Assembly (NCBI RefSeq): GCF_009177065.1
Contig: NZ_WEZF01000016.1
Span: 62,001 to 126,000, forward strand
DNA from: Tautonia marina
GTDB lineage: Bacteria; Planctomycetota; Planctomycetia; Isosphaerales; Isosphaeraceae
Length of the DNA: 64,000 nt
Direction of reading: 5' to 3'
In this document: positions 1-64,000 of the stretch, one piece after another
How the letters are laid out: each line of letters starts with the position of its first letter
Numbering within the stretch: the first letter of the stretch is position 1
Translations under genes and position numbers: made by a program
The notes under the pieces: generated by a model
What the model was told of the DNA's origin: nothing
The model's input: only the letters and a program-made list of their open reading frames with translations
The model's database searches: none

Positions 1-1042
1 CATCGGCACGCCGGTGGCCGTCGTCAGTGCCCTGGCGAGTGCGGCGCGGAAGGGGGTGCTGGTCAAAGGAGGGCAGTTCCTCGAAGCGATCGGGCGGCTC
101 CGGGTCCTGGCGTTCGACAAGACAGGGACCTTGACCCTGGGTGATCCGAGCGTCGTTGAGGTCGTTCCCAAGGCCCCCGAGGGGGCCGACCGGATGCTCC
201 GCATCGCCGCGGCGCTCGGCGATCACGGCGGCCACGTCCTCGGCCGGGCCATCGCCAGGCACGCCCGCGACCAGCACCTGACCGTCCCCTCGGCCACCGA
301 CTACCGGGCCGAGGCCGGGCTAGGTGCCAGCGGCATGGTCGAGGCATCTCGGTATCACATCGGCAGCCATCGCTATGTCGATCAGGCCGGGCTCTGCGAG
401 GCGTCGTTTCACGCCTCGATCGACAACGCCGCCCAGGAGCCGGGAACCGCCGTCGTCCTCTCCACGACCGACGGCCCGCTCGGCTGGATTCGCCTGGCCG
501 ATCGCCCCCGGCCCGAGGCCGCCGCCGTGCTCGCCGATCTCTCTCGCCTCGGCATTCATTCCGTCATGCTCACGGGCGATAACTCAGCGACCGCCGCCGC
601 CATTGCCCGAGAGCTTGGCCTGACCGACCATCGCGCCAATCTGCTTCCCGCCGATAAGGCCCAGGCCGTTCAGGATCTCGACGCCCAGCACGGCCCGACC
701 GGAATGGTCGGCGATGGTGTGAACGACGCCCCCGCCCTGGCCGAGGCCCGCGTCAGCGTCTCGCTCGGCGGCATTGCCAGTGCTTCGGCCCTGGAAGTCG
801 CCGACATCGTCCTGATGGCCGACGACCTGCGCGGCCTCCCCTGGCTCGTCCGCCACAGCCGACGAACCCTGGCGATCATCCGTCAGAACATCGCCCTGGC
901 CATCGGCATCAAGGTGCTCGTCCTCTTCCTCGCCGCCGTCGGCCTGGCCGACCTCTGGATGGCCATTGCCGCCGACGTTGGCACGACCCTTGTCGTCGTA
1001 GCCAACGCCATGCGGCTCCTCCATCCCGGTGATCGAGACTGA
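1..1042 (+). CDS. Heavy-metal P1B-type ATPase, C-terminal part (5' end outside window)
   Basis: This is the C-terminal half of a metal-pumping P-type ATPase. The reading frame is open from base 2, so the gene starts upstream and the GTG at 14 is internal. The sequence after the missing CPC membrane segment (IGTPVAVVSALASAARKG) leads into the phosphorylation motif DKTGTLT, whose Asp codon is at 116. The hinge motif GDGVNDAP and two final membrane helices follow. The last helices carry a Lys (IGIKVLVLF) and an Asp-x-Gly (ADVGTT), which in this family mark the Zn/Cd/Pb group (CadA/ZntA). The nucleotide-domain HP motif, usually SEHPL, reads GGHVLG here. Substrate is inferred from these signatures. 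It is convergent with the DUF1080 gene. Confidence 0.93.
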   Translation, partial: IGTPVAVVSALASAARKGVLVKGGQFLEAIGRLRVLAFDKTGTLTLGDPSVVEVVPKAPEGADRMLRIAAALGDHGGHVLGRAIARHARDQHLTVPSATDYRAEAGLGASGMVEASRYHIGSHRYVDQAGLCEASFHASIDNAAQEPGTAVVLSTTDGPLGWIRLADRPRPEAAAVLADLSRLGIHSVMLTGDNSATAAAIARELGLTDHRANLLPADKAQAVQDLDAQHGPTGMVGDGVNDAPALAEARVSVSLGGIASASALEVADIVLMADDLRGLPWLVRHSRRTLAIIRQNIALAIGIKVLVLFLAAVGLADLWMAIAADVGTTLVVVANAMRLLHPGDRD

Positions 1043-1068
1043 CGCGGCTCAGGTTCAACCGTGATCCA

Positions 1069-1719
1069 TCAGTCGGCCTTGAGCGGCTTGACGCTCACTT
1101 CCTTGAAGTACACCAGATCGTCGTCGCCGTGGTTCTGAAGGCCAATGTAGCCTCGGGTCTTCCTCGGCTGACGTTTGGGGTCGATGTCGTTCCGAGGCGG
1201 CGGAATCGGGTCGCTCGTCGGGTCGAACCGCGAAACCGGCTCGCCGTTGACCGAAACGGCAATCACCTCGCCGTCGAGCGTGATTTTCATCGTGTTCCAC
1301 TCGCCGGGCCTCGACTCGATTTTCTTCGCCTCGGCAAACGAATAGATCGCCCCCGTCTGGCTCAGCGGGCTTCCTCGATCGACGATCTGCACCTCGTAGC
1401 CGTTGTGCACGGCGTACCACGGGTCATCCGGCTCCTCGGCGATCCGGATGTAGACTCCCGCGTTATCCCGGTCGTCTCCCACCTTGTACACGACCCGAAT
1501 CACGCAGTCGCCGAACGTCTCCTTCTCATAGTAGAGCAGCCCCATGCCGCCGACGGTCTTGAACCCGTCCCCGTCTTCCACCTTCTCGAACGATCCGGGG
1601 CCGACCTGCTTCCAGCCGTCGAGCGTCTTGCCGTCGAAGATCACCCGGAACCCGTCCTCCTCGACCATCGCTGGCGAGGCCAGCATCACCAAAGAAACCG
1701 TCAGCGATTGAAGAAGCAT
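1069..1719 (-). CDS. Secreted DUF1080 (3-keto-disaccharide hydrolase-like) protein
   Basis: A 216-residue exported protein of the DUF1080 family, which has a concanavalin-like fold and is very common in planctomycetes; some members act on 3-keto-glycosides. The N-terminus is a short hydrophobic signal peptide (MLLQSLTVSLVMLASPA). The family signature IFDGKTLDGWKQVG follows directly, and NAGVYIRI and GYIGLQNHGDDD lie near the middle and end. An ATG six bases upstream (1725) has its GGGAG only one base away, while the ATG at 1719 has it at 7 bases, so 1719 was chosen. Substrate is unknown. It is probably periplasmic or surface-bound and stands apart from the transporter genes behind it. Confidence 0.9.
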   Translation of the reverse strand: MLLQSLTVSLVMLASPAMVEEDGFRVIFDGKTLDGWKQVGPGSFEKVEDGDGFKTVGGMGLLYYEKETFGDCVIRVVYKVGDDRDNAGVYIRIAEEPDDPWYAVHNGYEVQIVDRGSPLSQTGAIYSFAEAKKIESRPGEWNTMKITLDGEVIAVSVNGEPVSRFDPTSDPIPPPRNDIDPKRQPRKTRGYIGLQNHGDDDLVYFKEVSVKPLKAD

Positions 1720-1890
1720 TGCCATTCTCCCGGCATCCGTCTCGAATCAACGATCGCGAACTCGCCGGCGCTGCGGCCGGCCCGGCGCGATCCACCCTTG
1801 CCCGACGAGCGTCTGCCCGCCGGGCGATGATTCGATCGTACCAGGATTTCCGACGCGATTCCCGAGGCTCCTGCAGTATCTCCCGCGTCT

Positions 1891-2937
1891 TCAATCGGCG
1901 CAGGGTACGGCTACCGTCGGCCTTGGCAGCTCAACAGGTCGAGGAGCCTCAACCACCGCTTCCGGCACCACCGCCCGAGCTCGTCTCGGGCGGATCGTCC
2001 AGAGGATCCCGCCGATCGTCAACGCTCCCCCGACGATCAAGAAGGGCGTGACTGCCTCGCCCAGGAACAGATACCCCCACACCACCGTCAAGATCGGCGC
2101 CGCGTTGCCGAAGGTGGCCACCTCGCTCGCATCGAGCCGTGTCATCGCCAGATTCTGAAACGCCAGCGCGAAGACCGTGACAATCAACGTCAGGTGCGCC
2201 AGGCCGATCCAGGCCACCGCCGAAGCGTTCCCGATCGCCCCCAGGCCCAGCGGCAAGATCGATCCGTCCCAGTCCAGGAAGAACAACGACACCGGCAGAT
2301 CCATCAACGAGCCAACCACGAACGTTCCCGCCAGCGCCGGAATCGCCCCATGCCGACGGATCAAAGGCCGGCTGACAATCATGTACGCTCCCCAGGTCAC
2401 CACCGCGCCGACGAGCAAGATATCGCCCAGGATCGCCCGAGACGCCTCGACCGACGTGTCTCCCCTCAGGCTCCCCAGGCCAATCACCGCCACGCCCAGT
2501 ACGCTGGCGACAATCCCCACCAGCCGGTCCCCTCTCAGCCGTTCCTGGCCGATCGCGCTGGCGATCAACAGCACAAACAACGGGTTCGTCGCGTAAATCA
2601 GGCCAACATGCGTCGTTGGTGCCAGCCGAGCACCCGTCAGGAAGAACAGTTGATTCAATCCCACGCAAAAGAGGCCCGACGCCAGCACCCGCCCGCGATC
2701 TTCTCGAAGAAGCCGCAGCAGCGCTCCGCCCTTCATCGCAAACGGCAAGAGGCACAGCCCCGCCACTCCGAACCGCACCAGCGGCACCAACGGCAAGGGC
2801 AACTCCCGCACCGCCAGCTTGGCCGAGAGGGCCGTGGTGGATCCGATCAAGACCATCAAGATCAGGAAGACGTATGCCGCCCAGTCCCGTCCGCCCGTCC
2901 CATGATGCGAACTGCCACCGTCATCCTGACCTGCCAT
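1891..2937 (-). CDS. EamA-family (DMT) transporter
   Basis: A 348-residue membrane protein with about ten hydrophobic helices in two repeated halves, the usual layout of EamA/drug-metabolite transporters. The first half begins after a polar N-terminus (AAYVFLILMVLIGSTTALSAKLAV). The second half starts near residue 170 (GDILLVGAVVTWGAYMIVSRPL) and ends in the typical EamA tail with an ALTIGGILW helix. The last 40 residues are Pro/Val/Arg-rich and probably cytoplasmic. Substrate cannot be predicted; the family covers amino acids, metabolites and drugs. It lies downstream of the SMR transporter on the same strand with a 163-bp gap, so co-transcription is possible but not shown. Confidence 0.88.
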   Translation of the reverse strand: MAGQDDGGSSHHGTGGRDWAAYVFLILMVLIGSTTALSAKLAVRELPLPLVPLVRFGVAGLCLLPFAMKGGALLRLLREDRGRVLASGLFCVGLNQLFFLTGARLAPTTHVGLIYATNPLFVLLIASAIGQERLRGDRLVGIVASVLGVAVIGLGSLRGDTSVEASRAILGDILLVGAVVTWGAYMIVSRPLIRRHGAIPALAGTFVVGSLMDLPVSLFFLDWDGSILPLGLGAIGNASAVAWIGLAHLTLIVTVFALAFQNLAMTRLDASEVATFGNAAPILTVVWGYLFLGEAVTPFLIVGGALTIGGILWTIRPRRARAVVPEAVVEAPRPVELPRPTVAVPCAD

Positions 2938-3100
2938 CGAAAGAACCCCAATGGTGAAAATGCCTGGATTTCAAGCAGCCTGAGCCATCCCGGCTGCGCG
3001 TCTCTCCACTTATCCTAAGAGGCTCGACAAGGCCAACAGGTTCGAGCCTCGCGATCCAATTCCTCGGCGCCGGCCGACCATCCCCGCGCCGCCCCGCTGG

Positions 3101-3421
3101 TCAATCGCCCGAAATCACCTTCAGCCCAATCACCGAGCCGATCAGGATCATCAAGAGCGCCACCCGGCCCCCCGTCAGCGGGTCCTTGAACAGCGCGATG
3201 CCGACGATTGCCGTGCCGCACGCGCCGATCCCCGTCCAGACCGCATACGCCGTGCCGAGCGGAATCGTCTGAATCGCCCTCGTCAACAGCACAAAGCTCA
3301 GGATGCTCAACACCAAAAACCCGGCCGAGGGGATCGGCCGGGTAAAGTTCTCGCTCAGCTTTAAACAGGTGGTAAAGCCGACCTCGGCGAGACCGGCAAT
3401 CACCAAAATGATCCAGGCCAT
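3101..3421 (-). CDS. sugE: SMR-family transporter, SugE/Gdx type
   Basis: A 106-residue, four-helix small multidrug resistance protein. The membrane-embedded Glu typical of the family is in AGLAEVGF at residue 13. The block GTAYAVWTGIGA in helix 3 is characteristic of the SugE/Gdx branch, whose studied members export guanidinium rather than bulky drugs. Length matches the family (about 105 residues). The rest of helix 1 (GFTTCLKLSENF) differs from E. coli SugE and belongs to a divergent subgroup, so the substrate is inferred. No convincing guanidine riboswitch was seen in the 107 bases upstream. A second SMR partner gene is absent, consistent with a homodimer. Confidence 0.88.
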   Translation of the reverse strand: MAWIILVIAGLAEVGFTTCLKLSENFTRPIPSAGFLVLSILSFVLLTRAIQTIPLGTAYAVWTGIGACGTAIVGIALFKDPLTGGRVALLMILIGSVIGLKVISGD

Positions 3422-3528
3422 GAATGTTTCGGAGAGGGAGGGGTCACTGGGGAGGGAAAATCAATGATCATTCTACGCGATTGCCCGGCCCCCATGCGAT
3501 TGCAATTGCTCGCCCCGCCCTCCCCGGC

Positions 3529-4845
3529 TCATCGGGCCGCGATCGACGCCGAACGGAGCGGCTCGGTTCGATGGCTTTGCGCCTTCTGAAACGCCCGCTG
3601 CCGTTCCAGTCGCGTTTGATCGTACAGCGAGCGATAGAAGGATTCCTCGGCCTCGGTGAATTCCAGGCCGCGCCGCCCCTTGACGATCCTGGCCGTCTCG
3701 AACATCTGCTCCAGCTCGAAACCCTTGGCCACCTTGCCCCAGAGGACACTCGAAAAGCTCGGCACGTGCTTCGGCAGGAGCCAGCCGGCCGGCAAGACGT
3801 TGCACATCACGCCGATCGAGGTTCCGGTGTTCAGCATGCTGCCGAGCCCCGTCCGCGTGTGGTCGCCGATGAAGCAACCGACCTTGGCCTGGCCGGTTGG
3901 CACCGGGTCCCCTTGCAACGGCACTTCAACCTCACCGTAATCGTTCCGCAGGTCGCTGTTCGAGGTGATCGCCCCCAGGTTGACCCATTCTCCCACGTAC
4001 GAGTGCCCCAGGAACCCCTCGTGATACTTGTTCGAGTACCCCTGGATGATCGACGCCTCCACCTCGCCGCCAACTCGGCAGACTGGGCCGATCGTCACCG
4101 CCCCCCGAACATTCGCCCGGAACAACTGCGTCCCCGCGCCGATGACGCACGGCCCCTCGATCCTCGTGAACGGCTGCACCCAAACATCTCGCTCCACGAT
4201 GATCGGCCCGTTCGTCGTGTCGAAGACCGTGTACGGATCGATCCGCGCGGTTTCATGAATCCGCAACTGATCCGAAGGCCCGACCAGCGCCATCGACTGC
4301 AAGTGCCGGTTCGTCACCGAATCACCGCCGAGCGCCTCGAAATCCTCCCGAATCGCCTGCTCGTTCAGGGACACGAGATCCCAGGGGCGATCAATCCACT
4401 GCCCGCCGATCTCCTCGCCATCGACCTTCGCCAAAAGATCGTCGAACCACTCGTCCACCCGGTGACTCGTCAGCGCTACGGCCCGCTCCGGACCCACCAC
4501 CGCGCAGGCCGGCCGACCGTTGCAAAGCCCCAGCCAGGGAGCCGCCGTTGTCGAGGGCTCGAAGTTCTTCGGCGGCACCCAGCGGGCATTGGCCACGATC
4601 ACCGGCCCCTGGGCGAGCCAGTCGGCGTCGTTGAGCATCGTGTGAGGGTCGCGCTCACGGGCGATCGGTTCCAGCACCGACCGCACGATCGCCGCCCTCC
4701 GCGCCGGTCCCGGACCGACCCCAAAGGCCCGAGCGGTCCGCTCCCCCAGGGTCACCGCTCCCAGTCGCAAGGCATACGCCGGACGAGTCAGCGTCAACGG
4801 CTCCAGGCCGGCCACGGCCAGGTCTTCGACGAAGCAGAGACGCAT
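3529..4845 (-). CDS. GlmU-like sugar nucleotidyltransferase/acyltransferase
   Basis: A 438-residue protein of the alternative GlmU family found in Bacteroidetes and Planctomycetes, predicted to make UDP-GlcNAc from glucosamine-1-phosphate. The N-terminal half (MRLCFVEDLAVAGLEPLTLTRPAY) is the divergent nucleotidyltransferase domain, without the usual GxGTRM loop. From about residue 250 there are hexapeptide repeats of a left-handed beta-helix with the blocks KYHEGFLGHSYVGEW, NSDLRNDYG and CFIGDHTRTGLGSMLNTGT. The frame is open further upstream, but the ATG at 4845 is preceded by AAGGAG and starts the conserved domain. UDP-GlcNAc would feed the cell envelope. Activity is inferred from family. 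Confidence 0.88.
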   Translation of the reverse strand: MRLCFVEDLAVAGLEPLTLTRPAYALRLGAVTLGERTARAFGVGPGPARRAAIVRSVLEPIARERDPHTMLNDADWLAQGPVIVANARWVPPKNFEPSTTAAPWLGLCNGRPACAVVGPERAVALTSHRVDEWFDDLLAKVDGEEIGGQWIDRPWDLVSLNEQAIREDFEALGGDSVTNRHLQSMALVGPSDQLRIHETARIDPYTVFDTTNGPIIVERDVWVQPFTRIEGPCVIGAGTQLFRANVRGAVTIGPVCRVGGEVEASIIQGYSNKYHEGFLGHSYVGEWVNLGAITSNSDLRNDYGEVEVPLQGDPVPTGQAKVGCFIGDHTRTGLGSMLNTGTSIGVMCNVLPAGWLLPKHVPSFSSVLWGKVAKGFELEQMFETARIVKGRRGLEFTEAEESFYRSLYDQTRLERQRAFQKAQSHRTEPLRSASIAAR

Positions 4846-5124
4846 TGGAGGCTCCTTCCATGATGCCGGGTTGATTCTGAGCCCTCGGAGCGTACTTTCG
4901 AGAACGCGGATCGATCGCGTGACGACTCGCTCCGGTGATCGAGGACCGACCCACGTCTCGCCGGTCAGGCTGCTCGAACCCTCATGCGCTCGCGATTCCT
5001 TCCGTGTCCGATTCGCGAGCGACCAGGCGTCGCTGGCGCGGATTATAGCGACCAGGCACCCCCCGCCTACCCCGATTTCCGCATTTTGACGGTCCTCCAC
5101 GGAGCGGCCACCGGTCCCTCCTCC

Positions 5125-5613
5125 TTACCGGACCCGATGAAACTGCACCTCATCCCGGTCCAGGTCGAGCGTTGCCACGGTCCACTCCCTCGCCCGGTGC
5201 AAGGCTCCCGGATTGATCTGGCGGATCGGACCGTCCCGCTCGTTCAGCCATTGATGCGAGTGGCCAAAGAGCAGGTAATCGGGCCTGGCCTTGAGTAAGC
5301 GACGGAATTCGCTCGTAAGATGGCCGTGCGTCACCCCGATCCGACGCCCTGCCAGTTCGATCTCCGCCGCCCAGCCGAGCATCGTCCCCCCCGTTGCCAC
5401 CACCGCCCGCTCGATCCCTTCGAGATCGAAGTCGTTATTTCCGAGCACGTAATGGCAGGCGATCCCCGCCCCGGCCACCGTGTGCACGACCGCCGGCTCG
5501 GTCAGGTCGCCGCAGTGGATCAAGACCTCGGCCCCCTCGGCCGCCAGCAAGGCCACCGCCGCGGCCGTCCGCCCGATCTGATCGTGAGAGTCGGACAGAA
5601 TTCCGATTCGCAT
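5125..5613 (-). CDS. YfcE/MJ0936-family metallophosphoesterase
   Basis: A 162-residue calcineurin-like phosphoesterase. All metal-binding blocks are visible in order: DSHD near residue 8, HCGDLTE near 33, GNND near 58, THGH near 96 and FGHSH near 116. Relatives are Mn-dependent phosphodiesterases active on small model substrates; the physiological substrate is unknown. Length is normal for the family and there is no signal peptide, so it should be cytoplasmic. GAGGGG lies about 8 bases before the ATG. It is 279 bases upstream of the GlmU-like gene on the same strand and divergent from the small protein gene at 5929. Confidence 0.92.
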   Translation of the reverse strand: MRIGILSDSHDQIGRTAAAVALLAAEGAEVLIHCGDLTEPAVVHTVAGAGIACHYVLGNNDFDLEGIERAVVATGGTMLGWAAEIELAGRRIGVTHGHLTSEFRRLLKARPDYLLFGHSHQWLNERDGPIRQINPGALHRAREWTVATLDLDRDEVQFHRVR

Positions 5614-5928
5614 GGCTGACCCCTCGACCCGAGGCGGATTCCCTTGGCGACATCACAAACGGATCGTAGAATACCCGCGGACTTCCAGCCTGTCGGCCCC
5701 GAATCGCTTCGCGATCGTTTCCCGTCTTCCCGTCGAGGGCCGATCTTTGCTGGTGTCCGACGACGCCCCTTGTCGGGGCGTCGCTCGATCGGCCGACCGG
5801 AAACGGCCAATCGCGGGGGATCGGGCCATGCCTCACAGGTGACTCGACCGACGGACTCCCGAACGGCCGTCGCCTCATGCTGCGCCGATCGTCCCTGGCT
5901 CTACCCGCTTTGAGCGGGGAGGTGTCCC
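5614..5928. promoter_or_regulatory. Divergent intergenic region with two hairpins
   Basis: These 315 bases separate the phosphoesterase (left) from a small gene (right) and must hold both promoters, though no clear -35/-10 pair was recognised. A perfect 9-bp stem with a 5-base loop spans 5761-5783 (CGACGCCCC / GGGGCGTCG). A second small stem (CCCGCT 5904-5909, AGCGGG 5913-5918) overlaps the start of the GGGGAGG ribosome-binding site of the gene at 5929 and could mask it. Confidence 0.4.
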
Positions 5929-6156
5929 ATGTTCACGACCCAGAACGACCGAACCACCGACCGACCGCACGAGACAACCGTCGATCCCCATCTCGTCCGC
6001 GCCCCCGAACCGGCCGTCGAGGCTCCCGACCGCGGCGAAGACCTCGCCGAACCGCTCGAAGACGCCATCATCCGCCATGCCGAGGCCCCCGACGCCGGCG
6101 ACTCCCGGGCCGACCAGATCGAGCAAGAGTACACGCACGGACGCAGCATGACCTGA
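5929..6156 (+). CDS. Small acidic hypothetical protein
   Basis: A 75-residue hydrophilic protein rich in Asp, Glu, Pro and Thr with no recognised domain, no signal peptide and no membrane helix. Support for a real gene is a strong ribosome-binding site (GGGGAGG at 5916-5922, 6 bases before the ATG) and a strong preference for G or C at third codon positions, like its neighbours. The central part (DLAEPLEDAIIRHAEAPDAG) could form a short helix. An antisense frame also exists but has no comparable start site. It may be restricted to close relatives; function is unknown. Confidence 0.5.
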   Translation: MFTTQNDRTTDRPHETTVDPHLVRAPEPAVEAPDRGEDLAEPLEDAIIRHAEAPDAGDSRADQIEQEYTHGRSMT

Positions 6157-6231
6157 TCCGAATCTGATGCACAACCCGCTCGGTTCGCCGCCGGACCTTC
6201 TCCCGCCTCGACCGGTCCGGCGGCGATCCGA

Positions 6232-7023
6232 TCAATCGGGCGTGAACATCAGGCCCCCGCCCCCTTGCTGCTCGGCCGCGTCAAACTTCACGATCGACAG
6301 CACCAGCAAGGTAAACCGCGCCAGGCCGCCCACCCCCTCGGGCATGACCCAGACGTAACAGTCTCCGTGACGCCCCACGTAACGGGCCGCTTTCGGCACG
6401 TCCTTCTTCCGCCCGATGAAGAACCAGCCCTGGGGAACCTCCCCGTACTGACTCACCTCGACCGAGCTCAACAACGATCGCGTTTCCCGATCGGTGTCTC
6501 CGAAGGAATTCTCATTGTCCGAATCCTCACCCGTGGGCCTGATCCTTCTGGCCTCGGCAATGAAGTTCGGTTCCGGCAACGGCGGAAGCCCCAGCACGCG
6601 CCGATAGACCGTTTGCAACGCGTAAAGCTGGATCGGATCCCCCACCGCGTCTGTTCCCCACTGCAACGCCACTTGCCGAGAGCCCTGCGGACCATATGTC
6701 TCGATCCCCAGCCCTCCCCCTTCAAACGTCGAGAACCCGCCCCCTTGCTGGCCGATGCCGATCCGGTCCTGAATCTGCACCGTTCCATCCCGAACACGAA
6801 CATGCCAGGGCAAGGTCGTCGGTTCGTCGGCGAACATGGCGATGTTGTTCAGCACAATCTGATAGATGATCGTCTGAAAGCTATTGGCCGTCAGCACGGT
6901 GCTGATGCTCAACTGCTGATGCGCGCAACCACCGATCAGCACCGCCAGCATCAGCCCCACGATGAAGCCGTGCTCCCGAAGCCTCAACCCTCGCCTCATC
7001 GTTCTCCCAAGCGGATCGGCCAT
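6232..7023 (-). CDS. Putative lipoprotein, partner of TolC-like gene
   Basis: A 263-residue predicted lipoprotein: an Arg-rich start is followed by a hydrophobic stretch (FIVGLMLAVLI) and a lipobox ending in Cys33 (IGGC). The body has no domain I can name; motifs are GIETYGPQGSRQVALQWGTD and a C-terminal hydrophobic segment (FTLLVLSIVKF). Its ATG shares one base with the stop codon of the upstream TolC-like gene (TGATG), so the two are almost certainly translated together. This suggests a role at the outer membrane beside the TolC-like channel. A shorter start at the ninth codon (MRRGLRL) is also possible. Confidence 0.8.
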   Translation of the reverse strand: MADPLGRTMRRGLRLREHGFIVGLMLAVLIGGCAHQQLSISTVLTANSFQTIIYQIVLNNIAMFADEPTTLPWHVRVRDGTVQIQDRIGIGQQGGGFSTFEGGGLGIETYGPQGSRQVALQWGTDAVGDPIQLYALQTVYRRVLGLPPLPEPNFIAEARRIRPTGEDSDNENSFGDTDRETRSLLSSVEVSQYGEVPQGWFFIGRKKDVPKAARYVGRHGDCYVWVMPEGVGGLARFTLLVLSIVKFDAAEQQGGGGLMFTPD

Positions 7024-8432
7024 CAGTTCGGGTCCCTCGACGGCCGTCCCCCGACCGGGACTCCCCCTCCCGAAGGGGCCTGGGGCAGCCCGCCACTCGG
7101 GGGCCGGGGGGTCGTGGACTCGACAATGTCCTCGACCAGCAACATTCCCTCGATCGCAGTCTCGGCGTTTCGAAGTTCCTCGTATTCCAGGAACAATTTC
7201 TGAAGCCCATCGGTGTAGGCCCCCAGCGCCGACTGAACCCGAGAATAGCTTGCCTCCTCGTTCCGAAACTCGTCGCCGTAAATCTCGAACGCCTGCAGCG
7301 ATCGGGGCAGGATCTCCTCCTGATAGCGCTTCACATTGGCATTGCTGGTCAGATACTGGTTGTATCGCCGAGCCAGGCGTTGCTCGATCGACAATCGAAC
7401 CCGGGCCAGGTTCTGTCGAGCGTCGGTCAAGGCATGATGCGCTCTGGCAATGTTCCCCTGATTGCGGTCCCAGAGGGGCAGATCGACGTACACCCGAACG
7501 ATCCCGATCGTGTCGTCATTCGAAAGGTCGTGGGCGGCTCCTCCCCGAAGGATCAGATCGGGAATGGGCTCAACCTCCTCGCGTCTCAGATCCCGCTGGG
7601 TTCGCAACACGCGAAGCTCAGCAATCTTGACCTCCGGGCTCCCTTCCAGCAGGTACGCCAGACTCTCCTCCCACGACACCGGCGCCGCCTGCCGTTCCAG
7701 ATCGCCCGCCAGCGGAACCGGCTCCATTCCTGGAACTCCGAGATAGGCGGCCAGTTCTCTCCACGAGTTTTGGTAACGATCCTCCAACTGCTCGCGGTCC
7801 AACCGCATTGCAGTGGCGTCGTTTTCCGCCAGCAGCAGATCGGCCTTTGAGGCGTGACCGCTGTCGACCTTCGCCCGGGTCAACGCCACCACCTCGTCCG
7901 CCATCCGGATCAACCCGGCGCGGGCCTCCAGCAATCGCTGCTGCGCCAGGATCTGCCAGCTCCGGAGCCGCACGCCGTTCCGGACCCGGTATTGCTGTTC
8001 CACCAGCCCCCACCGAGCAATCTCCACGTCCACCTCGTAGCGCGACCGGTTGATCCGCAGCTTCCCTCCGGTGACGATCGGTTGCTGGACGAACCCGCCC
8101 TGCGTCCCCATCGTCCCCCCTGCCCCGAGACTCTGCGAGTTCCAGACGGCAATCGGGTTCGGATACCTCCCGGCCTGATCGGCGTTGCCCTGGGCCTGGC
8201 CGATTCGCTCGGCCGCCTGCGCAAGGGTCGGATTCGACTGCAGCGCGATCTGTTCCAGGTCCGCGACCGTCAACACGTGCCGCTCGGCCGGCACCGCGGG
8301 GCCGGTCCTCACTTCCATCGGCCGAGCATTGGGCAACGGCGGCAGATCGATCGGCGGCCCGACTTGCACAACGACCATCGCGAGCCAGAGGATCGTCACA
8401 CGTCCGCTCCACCGTGGGTTCACACGATTCAT
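7023..8432 (-). CDS. TolC-family outer membrane efflux protein
   Basis: A 469-residue protein of the outer membrane efflux protein family, the exit duct of tripartite pumps or type I secretion. The frame extends upstream, but the ATG at 8432 starts a proper signal peptide (WSGRVTILWLAMVVVQVG) and was chosen. Family features are LEQIALQSNPTLAQA near the mature N-terminus, two long alpha-helical repeats and the closing helix LEYEELRNAETAIEGMLL. The C-terminal 25 residues are Pro/Gly-rich. No membrane-fusion protein or inner-membrane pump gene lies beside it, so its partners are elsewhere. It is translationally coupled to the lipoprotein gene downstream. Confidence 0.9.
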   Translation of the reverse strand: MNRVNPRWSGRVTILWLAMVVVQVGPPIDLPPLPNARPMEVRTGPAVPAERHVLTVADLEQIALQSNPTLAQAAERIGQAQGNADQAGRYPNPIAVWNSQSLGAGGTMGTQGGFVQQPIVTGGKLRINRSRYEVDVEIARWGLVEQQYRVRNGVRLRSWQILAQQRLLEARAGLIRMADEVVALTRAKVDSGHASKADLLLAENDATAMRLDREQLEDRYQNSWRELAAYLGVPGMEPVPLAGDLERQAAPVSWEESLAYLLEGSPEVKIAELRVLRTQRDLRREEVEPIPDLILRGGAAHDLSNDDTIGIVRVYVDLPLWDRNQGNIARAHHALTDARQNLARVRLSIEQRLARRYNQYLTSNANVKRYQEEILPRSLQAFEIYGDEFRNEEASYSRVQSALGAYTDGLQKLFLEYEELRNAETAIEGMLLVEDIVESTTPRPPSGGLPQAPSGGGVPVGGRPSRDPN

Positions 8433-8910
8433 CGAACGCGCTCTCTCAGCACCCGGCCGAGAGACGCGTTCGATGATGTCGATTCGTCGGGTTGTATCGG
8501 TCGCTCGTCGCGTGAGTCTGAACGAAACCGGCTCTCCTCCCCCTCCTTCGCGTCCAACCTCCTGCCGGTCGCGACTACCGCCCCGCATTCCCGAACGCGG
8601 TTCCCATCGCCACACGCATTCCGGTCACTATCCGATCAAAAAGTGACTGCCGCCCCTCAATTTCTCGACAATAACACCGAGCAGATCCTCATCTGTGCCC
8701 CGCTTCCCCCTCGACCCTGTCCGCACCGATGTTGAACAGCCGTCTCCGAATCCAACGAAATGTTCTCGTTTTGAACGAACGTTCCTGGCGTGACGAAACG
8801 AAGCCATCCGCACCACCAAACAACGCCAACCTCCTGACGTAACGAAGCCCTTCCCATGCCCTGTTTCAGCTCATTCCCCCCGACGAATCGAACCGACCCA
8901 CCTTCGAAGC

Positions 8911-8934
8911 AACCCCTTTTCCAGTCAAGGGGTT
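8911..8934 (-). terminator. Perfect 8-bp hairpin downstream of lactate permease
   Basis: AACCCCTT (8911-8918) and AAGGGGTT (8927-8934) are exact inverted copies around an 8-base loop, about 85 bases beyond the stop of the leftward permease gene. There is no T-run after it, so a terminator role is only plausible. Confidence 0.35.
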
Positions 8935-8961
8935 ATGCTATGCGTTCACTGCCAACTCTTG

Positions 8962-9004
8962 GCGCACCGACGGGCGCACCCGACCGCGCACCGACGGGCG
9001 CACC
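8962..9004. repeat. Two-copy direct repeat, 24-bp period
   Basis: The 19-base unit GCGCACCGACGGGCGCACC occurs at 8962-8980 and again at 8986-9004 without a mismatch, separated by CGACC. It sits just past the stop codon of the permease gene. Confidence 0.8.
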
Positions 9005-9017
9005 TGGGGCAATTCGG

Positions 9018-10814
9018 TCATTCCGTTGCCGACACCATCGGGACGTCGGCGGCACTCGGCACGATCCCCGGGACGACATGGGCGTAGAGCCAGACGATCC
9101 CTCCCACGATCAACGCCAGAGCAAGACTGTGGATCAAGACCGCCCGAAGAATCGTTCCCTCGCGTCCCCCTTCGCCCGTCGCCGCGGCGGCGACCACGAT
9201 CGACTGCGCATCGACCATCTTGCCCATCACGCCGCCGGTCGTATTGGCCGAGGCCATCAAGATCGGGTCCAGCCCGAGCTTCTCGGCCGTGATCCGCTGC
9301 AGGTTGCCGAACAGCACGTTGCTGGCCGTGTCCGAGCCGGTCAAGGCTACCCCCAACCAGCCGAGCAAGGTGCCGAAGATCGGATACAGCATCGGCCCGG
9401 TTCGGGTGAAGGCCAGGCCCAGCACCGCATCCATGCCCGCCAGTTTTGTCACGAACCCCAGACCCAGCATGCACAGAATCGCCACCGCCGCCCACCGCAG
9501 GCGATAGACCGACACCCCAAAGACTCGCAGCAGCCCCTTCGGACCCAGCCCCAGCAGGAACCCGCTGGCAATCGCCGCGATCAGAATGGCCGTTCCGGTC
9601 GAGGCAAGGGGAGCGATGTCAAGCGTCACCTTCTCGAAGTCGGCCGCTGCGGGCTCGGCCCGGCCGGTGATCGCCACTCCCTTGGCCACCCGAGAGACGA
9701 GCTGTTGCCCCTTCTCCGCCGCCTGGTCCAGCACCGGCCTCGGCCACCCCATCGCCGGACCTGCGTCCGACAGGGGCACGCTGAGCCAGGGCATCGGCGG
9801 GTTCCAGGAAGTCGAGGACTCCAACGTTCCCTTAATCGCCGGAATCCCCCAGAGGATCACCATGATCGTCAGCAGGCCGAACGGCATCCAGGCGCGGGCC
9901 ACCCGAGCCGGGTTCAGGTCGCCGATGGTGTCATACGCCGTCTCGACCGGCCCCTCGGCCGCCTCGGCCCGCTCCTCGGGAAAATGCCAGACCTGCTTCG
10001 GCTTCCAGAACCGCAACAGAAGCATTCCCGCCGCCAAACTGGCAATCGACGAGACAATGTCCACCAGCTCGTAACCGACGTAGTTCGACCAGACGAACTG
10101 CGCCGTGGCAAACGATCCGCCAATGACCACCAGGGCCGGCCAGACCGCCACCGTCTCTCGCCAACTGACCATCATCCGGACCAGCCACCACGGGACGATC
10201 ACCGAGAGCAAGGGCAAGATGCGCCCGGCCGTCGCGCTGAGCAGCTCCGTATCGAGGCTCGTCACCTCTCCCAACGCCCGAATCGGTGTGCCGATCGCCC
10301 CCCAGGCCACCGGGGCCGTATTGGCCACCAGGCAGAGAATCGCCGCCTGAAGCGGTCGGAACCCGAGGCCCACCAGGAACGCCGCCGAGATGGCCACCGG
10401 CGCCCCGAATCCCGCGGCCCCCTCGATGAACGCCCCAAAACTGAAGGCCACCAGAATCGCCTGAATGCGACGATCCTCCGACAGCCGGGCAATCGACGCC
10501 TTCATCACCTCGAACTGCCCGGTTTCGACCGCGATGTTATAGAGAAAGACCGCCGCCGTGATCAGCCAGACAATCCGGAAGAAGGCAAAGACCATTCCCA
10601 CCCCGGCGCCAGCGACCACCAGGTCGATCGGCATCCCGAACGCCCCGATGGCCATGGCCATCGCCGAGACCAGCCCTGCCAGTGCGGCCTGCCAGGCCGA
10701 GGCTCTCCCGGAACCCAGCAACCCCAGCAACACCAGAACCGGCACCGAGGCCGCCAGAGTCGAAAGCGGCCAGGCGTCGAACGGATCGTACACTTGTGTC
10801 CAGACATCGGCCAT
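9018..10814 (-). CDS. lctP: L-lactate permease (LctP family)
   Basis: A 598-residue inner-membrane transporter of the LctP/LldP family, which brings in lactate or glycolate with protons. It is almost entirely hydrophobic, with about 14 helices. Family blocks include SFGAFIEGAAGFGAPVAIS, LVANTAPVAWGAIGTPI and, near the C-terminus, GSDTASNVLFGNLQ and GGVMGKMVDAQSI. The frame continues upstream to 10895, but the ATG at 10814 has GGAGGAGGGG about 9 bases before it and starts the conserved sequence. A hydrophilic loop near residues 285-320 is usual. No lactate dehydrogenase gene is adjacent. Confidence 0.93.
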   Translation of the reverse strand: MADVWTQVYDPFDAWPLSTLAASVPVLVLLGLLGSGRASAWQAALAGLVSAMAMAIGAFGMPIDLVVAGAGVGMVFAFFRIVWLITAAVFLYNIAVETGQFEVMKASIARLSEDRRIQAILVAFSFGAFIEGAAGFGAPVAISAAFLVGLGFRPLQAAILCLVANTAPVAWGAIGTPIRALGEVTSLDTELLSATAGRILPLLSVIVPWWLVRMMVSWRETVAVWPALVVIGGSFATAQFVWSNYVGYELVDIVSSIASLAAGMLLLRFWKPKQVWHFPEERAEAAEGPVETAYDTIGDLNPARVARAWMPFGLLTIMVILWGIPAIKGTLESSTSWNPPMPWLSVPLSDAGPAMGWPRPVLDQAAEKGQQLVSRVAKGVAITGRAEPAAADFEKVTLDIAPLASTGTAILIAAIASGFLLGLGPKGLLRVFGVSVYRLRWAAVAILCMLGLGFVTKLAGMDAVLGLAFTRTGPMLYPIFGTLLGWLGVALTGSDTASNVLFGNLQRITAEKLGLDPILMASANTTGGVMGKMVDAQSIVVAAAATGEGGREGTILRAVLIHSLALALIVGGIVWLYAHVVPGIVPSAADVPMVSATE

Positions 10815-11051
10815 CGGCGTCGGCCCCTCCTCCAAGGCAGGTCGCGGCGGTTCGCAAAGGCTTCCGGAGCATACGAGATCGGTCGGGCCGGTCATAGCCC
10901 CGCCCGCCGTCTCACCCGCTCCTCCCGATCGCCGAGGCAGGCGACGCAGGACCCTTGACCCCGATGGTCCCCAAAAGTTAATCTCAATGCGCGCCCGACT
11001 GGTTCAGCAAAACACGCAAGAGACGGGCACCGTGCGGTAAGGAGTTTTCGG

Positions 11052-11432
11052 GTGCATATTGAAATTTCAACCCGTCATGGCCTCATTCTCGAACCAAAGC
11101 AGCAGCAGTACGTGCAACAAAAGGCCGAAAAGCTGCTAAAATACTTTAACCGCCTCATGGAGATCGACGTCGTGATCGACCATCCCAAGAATGGATGGTC
11201 GATGGAAATGGTCGTTTCCGCCGAGCACAAGCACGATTTCGTGGCCCGGAGCGATGCCCCGGGGCTTGAGACGGCCACCGACCAGGTCGTCCACATGATT
11301 GAGCAGCAGATTCGCCGTTACAAGGATCGGATTCAGGACCATAAAGACGAGGTTCCCCACGGTGGTACCTCTCCGACGCGGCCGGACCTTCCCGAGCCGC
11401 CCGAATCGTCTGAGGCCCCCCAGGTTGACTGA
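11052..11432 (+). CDS. hpf: Ribosome hibernation promoting factor (short HPF/RaiA)
   Basis: A 126-residue HPF/RaiA-family protein, which binds the 30S decoding region and inactivates ribosomes in slow growth. The fold is visible as beta (MHIEISTRHG), helix (LEPKQQQYVQQKAEKLLKYF), beta strands around IDVVIDHPK and MEMVVSAEHK, and the second helix (IEQQIRRYKDRIQDHKDE). It lacks the C-terminal dimerisation domain of long HPF. The start is GTG, supported by AAGGAG 7 bases upstream. It heads a rightward run with PtsN, HPr and enzyme I, an arrangement known from proteobacterial rpoN loci, but no rpoN is present here. Confidence 0.93.
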   Translation: MHIEISTRHGLILEPKQQQYVQQKAEKLLKYFNRLMEIDVVIDHPKNGWSMEMVVSAEHKHDFVARSDAPGLETATDQVVHMIEQQIRRYKDRIQDHKDEVPHGGTSPTRPDLPEPPESSEAPQVD

Positions 11433-11534
11433 ACCGGGACCGGCTGTCCCGTCCGGCGACCTTCGGGGTACCTCTGAGGCGATGAGCCGCACGATCCCTC
11501 GGGGCCGGCTTCGCCTCGATGGATGGAGAACCGC

Positions 11535-12005
11535 ATGAAACTTTCGGATTTCGTCGTTCGCGATGCGGTCATTGTCGACCTCCAGGCAACGACCAAGGAA
11601 GAGGCGATCCGTGAAATCGTCTCGGGCCTCCGCGATGCCGGCCGGCTGAGCGAGTCGGACCTGGAAAGTGTCACCCGTGCCATTCTCAATCGAGAGGAAC
11701 TGGGCTCGACGGGCATCGGCCAGGGCGTTGCCGTCCCCCACACCCGACACCCCATGGTCGATCGCCTCATCGGGACCGTCGCGCTGTCGAGCAAGGGGGT
11801 CGAATTCGCCGCCCTTGATGGTGAACCGGTGGACATCCTGTTCCTCCTCGTTTCTCCACCCAATCAGCCGGGAGATCACCTCCGGGCGCTCGAAAACATC
11901 TCCCGACACCTGAAAGACGAGCAGTTTGTCCGGTTCCTGCGTCAGGCGAGGAGTCGGGAACAAATCCTCGATGTGCTCGATGAGGCCGACCAGTCAAGCC
12001 CTTAA
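11535..12005 (+). CDS. ptsN: PTS IIA component, PtsN-like
   Basis: A 156-residue IIA domain of the fructose/nitrogen type. The phosphorylated His is His69 in GVAVPHTRH, and the downstream block VDILFLLVSPPNQPGDHLRALENIS is characteristic. There is no attached IIB or IIC domain, so it is more likely a regulatory phosphoacceptor than part of a sugar transporter. An upstream in-frame ATG at 11523 lacks a ribosome-binding site, whereas GGAG lies 7 bases before 11535. It sits between HPF and HPr, so its phosphate donors are encoded next to it. Confidence 0.92.
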   Translation: MKLSDFVVRDAVIVDLQATTKEEAIREIVSGLRDAGRLSESDLESVTRAILNREELGSTGIGQGVAVPHTRHPMVDRLIGTVALSSKGVEFAALDGEPVDILFLLVSPPNQPGDHLRALENISRHLKDEQFVRFLRQARSREQILDVLDEADQSSP

Positions 12006-12153
12006 GACCGCCTCGGCCCTTGTGGCCGGAGCATCAGCCTTTTTCTTGAAGCTTGCGGACGTCGAAGGGACGGTCGCTGTGATGCCCCCAGATCTTCGTG
12101 ACCCCAGGCAGATGGCCGCGGCTGATGGCGGCCCTCGCCGGACCGGATCGCTG

Positions 12154-12507
12154 ATGAGTCAGGACCTTCACCGAGTTCGTCGTCGGGTGGAAATTACCAA
12201 CCCGTACGGCTTGCACCTCCGACCCGCCGAGAAATTCGTCGGCCTGGCCGGGCAGTTCCGCGCCGATGTCCGGGTACGTTACGAAGGCCGCGATTGCAAC
12301 GGCAAGAGCATCCTCGACCTGATGACCCTGGCCGCCGAGTGCGGTTCCTGGCTCGAACTCGAAGCCCAGGGGCCCGACGCCGAAGCGGCTGTCTCTGCCC
12401 TGGTTGAGCTGGTCGCCACGCATTTCGGCGAGAAAACCAGCTCTGAGGATTCCCCGGTCCAGCCCCCCGAGGCCGATGCCAGCCCGCCCGAAGGGCTGCA
12501 CCCATGA
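12154..12507 (+). CDS. ptsH: HPr-like phosphocarrier protein
   Basis: A 117-residue HPr-family protein that should carry phosphate from enzyme I to IIA domains. The active His21 is in NPYGLHLRPAEK; the usual GLHARPA reads GLHLRPA. Ser52 in NGKSILDLM matches the regulatory Ser46 of Gram-positive HPr, so HPr kinase control is possible. A 30-residue acidic/Pro-rich tail extends beyond the normal 85-90 residues. The start is uncertain: the frame is open upstream, with alternatives at 12079 and 12112, and no site has a strong ribosome-binding sequence. Its stop overlaps the enzyme I start by ATGA. Confidence 0.9.
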   Translation: MSQDLHRVRRRVEITNPYGLHLRPAEKFVGLAGQFRADVRVRYEGRDCNGKSILDLMTLAAECGSWLELEAQGPDAEAAVSALVELVATHFGEKTSSEDSPVQPPEADASPPEGLHP

Positions 12508-14426
12508 CTCCCGGCGCGCGTCCCGCGCCGGCCGACGCCGTGCCGCCGCCGACCCTCGATCCGATCGTTTCGGCCACCGACGCGACGTCATTTGTCCCCC
12601 CGACGCTCAGGGATCTCGCCGTGTCATCCCCCGCCACCCCACCCAGGACGATGAGGGTTCTCCGGGGAATCGCCGTCAGCCCCGGCGTTGCCATCGGTCC
12701 CTTGCTCGTTCTGGCCCCTCGAGGGCCTCGGCTGACCCGACGCTCGATCCCCGCCTCGGCGGTCGATCTTGAACTGCTCCGTCTGGAGCAGGCCGTCGAA
12801 TCGGCCCGAATCGACGCCGAAGCCGCCGAACGCGACGCCCGTCAGCGGCTCGGCCCGCAGTATGCCGACATCCTCTCGGCCCACGTCCGGATGATCGCCG
12901 ATCCGACGCTCCGCGAGGAAGCCGCCGCCCGGATCAGCCGCGACTTGGTCACCGCCGAGCACGCCATCTTCGAGGTCCTCGACGGTTACGCCCGACAGCT
13001 GGAGCGGCTCGGTGCCGCCCATCTCGCGGCCCGGGCCGCCGACGTCCGCGACATCCAGCACCGCATTCTCGACCAACTGACCGATCACCCGCCCGCCCCG
13101 TCTCCGGCCGATTCGGCCGTCGAGCCCCTCTTGCTGCTGGCCGAGGATCTGACCCCGAGTGAGGCGGCCGCCCTCGACCCCACTCGGGTCCTCGGCTTCG
13201 CCACCGAATCGGGGGGACGGACCAGCCATACGGCCATCATCGCCGCGGCGCTGGAAATCCCGGCCGTCGTCGGCCTCGGCCGCGTTCTCGATCAGGTCCG
13301 AGACAGCCAGATGGCCATCATCGACGGTGATGCCGGGCTGGTGGTGCTCGACCCCGATGAGCCGACCCTTGGCCGTTACCGCGTTCGGGCCGTCGAGCAG
13401 GCCACCCGATTCGCCGAGCTGGCCCAACTGTCCGACCTTCCGGCCGAAACGGCCGACGGGGTCGGCATCCACCTGCTCGGCAATATCGAGTTTCCCGCCG
13501 AGGTCGAGGCCTGCCGAGAGCGGGGAGCCGAGGGGATCGGCCTGTTCCGAACCGAGTTCTTCTACCTCGGCGCCGACGGTCCTCCGGGTGAGGACGAGCA
13601 AACGGCCGCCTATGCCGAGGTGATTCAGGCCGCCGCCGGTCGTCCCGTGACCATCCGGACCCTTGACCTGGGTTCCGACAAGGTCGAACCTGGACGACCT
13701 CAGCATGTTGAGCCGAACCCGGCGCTTGGCCTGCGCAGCCTCCGCCGATCGCTCCGCGATCTGGGACCGTTCCGGACCCAACTCCGAGCGATCCTCCGAG
13801 CCGCCGCGGTCGTCGGCGGCGATGTGCGCGTCATGTTCCCTCTGGTAACCACCCTGACGGAGTTCCGGCAGGCCCGTGCGATCCTTCACGAAGTGGCCGC
13901 CGAACTGACGACCGAGGGAATCCCGGCCCGCTCCGACCTGCCCGTCGGGGCGATGATCGAGGTGCCGGCCGCAGCCATTATGAGTGACCAGCTGGCAAAG
14001 GAGGTGGACTTTTTCTCCATCGGCACCAATGACCTGACCCAGTATATCCTTGCCGCCGACCGAACCAACGAGACCGTGGCCGACCTTTACACGTCGGCCG
14101 ATCCGGCCGTGCTCCGCCTGATCGACATGGTCGCTCGGGCCGCCGAGGCCACCGGAATCGAACTGACCGTATGTGGGTCGATCGCCGGCGAGCCCCTTTA
14201 TACGATGCTGCTGCTGGGCCTGGGGATTCGCCAACTGAGCACCCCACCGCACCAGCTCCCGGAGGTCAAGCGTGTCATCCGCGCCATTCGACTGGACGAG
14301 GCCCGGGCCGTGGCCCGAGAGGCGCTCCAGTGCGACACCGCGGACGATGTGCTCGCCCTGCTGACCCGAGCCCTTCACCACGCTCTGCCCGATGATCCGA
14401 GCGAGCCTGACCTGGCCCGTCAGTAA
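12504..14426 (+). CDS. ptsI: PTS enzyme I (phosphoenolpyruvate-protein phosphotransferase)
   Basis: A 640-residue enzyme I, which takes phosphate from phosphoenolpyruvate and passes it to HPr. The phosphorylated His242 lies in GGRTSHTAI. PEP-binding blocks are GLFRTEFFYL, RTLDLGSDK, VGAMIEVPAAA and FFSIGTNDLTQYILAADR; the catalytic Cys is in LTVCGSIAGEP. Compared with standard enzyme I there is a 50-residue Pro/Ala-rich N-terminal extension before RGIAVSPGVAIGP; translation could instead begin at the internal ATG at 12651. The gene overlaps the HPr gene by ATGA. No sugar permease is nearby, which favours a regulatory phosphorelay. Confidence 0.95.
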   Translation: MTPGARPAPADAVPPPTLDPIVSATDATSFVPPTLRDLAVSSPATPPRTMRVLRGIAVSPGVAIGPLLVLAPRGPRLTRRSIPASAVDLELLRLEQAVESARIDAEAAERDARQRLGPQYADILSAHVRMIADPTLREEAAARISRDLVTAEHAIFEVLDGYARQLERLGAAHLAARAADVRDIQHRILDQLTDHPPAPSPADSAVEPLLLLAEDLTPSEAAALDPTRVLGFATESGGRTSHTAIIAAALEIPAVVGLGRVLDQVRDSQMAIIDGDAGLVVLDPDEPTLGRYRVRAVEQATRFAELAQLSDLPAETADGVGIHLLGNIEFPAEVEACRERGAEGIGLFRTEFFYLGADGPPGEDEQTAAYAEVIQAAAGRPVTIRTLDLGSDKVEPGRPQHVEPNPALGLRSLRRSLRDLGPFRTQLRAILRAAAVVGGDVRVMFPLVTTLTEFRQARAILHEVAAELTTEGIPARSDLPVGAMIEVPAAAIMSDQLAKEVDFFSIGTNDLTQYILAADRTNETVADLYTSADPAVLRLIDMVARAAEATGIELTVCGSIAGEPLYTMLLLGLGIRQLSTPPHQLPEVKRVIRAIRLDEARAVAREALQCDTADDVLALLTRALHHALPDDPSEPDLARQ

Positions 14427-14483
14427 CGGCCCCTCCCCGCCGCCCCTTCGAGCTTCGAAGCGGCCGGCCTCGTCATCCTCTCC

Positions 14484-14512
14484 GGTTCCGGCTCGTCGCC
14501 GGGTCCGGAACC
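14484..14512 (+). terminator. 8-bp hairpin after enzyme I gene
   Basis: GGTTCCGG (14484-14491) and CCGGAACC (14505-14512) pair around a 13-base loop in the 168-bp gap before the DUF2344 gene. There is no T-run, so it may be an attenuator or a chance stem. Confidence 0.25.
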
Positions 14513-14594
14513 TCCGGCTCCAGGCCCGTGCCGACCGGAACCCCCATCTCCTCGATCCGTCCTCGAGCGACCGACCGCTGTCACCCCAGGTCTC

Positions 14595-15350
14595 ATGGAC
14601 GACGCCACTTCGCGGCTTCGAATCCGATTCGCCAAACGCGGCGACCTCCGCCTTGTCAGCCATCACGACCTGATGCGCTGTCTGGAACGAGTGTTGCGCC
14701 GAGCGGCCCTTCCTGTCGCCCACAGTCAGGGGTTCAACCCCCGGCCGAAGCTCTCGTTCCCGCTGGCCCTAGCCCTCGGTATCGAGGGGCGGCGCGAGGT
14801 TCTGGAGCTGGAACTGGCCGAACCCCTTCGACCCAGCGAGGTGCTGCGACGCCTTTGCGACGTCGCTCCCCCCGGCCTGGATTTCCTGGAAGCGATTCCG
14901 GCCCCGGGCCGTTCCGGCCGTGTCGCGTTCGTGGAGTACCTGTTCCCGCTACCTGACGAGCGTCGAGGACCGACGGTGGACGCTGTTGCCGCCTTGCTCG
15001 ACCGCCAGACGTGCCCCTACGTTCGCCGGAAGCCCGGCCGCGATGTGCCCCTCGACCTGCGGTCCTCAGTGCTCGATGCGCGAGTTGACCCGGCCGACGG
15101 CGCCCTGCGACTGCGGCTGAAGATCGACGCCGGGGTGTCCGCCCGACCTGAGGAAGTGCTCGACGTCCTCGGCCTTCGAGACCTGATGGCCGCCGGCACC
15201 GTCCTTTCCCGGACCGAGGTGGTTCTCACAACCGAGTCACCCGTGACCTCTACCGTGCCCGATCATTCGGGATCACCCCCTTCACCCCCAGCCCCTCGCG
15301 ACACCACGGATCCCAAACCCTCGGTGTCGCGATCTGGCCAGAGCCCATGA
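14595..15350 (+). CDS. DUF2344 (TIGR03936-like) radical-SAM-associated protein
   Basis: A 251-residue member of the DUF2344 family, usually fused to or encoded beside a radical SAM protein and very often next to an RNase E/G gene, as here (160 bp upstream of it). The typical start is present: RLRIRFAKRGDLRLVSHHDLMR, then QGFNPRPKLSFPLALALGIE. The last 35 residues are Pro/Ser/Thr-rich and probably unstructured. No radical SAM half is seen in this window. Biochemical function is unknown; the association suggests a role in RNA or ribosome metabolism. The start codon has only a weak ribosome-binding sequence. Confidence 0.87.
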   Translation: MDDATSRLRIRFAKRGDLRLVSHHDLMRCLERVLRRAALPVAHSQGFNPRPKLSFPLALALGIEGRREVLELELAEPLRPSEVLRRLCDVAPPGLDFLEAIPAPGRSGRVAFVEYLFPLPDERRGPTVDAVAALLDRQTCPYVRRKPGRDVPLDLRSSVLDARVDPADGALRLRLKIDAGVSARPEEVLDVLGLRDLMAAGTVLSRTEVVLTTESPVTSTVPDHSGSPPSPPAPRDTTDPKPSVSRSGQSP

Positions 15351-15510
15351 CCAGCCGAGCCCAGCCCGACGTCTGCCGCCCAGCCCCATCCGCTCCCTCC
15401 GAGCCTCCGCCGATGTTTAACGGCGTCGAGGCGAAGGGCGATCGGCCGGCTCGGGCCTCTCGGGCTCATCCGGCTGGCCACAACCCCATCGCCCGGAGAT
15501 TGACCGAGGC

Positions 15511-18500
15511 ATGAGCAAATCCAAAGAAATGCTGATCAACGTGCTCCAGCCCGAGGAGTGCCGCATTGCCATCGTCGAAGATGGCATCCTCGAGGAGCTT
15601 TACGTCGAACGCACCAGCCTGGAGAACTACACCGGCAACATCTACAAGGGCCGGATCGTCAACATCGAGCCGGCCATCCAGGCCGCCTTTGTCGACTTCT
15701 CCGTTGGTCGTAACGGCTTCCTGCACGTCTCCGACGTCGAGCCCCGCTACTACCGCGAACAGCTTGACGACGACGCGGTCCTCGGCGCCCGGGATCGCGG
15801 ACGCGATCCGAGGCCAAAGCTCCCCCCCGAGTCGGCGCGCGGCCCCGGTGCCGGTGCCGAGTCCGACGACGATCGCCGCGCTCGATCGCGATCTTCACGA
15901 CCGGAACGCAGCCGAGAGCTGCCCTCCGATCGCCCCCGAGGTCGCGGACGCGACCTCGTCGAACCGGTCCGTGACGAGGCTGCCGAGCCCCTGCCCTTCG
16001 AGGCCGAGGAACCCCTCAGCGAGCGCCGCCCGTTGCCCGATCGGCGCCGGGACCGCGACCGGGATCGAGGCCGCGATGACGTCCGGTCACGCGATCGCCT
16101 GGACGACGACTTCAACGAGCAGGACGATCTCGACCTCGATCGCAACCTGCCCGATTCGGCCGACGCGGAATCCGACGACGACGACCAGGCCGATGACCAG
16201 GGCCCTCGCGCCCCTCGCGGTCGCAGTCGAGGACGAGACAAGATCCGCGAACGTCGGATGCGCGATCGGGACCGGGATCGCCCCGACCTCTCCGAAAAAG
16301 GTCGGCGAGACCGTTCCCGTCCCCGACGCTTCGGCGAAGGACTGACCGACGAGCCGCTCGATGCTCCCGAGGTCGGCTTGCCTCCCGAGCCCGAGCCCGA
16401 GACCGAACCGGAAGATCGGCCCGCCCCCGCTCGTCCTCGCTTCGAGCGGCCCTCCAGCCCCTCTTCCCGGTCCTCCTTTGAAGGCCCTCGTGAGTTCGGC
16501 CGAGGACTCGTCCCGGAAAGCGAATCGACCAAGGAACCCCCGGCCCCCCGGCGCGGGCGATCGTCCGAACCGGAAGCCGAGGAGACCTCGTTCTCCTATC
16601 GCTGGTCGGTCGAACGGAAGCCGGAGCCCGAGGACTACGAGCCCGACCTTCCCCCGAGCAAGACCCAGCGTACTCGGCCCCCGGTTCGTCCCGAACCGAC
16701 CGAAGATCGACCGGCCGCTCTGCGAGACACCGACGAGGACGCGGCCGGCCGATCGGGGCCCCCTCCCCGATCGGGGCGAGGCCCGTCTCGCCGCCGAGGT
16801 CGAGGCGAATGGGACGCCCCGGCTCCGACCGAGGCGGACGACCTGTTCGGACCGGCTCCGGAGCTGCCCAGTCGAGACGATGATTCCGACGACCAAAGCA
16901 CGGAGCGGCGTCCCCGATCGGGGCGTGATTCCATCCGAGGTCGGGGTGATCGGGACCGGCCCGGTCGAGGGCTGCCTCGCGGACCTTCCGTCGAAGGGGA
17001 AGCATCCGACACCCGGGAAACCGAGCCGGGAGAATCGTCAGGCCCCGGTCGCCCTCGTCGCATCGATCGTGCCGGAGAGCCTGGCTATATTCCTCGTCGT
17101 GAACGGGCCAAGCTGCTCGATCGGTCGTCCGACCTTGAGGAACCGGAGCTGCCCACGCTCGACGCCGACTCTCGAGGCGAGGCTGAAGGCGACGACGATG
17201 AGAACCGCCGCCGTCGCCGACGCCGTCGGCGTCGAGGGCGCGGCGATCGTGATCGCGAGCCGAGTTTTGAGGCGGATCGTGACGAGTCGCCCGACTCGGC
17301 CGTGGCTCAGTCCACCCTGGGCAAGCCCCCGGCCTTGATCGATGAATCGGCCCTGGCCAACGAATTCGACTTCGTTGATCACGACGATCAGGAGGACTTC
17401 GAGAGCGAAGACGACTCCGACGCCGATGAACAGGAAGTCGTTTCCGAGGACATCGAGCCGGAATTGCTTGAGGAGATCGCCCGGGAGATCGAGGAAATCC
17501 GGGTCCTGGAACGCGAGGTCGGCTTCCGAGGCCGAGGGGCCGAGGGCCGCTCGCGAGACTCCGCCGACGAGGACGATGAGGCTCGGGAAACCACCGTCGT
17601 CCGGGGCGGTCGTCGCGTCACCGTCAAGCCGCCGATCCAGGAGGTCTTCAAGCGCGGTGACGAGGTCCTGGTGCAGGTCATCAAGGAGTCGATCGGCACC
17701 AAGGGGCCGACCCTCTCGACCTACATCAGCATCCCCGGCCGCTACCTGGTCTTGATGCCCGGCCTGAACCGCGTGGGCGTCTCCCGGAAGATCGCCGACG
17801 AAGGCCAGCGCCGCAAGCTTCGGCAGATCATGCACGAGCTGAACCCACCCAAGGGGCTCGGCTTCATCGTCCGGACCGCCGGGCTCGATCGTTCGAAGCG
17901 CGACCTGGCCCGCGACCTGGCCTACTTGCTTCGCCTCTGGAAGGTCATCCTGCGACGGATCAAGAAGGCCCGGACCCCGGCTCCGATTTATCAAGAATCG
18001 GACATGATCATCCGGACAATCCGGGACATCTTCAATTCCGAGATCGATACCATCTGGATCGACGAACCCCAGGCGTTTGAACGGGCCAGGGAGTTCCTGC
18101 AAGTCGTCATGCCTCGGTTCGTCGATCGCCTGAAACTGTACGAGGGGAAGGTCCCCTTGTTCCAGAAGTACGGCCTCGAAGAAGAGATCAACAAGATCCA
18201 GCGCCGGCAGGTCCACCTGCCCGACGGCGGCTCGATCGTCATCGACCAGACCGAGGCGCTGGTGGCGATCGACGTCAACAGCGGCAACTTCCGGGTCGAG
18301 GACGACGCCGAGCGAACCGCCTATGAGATGAACCTCAAGGCCGCCAAGGAGATTGCCCGCCAGCTTCGCCTGCGAGACCTCGGGGGCGTGATCGTCAACG
18401 ACTTCATCGATATGAGGGACGAGCGGCACCGCCGAGGCGTCGAGCGAGCCCTCCGAGACGCGGTCAAACGCGACCGGGCCCGCACGAAGATTCTTCGGAT

Positions 18501-18909
18501 GAGCCAGTTCGGCCTGATTGAAATGACCCGCCAGCGCATTCGGCCCAGCCTGAAGCGCTCCGTCTACCACGAGTGCGAGCACTGTGGCGGCGGCGGCCTG
18601 GTCAAGACGGTCGAGAGCATGGCCATCGATGCCATGCGGCTGATTGCCTTCGCCATTCACCGCGAAGGGGTCCGAAGCATCCGGGTGGACGTGTGTGAAG
18701 ACGTGGCCACGTTCCTGAACAACCGCAAACGTCAGGAACTGGCGGCCATCGAATCCGGCTCGTCGATCTCGATCCAGATCTGCCCGGTCGATCGGGCCGT
18801 TCGGGAACACCTCGTTGTGCAGATTGTCGACGCCCACGGCAACGAGGTGCCGTTCCTGTCGCCTCAGAATTCCTCGTCGTTGGGCCCGCCGAACCGCCGC
18901 CGACGCTGA
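15511..18909 (+). CDS. rng: RNase E/G-family endoribonuclease with giant insertion in S1 domain
   Basis: An 1132-residue RNase E/G, the main single-strand-specific RNA-decay enzyme of many bacteria. Residues 1-83 are the first part of the S1 domain (NIYKGRIVNIEPAIQAAFVD, GFLHVSD). Residues about 84-708 are a low-complexity, Arg/Asp/Glu/Pro-rich segment, including ten consecutive Arg at 566-575. The S1 domain resumes at IQEVFKRGDEVLVQV. Catalytic Asp921 (AIDVNS) and Asp964 (NDFIDM) and the Zn-link Cys1022/Cys1025 have exactly the spacing of D303, D346, C404 and C407 in E. coli RNase E, so the offset of 618 lies wholly before Asp921. The frame is unbroken through the insertion. There is no long C-terminal tail, so the insertion may do the scaffold job of the E. 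coli C-terminus. Confidence 0.95.
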   Translation: MSKSKEMLINVLQPEECRIAIVEDGILEELYVERTSLENYTGNIYKGRIVNIEPAIQAAFVDFSVGRNGFLHVSDVEPRYYREQLDDDAVLGARDRGRDPRPKLPPESARGPGAGAESDDDRRARSRSSRPERSRELPSDRPRGRGRDLVEPVRDEAAEPLPFEAEEPLSERRPLPDRRRDRDRDRGRDDVRSRDRLDDDFNEQDDLDLDRNLPDSADAESDDDDQADDQGPRAPRGRSRGRDKIRERRMRDRDRDRPDLSEKGRRDRSRPRRFGEGLTDEPLDAPEVGLPPEPEPETEPEDRPAPARPRFERPSSPSSRSSFEGPREFGRGLVPESESTKEPPAPRRGRSSEPEAEETSFSYRWSVERKPEPEDYEPDLPPSKTQRTRPPVRPEPTEDRPAALRDTDEDAAGRSGPPPRSGRGPSRRRGRGEWDAPAPTEADDLFGPAPELPSRDDDSDDQSTERRPRSGRDSIRGRGDRDRPGRGLPRGPSVEGEASDTRETEPGESSGPGRPRRIDRAGEPGYIPRRERAKLLDRSSDLEEPELPTLDADSRGEAEGDDDENRRRRRRRRRRGRGDRDREPSFEADRDESPDSAVAQSTLGKPPALIDESALANEFDFVDHDDQEDFESEDDSDADEQEVVSEDIEPELLEEIAREIEEIRVLEREVGFRGRGAEGRSRDSADEDDEARETTVVRGGRRVTVKPPIQEVFKRGDEVLVQVIKESIGTKGPTLSTYISIPGRYLVLMPGLNRVGVSRKIADEGQRRKLRQIMHELNPPKGLGFIVRTAGLDRSKRDLARDLAYLLRLWKVILRRIKKARTPAPIYQESDMIIRTIRDIFNSEIDTIWIDEPQAFERAREFLQVVMPRFVDRLKLYEGKVPLFQKYGLEEEINKIQRRQVHLPDGGSIVIDQTEALVAIDVNSGNFRVEDDAERTAYEMNLKAAKEIARQLRLRDLGGVIVNDFIDMRDERHRRGVERALRDAVKRDRARTKILRMSQFGLIEMTRQRIRPSLKRSVYHECEHCGGGGLVKTVESMAIDAMRLIAFAIHREGVRSIRVDVCEDVATFLNNRKRQELAAIESGSSISIQICPVDRAVREHLVVQIVDAHGNEVPFLSPQNSSSLGPPNRRRR

Positions 18910-18990
18910 TCACTCACTCCTGAGTGATTCTCGAACTGAAGCCAACGCCCCGGTGATCGACGCGTCTTGGACGACCGATCACCGGGGCGT
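18909..18990. terminator. Double hairpin between convergent RNase E/G and leuB-like genes
   Basis: The first hairpin (ATCACTCA 18909-18916, TGAGTGAT 18921-18928) begins at the last base of the RNase stop codon. The second is a perfect 15-bp stem (18945-18959 with 18976-18990, arm ACGCCCCGGTGATCG) and is strong in both directions. It is followed by ATTGTCGTT on the + strand. It probably ends both convergent transcripts. Confidence 0.75.
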
Positions 18991-18998
18991 ATTGTCGT

Positions 18999-20114
18999 TC
19001 AGGAGCGGCTGATGGCCTCTCGGATCGCGCGGCCCACCTCGGAGGTCGAGCTGGAACCGCCCAGATCGGGGGTCTTCGGGCCGTTCGGATCGGCCAGGAC
19101 CTGGGCCACGGCCGATCGGACCGATCCGGCGGCCTCGGCCGCGCCGAGGTGGTCGAGCAACATTCCGATCGAGAGAATCGCCGCGATCGGGTTCGCCTTG
19201 CCGGTTCCGGCGATGTCGGGGGCCGACCCGTGGACCGGCTCGAACATGCTCGGGAAGGTTCGCTCGGGGTTCAAATTGCCCGAGGAGGCGACCCCCATGC
19301 CTCCCTGCAAGACAGCTCCCAGGTCGGTGATGATGTCGCCGAACATGTTCGTGGTGACGATCACGTCGTACCGCTCGGGAGCGACCACCATGCGCATGCA
19401 GCAGGCGTCGACGTGGTGGTAGTCGGTCGCGAGCGAGGGATAATCGGGGGCGACTTCCTCGAAGGCCCGATTCCAGAGGTCGTGAGCGAAGGTCAGGACG
19501 TTGGTCTTGGCGACCAGGGAGACGAGCCCTCGCTTGCCGGCGTCTCGGGCGGCCGGGCTGAGGCCGGGGAAGACGCGGTCTTTGGCCCGTTTCTCCGCCA
19601 GGGCGAAGGCGTAACGGAGGCAACGCTCGACGCCAGCCCGGGTATTGATGGAGGTCTGGATGGCGACCTCTTCGGGTGTTCCCTTGCGGGTGAAGCCACC
19701 GGCGCCGACGTACAGGTCTTCGTTGTTCTCTCGAACGACGACCATGTCGATCTCGCCAGGCCCCTTACCCTTGATCGGCGTCTCGACGCCGGGCATGAGC
19801 TGCACGGGTCGAAGGTTGATGTATTGCTGGAACTCGAATCGGATGCGGAGCAGGAGCCCTTTTTCCAGGACTCCGGGAGGGACGCGAGGATCGCCGATCG
19901 CTCCCAGCAGAATGGCGTCGCACCCGGCGAGTTCCTGAAGCACCGAGTCGGGCAGGACCTCTCCGGATCGGAGGTAGCGGTCGCTCCCCAGGTCAAACGA
20001 CTGGAACGACAGCCCGAGCTTGTGGGCCGATCCCAGGTCTTGAAGGATGGCGAGTGCCTCGCCAATCACCTCAGGACCCACACCATCACCGGGGATCACT
20101 CCGATCGTGGCCAC
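18999..20114 (-). CDS. leuB: 3-isopropylmalate dehydrogenase-like enzyme
   Basis: A 371-residue member of the isocitrate/isopropylmalate dehydrogenase family, NAD-dependent beta-decarboxylating. It starts with IGVIPGDGVGPEV; the substrate-binding region is LLLRIRFEFQQYINLRPVQ, and the catalytic Tyr lies in VRENNEDLYVG. MFEPVHGSAPDIAGTGKANP is the NAD-binding signature. The RFEFQQYINLRP and ENNEDLYVG wording also fits tartrate/3-isopropylmalate dehydrogenase relatives, so leucine synthesis is likely but not certain. The start is GTG with GAGGAG about 5 bases upstream; an upstream in-frame ATG adds non-conserved sequence. No other leu gene is adjacent. Confidence 0.85.
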   Translation of the reverse strand: MATIGVIPGDGVGPEVIGEALAILQDLGSAHKLGLSFQSFDLGSDRYLRSGEVLPDSVLQELAGCDAILLGAIGDPRVPPGVLEKGLLLRIRFEFQQYINLRPVQLMPGVETPIKGKGPGEIDMVVVRENNEDLYVGAGGFTRKGTPEEVAIQTSINTRAGVERCLRYAFALAEKRAKDRVFPGLSPAARDAGKRGLVSLVAKTNVLTFAHDLWNRAFEEVAPDYPSLATDYHHVDACCMRMVVAPERYDVIVTTNMFGDIITDLGAVLQGGMGVASSGNLNPERTFPSMFEPVHGSAPDIAGTGKANPIAAILSIGMLLDHLGAAEAAGSVRSAVAQVLADPNGPKTPDLGGSSSTSEVGRAIREAISRS

Positions 20115-20472
20115 TGCGTCTCCTCGCTCTTGGTTCAATGTGCGTGGAAAAGTTCGGAAACTCGAAGGGTCACCCGGCTTGCCGGGCACCCGTAGAATGA
20201 AGGGTGCATCTCGAAACTGATCCACCCTTCGATTCGATGCTGCCGCCGGAGCCGTTTGGTCCATGGACCATCGCGCGGGGTCCCGTCAGGCTCTCCAGGA
20301 TCGGGAGGCCCGTTGACAATCTCAAGCGGCGCTTCATACTACGAAAAAACCGGGCTCCGATCGACGCCTCGCTCAGGACGATCTTCGATCGGTTTCCTCG
20401 GTTCGCTTCACAGGTTCGAACACATCGCGCCGCGCTTCATCATCCATTCGACCGATCGACCACGCCAACGGA
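20115..20472. promoter_or_regulatory. Divergent region between leuB-like and kinase genes
   Basis: These 358 bases hold the promoters of both divergent genes; no clear promoter box was recognised. An imperfect stem (about 20167-20191, arms GGGTCACCCGG and CCGGGCACCC with a small bulge) lies 53-77 bases upstream of the leuB-like start and could be part of its leader. No leucine-rich leader peptide was found. Confidence 0.35.
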
Positions 20473-21930
20473 ATGACGCTTATGGGCACCTCCGCCGAAG
20501 GAAAGACTCCGGGCCCGCCCGAAGCCGCTGCGCCGAAGCCGACCGCCGCTCCCGCCCCGAGTGGTGGATCGAAGCCGACCGCCGGTGCCCCACCAGCTGC
20601 TCGGGCTTCCAGCCTTCCGAAGCAGGCCCCCGCAGCTTCGAAATCAGCGGGACCAGGGCTTTCGGCCTTGTCGGAAGCGAATCTTGAGCAAACGGTCATC
20701 CGGCGGGGCCTTGTGACTGAGCAAGAGCTTCAGACCTGCAAGGCCCACCGAGCCCGGCTTGCCGAGTCGGGCCAGGGCGAAGGGAAGGGCTTGCTGGAGG
20801 TGATGGTTGCCGCCAAGGCCCTGACTCCGACCCAGGCCCAGCGGTTGCTCCGCGATCTGGGACGCGAGGCGCAGAAGAAGCACGAGATCCCCGGCTACCA
20901 GCTTCTCGAAAAGCTCGGCAAAGGGTCGATGGGGATCGTTTACAAGGCCAAGCAAACGAGCGTCGATCGGGTGGTGGCCGTGAAGGTCCTGCTCGACGTG
21001 CTGGCCCGGAACAAGGAATTCATCCGCCGTTTCCAGCGCGAGGCGACCATCGCCGCCCGCTTGAATCATCCGAACATTGTCAACGCGATCGACGCGGGTG
21101 AGGTCAACGGACTGCATTTCTTCGTGATGGAGTTCGTCGAAGGAACGACGATCAAGGATGTGATCGAAGGTGGCCACATCTACGACGAACCCGAGGCGCT
21201 TCGGATCGTTCTGGCGGTGGCCGAAGCCATGAAGCACGCCCACGAGCGTGGGTTGATCCATCGCGACATCAAGCCCGAGAACATCATCCTGACCAAGGAC
21301 GGCAACGTCAAACTGGCCGACCTGGGTCTGGCTCGCCTGACCGCCGACGAAAAACAGGCCGTGGCCGAGGCGGGCATGGCCATCGGCACGCCGTACTACA
21401 TCAGCCCCGAACAGGTTCGGGGAGCCACGGATGTCGATATTCGGAGCGATATCTACAACCTCGGCGCGACGCTCTACCACATGGTCACCGGCCGCCCGCC
21501 GTTCCCCGGCGACGACCCGACCGAGGTGATGAAGAAACACGTCGACAAGTCGATCACCCTGACCCCGCCCGACCATCTCAATACCCGCCTCTCCAGCGGC
21601 CTTGGCGAGGTGGTCGAGACGATGATGGCCCGCAACCGGGAGAACCGCTACCGCGATCCCGGCGATGTGATCATTGACCTGAAAGCCCTGATCGAAGGCA
21701 ATCGCCCGGTCATCGCCGAGCAAAAGGCCGACACCCTCGCCAAGCTGGCCGAAGGGGACGCCGACGAGGACGAAGCCTTCTACGATGACGAGCACGGGCC
21801 CGGCATGACGGATTCGGAGCGGGTGGAACTCGCCGGAATCGTCAACGCCCGGAACAATATCATCGCGGTACTCGCCATCCTGCTCGGTCTGTCGCTGGTG
21901 TCGAACATCATCGTGTTGATCGCCCGCTGA
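20473..21930 (+). CDS. Ser/Thr protein kinase with C-terminal membrane anchor
   Basis: A 485-residue Hanks-type kinase. Residues 1-65 are Pro/Ala-rich. Residues about 70-135 form a small helical domain (RGLVTEQELQTCKAHRARL, LEVMVAAKALTPTQAQRLL) resembling GspE/MshE N-terminal domains. The kinase domain runs from about 142: glycine loop GKGSMGIVY, Lys in VVAVKVL, catalytic HRDIKPEN with His263, then ADLGLA in place of DFG, and GTPYYISPEQ. The protein ends with a single hydrophobic helix (IIAVLAILLGLSLVSNIIVLI), so it looks tail-anchored with the kinase in the cytoplasm and no external sensor. An alternative start lies three codons downstream (20482). Substrates are unknown. Confidence 0.93.
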   Translation: MTLMGTSAEGKTPGPPEAAAPKPTAAPAPSGGSKPTAGAPPAARASSLPKQAPAASKSAGPGLSALSEANLEQTVIRRGLVTEQELQTCKAHRARLAESGQGEGKGLLEVMVAAKALTPTQAQRLLRDLGREAQKKHEIPGYQLLEKLGKGSMGIVYKAKQTSVDRVVAVKVLLDVLARNKEFIRRFQREATIAARLNHPNIVNAIDAGEVNGLHFFVMEFVEGTTIKDVIEGGHIYDEPEALRIVLAVAEAMKHAHERGLIHRDIKPENIILTKDGNVKLADLGLARLTADEKQAVAEAGMAIGTPYYISPEQVRGATDVDIRSDIYNLGATLYHMVTGRPPFPGDDPTEVMKKHVDKSITLTPPDHLNTRLSSGLGEVVETMMARNRENRYRDPGDVIIDLKALIEGNRPVIAEQKADTLAKLAEGDADEDEAFYDDEHGPGMTDSERVELAGIVNARNNIIAVLAILLGLSLVSNIIVLIAR

Positions 21931-21962
21931 CCACGACGAACCAAGCAGTCGGCCAGGACGCA

Positions 21963-21991
21963 GCGGGGCGGACCAATCCAGGTCCACCCGC
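21963..21991. terminator. Imperfect hairpin between convergent kinase and Cys-rich genes
   Basis: GCGGGGCGGACC (21963-21974) pairs imperfectly with GGTCCACCCGC (21981-21991) around a 6-base loop in the 82-bp gap between convergent genes. It is a possible bidirectional terminator. Confidence 0.4.
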
Positions 21992-22012
21992 TCGTCAGGA
22001 GTGATCTTGTGT

Positions 22013-22327
22013 TCAATTCTCGCTGAAATTGCTCAGGTCGAGCGCTCGAATGAGGTCGCGGCCGAGTGGGTCTTTCAAGAATTTCTGATGGCAAGAGGGG
22101 CAAAGGTCGTAGCGAAACCCCTTGTAGCCTTGTTCCTGATGGGTGTCCGAGGCCTGATACTCCTCGTTCCGAAGGGCTTCGGCAACGGCCTCCATGTGAT
22201 CATCGTCGAGATCGGCATCGGTGATCTGATCAGGATCGTGCCCGGGGTAGGCCTCGATTCTGATCACAAAGCGTGGTTCGCCTGCGCAGAGATCCTTGCC
22301 GCACAGATCACACGTGTAGTGGACCAT
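22013..22327 (-). CDS. Small Cys-rich (zinc-ribbon-like) protein
   Basis: A 104-residue protein with two CxxC pairs at its ends (Cys6/Cys9 in CDLCGKDLC and Cys76/Cys79 in CPSCHQKF), a pattern that usually binds one zinc ion. An acidic helix lies between them (ITDADLDDDHMEAVAEALRNEE). There is no signal peptide. It overlaps the 3' end of the upstream YfhO-like gene by 20 bases, so the two may be co-transcribed. Relatives seem to be conserved planctomycete proteins without assigned function; regulatory or RNA/DNA-binding roles are guesses. Confidence 0.8.
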   Translation of the reverse strand: MVHYTCDLCGKDLCAGEPRFVIRIEAYPGHDPDQITDADLDDDHMEAVAEALRNEEYQASDTHQEQGYKGFRYDLCPSCHQKFLKDPLGRDLIRALDLSNFSEN

Positions 22328-24773
22328 CAGCGTTGTATCCTTCGAACTGAGGGGACGAGCCGGACAACCTGTCCCCAGTAACCAACGGATTCGATTCTAA
22401 CGCCAAGCGCGGAGCGGGTCCAAGTGGCTTTGTCCGGTTTTTCACAGACTCAAGACCCGCCAGCAGCACGATCCCCGTCAAACCGAGCAATGATCCTCCG
22501 ATGGCCCAACGGACTTCAGGCGGGTCGTACTCCAGTTCGATCCGCCCGACACCGGGCGGCACCGTGACCTCAAGAAATGGCCCTCGCCCACGCCGAACCG
22601 GGAGCGATCCTTGATCACACCAGGCTCGCCAGCCGGGAACATGGACCACAGGAATCTGAATTTCTGGATCGTCTGTTTGTTGGATATGAGAATTTGTTCT
22701 GACGAGATCGAGACGGTCAACTATGATCCGCCCGCCGTTCTGGCTCACGATGGCTGAGGACGATTGCGGCAGATCCCAGTGGCCAACCCAGACCCGGCCG
22801 ATCGGAACGACCCGGTCAAACAAACCCTCTGGCGGTGGGGTGGCGCCGACGACCGCGACCACCTGGCACGCAAGCAGACGGTCTCGGGCCCGAGCGACGC
22901 CCTCCCAGGTGATCGTCCGGCGACTGGATCGTGCTTCGACCCGGCTCGCTGCCGACTCGTACAGCGGTGCGAGCCAATCGGTGATCGAGGCCAGTTCGAT
23001 CGCGTCGTAGCACCGAATGTCGGCAAGTCCATAACGCATGAGCATGTTTGGAGGAAGCTCCATCCCGACACTCAAGACCCGAGCAGGCGGAGCGGCTTCG
23101 CGTTTCAGATGCGCGATGACTGGGCTATCGGGGAGGTAATCAGTCCGGGCGATGGTCGGGTTTGCCCCCCACAGCGATACGATCAGATCGAACAGAATGA
23201 TTGCCAGGACGACCGCCTGTCTGCCGCGTGTTCCGACGGGTAAGGCGGCCGCCACCGCCAGCGAGGCCAGCAGCGCGGCACTCATCCCGAGCGAGAACCG
23301 ATAGCCGGTCATCAGGTTCCGGACCTGACGATCGGCCAGAATCTGGGCATCGTCCGGGTCGAGGTCGGCCGATTGCACCGCGGCCTGAGTGTAGTGAGCG
23401 ATGACTCGATCGCGGATCGAAGATTCCCAATGAGGCAGCACCACGGCTCCGGCAGCGAGGACCAGCGCCCCGGAGACCCACAGCCACATCCAGATCCGCC
23501 AGGACTTCGATGTTTTCCAACTGGCGAGCCGATCGAGCCCGATTGCTCCCAGCCCAACCAGGCCGAAGGCGATCCAGAGGGTCATTCGTCGGTGGTCGGT
23601 CACGTCGAGCACCGGCAAGGCTCGCAGCAGGTTGTCGATCGGTGGGAGCCGGAAGCTGGCGCAGGCCCCCAGTGCCAGCGAGGCGATCAGGAACGTTCGA
23701 ACCCGACCGCTGCCGAAGGCGATCCCGACCGGAGCGAGCCAGATCACGGTTCCCAGACCTGCAAATCCGGCCGCGGCTTCGTTCTGATTGTTCACACCGA
23801 GGGCCCGGGCCAGGTTTGGCTGACCTCTGCGCTGGCTGCCGTAGAGGTTTGGCAGGGCGGTGTTGGCCGCTTCCAGCAGCCTCGGAGCCGCCACGGTCCA
23901 GGGAGAGCCCTTCTCCAGCGTCCGGTCTTCCCAGGCAGGACTTCGAGCCAGGTAGAACCCCAGGGGGAGGATCGTTACCGCGGCGGTCGTGATGCCGAGG
24001 AGCATGGCCGCCCCCCAGGCAAGCACGGTCTTCCCGGCGCGAGGGGCCGCGGCATTCCAATCCCATCCGGGAAGACTTCGGACAATGAGATAAAGGAACG
24101 CGAGCATGAAGCAGTGAGCGCCCGTCTGAATATGACCGCCCAGCAGAACCAGCGCCGCCGAGGCCGCGACGGCGGCAATCGGCCTCGGTCCGCCACGTCG
24201 GATGAGCCACTCGGTCGAGGCGATGAGCCACGGAAGCCAGGCGGCGACACTGGCGAGCGGGTAGAGCAACCAGAGCGTCATGAATCCGCAAAGCGGGTAG
24301 ACGAGGCCGGCAAACCATCGTCCCCAGGGTCCGAGACCCCAGAGATGAGCCAGTCCAAACATGCCTAGACCCGCAATCCAGAGACGGGCCGCGGCGATCC
24401 AGGCCAGGGCGTCGGGCATCGTGCCGATGTAAGCGATGGCGGCAATCGGGTCGAAGACCGCACTCTGGCCGTTCGCCAGATGAGGAACCCCACAGCCGGC
24501 CCGATCGTTCCAGAGCGGCAGCCGTCCCGAGCGGATCATCTCCCGGTTGAAGGTGATCCAGGGCTCAAACTGAAGCATCGGGTCGGTCAAAAGCCGGTTG
24601 GACGGCTCGAAGGCAAAGCCGGATGGTTGCCCTTCGCGGTCGAAGCTGCGCTGAACGAACGCAAGATCGGACGGACTGAGCACCCGATCGCCTATCAGGG
24701 CTGGCCCCAGCGGAACGGCGATCACCGCGGCCAGAGCCACCCCAAAGGCCACGAATTCGAGCCGGGCCGTCAT
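22308..24773 (-). CDS. YfhO-like polytopic membrane protein (GT-C type)
   Basis: An 821-residue protein with about twelve membrane helices followed by a soluble domain and one last helix (WAIGGSLLGLTGIVLLAGL). The N-terminal extracytoplasmic loop with FEPWITFNREMIRSGRLPLWND and GVPHLANGQSAVFDP is the hallmark of the YfhO/GT-C group, which in Gram-positive bacteria moves sugars from lipid carriers onto polymers. Function here is inferred as glycosyl transfer at the membrane. The ATG at 24773 has GGAGG 8 bases upstream, better than the ATG at 24788. The C-terminal 45 residues are not conserved-looking and contain a dispersed repeat (see 22422). A glycosyltransferase gene diverges from it. Confidence 0.87.
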   Translation of the reverse strand: MTARLEFVAFGVALAAVIAVPLGPALIGDRVLSPSDLAFVQRSFDREGQPSGFAFEPSNRLLTDPMLQFEPWITFNREMIRSGRLPLWNDRAGCGVPHLANGQSAVFDPIAAIAYIGTMPDALAWIAAARLWIAGLGMFGLAHLWGLGPWGRWFAGLVYPLCGFMTLWLLYPLASVAAWLPWLIASTEWLIRRGGPRPIAAVAASAALVLLGGHIQTGAHCFMLAFLYLIVRSLPGWDWNAAAPRAGKTVLAWGAAMLLGITTAAVTILPLGFYLARSPAWEDRTLEKGSPWTVAAPRLLEAANTALPNLYGSQRRGQPNLARALGVNNQNEAAAGFAGLGTVIWLAPVGIAFGSGRVRTFLIASLALGACASFRLPPIDNLLRALPVLDVTDHRRMTLWIAFGLVGLGAIGLDRLASWKTSKSWRIWMWLWVSGALVLAAGAVVLPHWESSIRDRVIAHYTQAAVQSADLDPDDAQILADRQVRNLMTGYRFSLGMSAALLASLAVAAALPVGTRGRQAVVLAIILFDLIVSLWGANPTIARTDYLPDSPVIAHLKREAAPPARVLSVGMELPPNMLMRYGLADIRCYDAIELASITDWLAPLYESAASRVEARSSRRTITWEGVARARDRLLACQVVAVVGATPPPEGLFDRVVPIGRVWVGHWDLPQSSSAIVSQNGGRIIVDRLDLVRTNSHIQQTDDPEIQIPVVHVPGWRAWCDQGSLPVRRGRGPFLEVTVPPGVGRIELEYDPPEVRWAIGGSLLGLTGIVLLAGLESVKNRTKPLGPAPRLALESNPLVTGDRLSGSSPQFEGYNADGPLHV
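22422..22439 (+). repeat. Extra core copy of the 53-bp-period repeat
   Basis: AAGTGGCTTTGTCCGGTT matches the core of the repeats at 60718-60851, with one or two differences from each copy. It lies in the 3' end of the YfhO-like gene and encodes its NRTKPL residues on the minus strand. Confidence 0.55.
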
Positions 24774-24989
24774 CAACCGAGCCTCCATGCTCGGAGCGTC
24801 GAAGGTGCCAATCCCTTGAGCCGCGTCAATGTGAGCCTAGGACACTTCTCCCAATCGATCAAGGCGACTTTGACCACCGTCCCCCCTGCCCTCGACATCG
24901 GACATTGACGCCAGGGATCGCTCCGTTATGCTGACGCCACGACCCCAGGGATCGGCGTCGTCGGTTGCAAGATGCAGGAGCGCATGAAG

Positions 24990-26489
24990 ATGACCGCAGC
25001 GATGAGTAGTCACCCCCGGCCTCAGACGCGCCGAGGCCCCTACCGCATCCTCGTCAGCACCACCGCCTGTGCCAAGGACGTCCGCCGATTCATGGGGAAT
25101 GCCGATTACTCGTATGCGTTTGTGCTCAAGGCCCTGGCGCCGGTGCTTGATCAACTGGGGTCGTGGCAGGTGGTCGAACAGCCCGAGAGCAGCCTCTCGT
25201 ATCAGGCCGATCAGGCCCGGCGCGACGGATTCACACCGATTCACCTCTGTCTTCATCCACCGCACAACGCCTTTCTGACGCCCGACGTGCCGACCATCGC
25301 CTTTCCGTTCTGGGAGTTTCCCTCGCTCCCCGACCGTGACATGGGGCTCGACACCCGGCAGAACTGGAAACGGATTCTTGATCGAGCTGATCTGGTCGTG
25401 ACCGCTTGCCGATTCACCGCCTCGGTCTTTCAGCGCGAGGGAGTTCGGCCACCCGTGGCGGTCGTGCCGGTTCCACTGTCCGAGTCGGCCTTTGCCGTGC
25501 CCGATCGGACCTTGAACGAGTCGGTGGAGTTGGAATGCCGGCACATCGTGTTCGAGGGCTGGAGCGATGCGGCGATCGAATCCGAGCCTCCCCCGTCCCC
25601 TGCTCCGGCCGATTCGGCCCCGGATCGCCCCGCCTGGCATCGGGCGGCGGCAGGAGCCTATCGCCGGGGCCGGGCGTTCTACAAACAGCACATCATGCGT
25701 TATCTGAGTGAGGAAGCGGCCGAACGGCTCTTTCAGACGAAGAACCGATTGCTCGGCCGTACCCCCACGCTGCGCATTGCTCGGCCCCCGGTGGCCCCTC
25801 TGCACCTGAGCGGCCTGGTCTTCACGAGCATCTTCAACCTGGGCGATCGTCGAAAAAACATCGACGACCTGCTCAGCGCGTTCCTGGTCGCGTTCAAGGA
25901 TCGCCCTGATGCAACACTCGTGCTCAAGCTCGCCACAAACCCCGACCGTGAATACTTCGAGCTCAAGGAACTGCGTGCTCGATATCATCATCTGAATCTG
26001 CCGCACGCCTGCCGGGTGGTCGTGATCACCGACTATCTGAGCGACGAGGATCTTGCCTCGCTAAACCGAGCCACCACCTTCTACCTGAACACGAGTAAAG
26101 CCGAGGGGGCGTGCCTTCCTTTGCAGGAGTCGCTCGCCGCGGGACGGCCAGCGGTGGCCCCTCGTCATACGGCGATGGAGGATTACATTGACGATCAGGT
26201 CGCGTTCGTCGTCCGAAGCGCTCCCGAGCCAACCTTCATTCCGCACGATCCCGAACCCCGGTTCGAAACCTTCTGGCATCGCCTGAACTGGCAAGACCTG
26301 CACGACCAGCTTCTCGAAGCGGCTCGAGTTGCCGACCGCGATCCCGACCGCTACCGACGCATGGCCGATGCCGGCCGCCGTCGGATGTCCAGGCTCGCCT
26401 CTCGACAGGCCGCCGCCCGTGCACTGGCCGAGGCGATCGCTCAAATCCCTGAGTCGGCCCACCAACGGACCCTCGCCTGGCCAGCCTGA
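24990..26489 (+). CDS. Glycosyltransferase (GT4-like)
   Basis: A 499-residue cytoplasmic glycosyltransferase with a two-lobed GT-B layout. The N-terminal lobe contains IAFPFWEFPSLP and DLVVTACRFTASVFQREG, followed by a variable 100-residue Pro/Arg-rich linker. The C-terminal lobe has GDRRKNIDDLLSAF, VVITDYLSDEDLASLNRATTF and the nucleotide-sugar site NTSKAEGACLPLQESLAAGRPAV. The Glu residues in that block fit the EX7E motif of retaining enzymes. Three in-frame ATGs exist (24972, 24984, 24990); AGGAG at 24976-24980 best serves 24990. It diverges from the YfhO-like gene. Donor and acceptor sugars are unknown. Confidence 0.88.
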   Translation: MTAAMSSHPRPQTRRGPYRILVSTTACAKDVRRFMGNADYSYAFVLKALAPVLDQLGSWQVVEQPESSLSYQADQARRDGFTPIHLCLHPPHNAFLTPDVPTIAFPFWEFPSLPDRDMGLDTRQNWKRILDRADLVVTACRFTASVFQREGVRPPVAVVPVPLSESAFAVPDRTLNESVELECRHIVFEGWSDAAIESEPPPSPAPADSAPDRPAWHRAAAGAYRRGRAFYKQHIMRYLSEEAAERLFQTKNRLLGRTPTLRIARPPVAPLHLSGLVFTSIFNLGDRRKNIDDLLSAFLVAFKDRPDATLVLKLATNPDREYFELKELRARYHHLNLPHACRVVVITDYLSDEDLASLNRATTFYLNTSKAEGACLPLQESLAAGRPAVAPRHTAMEDYIDDQVAFVVRSAPEPTFIPHDPEPRFETFWHRLNWQDLHDQLLEAARVADRDPDRYRRMADAGRRRMSRLASRQAAARALAEAIAQIPESAHQRTLAWPA

Positions 26490-26603
26490 GCTAATCCCTT
26501 GCAATCCCCTGCAGCCCCCTCATTCTACAGAATCGTTGCGTGATTCTGTCGAAAAACTGCTTGCGAGACGGGTTCCGAGATCGGTAAGGTGGGAGGGTCA
26601 TGA

Positions 26604-27494
26604 ATGGCTCTCGATACGAGCCACGCGTTCCCTCCCCTTTCAGTGCTGCTGGCGAACTCATCCCAACCACGGAACGAACATCGGCCATCGCGTTGCGGGG
26701 GTCGATTGGTTCTGTTGGATCGATGCGCGTCGCAGCGTCCTGCCGCTTTCGGATCGACCTCAGTGACGAGCCCCGCCCGACCTGCCGCGTTGAAATGTGA
26801 TCATGGCCTGCGTCGTCAAACGATCGTGGAGACGTTGCTCGAAGATGTCATCCGGGGTCGTCTCGCGCCGGGTCAGCACCTCGTCACGCAGACGCTCGCT
26901 GACCGGTTCGGCGTCAGCCACACGCCGGTTCGAGAGGCTCTGATTGCGCTCGCCGGCATGGGGGTTCTGGACGTTTTGCCGAACCGAGGGGCGATCGTCC
27001 GCCGCTTCACCGCGACCGAGGTCCGGGAGATCTGCCAGGTCCGCCGGGCGCTCGAATGCGAGGCGGTTCGGAGTGCCTGTGGTCGGATTGACCCGGATGA
27101 ACTAGCCGCCTTGCGGAACGAGCTGGAAGCGATGGTCGGAGTGCGGTCGGGCGATCGGCCCCGGTTCGTCCTTCGCGCCCGGGAACTGGATAGCCGCTTG
27201 CACGACCTGATCGCCGGGTCGAGCGGTAACGCCTTTCTGGCCGAGGAACTGGGACGCTTGACCTTGCTCTTTCGCGCCTTTCGCGATGCCGGGTGGGCCC
27301 GCGATCAGTCTCGGAATGATTACCGTCGCCTGGAACTGGAAGCTCACGAACACCTGGCGATCGTCGATGCCTTGCTCCAGGGCGACCGGGTCGGTGCCGT
27401 GCGGGCTATGAGCCGCCACATCCGGTCGGGCGTCAAGTACTGGAGCCGAGCCCTTCCGCAATCATCAGCATCGTCGCAATCAAACCATCCTTGA
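26604..27494 (+). CDS. GntR-family regulator with FCD ligand domain
   Basis: A 296-residue transcription regulator. The winged helix runs from about residue 66 (RQTIVETLLEDVIRGRLAPG), with the recognition helix region LADRFGVSHTPVREALIALAGMGVL. The helical FCD domain follows (VREICQVRRALECEAVRSAC, then RELDSRLHDLIAGSSGN and EHLAIVDALLQGD). FCD regulators usually sense organic acids and repress a nearby catabolic operon. The first 65 residues look non-conserved, but GGGAGGG lies 6 bases before this ATG; an internal GTG or TTG start is possible. It is 36 bp upstream of the DUF1549/DUF1553 gene, which it may control. Confidence 0.9.
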   Translation: MALDTSHAFPPLSVLLANSSQPRNEHRPSRCGGRLVLLDRCASQRPAAFGSTSVTSPARPAALKCDHGLRRQTIVETLLEDVIRGRLAPGQHLVTQTLADRFGVSHTPVREALIALAGMGVLDVLPNRGAIVRRFTATEVREICQVRRALECEAVRSACGRIDPDELAALRNELEAMVGVRSGDRPRFVLRARELDSRLHDLIAGSSGNAFLAEELGRLTLLFRAFRDAGWARDQSRNDYRRLELEAHEHLAIVDALLQGDRVGAVRAMSRHIRSGVKYWSRALPQSSASSQSNHP

Positions 27495-27530
27495 TCGGCC
27501 CGAGTGGCCTCGGACTGAGGGAGAACTTGC

Positions 27531-30500
27531 ATGAGCCATCGCCGCTTCGATCATCGTGACCACCCACGTTCTGCGTGTCGAGTCGGCATGGCCGTCCTGC
27601 TCGTGGGGATGGTGGCCGCCGACTCGTCCGCAGCCGAGACCAACGAGGTTCCGCGATACAACCGGGACATCCGGCCGATTCTGATGGAGAATTGTTTTTC
27701 CTGCCACGGGCCGGACAGTGCCGCCCGAAAAGCGGATTTGAGGCTCGACCAGCGCGATGCCGCCATCGAGGCCGAGTCGATCGTTCCGGGTGATCCGGAA
27801 CTGAGCGAGCTGATCTACCGCGTCGAATCGGACGATGAGTTCGAGATCATGCCACCTCCCTCGTCGCATAAAACGCTGACGGCGGAGCAAAAAGCCACGC
27901 TCCGTCGCTGGGTCGAGGCGGGAGCCGAATACGAGCCGCACTGGTCGTTCATCCCTCCTCAACGACCCGAACTGCCGGAGATTTCCGAGCCGTCGTGGGT
28001 CCGCAACGAGATCGACGCATTCATTCTCGATCGACTCGAACAGGCCGGGCTGTCGCCGATGCCCGAGGCCGACCGCCGTACGATTGCCCGACGCGCGAGT
28101 CTCGATCTGACCGGCCTTCCCCCTGCTCCCGAGGCAGTCGAGGCATTCGTCAATGACCCGACTCCTGAGGCTTATGAATCCTACGTCGATCGCCTGCTTG
28201 CCTCTCCTCATTGGGGAGAGCATCGCGCCCGGACCTGGCTCGACGCGGCCCGCTACGCCGACACCCACGGGCTGCATTTCGACAACGAGCGAACCATGTG
28301 GTCGTATCGAGACTGGGTGATCAAGGCATTCAATCAAAATATGCCGTTCGACCAGTTCACCCTTGAACAACTTGCCGGCGACCTCTTGCCCGACCACGAT
28401 CTCGACCAGCTCATCGCCACGGGCTTCAACCGCTGCAATATCACCACGAACGAAGGCGGCACGATTCCCGAGGAGAACCTCGTCGGCTACACCCGAGACC
28501 GGACGGAGACGGTCGCAACCATCTTCCTCGGACTGACCGCAAACTGTGCCACGTGCCACGATCACAAATATGATCCGCTGAGTCAGCGCGAATTCTACCA
28601 GTTGGCCGCCTTCTTCAATAACACGACGCAGGGGGCGATGGACGGCAACATCCGCGACACCCCGCCGATCATTCACGTTCCGGCCGACCAGGATCGAGAT
28701 CGTTGGACGGAACTTTCCAGGGTCCTGGCCGAAGCCCGCGCCGCCAGCGACGCCCACAAGATCGAGTCCCGATCGGCGTTTGACCGTTGGTTGGCCGAGG
28801 CGACCGCCGACCGTGTGACGTCCGAAATTCCCTCTGAAGGCCAGACCCTGCTCGCCCAACTTGGCGAAGGAATCAGTCCCGGTCCAGTCGGGGCCCTCGA
28901 ACTGGCCGGGGTCGGCGATTTCGACACGAGTGACGACTTCACGGTGTCCGCGTGGGTCAAACTCCCTCGCCGAGGGATGGCCGGCGCCGTGGTTGCCCGG
29001 ATGGACGAGGCGAGTGAGCACCGCGGCTGGGACCTCTGGATCGAGGGGAACCGCGTTGGAACTCACATCGTCCACACCTGGCCAGGCGATGCGATCAAGG
29101 TGGTCTCGAAATCTGAGATCGAGCGCAACCGATGGACTCATATCAGCGTTTCTTACGACGGATCGGGCAAGGCGGCTGGTGTCTCAATCGCTTTGAACGG
29201 TCAGCCGCAAGGCGTCGATGTGGTTTCGGACCAGCTCAAGGGAACGATTCGAACCGAAGTTCCCTTGAAGGTTGGCCAGCGAAACGGATCGAGCCGACTC
29301 GACGGCGCGACGATTCGGGATGTTCGGCTCTACCACCGATCGCTCTCCACCACCGAAATGGCCGCCCTAGCCGGAGGCGATCGCACGCTCCGGCTCGTCG
29401 CCACGAACGCCGATTCGCGACCGGAGGAGGAGGTCAACGCGGCCTTCGACTGGTGGCTCGCATACGTTGATGAGACGAATCGAGACCTGCAAGCAACCCT
29501 GGCCGCTCTGGAAGCCGAGGAGGCTGAGATCAAGGCCCGAGGGACGATTGCTCATGTGACCGCTGAACGCGATCAACCGGCAACGGCCTTCGTCCTGCAT
29601 CGAGGTGAATACGATCAGCGCCGGGAGGAGGTCTCCGCCGCGACCCCTGCCATCCTGCCACCGATGGACGAGGGAGCCCCCCGAAACCGGCTCGGCTTCG
29701 CTCAATGGCTCTTAAGCGACGATCATCCATTGACGGCCCGAGTTACAGTGAATCGCGCCTGGCAAGAACTGTTCGGGACCGGCCTGGTTGCGACGACCGG
29801 CGATTTCGGGATCAGCGGAGAGCTGCCCAGCCATCCCGAGTTGCTCGACTGGCTGGCCCTCGAGTTCCGCGAATCGGGCTGGGATCTCAAGCATCTCTAT
29901 CGCTTGATGGTCACCTCGGCGGCATACCGGCAGTCGGCCGCCGTCTCTGCCGGGGCTCTGGAGCGCGACCCGCAAAATCGCCTGATTTCCCGCGGACCTC
30001 GCTTCCGCATGGATGCCGAGATGATTCGCGATTACGCCCTCTCGGCCAGCGGGTTGCTCGCCGAAACCATCGGCGGGCCGAGTGTCAAGCCGTACCAGCC
30101 CGAGGGGGTCTGGGAAGCCGTCGCCATGCCCGGCAGCAACACCCGCTTTTATGAAGAAGACAAAGGGACCGGCCTCTATCGCCGCAGCCTTTACACCTTC
30201 TGGAAGCGGGCCGCGCCGCCGGCCTCGATGGAAGTCTTCAACGCTCCGAGCCGGGAATACTGCACCGTTCGTCGCGAGCGGACCAACACGCCCTTGCAGG
30301 CTCTGGCAACCCTGAACGATGTCCAGTACGTGGAGGCGGCTCGTCACCTGGCGGAACGCACCCTCATCTCGACCTGCGAATCGGACGACGATCGTGTGCA
30401 GGCGATGGCCCTTCGACTGGTCGCCCGCCCCTTGGATTCGGAGGAGTTGGAGATTGTCCGCGCATCGCTCGGTGAGTTGCTCGCGCACTATCAGGGGCAC

Positions 30501-30632
30501 CCGGAAGATGCCTCGGCTCTGATCGCCCTGGGGACCTCTCCGGCAAACACCGAGCTTGACCCGGAGACCCTGGCTGCCTGGACCATGCTTGCCAATCAGT
30601 TGATGAATCTGGACGAAGTGCTGACGAAGTGA
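27531..30632 (+). CDS. PSCyt1/DUF1549/LamG/DUF1553 planctomycete cytochrome-like protein
   Basis: A 1033-residue exported protein of a type nearly unique to planctomycetes and their relatives. In order: a signal peptide (residues 1-34), the PSCyt1 domain with a heme-type CFSCH at about 55 and MPPPSSHKTLT, DUF1549 (from about residue 150, with CATCHDHKYDP near 338), a LamG-like beta-sandwich at about 463-613 (DDFTVSAWVKL, NRWTHISVSYDG), and DUF1553 (NRLGFAQWLLSDDHPLTARV to PLQALATLNDVQYVEAARHLAER). These proteins are paired with DUF1501 proteins, as here 32 bp downstream, and are thought to take part in periplasmic polysaccharide breakdown; the chemistry is unproven. GGGAG lies 9 bases before the ATG. 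Confidence 0.95.
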   Translation: MSHRRFDHRDHPRSACRVGMAVLLVGMVAADSSAAETNEVPRYNRDIRPILMENCFSCHGPDSAARKADLRLDQRDAAIEAESIVPGDPELSELIYRVESDDEFEIMPPPSSHKTLTAEQKATLRRWVEAGAEYEPHWSFIPPQRPELPEISEPSWVRNEIDAFILDRLEQAGLSPMPEADRRTIARRASLDLTGLPPAPEAVEAFVNDPTPEAYESYVDRLLASPHWGEHRARTWLDAARYADTHGLHFDNERTMWSYRDWVIKAFNQNMPFDQFTLEQLAGDLLPDHDLDQLIATGFNRCNITTNEGGTIPEENLVGYTRDRTETVATIFLGLTANCATCHDHKYDPLSQREFYQLAAFFNNTTQGAMDGNIRDTPPIIHVPADQDRDRWTELSRVLAEARAASDAHKIESRSAFDRWLAEATADRVTSEIPSEGQTLLAQLGEGISPGPVGALELAGVGDFDTSDDFTVSAWVKLPRRGMAGAVVARMDEASEHRGWDLWIEGNRVGTHIVHTWPGDAIKVVSKSEIERNRWTHISVSYDGSGKAAGVSIALNGQPQGVDVVSDQLKGTIRTEVPLKVGQRNGSSRLDGATIRDVRLYHRSLSTTEMAALAGGDRTLRLVATNADSRPEEEVNAAFDWWLAYVDETNRDLQATLAALEAEEAEIKARGTIAHVTAERDQPATAFVLHRGEYDQRREEVSAATPAILPPMDEGAPRNRLGFAQWLLSDDHPLTARVTVNRAWQELFGTGLVATTGDFGISGELPSHPELLDWLALEFRESGWDLKHLYRLMVTSAAYRQSAAVSAGALERDPQNRLISRGPRFRMDAEMIRDYALSASGLLAETIGGPSVKPYQPEGVWEAVAMPGSNTRFYEEDKGTGLYRRSLYTFWKRAAPPASMEVFNAPSREYCTVRRERTNTPLQALATLNDVQYVEAARHLAERTLISTCESDDDRVQAMALRLVARPLDSEELEIVRASLGELLAHYQGHPEDASALIALGTSPANTELDPETLAAWTMLANQLMNLDEVLTK

Positions 30633-30664
30633 GTTCACACCCTTTTCTTCCTTGAGGAGCAATC

Positions 30665-32119
30665 ATGGATCCTCTCCGCCAATTCGTCCAGAACGAGACG
30701 CGCCGCCACTTCTTCGGTCGGGGGGCCAATGCCGTCGGCATGGCCGCCCTCGCCTCGTTACTTGGCGAGCGATCGGCGTCGGCCAGTGCCGACTCCCAGG
30801 GCTTGCCCGTCGGGCCGCACTTCGCGCCCAAGGCTAAGCACGTCATTTATCTGCACATGGTGGGCGGTCCTTCGCAGATGGACCTGTTCGACTACAAGCC
30901 GGCCATGGGAGACCTGTTCGATACCGACCTTCCCGAGTCGATCCGAATGGGTCAGCGTCTCACGACGATGACGAGCGGGCAGGCTCGGTTTCCCATTGCT
31001 CCGTCCAAATATGCGTTCGCCCAGCACGGCGAGAGCGGCATGTGGGTGTCGGAACTCCTGCCGCAGACGGCCAAGATGGTGGATGACCTCTGCTTCATCC
31101 GAAGCATGCATACCGAGGCGATCAACCACGAGCCGGCGATCAGCTACATGCAAACCGGGAACATGGTGACCGGCCGCCCTTGCCTTGGTTCGTGGGCGTC
31201 GTATGGCCTGGGATCGGACAACCACGATTTGCCGACCTTCGTGGTCCTGGTGGCTCGTCCGTCGAACACCGAGCAGATCCAGGCCATTTCGGGGCGGCTC
31301 TGGTCGTCCGGTTACCTGCCGGGCGAACATGCGGGGGTCTCGTTCCGGACCGCGGGCGACCCGATTCTTTACATCAACAACCCTGAGGGCGTTCCGGCCG
31401 CCGTGCGCCGAACCACGCTCGACGGGCTGAACGCCCTGAACGAACGGACGTACGCCCAGCTTGGCGACCCGGAAATCAACACCCGGATCCAGCAATACGA
31501 GCTGGCCTTCCGCATGCAGTCAAGCGTTCCCGAGTTGACCGACCTGGCGAGCGAGTCGGAAGCGACCCTCGAACTCTACGGTCCCGACGTCTCGAACCCT
31601 GGCACGTTCGCCAACACCGCGTTGCTTGCTCGTCGGATGGTCGAGCGGGGTGTTCGGTTCGTGCAGATTTACCACAACAACTGGGACACGCACGCCAACG
31701 TCTCCGGCCGCCTCCCTGATCAGTGCAAGGACGTCGATCAACCGTGTTGGGGCCTGATTCAGGACCTCAAATCCCGTGGCCTGCTCGATGAGACGCTGGT
31801 CATCTGGGGAGGTGAGTTCGGCCGGACAATTTACTGTCAGGGGAATTTGACCCGTGAGAATTACGGGCGCGACCACCACCCACGGTGCTTCACCATGTGG
31901 ATGGCCGGTGGTGGTGCTCGCGGCGGGGCGATTTATGGAGAAACCGACGACTTCTCCTATAACATCGTCGACAATCCCGTCCACATTCGAGACTTCCATG
32001 CCACCGTCCTGAAGCTCATGGGATTCGATCACGAGCGCTTTACCTATCGCTACCAGGGGCTCGACCAGCGGCTCACCGGCGTCGAACCGGCCCGAGTGAT
32101 CCCCGAGTTGCTCGCCTGA
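30665..32119 (+). CDS. DUF1501 protein
   Basis: A 484-residue DUF1501 protein, related in fold to alkaline phosphatases/sulfatases. The N-terminus [22 protein letters not shown] resembles a Tat export signal with twin Arg. Family blocks seen are [55 protein letters not shown] and [16 protein letters not shown], with metal-binding His and Asp residues. GAGGAG lies 6 bases before the ATG. It forms an operon with the DUF1549/DUF1553 gene upstream, the usual pairing. Substrates are unknown; a sulfatase-like step on exported polysaccharide is an inference. Confidence 0.95.
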
Positions 32120-32146
32120 ACATCGAACGAATCGCCCCCGGCAGCC

Positions 32147-32165
32147 GGTGTCTTTCCCAGACACC
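32147..32165. terminator. 7-bp hairpin between convergent DUF1501 and SDR genes
   Basis: GGTGTCT (32147-32153) and AGACACC (32159-32165) pair around TTCCC in the 97-bp gap between convergent genes. No T-run is present. Confidence 0.45.
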
Positions 32166-32216
32166 TTGACCACGCCGGGGTGCGATGCTCTCCCAGCACC
32201 CATCGTTGCCGCATGC

Positions 32217-33233
32217 TCATCCCGGTTGAGCTTGATCCGGGACAAGTCGACTGAGAACGGCCGCGACCGTTCCTCGCAGCCGTTCCCCAGGGATCGGCGG
32301 ATCGTTCTGTTCGTCGGCTGACGGTTCGGGCATGGAGTGTTCGACCAGAGCATTCAGCTCCGCAAACCAGGCCGGAGCAATGGCATCGACGATCGGCCCC
32401 AGCCGGGCGGGCCAGGTGACGGGGGCCTCGGGATCGCCGTTGCAAATCGCTTCGAGAAACCGTTCGGCGCTGGTGTGGGCCGAGGTCGCCGTGATCGGGT
32501 TCACATCCCCGGCCGCGAACCAGGCGTACTCGGCGTGGCGATCCCCTTTCATCAGCGCGTTGGTATGCCCTCCGGTGCGAATCATGGCCGGATAAAATCC
32601 GGTGACGTAGATACGATCCTTTACAAGTTCTGGATAGAGCCCCCTTGTGAACCCCGAGAAGGCGAACTTGCTCGCCGTGTACGGCAGCAGATGCGGCACG
32701 GCGATGCGGCCGCCGATCGAGACGACGTTGCCGATCCGGCCGCCTCCGGCCGCCCTCATGTGGGGCAAGGCGGCGAACGAGCAATAGACGCCTCCCCAGA
32801 AATTGACCTCGTGAAGGTGACGGAGGTCATCGAGGGTCATTGCCTCCAGCGGTCCGACCATCATCAGCGCCGCGTTGTTGATCAAGACGTCGATGCGTCC
32901 GAACTGCTGAATCACCCGATCCATCATCGCTTCGACGGCGGTTCGATCGGCGATGTCGGTCGGGATGGCCAGTGTTGCCAGGGCTCCTTCGGCGATCAGT
33001 TCTCGTGCGGCCTGTTCGATCGCCTCGGCATTTCTCGCCACGAGAACCACAATCGCTCCGCGTCGAGCAGCCTTGCGAGCCAGGATTAAGCCCAGCCCAC
33101 TGGATGCCCCGGTAATGACCACCACCCTCCCACGCAGCTCGATGTGACGTTGGCGTCTGAGCCACGATCGGGCCGCGAAGGAGAGACCGGCTCCGGCCAT
33201 CAGTCCAAGGGCCAGTTTCGTACGAGTCTTCAT
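32217..33233 (-). CDS. Short-chain dehydrogenase/reductase (SDR)
   Basis: A 338-residue SDR oxidoreductase. The nucleotide loop is TGASSGLG near residue 38, the Asn motif is INNAALMM, and the catalytic pair is in YTASKFAFSGF; GRIGNVVSIGGRIAVPH supplies the catalytic Ser. The N-terminal hydrophobic stretch (LALGLMAGAGLSFAARSW) may anchor it to the membrane. The 70-residue C-terminal extension beyond the core is Pro/Glu-rich. The frame is open upstream to 33368, but the conserved protein begins at the ATG at 33233. Substrate is unknown. It diverges from the polysaccharide operon. Confidence 0.9.
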   Translation of the reverse strand: MKTRTKLALGLMAGAGLSFAARSWLRRQRHIELRGRVVVITGASSGLGLILARKAARRGAIVVLVARNAEAIEQAARELIAEGALATLAIPTDIADRTAVEAMMDRVIQQFGRIDVLINNAALMMVGPLEAMTLDDLRHLHEVNFWGGVYCSFAALPHMRAAGGGRIGNVVSIGGRIAVPHLLPYTASKFAFSGFTRGLYPELVKDRIYVTGFYPAMIRTGGHTNALMKGDRHAEYAWFAAGDVNPITATSAHTSAERFLEAICNGDPEAPVTWPARLGPIVDAIAPAWFAELNALVEHSMPEPSADEQNDPPIPGERLRGTVAAVLSRLVPDQAQPG

Positions 33234-33421
33234 GGTGTGAACGGCTCCCGGGTGTGGTTGATCTCCGTGGTGGTCGCTTTCCTGATGTTTTCTGCACTCG
33301 GCGTGCCGTTTGCTCCTCGAACCCGCCTTGACCGACCGGCCCATCGGCGTCAGAGTGTTGCGGGCCACAGGAATGGGGCGACGAGGTTCCGTCGCGAACA
33401 GGCCCCGGGGAGTCGGCCTGG

Positions 33422-34873
33422 ATGCCTCAACTTCGCTGGATTCTTGCCATCGTCGCCCTCGCCGTCACGGTGAGGGTTTCGGCGATTGTTGTACTCCAAA
33501 GCCACACCGTTCCCCGGAGTACCTACGAGCACGGCGAGATTGCCTCGAACTTGCTCGAAGGCCGGGGGTTCTCGATTCGCTTTCTCGGTGTTGATGGTCC
33601 CACCTCACAGCAGGCCCCGCTCTATCCGCTCCTGGTTGCGGCAGCCTTCGCGGTGGGAGGCATCGAAACGCCCGAGGCCCTTCTGCTCCTCCAGCTCGGA
33701 CAGGCGGCGCTGGGAGGAGCGATGACACTGGCGGTGATGGCGCTGGTCTATCAGATTGTTCCCGATCGACCTCGCATGGCGATCGTTGCCGGGCTGTTAA
33801 CCGCCGTGCATCCGACACTTATCTACGTCGCGACTCATGTTCAGGTGGCTGGGCTTGCGGCGACGCTGGTGACACTTGCCTTTGTCGGAGCGTATCGGAT
33901 GGCCCGCTCAGCCCATCGGCTCGATGCCTTGGCCGTGGGAGGAATCCTCGGCCTTCTGGTGCTCTGCGATCCGATTCTCGGGTTGATTGCTCCCGCCATT
34001 GCCTGGGTCGCGGTGCAAGGCCAGGGATTTCGTCGCGCGATCGGGCCGCTCACGGTTGTTGCACTCATCTCGTCCCTGACGGTCGCCCCCTGGATTGTCC
34101 GCAACGCTCGTGTTCACGGAGAGTTCGTACCGGTCAAGAGCACCTTCGGGTACGCCTTCTGGCAGGGGAACTGCTCACTGAGCGAAGGAACCGATAAGGT
34201 TGTTCGAGCTTCGGTCGAGACGATCCTTGCGAATAGCGGCCCAGGCCTGGCCGATCGGAACCGAGCCTTGTGGGACGCTCGTCACGAGGCCGGCTACATC
34301 GACGATATCGCCCTGACCGCGGACGACCGGCAAACCCTCGCAACGCTCAACGAACCGGGCCGATCGCGATGGCTCCTTCGTCGAGCACTCGACGATCTGC
34401 AGGCCGATCCGCTTCGCTATCCCCGTCTCTGCGCGAAACGGCTTCGTTCGTTCATTCTCTGGGATGATACCAACCCCAAGACCCGAAGCCTGATCTATCG
34501 TACCGGACACCTTGGGCTGTCACTACTTGCAATTGTTGGCTTGATTGGGCTCGGCCCCAACCTCCGTCGTCGGATCGCACCCACGCTACTGGCGGCGACC
34601 TTGATTGCCGTGTTCCACGCCCTGACCATTGTCTCGGCACGGTTTCACGTGCCCATTGAACCGCTGATGGCGGTCTGGGCTTCGGGAGTGGTCGCCACCG
34701 CTCGATCAGGCGGCCGAGCTGACTTGGGCTTCACAAGAGCGCGCGAAACCGTATCATTTGCACCGAATCGCATCGAACGACAGTCGAGCCGCAGGGAGGA
34801 AGGCCGACAGTTGGTCGAGACCTCATGGTCAGGCCAAGCACTCTCGGGCCTCTCCGACCGAGATCGGACCTGA
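33422..34873 (+). CDS. GT39-like integral membrane glycosyltransferase
   Basis: A 483-residue polytopic membrane protein of the GT-C/ArnT-PMT type. The first helix (ILAIVALAVTVRVSAIVVL) is followed by an outward loop with EHGEIASNLLEGRGFSI, the usual place of the acidic catalytic residues, and then about eight helices. The C-terminal 60 residues are hydrophilic. Such enzymes use polyprenyl-phosphate sugars at the outer face of the membrane. A GGGGAG sequence precedes the ATG. It heads the polysaccharide export operon, 38 bp before the ABC permease, so it probably modifies or builds the exported glycan. Confidence 0.82.
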   Translation: MPQLRWILAIVALAVTVRVSAIVVLQSHTVPRSTYEHGEIASNLLEGRGFSIRFLGVDGPTSQQAPLYPLLVAAAFAVGGIETPEALLLLQLGQAALGGAMTLAVMALVYQIVPDRPRMAIVAGLLTAVHPTLIYVATHVQVAGLAATLVTLAFVGAYRMARSAHRLDALAVGGILGLLVLCDPILGLIAPAIAWVAVQGQGFRRAIGPLTVVALISSLTVAPWIVRNARVHGEFVPVKSTFGYAFWQGNCSLSEGTDKVVRASVETILANSGPGLADRNRALWDARHEAGYIDDIALTADDRQTLATLNEPGRSRWLLRRALDDLQADPLRYPRLCAKRLRSFILWDDTNPKTRSLIYRTGHLGLSLLAIVGLIGLGPNLRRRIAPTLLAATLIAVFHALTIVSARFHVPIEPLMAVWASGVVATARSGGRADLGFTRARETVSFAPNRIERQSSRREEGRQLVETSWSGQALSGLSDRDRT

Positions 34874-34911
34874 TTCCGATCCCGCCTTCATTCACACGGA
34901 AGTGAACCGTT

Positions 34912-35787
34912 ATGGCCACACAGGTCTCGTCTCCGACGACGCCAATCCCGCAGGTGTTCCCACCTGGTCGTGACACACTGCCTGGCCTGAACGGATTGAC
35001 CATCCTCGTCCGTGACGCCCAGGAACTCTATCGCTTCCGGGCGGTCCTGAAAAACCTGGTGGCCCAGGACCTTCGAACGAGGTATCAACGGTCGTTGCTG
35101 GGATTCTTGTGGACGCTCCTGAATCCCATCTTGATGATGGTCACCCTTTCGCTGGTTTTCACGCATCTGTTCAAGTTCGGCAAAGGGGGAACCGATTACG
35201 CACTTTATTTGTTCTCAGGCATGGTCCCCTGGGGACTGCTGGTCGGAACAGTCACCGAGTCGTCCACCTGCATCATTTCCAACGAAGGCTTGATTCGGAA
35301 AATCTACATCCCAAAAATGATTTTCCCGCTCTCAAGGCTAGTGCTCAACACCACCATGTTGACTCTCTCGATGACGGCTCTGTTTCTCCTGATGGTCCCG
35401 CTCGGAGCCCGGTTTACTCCGTCGCTCCTGATGGTCCCGATCGCGATCTTCATCTACGCGATCTTCACGCTGGGCCTCGGACTCATCGCCGCGACGGTGA
35501 ACACGTTCTACCGAGATTTTGGTCATCTGCTCACGGTCTTTCTTCAGGCCTGGTATTTTGCCACCCCAATCGTCTATCCGATCAACGCCCTTCCTGAGGA
35601 AATTGCCTGGCGATTCTGGCTCAACCCCGCATACCCGTTTATCCGCATGTTTCACGTCACCATCTATGAAGGTCATTGGCCTTCCTGGATGCTCTTCCTC
35701 TCGACTGCCGGCATCGCGGCGGTGGCCCTGGGAATCGGCTATGTCACGTTCAAGTCGTATGAGGACAAACTGGTCTTCCGGCTCTGA
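34912..35787 (+). CDS. ABC-2 type polysaccharide export permease (Wzm-like)
   Basis: A 291-residue permease with six membrane helices, of the Wzm/KpsM/TagG type that moves lipid-linked polysaccharide across the inner membrane. After an amphipathic N-terminus comes LVAQDLRTRYQRSLLGFLWTLLNP, the diagnostic family block, and near the end YFATPIVYPINALPEEIAWRFWLNPAYPF. It is 31 bp upstream of the matching ATPase gene, together forming a complete exporter of two permeases and two ATPases. Length is typical. The glycan is unknown but is presumably made by the glycosyltransferases of the same operon. Confidence 0.94.
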   Translation: MATQVSSPTTPIPQVFPPGRDTLPGLNGLTILVRDAQELYRFRAVLKNLVAQDLRTRYQRSLLGFLWTLLNPILMMVTLSLVFTHLFKFGKGGTDYALYLFSGMVPWGLLVGTVTESSTCIISNEGLIRKIYIPKMIFPLSRLVLNTTMLTLSMTALFLLMVPLGARFTPSLLMVPIAIFIYAIFTLGLGLIAATVNTFYRDFGHLLTVFLQAWYFATPIVYPINALPEEIAWRFWLNPAYPFIRMFHVTIYEGHWPSWMLFLSTAGIAAVALGIGYVTFKSYEDKLVFRL

Positions 35788-35818
35788 ATCGAGGCCGCGA
35801 GGTCAAGGAGAGGCAGAG

Positions 35819-36625
35819 GTGAGTCACGAGACGGTCATCGACCTGCAGCGCGTTTCGCTGCGGTTCACCACCTACAGCGACAAATACTATTCGCTCAAAC
35901 GCGCCTGCATGGATCTATTCCTCCGTCGCGAGCAGAGCAATCAGTCGTCGTTCTGGGCAATTAGCGGGATCGATCTGAACATTCGTCGTGGTGAACGCAT
36001 CGGAATTCTTGGAGCCAACGGCGCGGGCAAAAGCACGTTACTCCGTATTATTGCCGGGATCTACTCCCCGACCTCCGGCCGGATCGTGGTCAATGGTCGT
36101 GTCGCCCCCTTGATTGAGCTGGGCGCTGGGTTCAACTTTGAACTTTCCGGCGAGGAGAATGTCTATCTCAACGGCGCGTTGCTCGGGTTCGATCGGAAAC
36201 AGATGAAGGCTCGGATCAACCGGATCTGGGATTTCTCCGGTCTTCATGAGTTCGCATCGCTGCCCTTGAAATACTACTCGACCGGCATGCTCTCCCGGCT
36301 CTCGTTTGCAGTCGCCACCGAGGTCGATCCCGACATTTTGCTGCTCGATGAAACCCTCAGCGTGGGCGATGCCTCGTTTCAGAGCAGGGCTCGAGAGCGC
36401 ATTCATCAGGTGATTGATCGCTCAAACGTGGTGGTGATCGTCTCCCACGATATGGACGCGCTCTCCAAGATTTGCACCAGGGGTCTCTGGCTCGACCGAG
36501 GAGTCCTTCAGGCCGACGGCCCCATTGATCAGGTGATCGACTCGTACATTCGTCATGTCGGCACACCCGCATCCGAAGCGGCCACCACCCAGGAACCTGA
36601 TCGAGCCACGGCCGACGCAGCCTGA
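35819..36625 (+). CDS. ABC polysaccharide exporter ATPase (Wzt-like, no C-terminal glycan-binding domain)
   Basis: A 268-residue ATPase that pairs with the permease before it. Walker A is GANGAGKST, Walker B is DILLLDETLSVGD, and the H-loop is in VVIVSHDMDAL. The signature motif reads YSTGMLSRLSF instead of LSGGQ, as usual in this subfamily. The typical Wzt block VAPLIELGAGFNFELSGEENVYLNG is present. It stops soon after the ATPase domain, so it lacks the C-terminal carbohydrate-binding domain of O9a-type Wzt. The start is GTG with AAGGAG 8 bases upstream; the longer open frame overlaps the permease gene and was rejected. Confidence 0.94.
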   Translation: MSHETVIDLQRVSLRFTTYSDKYYSLKRACMDLFLRREQSNQSSFWAISGIDLNIRRGERIGILGANGAGKSTLLRIIAGIYSPTSGRIVVNGRVAPLIELGAGFNFELSGEENVYLNGALLGFDRKQMKARINRIWDFSGLHEFASLPLKYYSTGMLSRLSFAVATEVDPDILLLDETLSVGDASFQSRARERIHQVIDRSNVVVIVSHDMDALSKICTRGLWLDRGVLQADGPIDQVIDSYIRHVGTPASEAATTQEPDRATADAA

Positions 36626-36692
36626 TGATTCGCGGGGAAACGACTGAAGGCTCCCCGACTCAACTTCGTGACGCAGCGGCAGGGAGGTCATC

Positions 36693-39170
36693 GTGCGGAT
36701 CGGGGTCGACGTACTCGCCATTCAATCCCCCTACAGCCGCGGGCGAGGTATCGGCCGCTACGCGAGAAGTCTCCTCGCAGCCATGCTCGAACGTGAAGAC
36801 GAGCACGAGTACATTCTCTACACTTACGAAGATCTCTCTCGAGAGTCCCTCCCGACATCCTCCCGCACCCGCATTCGGGAGGTTCGCCGCAACCATCACC
36901 AGGGTGAACACACCCTTCAACATGCCATTGAACGCTCCCTGGTTGAAGATGTCGGCGCTCTGGACTGGTTCCTCCTCCTCAGCCCCTTCGAAACCTGGGA
37001 ATTCTACGGGCTTCCGCACCGACCGGTCAGTGGCATCCAAACCGCGGCGGTTGTCTACGACCTGATTCCGTTTCTTTTTCAAGAAACATATCTGGTCAAC
37101 GAAAATGTCGGCCGTTGGTTTTATGGGCATCTCAGACGACTCTGCCGTTACGACCGCCTCCTGGCAATCTCCGAGGCGACCCGGCAGGACACGCTTCAAT
37201 TGCTCGGCCTACCACCCTCGCGAGTTCAAACCATCGGCACGGCCAGTGAGCCATCAACGCACGATCGTTACGATTCCAGCATAAACGCCGCCGTTCTGGA
37301 TCGTCTCGGGATCGACCGCCCGTTCCTGTTCTGCCTCGGCAGCAGTGATCCACGCAAAAATCTTCAAGGGCTAATTGATGCCTTTGCCCTGCTTCCAGCC
37401 CATCATCGCGATCGAACTCAACTGGTGGTGACCTGTTCCCTGATCGAAGCTGAGGTCCAGCAGCTTCGCCGCCACGCGGAAGCCGCAGGGATCTCCGATC
37501 AACTTGTGCTTACCAACGCCGTTGATCAGGAGACCTTGATCACGCTTTATCGGTCCTGCGTTGCCTTTGTTTTTCCGTCGCTCTACGAAGGGTTTGGTCT
37601 GCCGATTCTTGAAGCCATGCAACTGGGTGCTCCGGTCATTGCCGCGAACAATTCTTCACAACCCGAGGTTCTGGGTAATGCCGGACTTCTCACCAATGCC
37701 GCGGAACCCTCTGATCTGGCCACGGCGATGGTGCGATTGCTGGAAAACCCTTCTCTACGACAGCAACTCGGATGGCAAGGGCAAGACCGATCCGAACAGT
37801 TTCGCTGGTCCGAGGTGGCCGATCGGACCCTTCGCGTCCTTGAAGCGCCACGCCCACAGCAGACGTCCCCGCGAGGCCGACGAACTCTTACACGCGATCC
37901 TTCGCCTCCTCGGATCGCCATCTTCTCTCCTCTGCCTCCGACTCCATCAGGAATCGCCCGATATACAGAACGTATTTGCACGTCCCTCCGCGATGAGACG
38001 TTGATCGATCTCTACCACGCCCCGAGCGATCGCCCCGCGTTGACCGACTCCTCCAGCCGGTATGCAACGTTTGACGCTTCCATGTTCGATCGCCGTCGGA
38101 ATCTGGTCCGTTACGAAGCGACCATTTATCAATTTGGGAATTCGTCGTTTCATACGTATCTCTACGAACCGTTTCTCAATCATCCGGGCATCGTGGTTCT
38201 GCACGACCAAGCACTCGCCGGTTTTCATGCAAGCTACGGCCTGATGACGGGTCGCATGAATGCGCACTTGATCGACGAGCTCAACTATTCCGGTCACGCC
38301 CACGATTCCGGTTTGGCCGAACTGGTCACCGGTTGGAAGCCCGGAACCTGGGACATCCAGGACGAAATGGTCCGTCGTGGTGTGACCATGAACCGCCGAA
38401 TCCTGGAGCGTGCAACCGCGATCCTCGTGCATTCGCAAACCAGCCGAGATCAAATTGCCGCGACGTTCCCCTGGCTCTCAAAGAAGGTCCACGTTGCGCC
38501 AATCGGCTGCGATCCTGACCCGATCGACCTCAATCGGAAACGCAAGGCGCGTCGGTCGCTCGGATTAGATGACCACGCAGTTGTCCTCGGCGCCGTCGGC
38601 ATTCTTCATCCGACCAAGCTGAACCGGGAGACGATCCGGGCGTTTGCCAACGCGCTTTCCGATCTTCCTCAAGCGGTTCTATTGTTCGTTGGCCGCGATC
38701 TGGGCAACGGAGAGGCTCGCTGCGAGGCCGCTCGTCTTGGCGTCCGGGATCGGGTCCGATTCCTCGGCCATCTCTCGGATGACGACTTCGAACGCGCGAT
38801 CGACGCATTCGATGTTGGGCTTAGTCTGCGGCGACCACCGACCAATGGTGAGTCGTCCGCCGCCCTGCTCGACCTGCTTCGACGAGGGCTCCCGACCGTC
38901 GTTTGCGATGTTGGTACCTTCGCCGAATATCCCGACGCGGTCGTTCGCAAAATTTCGTGGACGGACGAGCATTCAGGAGTCGCTCAACTCGGCGCCGTTC
39001 TCAGGTCACTCGTGCTCGACACCGACCTGAGACAGAAGATCGGTCAATCGGCAAACGATCATGTTCGCCGTTCACACACCTGGGCACAACTTCTCGATGT
39101 ATACCGCCGGCTCTGCTTCCCCGATCGCCCGGCTGATCACACGACGATGCTTCGGAGAGGGGTGGCCTGA
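36693..39170 (+). CDS. Double-domain glycosyltransferase (two GT4 units), copy 1
   Basis: An 825-residue protein built of two complete GT-B glycosyltransferase units. Unit 1 (residues 1-395) starts MRIGVDVLAIQSPYSRGRGIGRYA and has DPRKNLQGLIDAFALLP and FVFPSLYEGFGLPILEAMQLG, with an intact EX7E site. Unit 2 (about 405-825) starts RIAIFSPLPPTPSGIARYTERI, has LHDQALAGFHASYGLMTGR, and ends in a site worn to NGESSAALLDLLRRGLPTVV. The start is GTG with GGGAGGTC upstream. Its stop shares one base with the next gene's ATG. It should add two sugars, or alternate linkages, to the lipid-linked glycan. Codons are more A/T-ended than in flanking genes. Confidence 0.92.
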   Translation: MRIGVDVLAIQSPYSRGRGIGRYARSLLAAMLEREDEHEYILYTYEDLSRESLPTSSRTRIREVRRNHHQGEHTLQHAIERSLVEDVGALDWFLLLSPFETWEFYGLPHRPVSGIQTAAVVYDLIPFLFQETYLVNENVGRWFYGHLRRLCRYDRLLAISEATRQDTLQLLGLPPSRVQTIGTASEPSTHDRYDSSINAAVLDRLGIDRPFLFCLGSSDPRKNLQGLIDAFALLPAHHRDRTQLVVTCSLIEAEVQQLRRHAEAAGISDQLVLTNAVDQETLITLYRSCVAFVFPSLYEGFGLPILEAMQLGAPVIAANNSSQPEVLGNAGLLTNAAEPSDLATAMVRLLENPSLRQQLGWQGQDRSEQFRWSEVADRTLRVLEAPRPQQTSPRGRRTLTRDPSPPRIAIFSPLPPTPSGIARYTERICTSLRDETLIDLYHAPSDRPALTDSSSRYATFDASMFDRRRNLVRYEATIYQFGNSSFHTYLYEPFLNHPGIVVLHDQALAGFHASYGLMTGRMNAHLIDELNYSGHAHDSGLAELVTGWKPGTWDIQDEMVRRGVTMNRRILERATAILVHSQTSRDQIAATFPWLSKKVHVAPIGCDPDPIDLNRKRKARRSLGLDDHAVVLGAVGILHPTKLNRETIRAFANALSDLPQAVLLFVGRDLGNGEARCEAARLGVRDRVRFLGHLSDDDFERAIDAFDVGLSLRRPPTNGESSAALLDLLRRGLPTVVCDVGTFAEYPDAVVRKISWTDEHSGVAQLGAVLRSLVLDTDLRQKIGQSANDHVRRSHTWAQLLDVYRRLCFPDRPADHTTMLRRGVA

Positions 39171-41662
39171 TGCGTCTCGGAATTGACCTCTTGCCGCTTC
39201 AGTCCGAAGGAAGCCGAGACCGAGGTGTCGGTCGCTACGCCGCGGCCTTACTCCGTTCGCTGGCCGAGTCCAGTTTGACGGATGAATGGGTGCTTTATTC
39301 GTATCGAGCGTTGCCTATCGACCGGATTCCAGAGATTCACGGGCCGACGGTTCAGACCGTTTCCGTGGGTCTCGATGAAGGCGACGAGACCATTCAGGGA
39401 CGCTGGCAGACCATCGCCACTCAGAACTCAGACCGCCTCGATGCGCTGCTCATGTTAAACCCGTTTGAGCTTGCGCCGGGCTTCGAGCCTCCCGCGCCGA
39501 CCCCGGGGGGATTGCCGCTCATCGCAGTTCTGTACGACCTGATTCCCTTGCTCTTTCCTGAGGCCTACCTCAGTGATCCCGGCGTTCGACGACGGTATCA
39601 TCACCGAATCGATACGTTACGTCATTATAATCGTTTTCTGGCGATCTCGGACGCAACTCGCCGCGATGCCGTGCAGCGGCTCGGGATTCGAGCGGATCGG
39701 GTCGTTTCCCTCCCCTTGGCCGTCGATCCACGGTTCCGGCCTGCTGATGCCGATGGCTCCGATCCCGACTCCCACCGGCTGAGCCGCCTCGGGGTATCCA
39801 AGCCGTTCCTGTTTCACCTTGGTGGGCGAGATGACCGCAAAAACGCCTGGGGGGTGCTTGATGCGTTCTCCATGCTTGATCCGGTGCTCCGAGCCGGCAC
39901 CCAGCTGGTCGTCGCTGGGGCCTACGACGCCATCTATCGAGATAAAATTCTTGCGTATGCCTTGAACCATTCGATCGGCGATCATGTGATCGTTCCGCGT
40001 GATGTCGATGATTCCACGCTTGAAGCACTCTACCGCAGTTGCTCGGCCTTTGTCTTTCCCTCGCACTACGAAGGGCTTGGGCTCCCAATTCTTGAAGCCA
40101 TGCGGAGCGGAGCCCCAGTCATCGCTGGGCGCAACTCGTCGCAAATCGACCTCGTCGGCGAGGCGGGGATTCTCGTGGATCCGTCCGACACCGAGGCCAT
40201 CGCCCAGGGCATGGCTCGGCTGCTCGAAGATCGTTCCGGCGCCCAGGTACTGGCTCAGGCCGCCATCGAGCGGACCGATGCGCTTTGCCGATCCAATCTC
40301 GGAGCAGTGGCCCGAGCGTCGATTGTGAAATGCCTGGAGTCGAAGGTCCCCCGGCCCCATTTCCGACTTCGTCCCGATCGACAACGCGTTGCCATGATTT
40401 CCCCCTACCCTCCCAAGGCAACCGGTATTGCGGATTATGCACACCGCTTGGCGCTGGCGCTCCATGAGCAGGTGAACGTCGATCTGTTTCACGATGGCGA
40501 CTACGTGCCCGAACTGGGCCTCTCCGATCGCCGATTCCGCTGCTTTGATCGCGCCTCGTTTGCCCGAAGGCTCGCGGTACTCCCCCCTCGGGCAATCATT
40601 TATCAAATGGGTAACTCATGGTATCATAGATCCGTTTACGAGTGCTTGCGGCAGCATCCCGGCATCACGGTCCTGCATGACTATTATTTGGCGGGCTTCC
40701 ACTTCTGGTACGCCAATCAACCCGATGTTCCTTCGGGGCATTTCGAGCGAATCATCGCTCAGGAACGAGCCGCCGGTCAGATTGACCCTGAGGAGCGTGT
40801 GGACACCTGGCATTCTGAACCTGGTGGTGTCCAGGCCGCCGCCATGCGACGCGGCGTTGCCTTGAACCGCGAGATCTTCGAGCGGTCCCGCTTCGTGGTC
40901 GTCCATTCCCCCTACTGCCGAGAACTTGTCCGGCAGACGATGCCCGAATTCGTGGACCGAACCGTGGTCATCCCGATGGGGGCATCACCCAACCCTCAGA
41001 GTCTCGCCCAGGTCAACGCCACTCGTCAACACTTCGGCATCCCAACCGATGCGGTTGTTTTTGGATGTTTCGGCAATCTCACATCCATGAAGATGTACGA
41101 AGAATCCATCCGGGCCTTTGCGAAGATTCGTCGCCAGGTAGACCGGGCCATCCTTCTGTTCGTGGGAAAGGACTGGGAACAGGGCCGAGCCCGGCAACTC
41201 GTTCAGGACGAGGGCCTGGACGACCGCGTCCTGTTCCTGGGGCAAGCATTGAAGATGGATTACGAGCGGCTCGTGGGCGCGGTTGATGTCGGGCTTGGCC
41301 TGCGACGCCCGCCCACCTATGGCGAAACGTCCGCCTCGTTGCTGGACTTTCGCCGGTCAGGCGTCGCCTCGATCGTCACCGAGGTCGCCAGCTTCCGTGA
41401 CTATCCGGCTGAGACGGTCGTCACCTGGAATCCTGACCGTGACGGTGAAAACGGGCTCGCGGATCGGATGCTTGAACTCGCACGCAATCCCTCGATGCGC
41501 CGAGCCATTGGCGAGGCAGCACTTAATCATGTGAAAACACATCACGACTGGTCGATCGCCGCGCGGGCCTATGCCGACCTCGTGGCCCGCTGTGGCGATG
41601 CGTCCCAATGCTCACCCCTCGATCATGCCGATCCTCACGAGAACGGAGTCTTTCACAGATGA
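39170..41662 (+). CDS. Double-domain glycosyltransferase (two GT4 units), copy 2
   Basis: An 830-residue paralogue of the preceding gene with the same two-unit plan. Unit 1 starts MRLGIDLLPLQSEGSRDRGVGRYA and has GRDDRKNAWGVLDAFSML and FVFPSHYEGLGLPILEAMRSG. Unit 2 starts near residue 405 (RVAMISPYPPKATGIADYAHRL) with LHDYYLAGFHFWYANQ and YGETSASLLDFRRSG. The pair clearly arose by tandem duplication of an already fused gene, then diverged, presumably to different donors or linkages. Translation is coupled to copy 1 (TGATG) and to the small gene after it (ATGA). The donor sugars are unknown. Confidence 0.92.
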   Translation: MRLGIDLLPLQSEGSRDRGVGRYAAALLRSLAESSLTDEWVLYSYRALPIDRIPEIHGPTVQTVSVGLDEGDETIQGRWQTIATQNSDRLDALLMLNPFELAPGFEPPAPTPGGLPLIAVLYDLIPLLFPEAYLSDPGVRRRYHHRIDTLRHYNRFLAISDATRRDAVQRLGIRADRVVSLPLAVDPRFRPADADGSDPDSHRLSRLGVSKPFLFHLGGRDDRKNAWGVLDAFSMLDPVLRAGTQLVVAGAYDAIYRDKILAYALNHSIGDHVIVPRDVDDSTLEALYRSCSAFVFPSHYEGLGLPILEAMRSGAPVIAGRNSSQIDLVGEAGILVDPSDTEAIAQGMARLLEDRSGAQVLAQAAIERTDALCRSNLGAVARASIVKCLESKVPRPHFRLRPDRQRVAMISPYPPKATGIADYAHRLALALHEQVNVDLFHDGDYVPELGLSDRRFRCFDRASFARRLAVLPPRAIIYQMGNSWYHRSVYECLRQHPGITVLHDYYLAGFHFWYANQPDVPSGHFERIIAQERAAGQIDPEERVDTWHSEPGGVQAAAMRRGVALNREIFERSRFVVVHSPYCRELVRQTMPEFVDRTVVIPMGASPNPQSLAQVNATRQHFGIPTDAVVFGCFGNLTSMKMYEESIRAFAKIRRQVDRAILLFVGKDWEQGRARQLVQDEGLDDRVLFLGQALKMDYERLVGAVDVGLGLRRPPTYGETSASLLDFRRSGVASIVTEVASFRDYPAETVVTWNPDRDGENGLADRMLELARNPSMRRAIGEAALNHVKTHHDWSIAARAYADLVARCGDASQCSPLDHADPHENGVFHR

Positions 41663-41955
41663 AACGCCTGCTCAAATCGCTCGTCAGACCGGTCTGGGGA
41701 TGGACGGTGGTCGTTCGTCGTCCGATCGTACGTAAATTCGATCAGAAGCTGGAACGAATGCTCGGCGAGTGTGTCCGCGACCCGATCGCCCATCACCTGC
41801 ACCTGTCCAACGTGTCTCAACACGAAATGAACATTGCCTTGAACAGTTGTATTCGGGAGATCGCTCGGCTGGAAATGCAGGTTGAGGAATTGCGGCTGGA
41901 ACTGGCTCGTGACCGCGATGCCAGCCTGTTCGAGGCAACCTCCGAGGCCCGTTGA
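41659..41955 (+). CDS. Small helical protein coupled to glycosyltransferases
   Basis: A 98-residue basic and helical protein. The N-terminus (MKRLLKSLVRPVWGWTVVVRRPIVRKF) could lie on the membrane surface, and residues 60-90 (CIREIARLEMQVEELRLELARD) look like a short coiled coil. The ATG overlaps the stop of the glycosyltransferase gene as ATGA, which decides this start against a longer upstream frame. Position and coupling suggest an accessory or scaffold for the glycosyltransferase complex; there is no recognised domain. It is the last gene of the operon, ending 15 bp from a convergent gene. Confidence 0.78.
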   Translation: MKRLLKSLVRPVWGWTVVVRRPIVRKFDQKLERMLGECVRDPIAHHLHLSNVSQHEMNIALNSCIREIARLEMQVEELRLELARDRDASLFEATSEAR

Positions 41956-41970
41956 GACCGACGACTCAAC

Positions 41971-42420
41971 TCAGCCGTGGCGCACAATGGCCTCGTAAGC
42001 GTCGGGGTCGAACTTCGGTTTTGCATGATTCTGCGTTAGGTCGAGCCCGTCGCGATCCCGTCCATTCGGGCGGGTTCCCGTAATGGCCTGCTTCGCCAGT
42101 CTCGATCCCTGAATGACCCCGACAACTCCCACGATGGCTGCCGCAATCCAGACCTCGTCCACCGTCGTGGTCAGGCTGGCGATCCAGGCAATCGTGAACA
42201 CTCCCACGGGCATAACCGCGCCGAGCGCAATCGCCACCCGAGCGGCCCAAACCTCGGAGCCCGGAACCGGGAGTCCCATCTCCATCGCTTTCATTCGTTC
42301 CCGGTATTCCCACTCGCGTCGCCGAGCCCGCTGACGGAGTACGATCACGGTGGGCACCAGAACCAGCGGCATCAAGATCGCCACTATGGGAATCAGGATG
42401 ACAAGATTATCATCGCTCAT
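41971..42420 (-). CDS. Membrane protein, paralogue A
   Basis: A 149-residue protein with three predicted helices: an N-terminal one (LVILIPIVAILMPLVLVPTVIVL), then a cytoplasmic charged helix RRREWEYRERMKAMEMGLPVPG, then two more helices. The tail ends QNHAKPKFDPDAYEAIVRHG. The order and the tail are shared with the gene at 42537, so the two are tandem duplicates. The charged block is typical of DUF6249-like small membrane proteins whose function is not known. The ATG at 42420 is preceded by GAAAGG and starts just before the first helix; the longer frame was rejected. Confidence 0.75.
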   Translation of the reverse strand: MSDDNLVILIPIVAILMPLVLVPTVIVLRQRARRREWEYRERMKAMEMGLPVPGSEVWAARVAIALGAVMPVGVFTIAWIASLTTTVDEVWIAAAIVGVVGVIQGSRLAKQAITGTRPNGRDRDGLDLTQNHAKPKFDPDAYEAIVRHG

Positions 42421-42536
42421 GACGAGCCTTTCGTGTTCGAGGGGAGCAATCTTCGGGGCGTGTTGCCAGGACCGCAAGGTGGGTCTGGCTGAATTCGAGA
42501 GCCAGGAGGGCCCAGGGGCGTACGCGAAGAAACTCG

Positions 42537-43052
42537 TTACGAATGCTGATGTTCGGCAGCGTCGTACACGTCGGGATGGACGTAGGGTTTAGCGTGTGAG
42601 TTGGCCGAGGTGTTCGGAGGGTTCATGGTCGCCCGAGCGGCGAGCACCGTGCCGCAAATGACCGCCGCCACGCCGACCGCCCCAGCCGACGGCCAGATGA
42701 ACGGCGCGGCTCCAGACAACTCGGCCGCCTTGACTCCGATCGCGAAGACGCCGATCGGCACCCCTATACCAATGCCAACCGCCAATCGAGCGGGAGTCCA
42801 CCATCCCGTCTCGTCCGGAAGGGGACGGCCCAGCTCAATCGCCCGCATTCGCTCCTGGTGCTCCATTTCCCTGCGGCGGGCATCCAGGCGGATTCCCAGG
42901 ACAATCGGCACGCCGATCACGAGAATCACCGCCACACATCCCGCCAGTGCGATCAGCCACATGAGAAGGGTTGGCCCCGCCGGTTCGAGTCTGACTCCCT
43001 CCGCCATCTGTCCGAACAGCACCGGCCACGTTCCCAGCAATGATCCCGTCAT
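42537..43052 (-). CDS. Membrane protein, paralogue B
   Basis: A 171-residue paralogue of the gene at 41971. It has a first helix (LLMWLIALAGCVAVILVIGVPIVLGI), then RRREMEHQERMRAIELGRPLP matching the charged block of the other copy, two further helices and a tail NSHAKPYVHPDVYDAAEHQHS. The shared tail pattern HAKPxxxPDxYxA suggests a conserved binding or targeting element. The start could also be the ATG 16 codons downstream. The same orientation and a 116-bp gap to paralogue A suggest one transcript. Function is unknown. Confidence 0.75.
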   Translation of the reverse strand: MTGSLLGTWPVLFGQMAEGVRLEPAGPTLLMWLIALAGCVAVILVIGVPIVLGIRLDARRREMEHQERMRAIELGRPLPDETGWWTPARLAVGIGIGVPIGVFAIGVKAAELSGAAPFIWPSAGAVGVAAVICGTVLAARATMNPPNTSANSHAKPYVHPDVYDAAEHQHS

Positions 43053-43275
43053 GCGATCCCTCCGAATTGAGAGGTATTTGTCGCGGCCGTCTTGCGTCGC
43101 GGCCCGCGCTGGCCGATGCTGACCGTTTTGCGGGGTCAGCGGAATGATCTTCAGTTCGAAACGCTCGGTTCGACCCGGGATGTCCTCCCCACTCAGGAGG
43201 CTCCATTCGGGATCGTTGCTTCGGTCATTCCTCCTCTTGCCCGTTCCAGGCCTGTTCTGATCGGAGATTCACGTC

Positions 43276-44778
43276 ATGGCCCGCGACCGCATCTTGGTAA
43301 TCGACCAGGGAACCACGAGCACCCGGGCCGTCGTTTACGATACCAGGCTGCAACCGGTTGGCCAGGGACAACGGGAGGTTCCGCCCACGTATCCCAAACA
43401 GGGATGGGTCGAGCACGACCCGAAAGCCATCATCGATTCGATCGGCGCCACCGTCACCCAGGCCCTTGCCGATGCCTCGATCGGTCCCGACCGGATCGCC
43501 GCCATCGGTCTGACCAACCAGCGCGAGACAACCCTCCTCTGGGACCGATCGACGGGCGAGGCAATCGGCCCGGCCATCGTCTGGCAGGATCGCCGCACGG
43601 CCGACCTCTGCCGGCAGCTTTCCAGCCGCGCCGACTGGATCGCCGAGCGCACCGGGCTGTTGATCGACTCGTACTTCTCGGCCACGAAGCTCTCCTGGAT
43701 GCTCGATCACCTGCCGAACGCCCGAGCCCGGGCCGAGGCCGGCGACCTGGCGTTCGGCACCGTCGATAGCCTCGTCCTCCGCCATCTGACCGGCGGCCGG
43801 TTGCACGCGACCGACGTGACCAACGCCTCACGGACTCTCTTGATGGACCTCCGCGAAGCGCGCTGGGCCGACGAGCTTTGCGAGTACTTCGGAATTCCCA
43901 CCGCAATATTGCCCGAGATCGTCCCCAGTTCCGGAGAAATCGGTCAAACACGCGGTCTGGGCTATTTGCCCGACGGCTTGCCGATCACCGGAATCGCCGG
44001 AGACCAGCAAGCCTCCCTCTTTGGCAACGGCTGTTTCCACGTCGGTGAGGCCAAGTGCACCTACGGCACCGGGGCCTTCCTGCTGGTCAACACCGGTGCT
44101 GAGGTGGTGCGATCGACGGCCGGACTCGTGACGACTCCCGCCGCCACGCCTCCTGGCCAGGCCCAGCAATACGCGCTCGAAGGCAGCGTCTTCATCGCCG
44201 GGGCCGCCGTGCAGTGGTTCCGGGACGGCTTGAAAGCGATCGGCGCGGCCCCGGAAATCAACCCGATCTCCGAAGGGGCCGACCCGGAGAGCGAGCTGCT
44301 GTTCGTCCCTGCTCTGACCGGCCTTGGTGCCCCTCACTGGCAACCGGAGGCGCGCGGCACCATCTTCGGGATCACCCGAGGCACGACCGTCCCCGATCTG
44401 GCCCGAGCCGTCATTGAGGGGGTTGCCTATCAGATCGCCGACCTTGTCGAGGCGATGAACGCCGATCTCCCGACTCCGCTCGCCTCGCTCCGGGCCGATG
44501 GCGGTATGGCCCGATCCGACCCCTTCCTCAAATTCCAGGCCGACCTGATGGGCCTGCCGATCCACCGCAGCCCGCAGACCGAGGCCACCGCCCTCGGCGC
44601 CGCTGCATTGGCCGCGCTGGGGGTTGGGCTCCTGACCGACCTCGACGCCATCGCCGACCTGCTCGAATCCGGCGGCGACGACTTCCAGCCCGAGCATGAC
44701 GTCTTCTGGCGTCGCAAGGCCATGAAACGCTGGCGGCACGCCGTCGAAACGGTTGTCCGACATTATCGGACCCGGTAA
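43276..44778 (+). CDS. glpK: Glycerol kinase
   Basis: A 500-residue FGGY-family glycerol kinase, making glycerol-3-phosphate from glycerol and ATP. Motifs: ILVIDQGTTSTRAVVYD at the N-terminus, GLTNQRETTLLWD, WQDRRT, GIAGDQQASLFG, CTYGTGAFLLVNTG, and GLGAPHWQPEARGTIFGITRGT near residue 350. Length matches E. coli GlpK (about 500). No glycerol facilitator or glycerol-3-phosphate dehydrogenase is adjacent. The His of the Gram-positive PTS regulatory site is not evident in the activation loop, so HPr-dependent activation is not supported. GGAG lies about 10 bases before the ATG. Confidence 0.95.
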   Translation: MARDRILVIDQGTTSTRAVVYDTRLQPVGQGQREVPPTYPKQGWVEHDPKAIIDSIGATVTQALADASIGPDRIAAIGLTNQRETTLLWDRSTGEAIGPAIVWQDRRTADLCRQLSSRADWIAERTGLLIDSYFSATKLSWMLDHLPNARARAEAGDLAFGTVDSLVLRHLTGGRLHATDVTNASRTLLMDLREARWADELCEYFGIPTAILPEIVPSSGEIGQTRGLGYLPDGLPITGIAGDQQASLFGNGCFHVGEAKCTYGTGAFLLVNTGAEVVRSTAGLVTTPAATPPGQAQQYALEGSVFIAGAAVQWFRDGLKAIGAAPEINPISEGADPESELLFVPALTGLGAPHWQPEARGTIFGITRGTTVPDLARAVIEGVAYQIADLVEAMNADLPTPLASLRADGGMARSDPFLKFQADLMGLPIHRSPQTEATALGAAALAALGVGLLTDLDAIADLLESGGDDFQPEHDVFWRRKAMKRWRHAVETVVRHYRTR

Positions 44779-44792
44779 CCTTCCGAAGGCGA

Positions 44793-44837
44793 TCGACCCG
44801 ACGCCCCCGGTTCGATGATCCGGAGTCGTCGGGTCGA
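44793..44837. terminator. 11-bp hairpin between convergent glpK and oxidoreductase genes
   Basis: TCGACCCGACG (44793-44803) and CGTCGGGTCGA (44827-44837) are exact inverted copies with a 23-base loop, filling most of the 68-bp gap between convergent genes. It is a likely bidirectional terminator. Confidence 0.65.
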
Positions 44838-44846
44838 GACGCCTTG

Positions 44847-46238
44847 TCAGACGGTCGGCAAGACCCACGGATCGCGGTACGGCCGCGAGAGCATGGCCGC
44901 CGCCTCGTCGTCGCCGAGAATCTGCTCGGCCTTCGGGTCCCATCGCAGCCGGTCGCGGCCGAGCCGCAGCGCGATGTTGCCCAGGTGGCAGATCGTGATT
45001 GATCGGTGCGCGACCTCGACCGGCGCGGCCGTTTCCCCCCGGCTCATCACGCAGTCGATGAAGTTGCGAAAGTGGTCGTCGCTGGCGTAGAGGCGGATCG
45101 CGTCGGGTCCGAGTTCCGAGTCGAGCACGCCTTTCGGGTCGGCGTCGATCTGCCCTCGGTTGGCGTAGATCGATCCTTCGCTCCCTTGAAAGGTTACGCC
45201 CATTCGGTGCTCGTTGGAGATGGACATGACGACGCCGTTCTCGTAAACCGCCTCGAAGCCGAAGGCGGTCGCGGTGTCCCAGAGCGGGTCGGGCGGGTCG
45301 AACGACCCTCGGACGTTGCGGAGCTCGATCGGACCGGTGTCGTCGGTCCCCATGCCCCACTGGGCACAGTCGGGATGATGGCCGCCCCAGTCGGTGATCT
45401 GGCCGCCGGAATAGTCGAGAATCCACCGATAATTGACGTGGCAGCGGGCCGGGGCATAGGGTGCCTCGGGGGCCGGGCCGAGCCAGAAATCGTAGTCGAA
45501 CCCCTCGGGGACGGGGCAAACCTCCTTGTCCTCGCCGTGCTCGCCCGCCAGGTTCGGCCGACCGCCGGGAAGTCCCACGAGCACGCGCTTCAAGTCGCCA
45601 ATCCGACCGTTACGAACCAGCTCGCACGCCCTTCGAAACTTCGGATCGGAGCGCTGCTGGCTGCCGGTCTGGAAGACGACGCCGGTCTTCGCCACCGCGT
45701 CGCTCATCGCACGCCCCTCGGCAATGGTCAGCGAGAGAGGCTTCTGGCAGTAGATGTCCTTGCCTGCCTTGCATGCCTCGATCACCGGAATCGCGTGCCA
45801 GTGGTCCGGGGTGCAGATCTCGACGGCATCGATGTCGTCTCGGCCGAGGATCTCCCGGTAATCCACGATCGCGTCGCAGCCGTGGTACGCCCCGGAGCCC
45901 GCCCGCTCGGCGTAATGCTCCTCCACCAGCCGCTTCGCCGGTTCCCGACCGCCGAGCTTGCCGTTCCAGTAGCCGAGGCTCTCGCGGTTCACGTCACAGA
46001 CGGCGACGATCTGCACGCGATCGTCGCGGAGGAAGCTGCGGAGGTCGTTGAACCCCTGGTTCCCGGTGCCGATCATGGCCAGGGTGATCCGATCGCTCGG
46101 CGCGACCGCCCCTCCCCTGCCCAGGGCCGAGGCCGGAACAATCATCGGCGCGGCCACTCCCGCCGCCGCGGCGCGGCCGATCGTGCGAAGAAACCCCCGG
46201 CGGGATGAGGAAGACGATGCGGAATCGGTTCGGTTCAT
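44847..46238 (-). CDS. Tat-exported Gfo/Idh/MocA-family oxidoreductase
   Basis: A 463-residue NAD(P)-dependent oxidoreductase of the Gfo/Idh/MocA family. A twin-Arg export signal is clear (SRRGFLRTIGRAAAAGVAAPMIVPASALG). The Rossmann domain starts ITLAMIGTGNQGFNDL, followed by VAVCDVN, EICTPDHWHAIPVIEACKAGKDIYCQKPLSLTIAEG with the catalytic Lys. The C-terminal beta-sheet domain includes YRWILDYSGGQITDWGGHH. Planctomycetes carry dozens of such exported paralogues, thought to modify sugars in the periplasm with a bound cofactor. The substrate of this one is unknown. It is convergent with glpK. Confidence 0.93.
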   Translation of the reverse strand: MNRTDSASSSSSRRGFLRTIGRAAAAGVAAPMIVPASALGRGGAVAPSDRITLAMIGTGNQGFNDLRSFLRDDRVQIVAVCDVNRESLGYWNGKLGGREPAKRLVEEHYAERAGSGAYHGCDAIVDYREILGRDDIDAVEICTPDHWHAIPVIEACKAGKDIYCQKPLSLTIAEGRAMSDAVAKTGVVFQTGSQQRSDPKFRRACELVRNGRIGDLKRVLVGLPGGRPNLAGEHGEDKEVCPVPEGFDYDFWLGPAPEAPYAPARCHVNYRWILDYSGGQITDWGGHHPDCAQWGMGTDDTGPIELRNVRGSFDPPDPLWDTATAFGFEAVYENGVVMSISNEHRMGVTFQGSEGSIYANRGQIDADPKGVLDSELGPDAIRLYASDDHFRNFIDCVMSRGETAAPVEVAHRSITICHLGNIALRLGRDRLRWDPKAEQILGDDEAAAMLSRPYRDPWVLPTV

Positions 46239-46359
46239 CGGGGACGCTCACTCGACCAGGGGACGATCAGACCAAAGCCTCACAGGCTCCGCGGTCCTCG
46301 AATCTTGCCGAATCGGAGGGCGTTCGCAAGTCCTCGCTCCCTTGGGCCAGCGGTCGGCC

Positions 46360-47451
46360 TCAGTACCGGAGCAACGCCGCCAGGTCCCCGAGTTTCGCAA
46401 GGCCGGGGATCGAGTCGGTGAACTCCATCGTCGCGCTGGTCAGTTCGAGCTGACGAGTCAGAGCGTCGATCAGGTCGACCGCGAAGACCGACGCGGAGCC
46501 GCAAACCGGGCAGGTTGCGGGCTCCCCGGCCGAGAGGTTCGTGCAGTCGCGGCATCGGACACCGGTCAATCGGGCATCTCGGGTGACGATGACCGAATCG
46601 ACCCGGCCGACCAGGGCCGCTGCCAGCACCTCCTCTGGACCGGCAACCGCCAAGCCGCCCGAGAACAGCTCGGCGCGGATCTGTTCCCAGAGCCGGACCT
46701 CCGACGCCCGCTCGGCATCGTCGTGCAAGGCATAGGCCGCGTTGATGAGCTCGCGGTCATCGTCGTGCAGGTCGATCGCCTGCGCCCCGACAACCTTCTC
46801 GGCGACCGGAGGGGTCAGGGCCTCCTCGATTGCCCGCATCGTCTCCTCGGAACCGAGCAGGACGACCCGAGTGAACGAGCCGTTGCGGACGATTTCGTCC
46901 AGCGATACGGCCACCTCGTGCGCGTAGTGATGGAGCTGCTTATCCCGGCGTCTTGCATAGCGCTGCTGCGACCAGCCGCCCACCTTCACACGGTTCTTGA
47001 CCTTCCCCTTGATGCGGTCGGCGTCGTCCACCTCGGCGGAACTGACCTGAAGTACCCGCGTTGCGGTGTTGTCGGCCAGCACGACGAGGAAGTCCTCGTG
47101 CTCGTCCTGCAGCTCGGCCAACGGCCGGATGTACGGAGCCGCATCGACCCGGAGCAATTCCGGAACGGCCACCGGCAGGTCGTACCGGCGGAGGAAGTCG
47201 TCGGCCCAGCAGGCAAACAGACAGGTTCCCTCCGACTTCGGCGGCTGGTCGGCGAGCGCCGATCGGACCATCGCCATCGTCTCGTCGAAGTGCTCCAGCT
47301 CGGCCGGTTCGTCCTCCAGGAGTGATCGAAGCTGCCGCTCGCGGCGGTCGAGGAAGCCAAGCCCCCCTTGCCCCGAGCAATAGAGGGACACATAGGCACG
47401 TTCAGCCCCTCGACGCTGGGCCAGCTCGCGGAGGTCGATCTGCTGAAACAC
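46360..47451 (-). CDS. Bacterial eRF1-like (baeRF) protein with zinc ribbon
   Basis: A 363-residue protein of the bacterial archaeo-eukaryotic release factor-like group, related to eRF1 and Vms1/ANKZF1. The marker is VKVGGWSQQRYARRRDKQ at residues 156-171, where GGxxQ corresponds to the GGQ loop that reaches the ribosomal peptidyl-transferase centre. The middle domain follows (RVVLLGSEETMRAIEEAL). A C-terminal zinc ribbon has Cys300/303 and Cys314/317. It could release peptides from stalled ribosomes; related proteins are also linked to ribosome hibernation, but no activity is proven for this branch. The start is GTG with AGGAA about 10 bases upstream. It diverges from the DegT gene. Confidence 0.82.
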   Translation of the reverse strand: MFQQIDLRELAQRRGAERAYVSLYCSGQGGLGFLDRRERQLRSLLEDEPAELEHFDETMAMVRSALADQPPKSEGTCLFACWADDFLRRYDLPVAVPELLRVDAAPYIRPLAELQDEHEDFLVVLADNTATRVLQVSSAEVDDADRIKGKVKNRVKVGGWSQQRYARRRDKQLHHYAHEVAVSLDEIVRNGSFTRVVLLGSEETMRAIEEALTPPVAEKVVGAQAIDLHDDDRELINAAYALHDDAERASEVRLWEQIRAELFSGGLAVAGPEEVLAAALVGRVDSVIVTRDARLTGVRCRDCTNLSAGEPATCPVCGSASVFAVDLIDALTRQLELTSATMEFTDSIPGLAKLGDLAALLRY

Positions 47452-47642
47452 GTTGCACGTTCCTGTTGGGGATGGGGAGCGGGAGAAGCCACGAGATCAG
47501 CGATCGACTCTCCGCAATCCCGGTGCCGACTGCCTCACGGTGTCCGAGCCCTCAATCGGCCGAACCTGCCGACGAGTTGCCTTGACGAGCATGACGGTCC
47601 CGACTACTTTCCCCAGGCGAGCGATTCCCCAAAGGAAGGGGG

Positions 47643-47664
47643 TCCCGGGCCGGAGCGCCCGGGA
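47643..47664 (+). promoter_or_regulatory. 8-bp hairpin just upstream of the DegT ribosome-binding site
   Basis: TCCCGGGC (47643-47650) and GCCCGGGA (47657-47664) form a very stable stem with a 6-base loop, 6 bases before the AAGGAG (47671-47676) of the aminotransferase gene. It may protect or expose the 5' leader; no ligand-binding element was recognised. Confidence 0.4.
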
Positions 47665-47686
47665 ACGCCGAAGGAGTGGAACGCCG

Positions 47687-48868
47687 ATGAACCGTCCCGC
47701 CGCCGAGCCCTTAAGCGTGCCGGCCCTCGACCTCAAGGCCCAGTACCGGACCATCCGAGACGAGGTCGAACCCATCGTCCAGGAACTCCTGGAAAGTCAG
47801 ATGTTCGTCCTCGGGCCGAACGTCGCAGCCCTCGAAGCCGAGCTGGCTGCCTACTGCGGGGCGTCCCACGCGGTCGGCTGCGCCTCGGGAACCGATGCCC
47901 TGCTCTTGCCCCTGATGGCCTGGGGCATCGGGCCGGGAGACGAGGTGATTACCACCCCGTTCACCTTCTTCGCCACCGCTGGGGTTATCTGGCGGCTGGG
48001 GGCGAAGCCGGTCTTCGTGGACATCGACCCGGTCACCTACAACCTCGATCCCGATCGCCTCGCCGCGGCGATCACGCCGAAGACCAGGGCCATCATCCCG
48101 GTCCACCTTTACGGTCAGGCGGCCGACATGGACCCGATCAACGCCATCGCCGCCGAGCATGGGTTGATGGTTCTCGAAGACGCCGCCCAGGCCATCGGCG
48201 CCGGCTACAAGGGGAAGCGGGCCGGCGTGCTCGGCCATGCCTCGGCCTTCAGCTTCTACCCGTCGAAGAACCTCGGCGGCTTCGGCGACGGCGGTATGAT
48301 CACCACGGATGACCCCGACCTTGCCTCGCGGATGGCCAGGCTCCGGGTCCACGGCATGGAGCCAAAGTACTACCACGCCGAGGTCGGCCTCAACTCCCGG
48401 CTTGATGCCTTTCAGGCCGCCGTCATTCGCGTCAAGCTCCGTCACCTCGACGCCTGGACCGCCGGCCGTCGGGCCGTGGCCGAAACCTACCGCGACCTGT
48501 TCGACGAGGCCGGCTTGAGCGGGCTCATCACCCTTCCGGTCGAGCAATCCAGGCGAATTCACGTTTACAATCAGTTCGTCATTCGGGTCGATGCCTCGCT
48601 CCGCGACCGCATCCGCGCCACCCTGGCCGAGGCTCGGGTCGGGACCGAGATCTACTACCCGATCCCCTTGCACTTGCAGGAGTGCTTCGCCTCGCTCGGT
48701 GGTCGTCCGGGAGACTTCCCCATCTCCGAAGCCGCCGCCCACGAAACGATCGCCCTGCCCATTTACCCCGAGTTGTCTCGCGAGGCCCTCCGCCATGTCG
48801 TCGGGGTCATCACCGACGTCTACCGGGATGCCCGGCTGCTCCCGACCCGTCGGGAACACGCCGCCTGA
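47687..48868 (+). CDS. DegT/DnrJ/EryC1/StrS-family sugar aminotransferase
   Basis: A 393-residue PLP-dependent aminotransferase that makes amino sugars from nucleotide-linked keto-sugars. The start is PALDLKAQYRTIRDEVEP, then GCASGTDALLLPLMAWGIGPGDEVI, PVHLYGQAADMD, EDAAQAIGA with the PLP-pairing Asp, and the Schiff-base Lys in FYPSKNLGGFGDGG. LNSRLDAFQAAVIRVKLRHL completes the family pattern. The open frame continues upstream, but AAGGAG (47671-47676) serves the ATG at 47687. Together with the GlmU-like enzyme and glycosyltransferases in the window it probably supplies amino sugars for surface glycans. Confidence 0.94.
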   Translation: MNRPAAEPLSVPALDLKAQYRTIRDEVEPIVQELLESQMFVLGPNVAALEAELAAYCGASHAVGCASGTDALLLPLMAWGIGPGDEVITTPFTFFATAGVIWRLGAKPVFVDIDPVTYNLDPDRLAAAITPKTRAIIPVHLYGQAADMDPINAIAAEHGLMVLEDAAQAIGAGYKGKRAGVLGHASAFSFYPSKNLGGFGDGGMITTDDPDLASRMARLRVHGMEPKYYHAEVGLNSRLDAFQAAVIRVKLRHLDAWTAGRRAVAETYRDLFDEAGLSGLITLPVEQSRRIHVYNQFVIRVDASLRDRIRATLAEARVGTEIYYPIPLHLQECFASLGGRPGDFPISEAAAHETIALPIYPELSREALRHVVGVITDVYRDARLLPTRREHAA

Positions 48869-48883
48869 GCCATCCTTCCTCGA

Positions 48884-48924
48884 TCGAGCGTCCGGCCCCG
48901 TGCGTCGGGACGCCGGACGCTCGA
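48884..48924. terminator. 13-bp hairpin between convergent DegT and lipoprotein genes
   Basis: TCGAGCGTCCGGC (48884-48896) and GCCGGACGCTCGA (48912-48924) are exact inverted copies around a 15-base loop. It lies 16 bases after the aminotransferase stop, 48 before the end of the convergent gene, and probably ends both transcripts. Confidence 0.75.
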
Positions 48925-48971
48925 CCCAGGATTCAGTACCTGCAAGGGATCAACGCTCTCGAATCACCGAA

Positions 48972-50147
48972 TCAATGCCCCTCGTCGTTCCGTGAACGCC
49001 GAAAGAGACGAGGGAACCCTTTCGTCGCCTCAGAGGCTTCCATTTCGGTCGACCGATCCTCACGAAGCCGCTTCGGTGTCAAACGATCGCGGAGCCGCTG
49101 CATTCGCATGCCGAGTCGATCCGTCAAGCGGCTCGGTCCGAACGGCGAGAGAGCCTCGCCGGCCTGGCTCGACTCGACCCGATCCGGCGATCGGTCGGTC
49201 GCCCGCTCCTCCGGCAGGACCGAGGTCGGACGAACATCGTCGTCATTCCGAGCCGATTTCGACGATTCGAGCCCCTGGAACGGGTCGGGCGATTCCGTCG
49301 CAAACGGGTCTTCCGGGAAAACGTCGGGGAGGCTTGGAATTCCGGCCTCGATCGGCTTCGCCGAAGGCGCGGTTGGTGCGTCCTCCTCCTGCGTCTCCGC
49401 GATCGAATTGGAACGGATCGACTCCCGAGCATGACTGAGGGCCGGCACCGGCCGACGGGTCGAGGCAAGCTGGGCATCCGGATCGGCCGCCACCGACGGA
49501 GGAGCCGCATAGGTTTCCAGATCAATCCCCGCTTCCAGAATCGGCGACGCCTCCACCGGTTCTGTGGTGATCAACGGCGACGGTTTCACCTCAACCGCCG
49601 GTTCCGAACCGGCAGTCAGGGGCCCCGTCGCCTCCTTCCTGGGACGTTCCTCAAACCGCTCCGATCGGATCAAGGAACGCTCGGCCCGACCACTCAACCG
49701 GGCGAGCAAGCCCTCGCCCGACGCCGAAGATTCCTCATTCCCGGCGGGAGAAGGTCGCGCAGTGGGAGCCTCTTGAGGCGGGCTCGTCCGGGCCAGTCGC
49801 GGCGAGGAACGATCACTCACGGTTCGGTCGCGCGGGGTGGCAGCAGGGGAATTGCCTCGACTCGCGAGCTGACCGCCCCCGACCGTCAACGGCCCACCAC
49901 CGGCCGGTCCCGGGCGTGCCATCTCCGACACTCCTGCCGCGGTGTATGATCCCGGATCACCCACCGGACCCACCGAGAGCGGGGCCGGGCTCAGGCGGGC
50001 AATCGGATCGGCCGGCCGCAAGAGCCGGGCCGGAAAACTCCCTGCCCCGGGGGTGGCCAGCCCTTCCCGACGCGCCGGGCCGGCACAGCCGGACGCCATC
50101 AGAATCAAGCAGACCCCCCACCAGGCATACGATGGGCCGAGACGCAT
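48972..50147 (-). CDS. Low-complexity lipoprotein
   Basis: A 391-residue predicted lipoprotein. The signal (YAWWGVCLILMASGC) ends in a lipobox Cys21. The rest is low-complexity, rich in Pro, Ala, Ser, Arg and Glu, with no recognised fold, and the last 60 residues are Arg-rich (RLTDRLGMRMQRLRDRLTPKRLRED). Such proteins are common in planctomycetes and may link the outer membrane to other envelope layers; this is a guess. The frame is intact over its whole length and the codon pattern matches neighbouring genes, which supports a real gene despite the lack of a domain. It stands alone. Confidence 0.7.
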   Translation of the reverse strand: MRLGPSYAWWGVCLILMASGCAGPARREGLATPGAGSFPARLLRPADPIARLSPAPLSVGPVGDPGSYTAAGVSEMARPGPAGGGPLTVGGGQLASRGNSPAATPRDRTVSDRSSPRLARTSPPQEAPTARPSPAGNEESSASGEGLLARLSGRAERSLIRSERFEERPRKEATGPLTAGSEPAVEVKPSPLITTEPVEASPILEAGIDLETYAAPPSVAADPDAQLASTRRPVPALSHARESIRSNSIAETQEEDAPTAPSAKPIEAGIPSLPDVFPEDPFATESPDPFQGLESSKSARNDDDVRPTSVLPEERATDRSPDRVESSQAGEALSPFGPSRLTDRLGMRMQRLRDRLTPKRLREDRSTEMEASEATKGFPRLFRRSRNDEGH

Positions 50148-50558
50148 GGCGACTCCCTCCGCCGTTGCCGCACTTCAAGTCAAGACAGACCCGGACGGAC
50201 TCCTTCTCGCCCGATTCGGAACACCCTCCATCATCGGCCTCGGCGGACCCTCCGGTTGCCCGAACCAGGAGGGCGATCCCGCCCCGATCGACTACGACCG
50301 CCACCGTCGTCAGGACCGGACCCCGTGTCCCTCCTTGGGTTCCCCGCTCCGCCGACGACCTGAGTCGGTGCTTCCCCTCGCTTGAGTCGGGCCAGGTGGT
50401 CGGTCCTGGCAAACCTCGCGTTCCCCTTTCCGGCACACTCCGGTTACGATGACGTTTGATCGTGCGTCGTGATCGAACCGAGGACGGCCCCGAGGGGACG
50501 TGTCTCGATTGGTCAGGATTCCCACTCCCCCACGCAGGCATTGAGGAGAGCAAGTCGG
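50148..50558. promoter_or_regulatory. Divergent 411-bp region
   Basis: This region separates the leftward lipoprotein gene and the rightward cyclic-nucleotide-binding-like gene. Open frames exist on both strands but lack start sites and conserved sequence. No promoter boxes, riboswitch or long repeat was recognised. Confidence 0.35.
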
Positions 50559-51092
50559 ATGGTCTCTCAGGACGCCGCCGAACGATTCCTCCACGCCTCG
50601 TTTCTCTCGGATCTTGATCCGATGGCGCGCCGAAGCTTGCTCCAGGTTCTGGAGGAGCACCACGCCGCCTCGGGCACGGTCCTGCTCAAACAGGGCGAGC
50701 CGAACGACTGCATCCACTTCCTCATCGAAGGATCGGTGGCTGTCTCGCGGGTCATGTCCAACGGGCATCAGGAACGCCTGATCGACCTGCACGCCCCGAC
50801 CTCGTTCGGCGAGATCTCGTACTTTCAGCGAAAGCCACAGCTTGTGACGGTCGTCGCCGCGACCGACGTACACTATCTGGTACTCGAGCGCCAGGCCCAC
50901 GAACGCCTCCGCCGAGACGACCCCCGGACCTCCGAGCAACTGGCCGCCGCCGCCATCCGGGTTCTGGCAGGGCACTTCGACCTGATCGACCAGCGGATCG
51001 CCGAATTGGTCGCCCGCCAGCCCGACCCCCAGCGCGAGGCGACCGAGTGGGAAAGCTTCCGGGCCCGCCTCTTTGGCGAGTCGACGCTCTGA
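50559..51092 (+). CDS. Stand-alone cyclic-nucleotide-binding-like domain protein
   Basis: A 177-residue protein consisting of one Crp-type beta-roll (residues about 10-120: GTVLLKQGEPNDCIHFLIEGSV, LHAPTSFGEISYFQ) followed by helices (LAAAAIRVLAGHFDLIDQRI). There is no helix-turn-helix, so it is not a Crp/Fnr DNA-binding regulator. In the phosphate-binding cassette the Arg found in true cAMP-binding proteins (PRAATV) is Gln here (PQLVTV), so nucleotide binding is doubtful. GAGGAG lies 10 bases before the ATG at 50559; an upstream frame was rejected. It could act by protein-protein contact. It lies upstream of the LEPR-XLL hydrolase gene. Confidence 0.85.
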   Translation: MVSQDAAERFLHASFLSDLDPMARRSLLQVLEEHHAASGTVLLKQGEPNDCIHFLIEGSVAVSRVMSNGHQERLIDLHAPTSFGEISYFQRKPQLVTVVAATDVHYLVLERQAHERLRRDDPRTSEQLAAAAIRVLAGHFDLIDQRIAELVARQPDPQREATEWESFRARLFGESTL

Positions 51093-51260
51093 AGCTCGCG
51101 GCGCCCGACTTTGCCGGTCAAAGCGATTGCCCGGAAGGCTCCCGGCAGATCGAGGCAATTGGACTCGTTGTCACCCGGCGAACCGCTCGATTCCTTACGG
51201 ACGGAATCATCGGACTCGTCCCACCTTCGGGTCGGTCTTCGGGTGCCGAAGGAGTCAGAC

Positions 51261-52997
51261 ATGAGCCTCGCTCGATGGATCGGAAGCTGGGGCGCCCCGC
51301 TTCGAGGCCACGCCGCTCGCCCCCGAATGGTCAGTTCCCCCGCCCTCGACCGGCTGGAACCTCGGGAGCTTCTCACCGCCAAACCGTTCGATGTGGCGGT
51401 GCTGTCGGTTTCGACCACCGATTCTCAGACCGTCGATCTCCAGTTCGAGGTCCGAGGACTGGCCGACGGTGAGCGGCAGACCATCGACGTCGGCATCTTC
51501 CGATCGGCCGATGAACGCTTCGATTCCACCCGAGATCCCCGGGTCGGCTCGACCCGGGTCACGGTCGAGGGCGACGGCTCGGAGATTGTCTCCGCAACCG
51601 AGCGCGTCACCATCCCCGGAGGACTGCGACCGACCCCGGCCCGGCCCTTCGTCTTGGCGGTGGCCGATCCTTCCGGGTGGCGCGTCGAGGCCGACACCTC
51701 CAACAACGTCACCGGGTTCCGCAAGCGGGTGCTCGGCGTCGTGACGCATGGGGGCGTGCAGACGTCCTCTTATCCACCTGCCTGGGCGGCTCAGCTCAGC
51801 GATGCCCTCCGAGAGACCGGCTACGATGCGGTCGTCACCTTCACCTGGGCCGGCGAGAGCCGCACCCCCGGAGCGGCCCCGAAGCAAGGGGCCAGGCTTG
51901 CCAACATCGTCCTGCACGCCTCGACCCTCTTCCCCTCGGACGAGCCAGTCGATCTGCACCTGATCGGCCATAGCCAGGGGACCGTGGTCAACAGCGCGGC
52001 CTTGCTGACCCTGGAGAAGATCATCACGCCGCAGCTCTCGGCCGGGTTTACCCGGGCGACGATGCTCGACCCCCACGCCGCCAGCAACGGTGCCCCGGGC
52101 CAGGGAAGCTACACCCGGGACCTCGAAGGCTGGCTCACCAAGCACGGCACCTCGGCCTATCAATGGCTGGCGGGCGACCCCTTCGTCACCATCCCCGAGT
52201 ACGTCGCCGAGGCCGAGGTCTACTACCAGCACACCCCCGTCGAGTTCGACGGCCAGTCCTGGAGCAGCAACCTCTGGGGGCAGGCTCCGGTTGTCGGGAA
52301 CGCACAGTACAGCGACCTGACCGGCCCCGGCATGGCGCACACCGGAGTTACCGGCGTCCAGACCTGGTACTACCTGAACGTCGTCCCCACGCTCGCCGAG
52401 GGGGGCACCTTCGTCAATCCAACCGCCCTGACCGGCCGACTCCTGGCGACCCCGACCGATCGCACCCACGGAGACCTGACCCGATCGAGCCTCGCCACCC
52501 CCACCTACTCCGGCACGGCCGCTCCCGGAGGCACCATCCGCCTGTTGACCCAGATGGTCCCCGGCGGCGACTTTCATGCGCTCGGTGAGACGACCGTGGC
52601 CGAAGACGGTTCCTGGTCCATCACCACCGACGAGCTTCCCCGAGGGCACTACCGGATGATCGCCCGAGGGATCGTTCCGGCCGGTCGAGGCCCCTGGCGA
52701 AACCTCTACCCCCTCTTACCGCTCGGCCGCCTGGCGGTTCGGCCAGGATGGGATCAGATTCGCCCCGAAACGCTCGACCGCTTCGATCACCTCGGCACGA
52801 CCGATCCCCCCCCGCTCCGCCGCTCCGCCGACGGGCCGAAGGGGCTCCCCGCGCCGATCCCCGATCGCCTCATCGAACGATCGACGCGGCCTGCCGAAAC
52901 CTTCGAACTCTCCCTCGGCCGCGAACGGCTCATCGCCCGGATGGCCGACCGTCTCCTGACCGAGCAAGGCCGCTCCGGTTCCCGGCCGGAGTTTTGA
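51261..52997 (+). CDS. LEPR-XLL alpha/beta-hydrolase-like surface protein
   Basis: A 578-residue protein. The N-terminus carries LDRLEPRELLTA (residues 29-40), the LEPR-XLL signature that marks a class of large exported planctomycete proteins. Next comes a CARDB-like beta-sandwich (DVAVLSVSTTDSQTVDLQFEV to ADTSNNV, about residues 43-155). A lipase-like domain then has the nucleophile elbow GHSQG with Ser238, preceded by VDLHLIG. The later part contains a beta-sandwich segment (GTAAPGGTIRLLTQMVPGG) like Ig-type repeats. The start follows AAGGAG by 6 bases. It may be a secreted esterase or lipase; substrate is unknown. A pair of large inverted repeats lies directly downstream. Confidence 0.82.
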   Translation: MSLARWIGSWGAPLRGHAARPRMVSSPALDRLEPRELLTAKPFDVAVLSVSTTDSQTVDLQFEVRGLADGERQTIDVGIFRSADERFDSTRDPRVGSTRVTVEGDGSEIVSATERVTIPGGLRPTPARPFVLAVADPSGWRVEADTSNNVTGFRKRVLGVVTHGGVQTSSYPPAWAAQLSDALRETGYDAVVTFTWAGESRTPGAAPKQGARLANIVLHASTLFPSDEPVDLHLIGHSQGTVVNSAALLTLEKIITPQLSAGFTRATMLDPHAASNGAPGQGSYTRDLEGWLTKHGTSAYQWLAGDPFVTIPEYVAEAEVYYQHTPVEFDGQSWSSNLWGQAPVVGNAQYSDLTGPGMAHTGVTGVQTWYYLNVVPTLAEGGTFVNPTALTGRLLATPTDRTHGDLTRSSLATPTYSGTAAPGGTIRLLTQMVPGGDFHALGETTVAEDGSWSITTDELPRGHYRMIARGIVPAGRGPWRNLYPLLPLGRLAVRPGWDQIRPETLDRFDHLGTTDPPPLRRSADGPKGLPAPIPDRLIERSTRPAETFELSLGRERLIARMADRLLTEQGRSGSRPEF

Positions 52998-53023
52998 TCG
53001 AGTGTACGAGAGGGATGCCGTAG

Positions 53024-53096
53024 GGTGGTGTCGAACGCAGCGAAGACCCACCGGATCACGGCCGGAAGGAGGGTCTTCGCTGCGCTCGACACCACC
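53024..53096. repeat. 26-bp inverted repeat with one mismatch
   Basis: The arm at 53024-53049 (GGTGGTGTCGAACGCAGCGA and six more bases) is repeated in inverse at 53071-53096 with one difference (A35 in the left arm against C in the right). The loop is 21 bases. This looks like a dispersed intergenic element rather than a simple terminator. Confidence 0.9.
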
Positions 53097-53131
53097 GTAC
53101 TCGACCTTCCACTCAATCATGGTGGGGTTTT

Positions 53132-53252
53132 CCTGGGTGGCCCCGGTTGCTCGCCAACCGGGGTCGCGGAGCGACACGCGGTTTCGGTGTCCCCTGCGGT
53201 AACCTCTTGCGGCTGCGCCGCCCCGGTTGGCGAGCAACCGGGGCCACCCAGG
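53132..53252. repeat. 32-bp perfect inverted repeat with nested hairpins
   Basis: 53132-53163 and 53221-53252 are perfect inverted copies, separated by 57 bases. Each arm also contains its own hairpin: CCCCGGTTG pairs with CAACCGGGG around a 5-base loop (CTCGC or GCGAG). The result can fold as one long stem or as two separate hairpins. It has the look of a REP- or MITE-like element. Confidence 0.92.
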
Positions 53253-53352
53253 GCAAGGGCGACGCATCATGTGAAAGTGGAAGCGGTACCACCCCCTGTC
53301 AAACGACCCTTCGACAAAGGACAGCCGCTTCCGGCGATTTTCCGAGGGACCG

Positions 53353-54528
53353 TCAGGCCATTGCCTCGGCCTTGCTCGTCCGCCGTCGCGGCCCAAGCCG
53401 CAGGGCCGTCTCATAGAGGGCCAGATAACGATCGACGTTCCGATCCATGCAGATGTATTCCTCCGCGGCCGGTCGGGTCGCGGCGGCGAGGCGGGAGGCG
53501 AGGTTCGCGTCGGTGATGACCTCGATGATCCCATCGGCCAATGCCTCCGAATCAACCGGCGTCAGCAGGCCCGCGCCGGTATCACCCAGGATATGCTGAT
53601 AGTCACCGTAGTTCGTCGCCACGATCGGCCGACCGGAAGCGAGGTAAACGGCCATCTTCGTCTGGACCGAGTCATTCTCGCGGCAGGCGAGCCGGGAATG
53701 CACCAGGACATCGGCCCGGCGGGTCAGGGCGGTGATCTCGTCGGGTGTCTTGCCCGTCAACACGATCAGGCGATCGCCAAAGCGGCCGAGCTGCTGCCGA
53801 TACGCCTCGCCCACCTCGCTCGGCCCGCCGACGAGCACACAACGGGCCTCGGGCACGGCCTCGGCCACTCGGGGGAAGCTGTCGATGAGAATCGGCACCC
53901 CCTGGTTCGGGTCGCGGATGTTGCCGACGTACATCACCACCTTGTGCTCAGGGGCGATCCCGGGAATCTCCGCCGCCGGGCCGGGAGTGTAATCGGCCAG
54001 GTTCACACCCGGATGGATCACCGCCACCCGATCGCTCGGGACCCCCTTCTCCTCGACCACGATCTTCTTGACGCCGTGGCCGAGCACGACCACCCCGCTC
54101 GCATACCGGCAGACCCGACGCTCCAGGGTCCGGTAGGTCCGGAAGACCAGGCCCCGGCCCAGGCGATCGCGCTCGACCTCCTCGCCCAGTAGCGAGTGAA
54201 TCGAGTAGATCATCGGCCACTTGTTCAGCTCGCAGGCCGCTAGCGCCCGCGTTGCGCCGCCGTAATGCTCGGCGTGGACGAGGTCGAACGGGAACCGCTT
54301 GCGGATCTCGGCCATCCCGCTGATCCAGCGCGACGGGGTCAGGGTGAACGAGGGCGAGCCTTCGAACTCCCCCTCGAACGGCACGTCCCAGGGTCTTCGG
54401 AGCTTCAAATATGCGTGGGCCACATCCAGCCCCCGGCGCTTCAAGGCCCGGAAGACCTGAATTGCCAGCATGGCCGTGCCGTCGGTCTGCCCGACGATCG
54501 GGAACGAGGTGACCATCAAGATGCGCAT
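53353..54528 (-). CDS. Glycosyltransferase (GT4-like)
   Basis: A 391-residue GT-B glycosyltransferase. The N-terminal lobe starts MRILMVTSFPIVGQTDGTAML and has DLVHAEHYGGATRALAACEL. The C-terminal lobe begins near KVVMYVGNIRDPNQGVPILIDSF and has ITALTRRADVLVHSR and KMAVYLASGRPIVATNYGDY in the nucleotide-sugar site. That site lacks the usual first Glu of EX7E (it reads RENDSVQTKMAVYL), so the catalytic pattern is modified. The ATG at 54528 starts the conserved protein; the longer frame was rejected. It diverges from the epimerase gene, and both may serve the same surface glycan. Confidence 0.9.
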   Translation of the reverse strand: MRILMVTSFPIVGQTDGTAMLAIQVFRALKRRGLDVAHAYLKLRRPWDVPFEGEFEGSPSFTLTPSRWISGMAEIRKRFPFDLVHAEHYGGATRALAACELNKWPMIYSIHSLLGEEVERDRLGRGLVFRTYRTLERRVCRYASGVVVLGHGVKKIVVEEKGVPSDRVAVIHPGVNLADYTPGPAAEIPGIAPEHKVVMYVGNIRDPNQGVPILIDSFPRVAEAVPEARCVLVGGPSEVGEAYRQQLGRFGDRLIVLTGKTPDEITALTRRADVLVHSRLACRENDSVQTKMAVYLASGRPIVATNYGDYQHILGDTGAGLLTPVDSEALADGIIEVITDANLASRLAAATRPAAEEYICMDRNVDRYLALYETALRLGPRRRTSKAEAMA

Positions 54529-54823
54529 CGTTCGGGAACCTCCTTGCCCGGGTGTCGATTCGTCCGTGAGTCGCCCCGGCCAACGCCGGGACGTGCCGTT
54601 GATGATAGGAACCGCCCGCCCGGGGGGGAAGGCCAATCGAAGACGGCTCCGAACCGAATGCCCTTGCCAGCCCCGGCCGATCGGGCTACCATCCTCGACG
54701 CAACCGGGCGCCTCGACATCACATCGAATCGCCCGGCCCGACACCTAGGGACGACCACGAAGGATCGACGCCGGCCCTCACCCGCAGCGCCGGCGGCACG
54801 TTGCCACGAGGGCAAAAGACATC

Positions 54824-55891
54824 ATGAAAGTACTCGTGACCGGCAGCAGCGGCTTGATCGGCTCGGAGGCCGTTCGTTACTTCGACGCCAAGGCCGACGC
54901 CGTCTACGGCATCGACAACAACATGCGGGCCGACTTCTTCGGGCCCGACGGCGATACCTCCTGGACCCTCCGAAACCTTCGAGACACCTGCGACAACTTC
55001 GAGCATCGGAACCTCGACATCCGAGACCGAGGCGCGATGCTCAAGGTGATCGAGGACACCCAGCCCGACCTCATCCTCCACTGCGCCGCCCAACCCTCGC
55101 ACGACCTGGCCAAGTTCCGGCCGTTCGACGACTTCGACGTCAACGCCGTTGGCACCCTGAACCTGCTCGAAGCCACTCGCCTGCATGCCCCCGAGGCCGT
55201 GTTCATCCTCATGAGCACGAACAAGGTCTACGGCGACGCCCCGAACGAGCTTCCCCTGGTCGAGCTGCCGACCCGATACGACTACGCCCGGCCCGAGGAC
55301 TACGAAGGGGTGGCCGAGGACTGCCGGACCGACCGCAGCACCCACAGCTTGTTCGGCTGCAGCAAGCTGGCCGGCGACATCATGACGCAGGAATACGGCC
55401 GCTACTTCGGCCTGAAGACCGGCGTCTTCCGCGGCGGCTGCCTGACCGGCCCCTTCCATAGCGCCGTCCCGTTGCACGGCTTCCTCGCCTACATGGCCCG
55501 CGTGGCCCTCAGCGGCGGGACCTACAACGTCATTGGCTACAAGGGGAAGCAGGTCCGCGACCAGATCCACAGCGAGGACGTCGCCCGAGCCTTCGAGGCC
55601 TTTTACCGTGACCCAAGGCCCGGCGAGGTCTACAACCTCGGCGGCGGTCGGGGCAACGCGGCGAGCCTGTTGGAGCTGCTCGACCGCTTCGGCCAGCTCG
55701 CCGGGCGGACCATCCCGCAGACCTACGAGGAAACGAACCGGGTCGGCGACCACATCTGCTACATGACCGACCTCCGCAAGTTCCGCGCTCACTACCCCGA
55801 CTGGGAGCTGACCTTCAGCCTCGACGACATCGTCGACGACGTCTTTCAGACCTTGCACCGGCTCCGCCCGGTTGCCGCCAAGGCGGGGTAA
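54824..55891 (+). CDS. NAD-dependent epimerase, CDP-paratose 2-epimerase-like
   Basis: A 355-residue extended SDR enzyme acting on nucleotide sugars. The NAD loop is [12 protein letters not shown] at the N-terminus, followed by [19 protein letters not shown] and [12 protein letters not shown], the last two being close to CDP-paratose 2-epimerase (tyvelose pathway). The catalytic YxxxK motif reads FGCSK, with Phe177 and Lys181, so the usual general-base Tyr is missing. FRGGCLTGP is also typical of this branch. Either another residue takes over or the reaction differs. Its substrate is therefore uncertain. It is divergent from the glycosyltransferase and 92 bp upstream of the Mn-catalase gene. 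Confidence 0.88.
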
Positions 55892-55983
55892 GGCGGATCG
55901 GGGGTGTGTTCTCGGCACGCCGGTTGCTCTTGGTTCTCCCGAGAGTAACCGGTTCTTGATCCTGCAACGCCGAGGAGATCCGC

Positions 55984-56703
55984 ATGTTTCTGCACCGCAA
56001 GCGCCCGCTGTTCCCGGTCAAGGTCGGAGAGGTCAACCCGAAGTTCGCCCAGAAACTGCTGGAGCAGTTCGGCGGCCGATCGGGCGAGTTCACGGCCATG
56101 ACCGAGTACTTCGTCCAGAGCTTCGGCTGCGATCACAAGGGAATCCGCGACATGCTGATGGATGTCGCGACCGAGGAAATCGGCCACCTGGAGATGGTCG
56201 GCCTGATGATCGAGCAGCTCACCCGAGGGGCCGAGCGTGAGGAAGCCTACGAGGACACCTTGTTCTCGGTCATGGGCAAGAGTCCCCACTTCCTCGACTC
56301 GATGGGCAACGCCTGGACGAGCGACTGGATCCGCGCCTCGGGCGATCCCGTGGCCGACCTGAAGCACAACATCTCGGCCGAGGCCGGCGCGAAGATGGCC
56401 TACGAACGGCTCATCAACCTGACCGACGACCCCGGCTGCAAGGAAACCCTCTCGTACCTGATGGCCCGCGAGATTTCGCACCAGAAGATGTTTCAGACGG
56501 CCCTTGCGAGCCTCGGCAAGGAGTTTGAGGGGGAACTTGAACCTGAGACCGAGCTGAACACCTACTACAACCTTTCCAACGACGGCCAGGGGGATGTCGG
56601 CCTCGGCACCGACGAACGCGGCCCCTGGAACGAAGGCGAGTGGCAGTACCTCGACAACCCCGACGAGGCGCTCCACTCCAAGGTCGAAGGCCCGAAGGGC
56701 TGA
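55984..56703 (+). CDS. Manganese catalase
   Basis: A 239-residue Mn-catalase-family protein, destroying hydrogen peroxide with a dinuclear manganese site. Ligand motifs are visible in order: the first Glu in the helix after KFAQKLLEQFGG, TEEIGHLEMVG (Glu and His), EAGAKMAYERLI (Glu) and REISHQKMFQ (Glu/His). The C-terminal tail (about 50 residues: LNTYYNLSNDGQG, GPWNEGEWQY) is the normal wrap-around tail. It is slightly shorter than Bacillus or Lactobacillus enzymes. GAGGAGA lies 6 bases before the ATG. No heme is needed. It is presumably a stress gene with its own promoter, followed by a hairpin. Confidence 0.93.
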   Translation: MFLHRKRPLFPVKVGEVNPKFAQKLLEQFGGRSGEFTAMTEYFVQSFGCDHKGIRDMLMDVATEEIGHLEMVGLMIEQLTRGAEREEAYEDTLFSVMGKSPHFLDSMGNAWTSDWIRASGDPVADLKHNISAEAGAKMAYERLINLTDDPGCKETLSYLMAREISHQKMFQTALASLGKEFEGELEPETELNTYYNLSNDGQGDVGLGTDERGPWNEGEWQYLDNPDEALHSKVEGPKG

Positions 56704-56746
56704 GCCCGTTCCGGCATTCCTTCATTGCTGCCGATACGCCACGCCG

Positions 56747-56778
56747 AGGGCGGCGGACCTGTCATGGTTCGCCGCCCT
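56747..56778 (+). terminator. 9-bp hairpin after Mn-catalase gene
   Basis: AGGGCGGCG (56747-56755) and CGCCGCCCT (56770-56778) are exact inverted copies with a 14-base loop, followed by TGGTTCGTTT. It begins 44 bases after the catalase stop. Confidence 0.6.
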
Positions 56779-56885
56779 TGGTTCGTTTCCAGAGCGATAC
56801 TCGACCTCAAAGAAGCGAAACCGGGCGCATGCGCCGAGAACGGGCAAGGATATACTAGAGCTTGCTGCCAACCCATTGGGTCACC

Positions 56886-57104
56886 ATGAGCCACCAGATC
56901 AAACTCCTTGACGTCGTCGCCCTGGTCGATGACCTGCCCGAACAGGGACTGGAACGGGGAGAGGTCGGCACGGTGGTCGAATTCCTGGCTCCTGATGTCG
57001 TTGAAGTCGAATTCAGCGACAATGGCGGGCAGCCCTTCGTCATGCTCCCGCTACGAGCCGATCAGTTGCTGGTCCTGAAGTACCGTCCGGCGATCGTTTC
57101 CTGA
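56886..57104 (+). CDS. DUF4926 small protein
   Basis: A 72-residue protein that matches the DUF4926 pattern: KLLDVVALVDDLPEQGLERGEVGTVV, then VVEVEFSDNGGQPF and a C-terminal LRADQLLVL. It looks like a small beta-barrel. Such proteins are often found near toxin-like or DUF6883-type genes, but none is visible next to it here. Function is unknown. An in-frame ATG at 56862 extends the protein by eight residues; the ATG at 56886 begins the conserved part and was chosen. It is 48 bp upstream of the aminotransferase gene. Confidence 0.8.
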   Translation: MSHQIKLLDVVALVDDLPEQGLERGEVGTVVEFLAPDVVEVEFSDNGGQPFVMLPLRADQLLVLKYRPAIVS

Positions 57105-57152
57105 CCTTCGATCTGCCCTGCAGTTCGTCTCCCGACCCCGGTCCCGACCCCC

Positions 57153-58400
57153 ATGCTCAACGATACCCCCGACCCGTCCCAGACGTCCGAGGCCCTTGGG
57201 CCGATGCCGATCGAGGTGTCGGCGCGGGTGAAGAACCTGCCGCCGTACCTGTTCGGGAAGATCAACGCCTTGAAGGCCCAGAAGCGAAGGGCCGGAGACG
57301 ACGTGATCGACCTGGGGATGGGTAATCCGACCGACCCTCCCGAATCGTGGGTCGTCGACAAGCTCTGCGAGGCCGCCCGAGACGCGCGGAACCACCGCTA
57401 CAGCGTCGCCCAGGGGATCGACAACCTCCGGCGCGAGGTGGCCAAGCGGTACGAGTCGCGCTTCGGCGTGTCCCTCGACCCGGACGAGGAGATCGTCACC
57501 ACGATCGGCTCGAAGGAAGGGTTCAGCCACATGTGCCTGGCCCTGCTCGGCCCCGGCGACACGGCCCTGGCCCCGGCCCCGACCTTTCCGATTCACGCCC
57601 ACGCCGTCGCGCTGGCCAATGCGAATGTGATTGCGCTGGACATTACCGACCCGCAGCGGTTCCTGGCCAACGTGGCCGAGATGTGCACGCATCTGTACCC
57701 GAGGCCGAAGGTCCTGATCCTGAACTATCCGCACAACCCGACGGCCACGGTCGTCGAGCCTGCCTTCTTCGAGGAGATCGTCTCGCTGGCCCGCCGCTTC
57801 CACTTCGCGGTGATCCACGACTTCGCCTACGGCGACATCGGCTTCGACGGCTACGAGCCGCCCAGCTTCCTGGCGGCGAAGGGGGCCAAGGATGTCGGCT
57901 GCGAGTTCACGACGATGTCCAAGGGGTACAACATGGCCGGCTGGCGTGTGGGATTCGCCGCGGGGAACCGGGCGATGATCAACGCGCTCAAATCCATCAA
58001 AGGCTATTATGATTACGGGCTGTTCCAGGCCGTGCAGATCGCCGCCATCGTGGCCCTGCGGCACGGCGAGGAGGCCCGCAGGGCTCAGGTGCTCGAATAC
58101 CAGAAGCGGCGCGACGTGCTGGTCGAAGGGTTGAACCGCCAGGGGTGGAACGTCCCCCGGCCGAAGGCGGGGATGTTCGTCTGGGCTCCCATTCCTGAGC
58201 CGTGGCGGTCGCGGATGGGCTCGATCGACTTCGCCATGAAGCTCATCGAGGAGGCCGACGTTGCCGTCAGTCCCGGCCGAGGCTTCGGCGATGCCGGGGA
58301 AGGCTTCCTCCGGCTCGCCCTGGTCGAGAACGACCAGCGCCTTCGCCAGGCCGTCCGGCAAATCACCCGATGCCTGCGGAACGAATCGAAAGACGCTTGA
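57153..58400 (+). CDS. Class I aminotransferase, AlaC-like
   Basis: A 415-residue PLP enzyme of fold type I. Motifs are [15 protein letters not shown] near the start, [43 protein letters not shown] and the PLP-binding Lys in [16 protein letters not shown]; the C-terminal Arg for the carboxylate lies in [11 protein letters not shown]. The pattern fits the glutamate-pyruvate aminotransferase AlaC and closely related LL-diaminopimelate aminotransferases, so alanine synthesis is likely but not certain. There is little sign of a ribosome-binding site before this ATG; the ATG at 57204 (MPIEVSARV) is an alternative. It is convergent with the ceramidase-like gene. Confidence 0.9.
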
Positions 58401-58445
58401 GTTCCGAGCGATTGAATTGTCAAAGAGCGACTCCCGCCAGCGCCG

Positions 58446-59897
58446 TCAGTCCTGGTCCAGGTGCTCGACGGCGCGTTGCAGGGCGTGCATGAGGATCGGG
58501 GCGGCCTGGGGGCCGATGCTGTTGATCTCGCCGTACTGGGCCTTCTCTCGGTCGTAGGCGAACGGGGGTTCGCGGTCCCACTGGCGGCGGGGGATGATGT
58601 AGCCGACCTCATCGTTGGCCAGGCCGAAGATGAGGATTGGGCCGTCGGGCAAGGTGTCCAGGACGCTCGGCTCGATCGGGGCGTCGGGAAAGTCGGCGTT
58701 CGGATCGGCGGGATCCTCGACCTGACCGGCGACCAGTTCGGGGTAAAGTTCCCCTGGAATCGCGGCCACGTGCAAGGCGCCGAGGCGCACGGCAGCCACC
58801 TCGGTCTGAACTGCCAGGGGGCCGAAGATGTTGCGGCGTCCGAGCGATGCGCCGGGCGAGTACGGGGCGCCCGTCCAGCGGTCGCCGAGGCGGTCGAGGA
58901 CCCCGGCGACCCTCGCCAGGCGGTAGAGGGGGTTTTCCAGGGGGAGCCAGACCGGGACGGATGAGACGGCGAAGGGAGTCACGCGGATCGGCGAGGCCCC
59001 CGCGAGTGCCTGGTCGGTCAGGTCGGCGACGGCCACGCCGTAGGCATCGGCGAAGGCGAACTCCCCCTCCTCGTAGAAGGTGCCGTCGGGCCGGGTCAGA
59101 ACATCCTCGGCGGCACTCATCAGGCCGCCGATCGCCCCGGTGAAGTAGGCGACCGGGGCCTGGTGCCGCTGTTCCAGGGTCCGGACGGTCGCCTCGGGAA
59201 AGTCGGCCGTGATCAGGGTGTTTTGGCTGCCGAGGTTCTCCGGGTGGCAGTTCCACTGCACAAGCAGGCCGATCGGCCGGCCACCTTCGGGAGGATCGAA
59301 GCGGAGGACGCGGAGGACGCCGTCCTTGACGACCGGCTCTCGGCTATCGGCCAGGAGCGACTCGTCCTTGGCCGTCCCGTACGAGGCGACGGCGGGCACG
59401 AGGGCCGCTTCCGCTGCTCGAACCGAGGCGACGATGCCGTCCTCGACCTGCTTCAGGTACGCGCGGTCCACGCCCGACTCGACCGGCGAGGGACCCCAGA
59501 GGCCGATCACGTCGGGGCCTTCGTGGTTGTGGGTGGAGCTGACGAGGACATACGTCATGTCTTCAAGGCGGGTTCGGGCCGCTTCGGTCAGTTCCATCTG
59601 CACGCCGATCAGGTCGACCGAGACCAGGGCGATGGTCTGATCGCCGTGGCGGAGGACGACAGCGCGGGACCAGATCGGGTCGTGGACGCCGGTCGCCCGG
59701 CGATCCTGACCGTAGCCGGCGATGAAGACGGGCCGGGCGTCGTCGCCGACCTCGGGGGTGATGTCGGCCTTGCCGAAACCGACCTGAAGCCCATTAGCCC
59801 GAGCGACGGCGCCGGGGGTTGTGGGATCAACCGCCAGCAGGACGATCAGTGGGGCGATCGGGGCCAGGCCCCTCCAGCGAATGCAAGCAAGCGTCAT
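58446..59897 (-). CDS. Neutral/alkaline ceramidase-like secreted protein
   Basis: A 483-residue protein of the neutral ceramidase N-terminal domain family, common in planctomycetes. The signal peptide (LAPIAPLIVLLAVD) is followed by VGFGKADITPEVGDD, the conserved GYGQDRRATGVHDPIWSRA, VSSTHNHEGPDVIG with the metal-binding His pair, and NCHPENLGSQNTLITADFPE with the metal-binding His and the region of the catalytic Ser. The C-terminal part includes GELYPEL and GLANDEVGYIIPRRQWDRE. It should cleave amide bonds of lipids or similar compounds outside the cytoplasm. The frame stays open upstream to 61181 but that part is not conserved; the ATG at 59897 starts the signal peptide. Confidence 0.9.
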   Translation of the reverse strand: MTLACIRWRGLAPIAPLIVLLAVDPTTPGAVARANGLQVGFGKADITPEVGDDARPVFIAGYGQDRRATGVHDPIWSRAVVLRHGDQTIALVSVDLIGVQMELTEAARTRLEDMTYVLVSSTHNHEGPDVIGLWGPSPVESGVDRAYLKQVEDGIVASVRAAEAALVPAVASYGTAKDESLLADSREPVVKDGVLRVLRFDPPEGGRPIGLLVQWNCHPENLGSQNTLITADFPEATVRTLEQRHQAPVAYFTGAIGGLMSAAEDVLTRPDGTFYEEGEFAFADAYGVAVADLTDQALAGASPIRVTPFAVSSVPVWLPLENPLYRLARVAGVLDRLGDRWTGAPYSPGASLGRRNIFGPLAVQTEVAAVRLGALHVAAIPGELYPELVAGQVEDPADPNADFPDAPIEPSVLDTLPDGPILIFGLANDEVGYIIPRRQWDREPPFAYDREKAQYGEINSIGPQAAPILMHALQRAVEHLDQD

Positions 59898-60125
59898 GGG
59901 CGTCGTTTCCCGGAATGATGCCGATCGGACCCGAGCCAATCCATCCAGACGATCATGCCTGAGCGGTCGTCGAGACGCCAGCGGTCGATGAGCTGTGGCG
60001 AGGGCTCCCCGGCGGTTGCCCTTCCCAGAACCGTCACGGGAGGCCACACTTGAAGCTATTGTCCGGTGACGGCCCCGGGGTCGACGGGCCGAGGTCGAGA
60101 TTGAAGCCAAGGAGGATGGCACGCG

Positions 60126-60695
60126 ATGAACCCGTTTGTGACGATCGTCTCGGGATTGCCCCGCTCCGGCACGTCGATGATGATGCGGATGCTCGAAGCC
60201 GGCGGCATGCCGGTCGTCACCGATGCCATCCGAGAGGCCGACGTTGATAACCCGCGCGGGTACTACGAGTTCGAGCCGGCGAAGAAGACCAAGGACGACC
60301 CCTCGTGGCTCGACGCCGCCCACGGCAAGGCGGTCAAGATGGTCTACCAGTTGCTCTACGACCTGCCGGGCGACCGGCACTACCGGGTTCTGTTCATGAG
60401 GCGGAGCATGCCCGAGGTGCTGGCCTCGCAGAAGAAGATGCTCGCCCGCCTCGGTCGAGACGACGGCGGCATCTCCGACGAGAAGATGGCCGCCCTGTTC
60501 CAATCGCAGCTTGCCAAGTTCGAAGCCTGGGCGGCCCAGCAACCGCACCTGGCGATTCTGGAAGTCGACTACAACCAGATGGTCTCCGACCCCGTTCCCC
60601 TGGCGAGCCAGATTAACCAGTTCCTCGGCGGCATCCTCGACGAAGCGAAGATGGCGGCGGTCGTCGAGCCGGACCTCTACCGCAACCGAGGCTGA
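60126..60695 (+). CDS. Sulfotransferase-family protein
   Basis: A 189-residue protein with the phosphosulfate-binding P-loop at its start (VSGLPRSGTSMMMRMLEAGG). A second nucleotide-site block is likely in RVLFMRRSMPEVLASQKKML, the usual position of the Arg and Ser that hold PAPS. The protein is short but complete for this small bacterial group. It probably sulfates a small molecule or a sugar; the substrate is unknown. GGAGG lies 10 bases before the ATG. It is divergent from the ceramidase-like gene and is followed by a long gene-free region with a repeat array. Confidence 0.88.
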   Translation: MNPFVTIVSGLPRSGTSMMMRMLEAGGMPVVTDAIREADVDNPRGYYEFEPAKKTKDDPSWLDAAHGKAVKMVYQLLYDLPGDRHYRVLFMRRSMPEVLASQKKMLARLGRDDGGISDEKMAALFQSQLAKFEAWAAQQPHLAILEVDYNQMVSDPVPLASQINQFLGGILDEAKMAAVVEPDLYRNRG

Positions 60696-61444
60696 TCGGA
60701 ACCCGTTCCGGCGGCTGCCAGAATGGCAAGTGGCTTTGTTTGGTTCGGCGAGCGTCCCCTCGTGTGACCGCCATTCTGGCGAGTGGCTTTGTTCGGTTCC
60801 GAGTGTCTGGCCCCGTCGCGCTGCCATTCTGGCAAGTGGCTTTGTTTGGTTTTGTGTGACGCAACGGGGGAGGAACGCTCGGGTGCGCCGCCCGGTGCGC
60901 CTCGGGTGCGCTCTTGCGGAGTGAAGGCGATCGACGTAACCGCTGAATGAAACGCAGGTTGCTCGGATCGGCCTCGGTTTGTTTCGGCAATGGGGCACGT
61001 CCGCTTCGGCCTGGGGGGATCGAGGACTCGGGCCGAGGGGCGCTGCGCATCGAGGCGCGCACCAAGGCCGCTCGCGGAACGTGCCGAACATCGAAGCGTG
61101 GTGCGGTCGAAGGTGATTCACGGAAGACGAGACCCGAGGGAGGACCGATCGGAAGGTGAGGCGCGTGGGGTCGAGGGACACTGAAACTATCGGGAAATGA
61201 CGCGGTCTTAGTCACCGAATCGCAACGGTCGAGACCGATTGCCTGGTGATGCTGCCTGGGGTCGATCTGAGACACGAACCCCGTCCCCCGAACGTATCCC
61301 GCAGCGGCCCCCTGAGGGGGTTGTTTCCGCCCGGTTCTGCGCCGAGAATCCGGGAACATCACGCAAGCACCCTCCAGGGTCCAGTTCGGTTGCGACGGAG
61401 CAGCCGGAGAGGCTCGGGCATGTCAACGACCGGGAGATGCCGCG
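60696..61444. other. 749-bp gene-free region
   Basis: There is no convincing gene between the sulfotransferase and the kinase. It contains the 53-bp-period array (60718-60851), three near copies of CGGGTGCGC (60880-60911) and a long stretch with no recognised feature that presumably includes the kinase promoter. Long minus-strand frames across it lack start sites, have frame-shifted repeats, and read into the ceramidase-like gene's upstream frame. Confidence 0.6.
60718..60851 (+). repeat. Three-copy repeat array with exact 53-bp period
   Basis: 28-base copies lie at 60718-60745, 60771-60798 and 60824-60851, with 25-base unique spacers. The shared core is AGTGGCTTTGTTYGGTT. Copies 2 and 3 begin CCATTCTGG, while copy 1 begins with its inverse complement CCAGAATGG. 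The 53-base period is not a multiple of three. There are no cas genes, so it is not called CRISPR. Confidence 0.85.
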
Positions 61445-64000
61445 ATGACCGGTGATGCTGACCGGAATCTGTTGTTTGGTTTGCTCGCCTTGCAGAATGG
61501 TCTGATCAACCAGGATCAACTGGTGGGCGCGTTTCGGGCATGGTGCCGAGACGCGACGAGAAGCCTGGCCGAGCACCTGATTGAGCAACGACATCTCGAC
61601 GCCGAGGGCCGGGCGGCAGTCGATGCGCTCGCCGAGCTGATTCTGAAGCAGCACGACGGGGATGCGACCGCGAGCCTGGCGGCGATGCGCGTGGGGGGCT
61701 CGACGCGCGACCGGCTCCGGGAGCTGAACGATCCGGACCTGAACGCCACGATCGACCATGTGCCCTCGGAATCGAGCGATCCGGAGGCGACGGCGAGCCA
61801 TGTGAGCGGGGGGGGCTTTGCCATCGGGTCGAGCACGGCGGAGGGGCTCCGGTTCCGGGTGCTTCGGCCGCATGCGAGGGGGGGGCTGGGAGCGGTCTTC
61901 GTGGCGGTGGATGGGGAACTGAACCGCGAAGTCGCGTTGAAGCAGATCCTCGACCATCACGCCGATGACCCGGCCAGCCGACAGCGGTTTTTGATCGAGG
62001 CCGAGATCACGGGAGGGCTGGAGCATCCCGGCATCGTGCCGGTCTACGGACTGGGCGTCTTCGAGGATGGACGGCCGTACTACGCGATGCGGTTCATTCG
62101 GGGAGACTCGCTGAAGGACGCGATCACGCGATTCCATGACGATCGATCGTTGAGGACCGACCCCAGTCGTCGATCCCTGGAATTGCGGAAGCTCTTGAGA
62201 CGGTTCACCGACATCTGCAACGCGATCGAATATGCTCATGCACGAGGTGTTTTGCACCGGGACATCAAGCCGGGCAACGTGATCGTGGGGAAGCACGGCG
62301 AGACGTTGGTGGTCGACTGGGGCCTGGCCAAGGCGCAAGGGAGGACCGAGGGGATCGAATCGTTCGAGGAACGCCCGCTCATCCCCAGCTCGGCCAGTGG
62401 CTCGGCCGAAACCTTGCCGGGATCGGCGGTTGGGACGCCGGCGTTCATGAGCCCGGAGCAAGCGAGGGGCGATTTGGAGGCGCTCGGCCCGGCGTCGGAC
62501 GTGTATAGCCTCGGGGCCACGCTGTATGCCCTGTTGACGGCTCGGGCGCCGATCGAAGGGGGCGACCTGGCCGAGGTCCTGCAAAGGGTCCGGCAAGGTT
62601 TGTTCCCGCATCCGAGGACGATCGACCAGGCGATTGATCCGGCGCTGGAGGCGATTTGTCTGAAGGCGATGGCGCTCGACCCGAGCGATCGCTACGAGTC
62701 GGCCCGAGCCTTGGCGGATGACCTCGACCGCTGGCTGGCCGACGAACGGGTGGAGGCGTACCCGGAACCGTGGACGAGGAGCCTGGCCCGCTGGCTGTCT
62801 CGGCACCGATCGGCCGTGACCGGCGCGGCGGCGGCGGTGCTGGTGGGCCTGATCGGTCTGGCTGCCGTCGCGGTGGTCCAGACGCGAGCACGAGCCGCCC
62901 TGGCGGAGACGAATCTGGAACTGGTTGAGGCGAACCTAGCCCTCGATCAGCAACGCTCCCGAGCCGAGGACCGCGAGCAACAGGCCATCGACGCCGTGAA
63001 GCGCTTTCGAGACGCCGTGGCCGAGAACCCGATCCTGAAGAATGCTCCCGAGCTGGACGAGCTGCGCAAGACCTTGCTGCAGGAGCCGATGGCGTTTTTC
63101 AAGACGCTGCGCGACCAGCTCCAGGCCGACGGCGACACCCGGCCCGAGGCGCTGGAACGGTTGGCGAACGCGGCGTATGAACTGAGCGAGATCACCAATC
63201 AGATCGGCGACCCGCGCGACGCGATCGTGGTCATGAGAGACGCCCTGGCCCTCTGGAAGCAGCTTGCGGCCGATCATCCAGAGGTGAACGATTACCAAAA
63301 CGATCTTGCGACCAGCCACAACAACCTCGCGCTGCTGCTGAGAGCGGTTGGGGACCTGAACGGGGCCCTTCGGGAGCATGAGGAGGCGGTGGCCCTCCAG
63401 AACGCACTGGTGTTGGAAAATCCTTCGGTCGCCAAGTACCAGAACGGCCTGGCCGACAGTGAGAATAATCGGGGGATCTTGCTCAGTCAGCAAGGGGACC
63501 TGGAGGCGGCGCGGGGCGCATTTGAGACTGCGGTCGCCATTCAGAAGGGGCTGGTAGCGGCTGACCCGACCGCCGTGGCGTTTCAAAATGGCCTGGCCAG
63601 AACCCATAGTAACTTCGGGAACCTGCTTCAGATGCTGGGGGATCTGGAGGGAGCGAGCCGGGAGCTGGAAGCCGCCGTGGCGATCCAGAACAGCCTGATC
63701 GCCTCGGACCCGACGGGCATCGAGGTGCGGAACGCGCTGGCGGCCAGTTTGAACAATCTGGGAATCGTGCGACGATCGCAGAACGACCTGGCCGGGGCAC
63801 TCGAGGCGTTCGAGGCGTCGCAGGAGATTCAACAGAAGCTGGTCGACGCCAATCCGACCGTGACCCAGTTCGGGATCGGGCTGGCGAGGAATCACACCAA
63901 CCTCGGCTTGCTCCGGGCCGAGATGGGAGACCTGGAGGGAGCGCGTCGGGAGCACGAGGCGGCCGTGGCGGTGCGGACCGCGCTGGTGAGTGAATTCCCG
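61445..64000 (+). CDS. Ser/Thr kinase with tetratricopeptide-like repeats (3' end outside window)
   Basis: A kinase open to the window end (852 codons so far). Residues about 5-80 form a helical domain (NLLFGLLALQNGLINQDQLV) frequent in planctomycete kinases. The kinase domain spans about 125-440: Gly-rich RGGLGAVFV, Lys in VALKQIL, HRDIKPGN with His271/Asp273, VVDWGLAKA in place of DFG, and GTPAFMSPEQ. One membrane helix (about 457-480, AAAAVLVGLIGLAAVAVV) is followed by a coiled coil and then repeats of about 45 residues (ATSHNNLALLLRAVGDLNGA, ADSENNRGILLSQQGDLEAA and so on), like tetratricopeptides. GGGAG lies 8 bases before the ATG. It is a probable signalling receptor; ligands are unknown. 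Confidence 0.93.
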   Translation, partial: MTGDADRNLLFGLLALQNGLINQDQLVGAFRAWCRDATRSLAEHLIEQRHLDAEGRAAVDALAELILKQHDGDATASLAAMRVGGSTRDRLRELNDPDLNATIDHVPSESSDPEATASHVSGGGFAIGSSTAEGLRFRVLRPHARGGLGAVFVAVDGELNREVALKQILDHHADDPASRQRFLIEAEITGGLEHPGIVPVYGLGVFEDGRPYYAMRFIRGDSLKDAITRFHDDRSLRTDPSRRSLELRKLLRRFTDICNAIEYAHARGVLHRDIKPGNVIVGKHGETLVVDWGLAKAQGRTEGIESFEERPLIPSSASGSAETLPGSAVGTPAFMSPEQARGDLEALGPASDVYSLGATLYALLTARAPIEGGDLAEVLQRVRQGLFPHPRTIDQAIDPALEAICLKAMALDPSDRYESARALADDLDRWLADERVEAYPEPWTRSLARWLSRHRSAVTGAAAAVLVGLIGLAAVAVVQTRARAALAETNLELVEANLALDQQRSRAEDREQQAIDAVKRFRDAVAENPILKNAPELDELRKTLLQEPMAFFKTLRDQLQADGDTRPEALERLANAAYELSEITNQIGDPRDAIVVMRDALALWKQLAADHPEVNDYQNDLATSHNNLALLLRAVGDLNGALREHEEAVALQNALVLENPSVAKYQNGLADSENNRGILLSQQGDLEAARGAFETAVAIQKGLVAADPTAVAFQNGLARTHSNFGNLLQMLGDLEGASRELEAAVAIQNSLIASDPTGIEVRNALAASLNNLGIVRRSQNDLAGALEAFEASQEIQQKLVDANPTVTQFGIGLARNHTNLGLLRAEMGDLEGARREHEAAVAVRTALVSEFP

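Follow-up and report, generated by a model that had tools for sequence, protein, structure and literature searches.

A long, predicted disordered and motif-bearing insert in the S1 domain of RNase E from Isosphaeraceae, a probable scaffold region

The RNase E of Tautonia marina is interrupted within its S1 domain by 624 residues, and the interpretation we favour is that this insert is probably a disordered, motif-bearing scaffold region of the enzyme that is hosted in a loop of the S1 domain instead of at the C-terminus. The gene lies in a window of 64,000 nucleotides (the whole stretch of DNA analysed, to which all coordinates refer), and its features are collected in Table 1. Inserts at the same site, 530–936 aa long, occur throughout the family Isosphaeraceae, and a search of the open-licence literature by title or abstract retrieved no description of them.

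Table 1. The RNase E gene of the window, its parts, and the short motifs of the insert; residue numbers are those of the window protein and motif counts refer to Isosphaeraceae inserts.
Feature	Position	Strand	Basis
rne/rng gene, RNase E/G, 1132 aa	15511..18909	+	ORF list, Pfam, phmmer
N-terminal part and first half of S1, residues 1-81	15511..15753	+	Pfam, phmmer, structure alignment
Predicted disordered S1 insert, residues 82-705 (127 R/K, 170 D/E)	15754..17625	+	phmmer, composition, structure prediction
Second half of S1 and remaining catalytic domain, residues 706-1117	17626..18861	+	Pfam, phmmer, structure alignment
Motif A, RPDLS...RRFGEGLTD, residues 252-280; first FGxGL copy at 274-278 (16330-16344)	16264..16350	+	MAFFT alignment, motif counts
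Second FGxGL copy, FGRGL, residues 329-333	16495..16509	+	motif counts
Motif B, DLPPS, residues 379-383; in 20/31	16645..16659	+	MAFFT alignment, motif counts
Motif C, RDSIRGRG, residues 472-479; R-x-[AS]-IR-x-RG in 28/31	16924..16947	+	MAFFT alignment, motif counts
Motif D, GEPGYIPR, residues 522-529; GEPGY[VI]PR in 26/31	17074..17097	+	MAFFT alignment, motif counts
Motif E, ten Arg, residues 566-575; at least 5 Arg in 31/31	17206..17235	+	motif counts
Motif F, residues 650-673: helix 650-670 and LEREVGFR (LERExGxR in 26/31)	17458..17529	+	MAFFT, motif counts, pLDDT

By every test made, the window protein is an RNase E. It scores 482.7 bits against TIGR00757 (cut-off 325.95), and Pfam assigns RNase_E_G to residues 740–1009 and the thioredoxin-like domain RNase_E_G_Thio to 1022–1103, with only half of the S1 profile matched, at residues 41–83. 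Alignment to E. coli RNase E (2vrt_A) by phmmer breaks into two blocks, residues 5–81 matching 2–78 and residues 706–1117 matching 87–499, with 624 residues between them in the window protein versus 8 in E. coli. A preliminary description made from the sequence had placed the extra residues inside S1 and had considered the catalytic core intact with the spacing of E. coli, and both points hold. D921, D964, C1022 and C1025, counted along the phmmer alignment, correspond to E. coli positions 303, 346, 404 and 407 and are invariant across 63 aligned proteins; the two Asp ligands and the Zn-link Cys pair are present, and the S1 barrel is complete in the structural model described below. The protein ends about 15 residues past the last aligned core residue, and C-terminal extensions across the family measure 14–53 aa, so that the long disordered C-terminal extension of an E. 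coli-type scaffold is absent, as the same description had noted. In two Isosphaeraceae (L046 and L047) the C-termini of RNase E are long His/Gly repeats.

Directly upstream of the gene is a DUF2344 (PF10105) protein (14595–15347, + strand), a member of a family that is a frequent neighbour of rng genes. Downstream are an isocitrate/isopropylmalate dehydrogenase (18999–20264, - strand) and a protein with a protein kinase domain (20473–21927, + strand). No Rfam family matched between positions 14000 and 20000 of the window at the gathering threshold, and a PHROGs search with the insert gave no match up to E 0.01.

The alignment behind the AlphaFold2 model comprised 63 sequences, and just three besides the window protein carry the long Isosphaeraceae insert. 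In the model, 463 residues have a pLDDT of at least 90 and 536 a value below 50. Almost all of these low-scoring residues belong to the insert, where low values extend across most of residues 101–629; the insert is therefore predicted to be disordered. Crystal structures of the S1 domain align to the model (1sn8_B with 80/80 residues, rmsd 1.9 and Z 13.1; 1smx_B with 81/81 residues, rmsd 2.0), and as the aligned range of 42–744 covers both S1 halves, these are one barrel in the model. It follows that a chain of some 620 residues would leave and re-enter S1 at a single point. The Caulobacter structure 4oxp aligns with 189/200 of its residues to model range 38–835 (rmsd 3.7). Superposed over the whole chain, the model differs from most E. 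coli entries by an rmsd of 16–17 Å, and the relative placement of domains in the model is for this reason not to be trusted.

Matches to profile PF10150 were obtained in 41 of 45 Isosphaeraceae genomes, the other 4 having none. Thirty-three loci were fetched, the window's own included; 8 further matches, which were incomplete or ran into a contig edge, were left out. Of the 33 loci, 31 possess the S1 insert. The two remaining loci have broken frames and were dropped. A filter of 300 aa was applied to inserts before motifs were counted, by which no protein with a measurable insert was lost. In one of the dropped loci (L053, genome G029) the broken frame contains letters that resemble a translated sequencing adapter, probably an assembly artefact. 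In the other (L056, genome G032), RNase E switches frame between its N-terminal part and the remainder, so the break must fall within the insert or close to it.

An alignment of 26 of these inserts (MAFFT) consists of conserved islands amid variable sequence. All six motifs of Table 1 occur together in 16 of the 31 inserts, and the order of those present is constant in every one. The motif F[GA]xG[ILV], referred to below as the FG motif, is found in all 31, with one to three copies per protein. Runs of at least five Arg, of which the ten Arg already remarked on in the window protein are an example, would be expected in 2.8 inserts from shuffled sequences and are observed in all 31. Stricter patterns are less frequent: RPDLS in 12 inserts, D-x-DLPPS in 14 (not including the window's) and PExxEEIxxEIEE in 11.

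The Isosphaeraceae motifs other than FG are nearly confined to that family. Among 43 S1 inserts of the Gemmataceae group, which comprises family f6 and seven named loci (including L141, which contributes two FG matches), GEPGY is absent and LERE occurs once. The FG motif is different in this respect. Using profiles of the parts flanking the insert, 236 RNase E proteins were segmented (229 after removal of duplicates), and strict F[GA]xG[ILV] matches were counted in regions of at least 60 aa. Isosphaeraceae S1 inserts contain 51 matches, compared to a shuffle mean of 0.49 and a maximum of 4; in the Gemmataceae group, 20 of 43 S1 inserts carry the motif (38 matches, 0.85 in shuffles), or 19 of 42 when L141, which stands apart in the tree, is left aside. 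The motif also occurs in N-terminal extensions, namely in 11 of 22 from family f35 (11 matches, 0.18 in shuffles) and in 7 of 21 from the f81 order (7 matches, 0.11 in shuffles). As the motif was first spotted by eye in Isosphaeraceae, in the first f6 proteins and in three proteins with N-extensions (L106, L108 and L109), it is relevant that the later-fetched loci, counted without those three, still give 9 of 20 for f35 and 6 of 20 for the f81 order.

Elsewhere the motif is rare. It is absent from the N-extensions of Isosphaeraceae (0/9), the N- and C-extensions of the Gemmataceae group (0/4 each), the S1 inserts of f35 of at least 60 aa (0/19) and the C-extensions of the f81 order (0/3). Other proteins have it in 2 of 25 N-extensions, 1 of 11 S1 inserts and none of 23 C-extensions; these are single records from distant planctomycetes (L186 in the S1 insert, L185 and L189 in the N-extension). 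Since the motif is missing from many S1 inserts (23 of 43 in the Gemmataceae group) and N-extensions (11 of 22 in f35, 14 of 21 in the f81 order) and from all 30 C-extensions tested, it is not obligatory. The shuffles count related proteins as independent and so overstate the contrast within a family; the occurrence of the motif in four lineages and at two locations is the stronger point.

The sites conform to F-[GA]-[A, E, S...]-G-[LIV] and are commonly followed by acidic residues, which are found two places past the end of the site in 79, 66, 40 and 85% and three places past it in 66, 61, 0 and 43% of cases (Isosphaeraceae, Gemmataceae group, f35 and f81 order, respectively). A separate motif, PNDRF, occurs in 15 of the 43 Gemmataceae-group inserts (L093–L099, L213–L246), in several proteins as DFDPxAPNDRF.

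That the FG motif is a general trait of disordered regions was rejected. In the window and the named loci, other disordered-like ORF segments, delimited by crude ORF calling and a crude proxy for disorder, gave 5 matches in 57,951 residues versus 3.74 in shuffles, compared to 9 matches in 13,963 residues (0.36 in shuffles) for the RNase E proteins of the same loci. A DEAD-box helicase as a carrier or hub of the motif was likewise rejected. The DbpA-domain helicase of the window genome does have GFGSGV ahead of its DbpA domain, but among 9 such helicases (9/26 Isosphaeraceae genomes) the motif is found in only the two from the genus of the window, and in none of 7 readable Gemmataceae helicases.

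Among the closest known counterparts is the S1 insertion of Caulobacter crescentus RNase E (PDB 4OXP), which also lies within S1, is charged, and is predicted to be disordered with a helical part. The residue-by-residue comparison covered its return side to S1, which aligns with that of the window protein. According to Voss et al. 2014 (PMC4245959), S1 insertions of alpha-proteobacteria and plants are charged and disordered and about 50–150 aa long, RhlB of Caulobacter binds an N-terminal RNase E fragment that contains the insertion, and deletion of the S1 insertion of Arabidopsis chloroplast RNase E lowers activity. The window insert shares site, charge and predicted disorder with these, and differs in length (624 aa, and 530–936 aa in the family); for the plant chloroplast insertion, which is in the same domain and shorter, the comparison is by description. 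Caulobacter RNase E, unlike that of Isosphaeraceae, also retains a disordered C-terminal scaffold. The best reading is that the insert is an enlarged form of the known S1 inserts.

In size and motif layout it resembles the C-terminal scaffolds of E. coli and Pseudomonas aeruginosa, long disordered regions with Arg-rich and other short motifs, which in P. aeruginosa bind RNA, RhlB and PNPase (PMC11964227). The window protein thus combines the insertion site known from alpha-proteobacteria and plants with the size and layout of the P. aeruginosa scaffold, although the latter is C-terminal and RNA binding and docking by the insert are only inferred. The Arg run recalls the C-terminal nonapeptide of Anabaena RNase E, RRRRRRSSA, which binds PNPase (PMC11964227, PMC10989914); the cyanobacterial nonapeptide is at the very C-terminus, whereas the Isosphaeraceae run is in mid-insert, and it could equally be an RNA-binding patch. 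Gemmataceae have an insert at the same S1 site (233–503 aa in f6) that differs in the acidic, not Arg-rich, context of its FG motif, in the motif PNDRF and in lacking GEPGY.

Of the alternatives to a scaffold, an autoregulatory gate survives best, although we consider it unlikely. The insert, and chiefly the acidic helix beside its return to S1, would cover the RNA-binding face and shift upon arrival of substrate or a partner. This helix is confidently predicted in an otherwise disordered insert (mean pLDDT 96 for residues 651–660 and 94 for 661–670), LERExGxR is conserved in 26 of the 31 inserts, and phmmer pairs residues from 679 onward with the final part of the insert of Caulobacter. There, the helix of the S1 insert reaches into the predicted RNA site, and it has been proposed to be an acidic mimic of RNA (PMC4245959). 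A gate accounts for the last 30–40 residues only, however, and the ordered motifs elsewhere are left without explanation.

Less probable still is a multivalent condensate former, in which charge blocks, Arg runs and FG-type stickers would give RNase E bodies akin to BR-bodies with no need of specific docking partners. Local net charge has a larger variance than in shuffled sequences, both in the window insert (z 4.6) and in all 31 Isosphaeraceae inserts (z 2.2–14.3; 0.4–9.3 across 40 Gemmataceae inserts), and the disordered region of S. meliloti RNase E, which forms BR-bodies, has alternating charge patches (PMC12691583). Conservation of the motifs in sequence and in order goes beyond what such a composition requires, and one to three FG motifs per protein are few for stickers.

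That the insert is a tolerated, functionless loop grown neutrally in a GC-rich genome is very improbable. Its low-complexity composition (rich in R, E, P and D) and variable length would suit this idea, as would its faster evolution, with dN/dS against the same-genus locus L032 of 0.163 in the insert and 0.023 in the core. Values of this size are nevertheless well below 1, and against L033 and L031 they are 0.29 and 0.32 in the insert (0.10 and 0.16 in the core). Substitutions between the window insert and L032 number 77, 28 and 221 at codon positions 1, 2 and 3. The insert is a coding sequence under purifying selection (dN/dS 0.16–0.32), and neutrality is also hard to square with the constant motif order and with an FG motif that is found again in distant lineages. 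The idea that the insert arose in assembly, or is excised prior to translation, has nothing in its favour in the window, the broken frames being those of two relatives, and can be dismissed given the codon-position bias and the 31 distinct loci in which the frame is open over a similar length.

A motif shared by the S1 inserts of two lineages and the N-extensions of two others is what is expected of a scaffold that can be placed at different sites. The idea of a relocated degradosome scaffold, advanced in the preliminary description, is upheld in part. The insert is family-wide, predicted to be disordered, charged in blocks and equipped with motifs in fixed order, and it stands in for the missing terminal extension; in comparisons short of a systematic search for microdomains, nothing points to a move of the C-terminal sequence of E. 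coli as such.

Location varies between lineages. S1 inserts of at least 200 aa were counted in 80 and C-extensions of at least 150 aa in 21 of 215 proteins, and a single protein (L172) has both. Proteins of f35 and of the f81 order carry their long region at the N-terminus, with raw medians of 342 and 351 aa, lengths that derive from stop-to-stop frames, may be too long and were trimmed to the first Met in the tree. The S1 site of the 105 other segmentable proteins, some of them not planctomycete, is occupied by 6–311 aa, with a median of 22. Two proteins of planctomycete family f45 (L102 and L103) combine a long N-extension (310 and 228 aa, raw) with an insert of 267 and 311 aa in S1, and the FG motif is absent from them. 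In a gene tree of 151 RNase E cores, obtained by a quick method with 46 of 148 inner branches open, location changes state 19 times; the S1 state needs 5 changes, at least 2 of which are forced by starred branches, and Isosphaeraceae and Gemmataceae are not resolved as sisters.

On this basis we tentatively suggest, at somewhat less than even confidence, that RNase E of Planctomycetota has a portable scaffold, situated in the S1 loop or at the N- or C-terminus according to lineage, that a docking motif F[GA]xG[LI], usually with acidic residues after it, travels along in the first two of these locations, and that in Isosphaeraceae and Gemmataceae, where the scaffold would issue from S1, partners and RNA may be fed from within the RNA-binding domain. 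If the precedent of Caulobacter applies, the point of exit and re-entry would be near the RNA-binding face. RNA enters a channel to which S1 contributes. The Arg-rich motifs of the chain leaving S1 probably hold RNA; for F[GA]xG[LI], GEPGYVPR and the terminal helix, a role in docking decay partners or the enzyme itself is probable, and short motifs of this kind would recruit PNPase or other proteins to the site of RNA cutting. By the same analogy, the helix near the S1 return may gate the RNA face. We infer RNA binding, docking and any condensation from such features; PNPase and DEAD-domain proteins are encoded in the window genome.

The usual picture of an RNA degradosome is a catalytic domain with a terminal tail. 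A survey of 2011 lists planctomycete RNase E/G proteins of 509–588 aa (Table 2) and judges them by size to be without potential for a degradosome-like complex (PMC3071783); the insert-bearing planctomycete enzymes correct this view. The S1 site for RNase E inserts was already known, and what is new in Isosphaeraceae is the size and the motif layout. The FG motif, short and found in several lineages at more than one position, offers a direct handle toward a partner, and the natural occurrence of N-, S1- and C-placed versions permits a test of whether the position of the scaffold matters. In the RNase E of Isosphaeraceae, the role of the tail seems to be filled from inside a folded RNA-binding domain.
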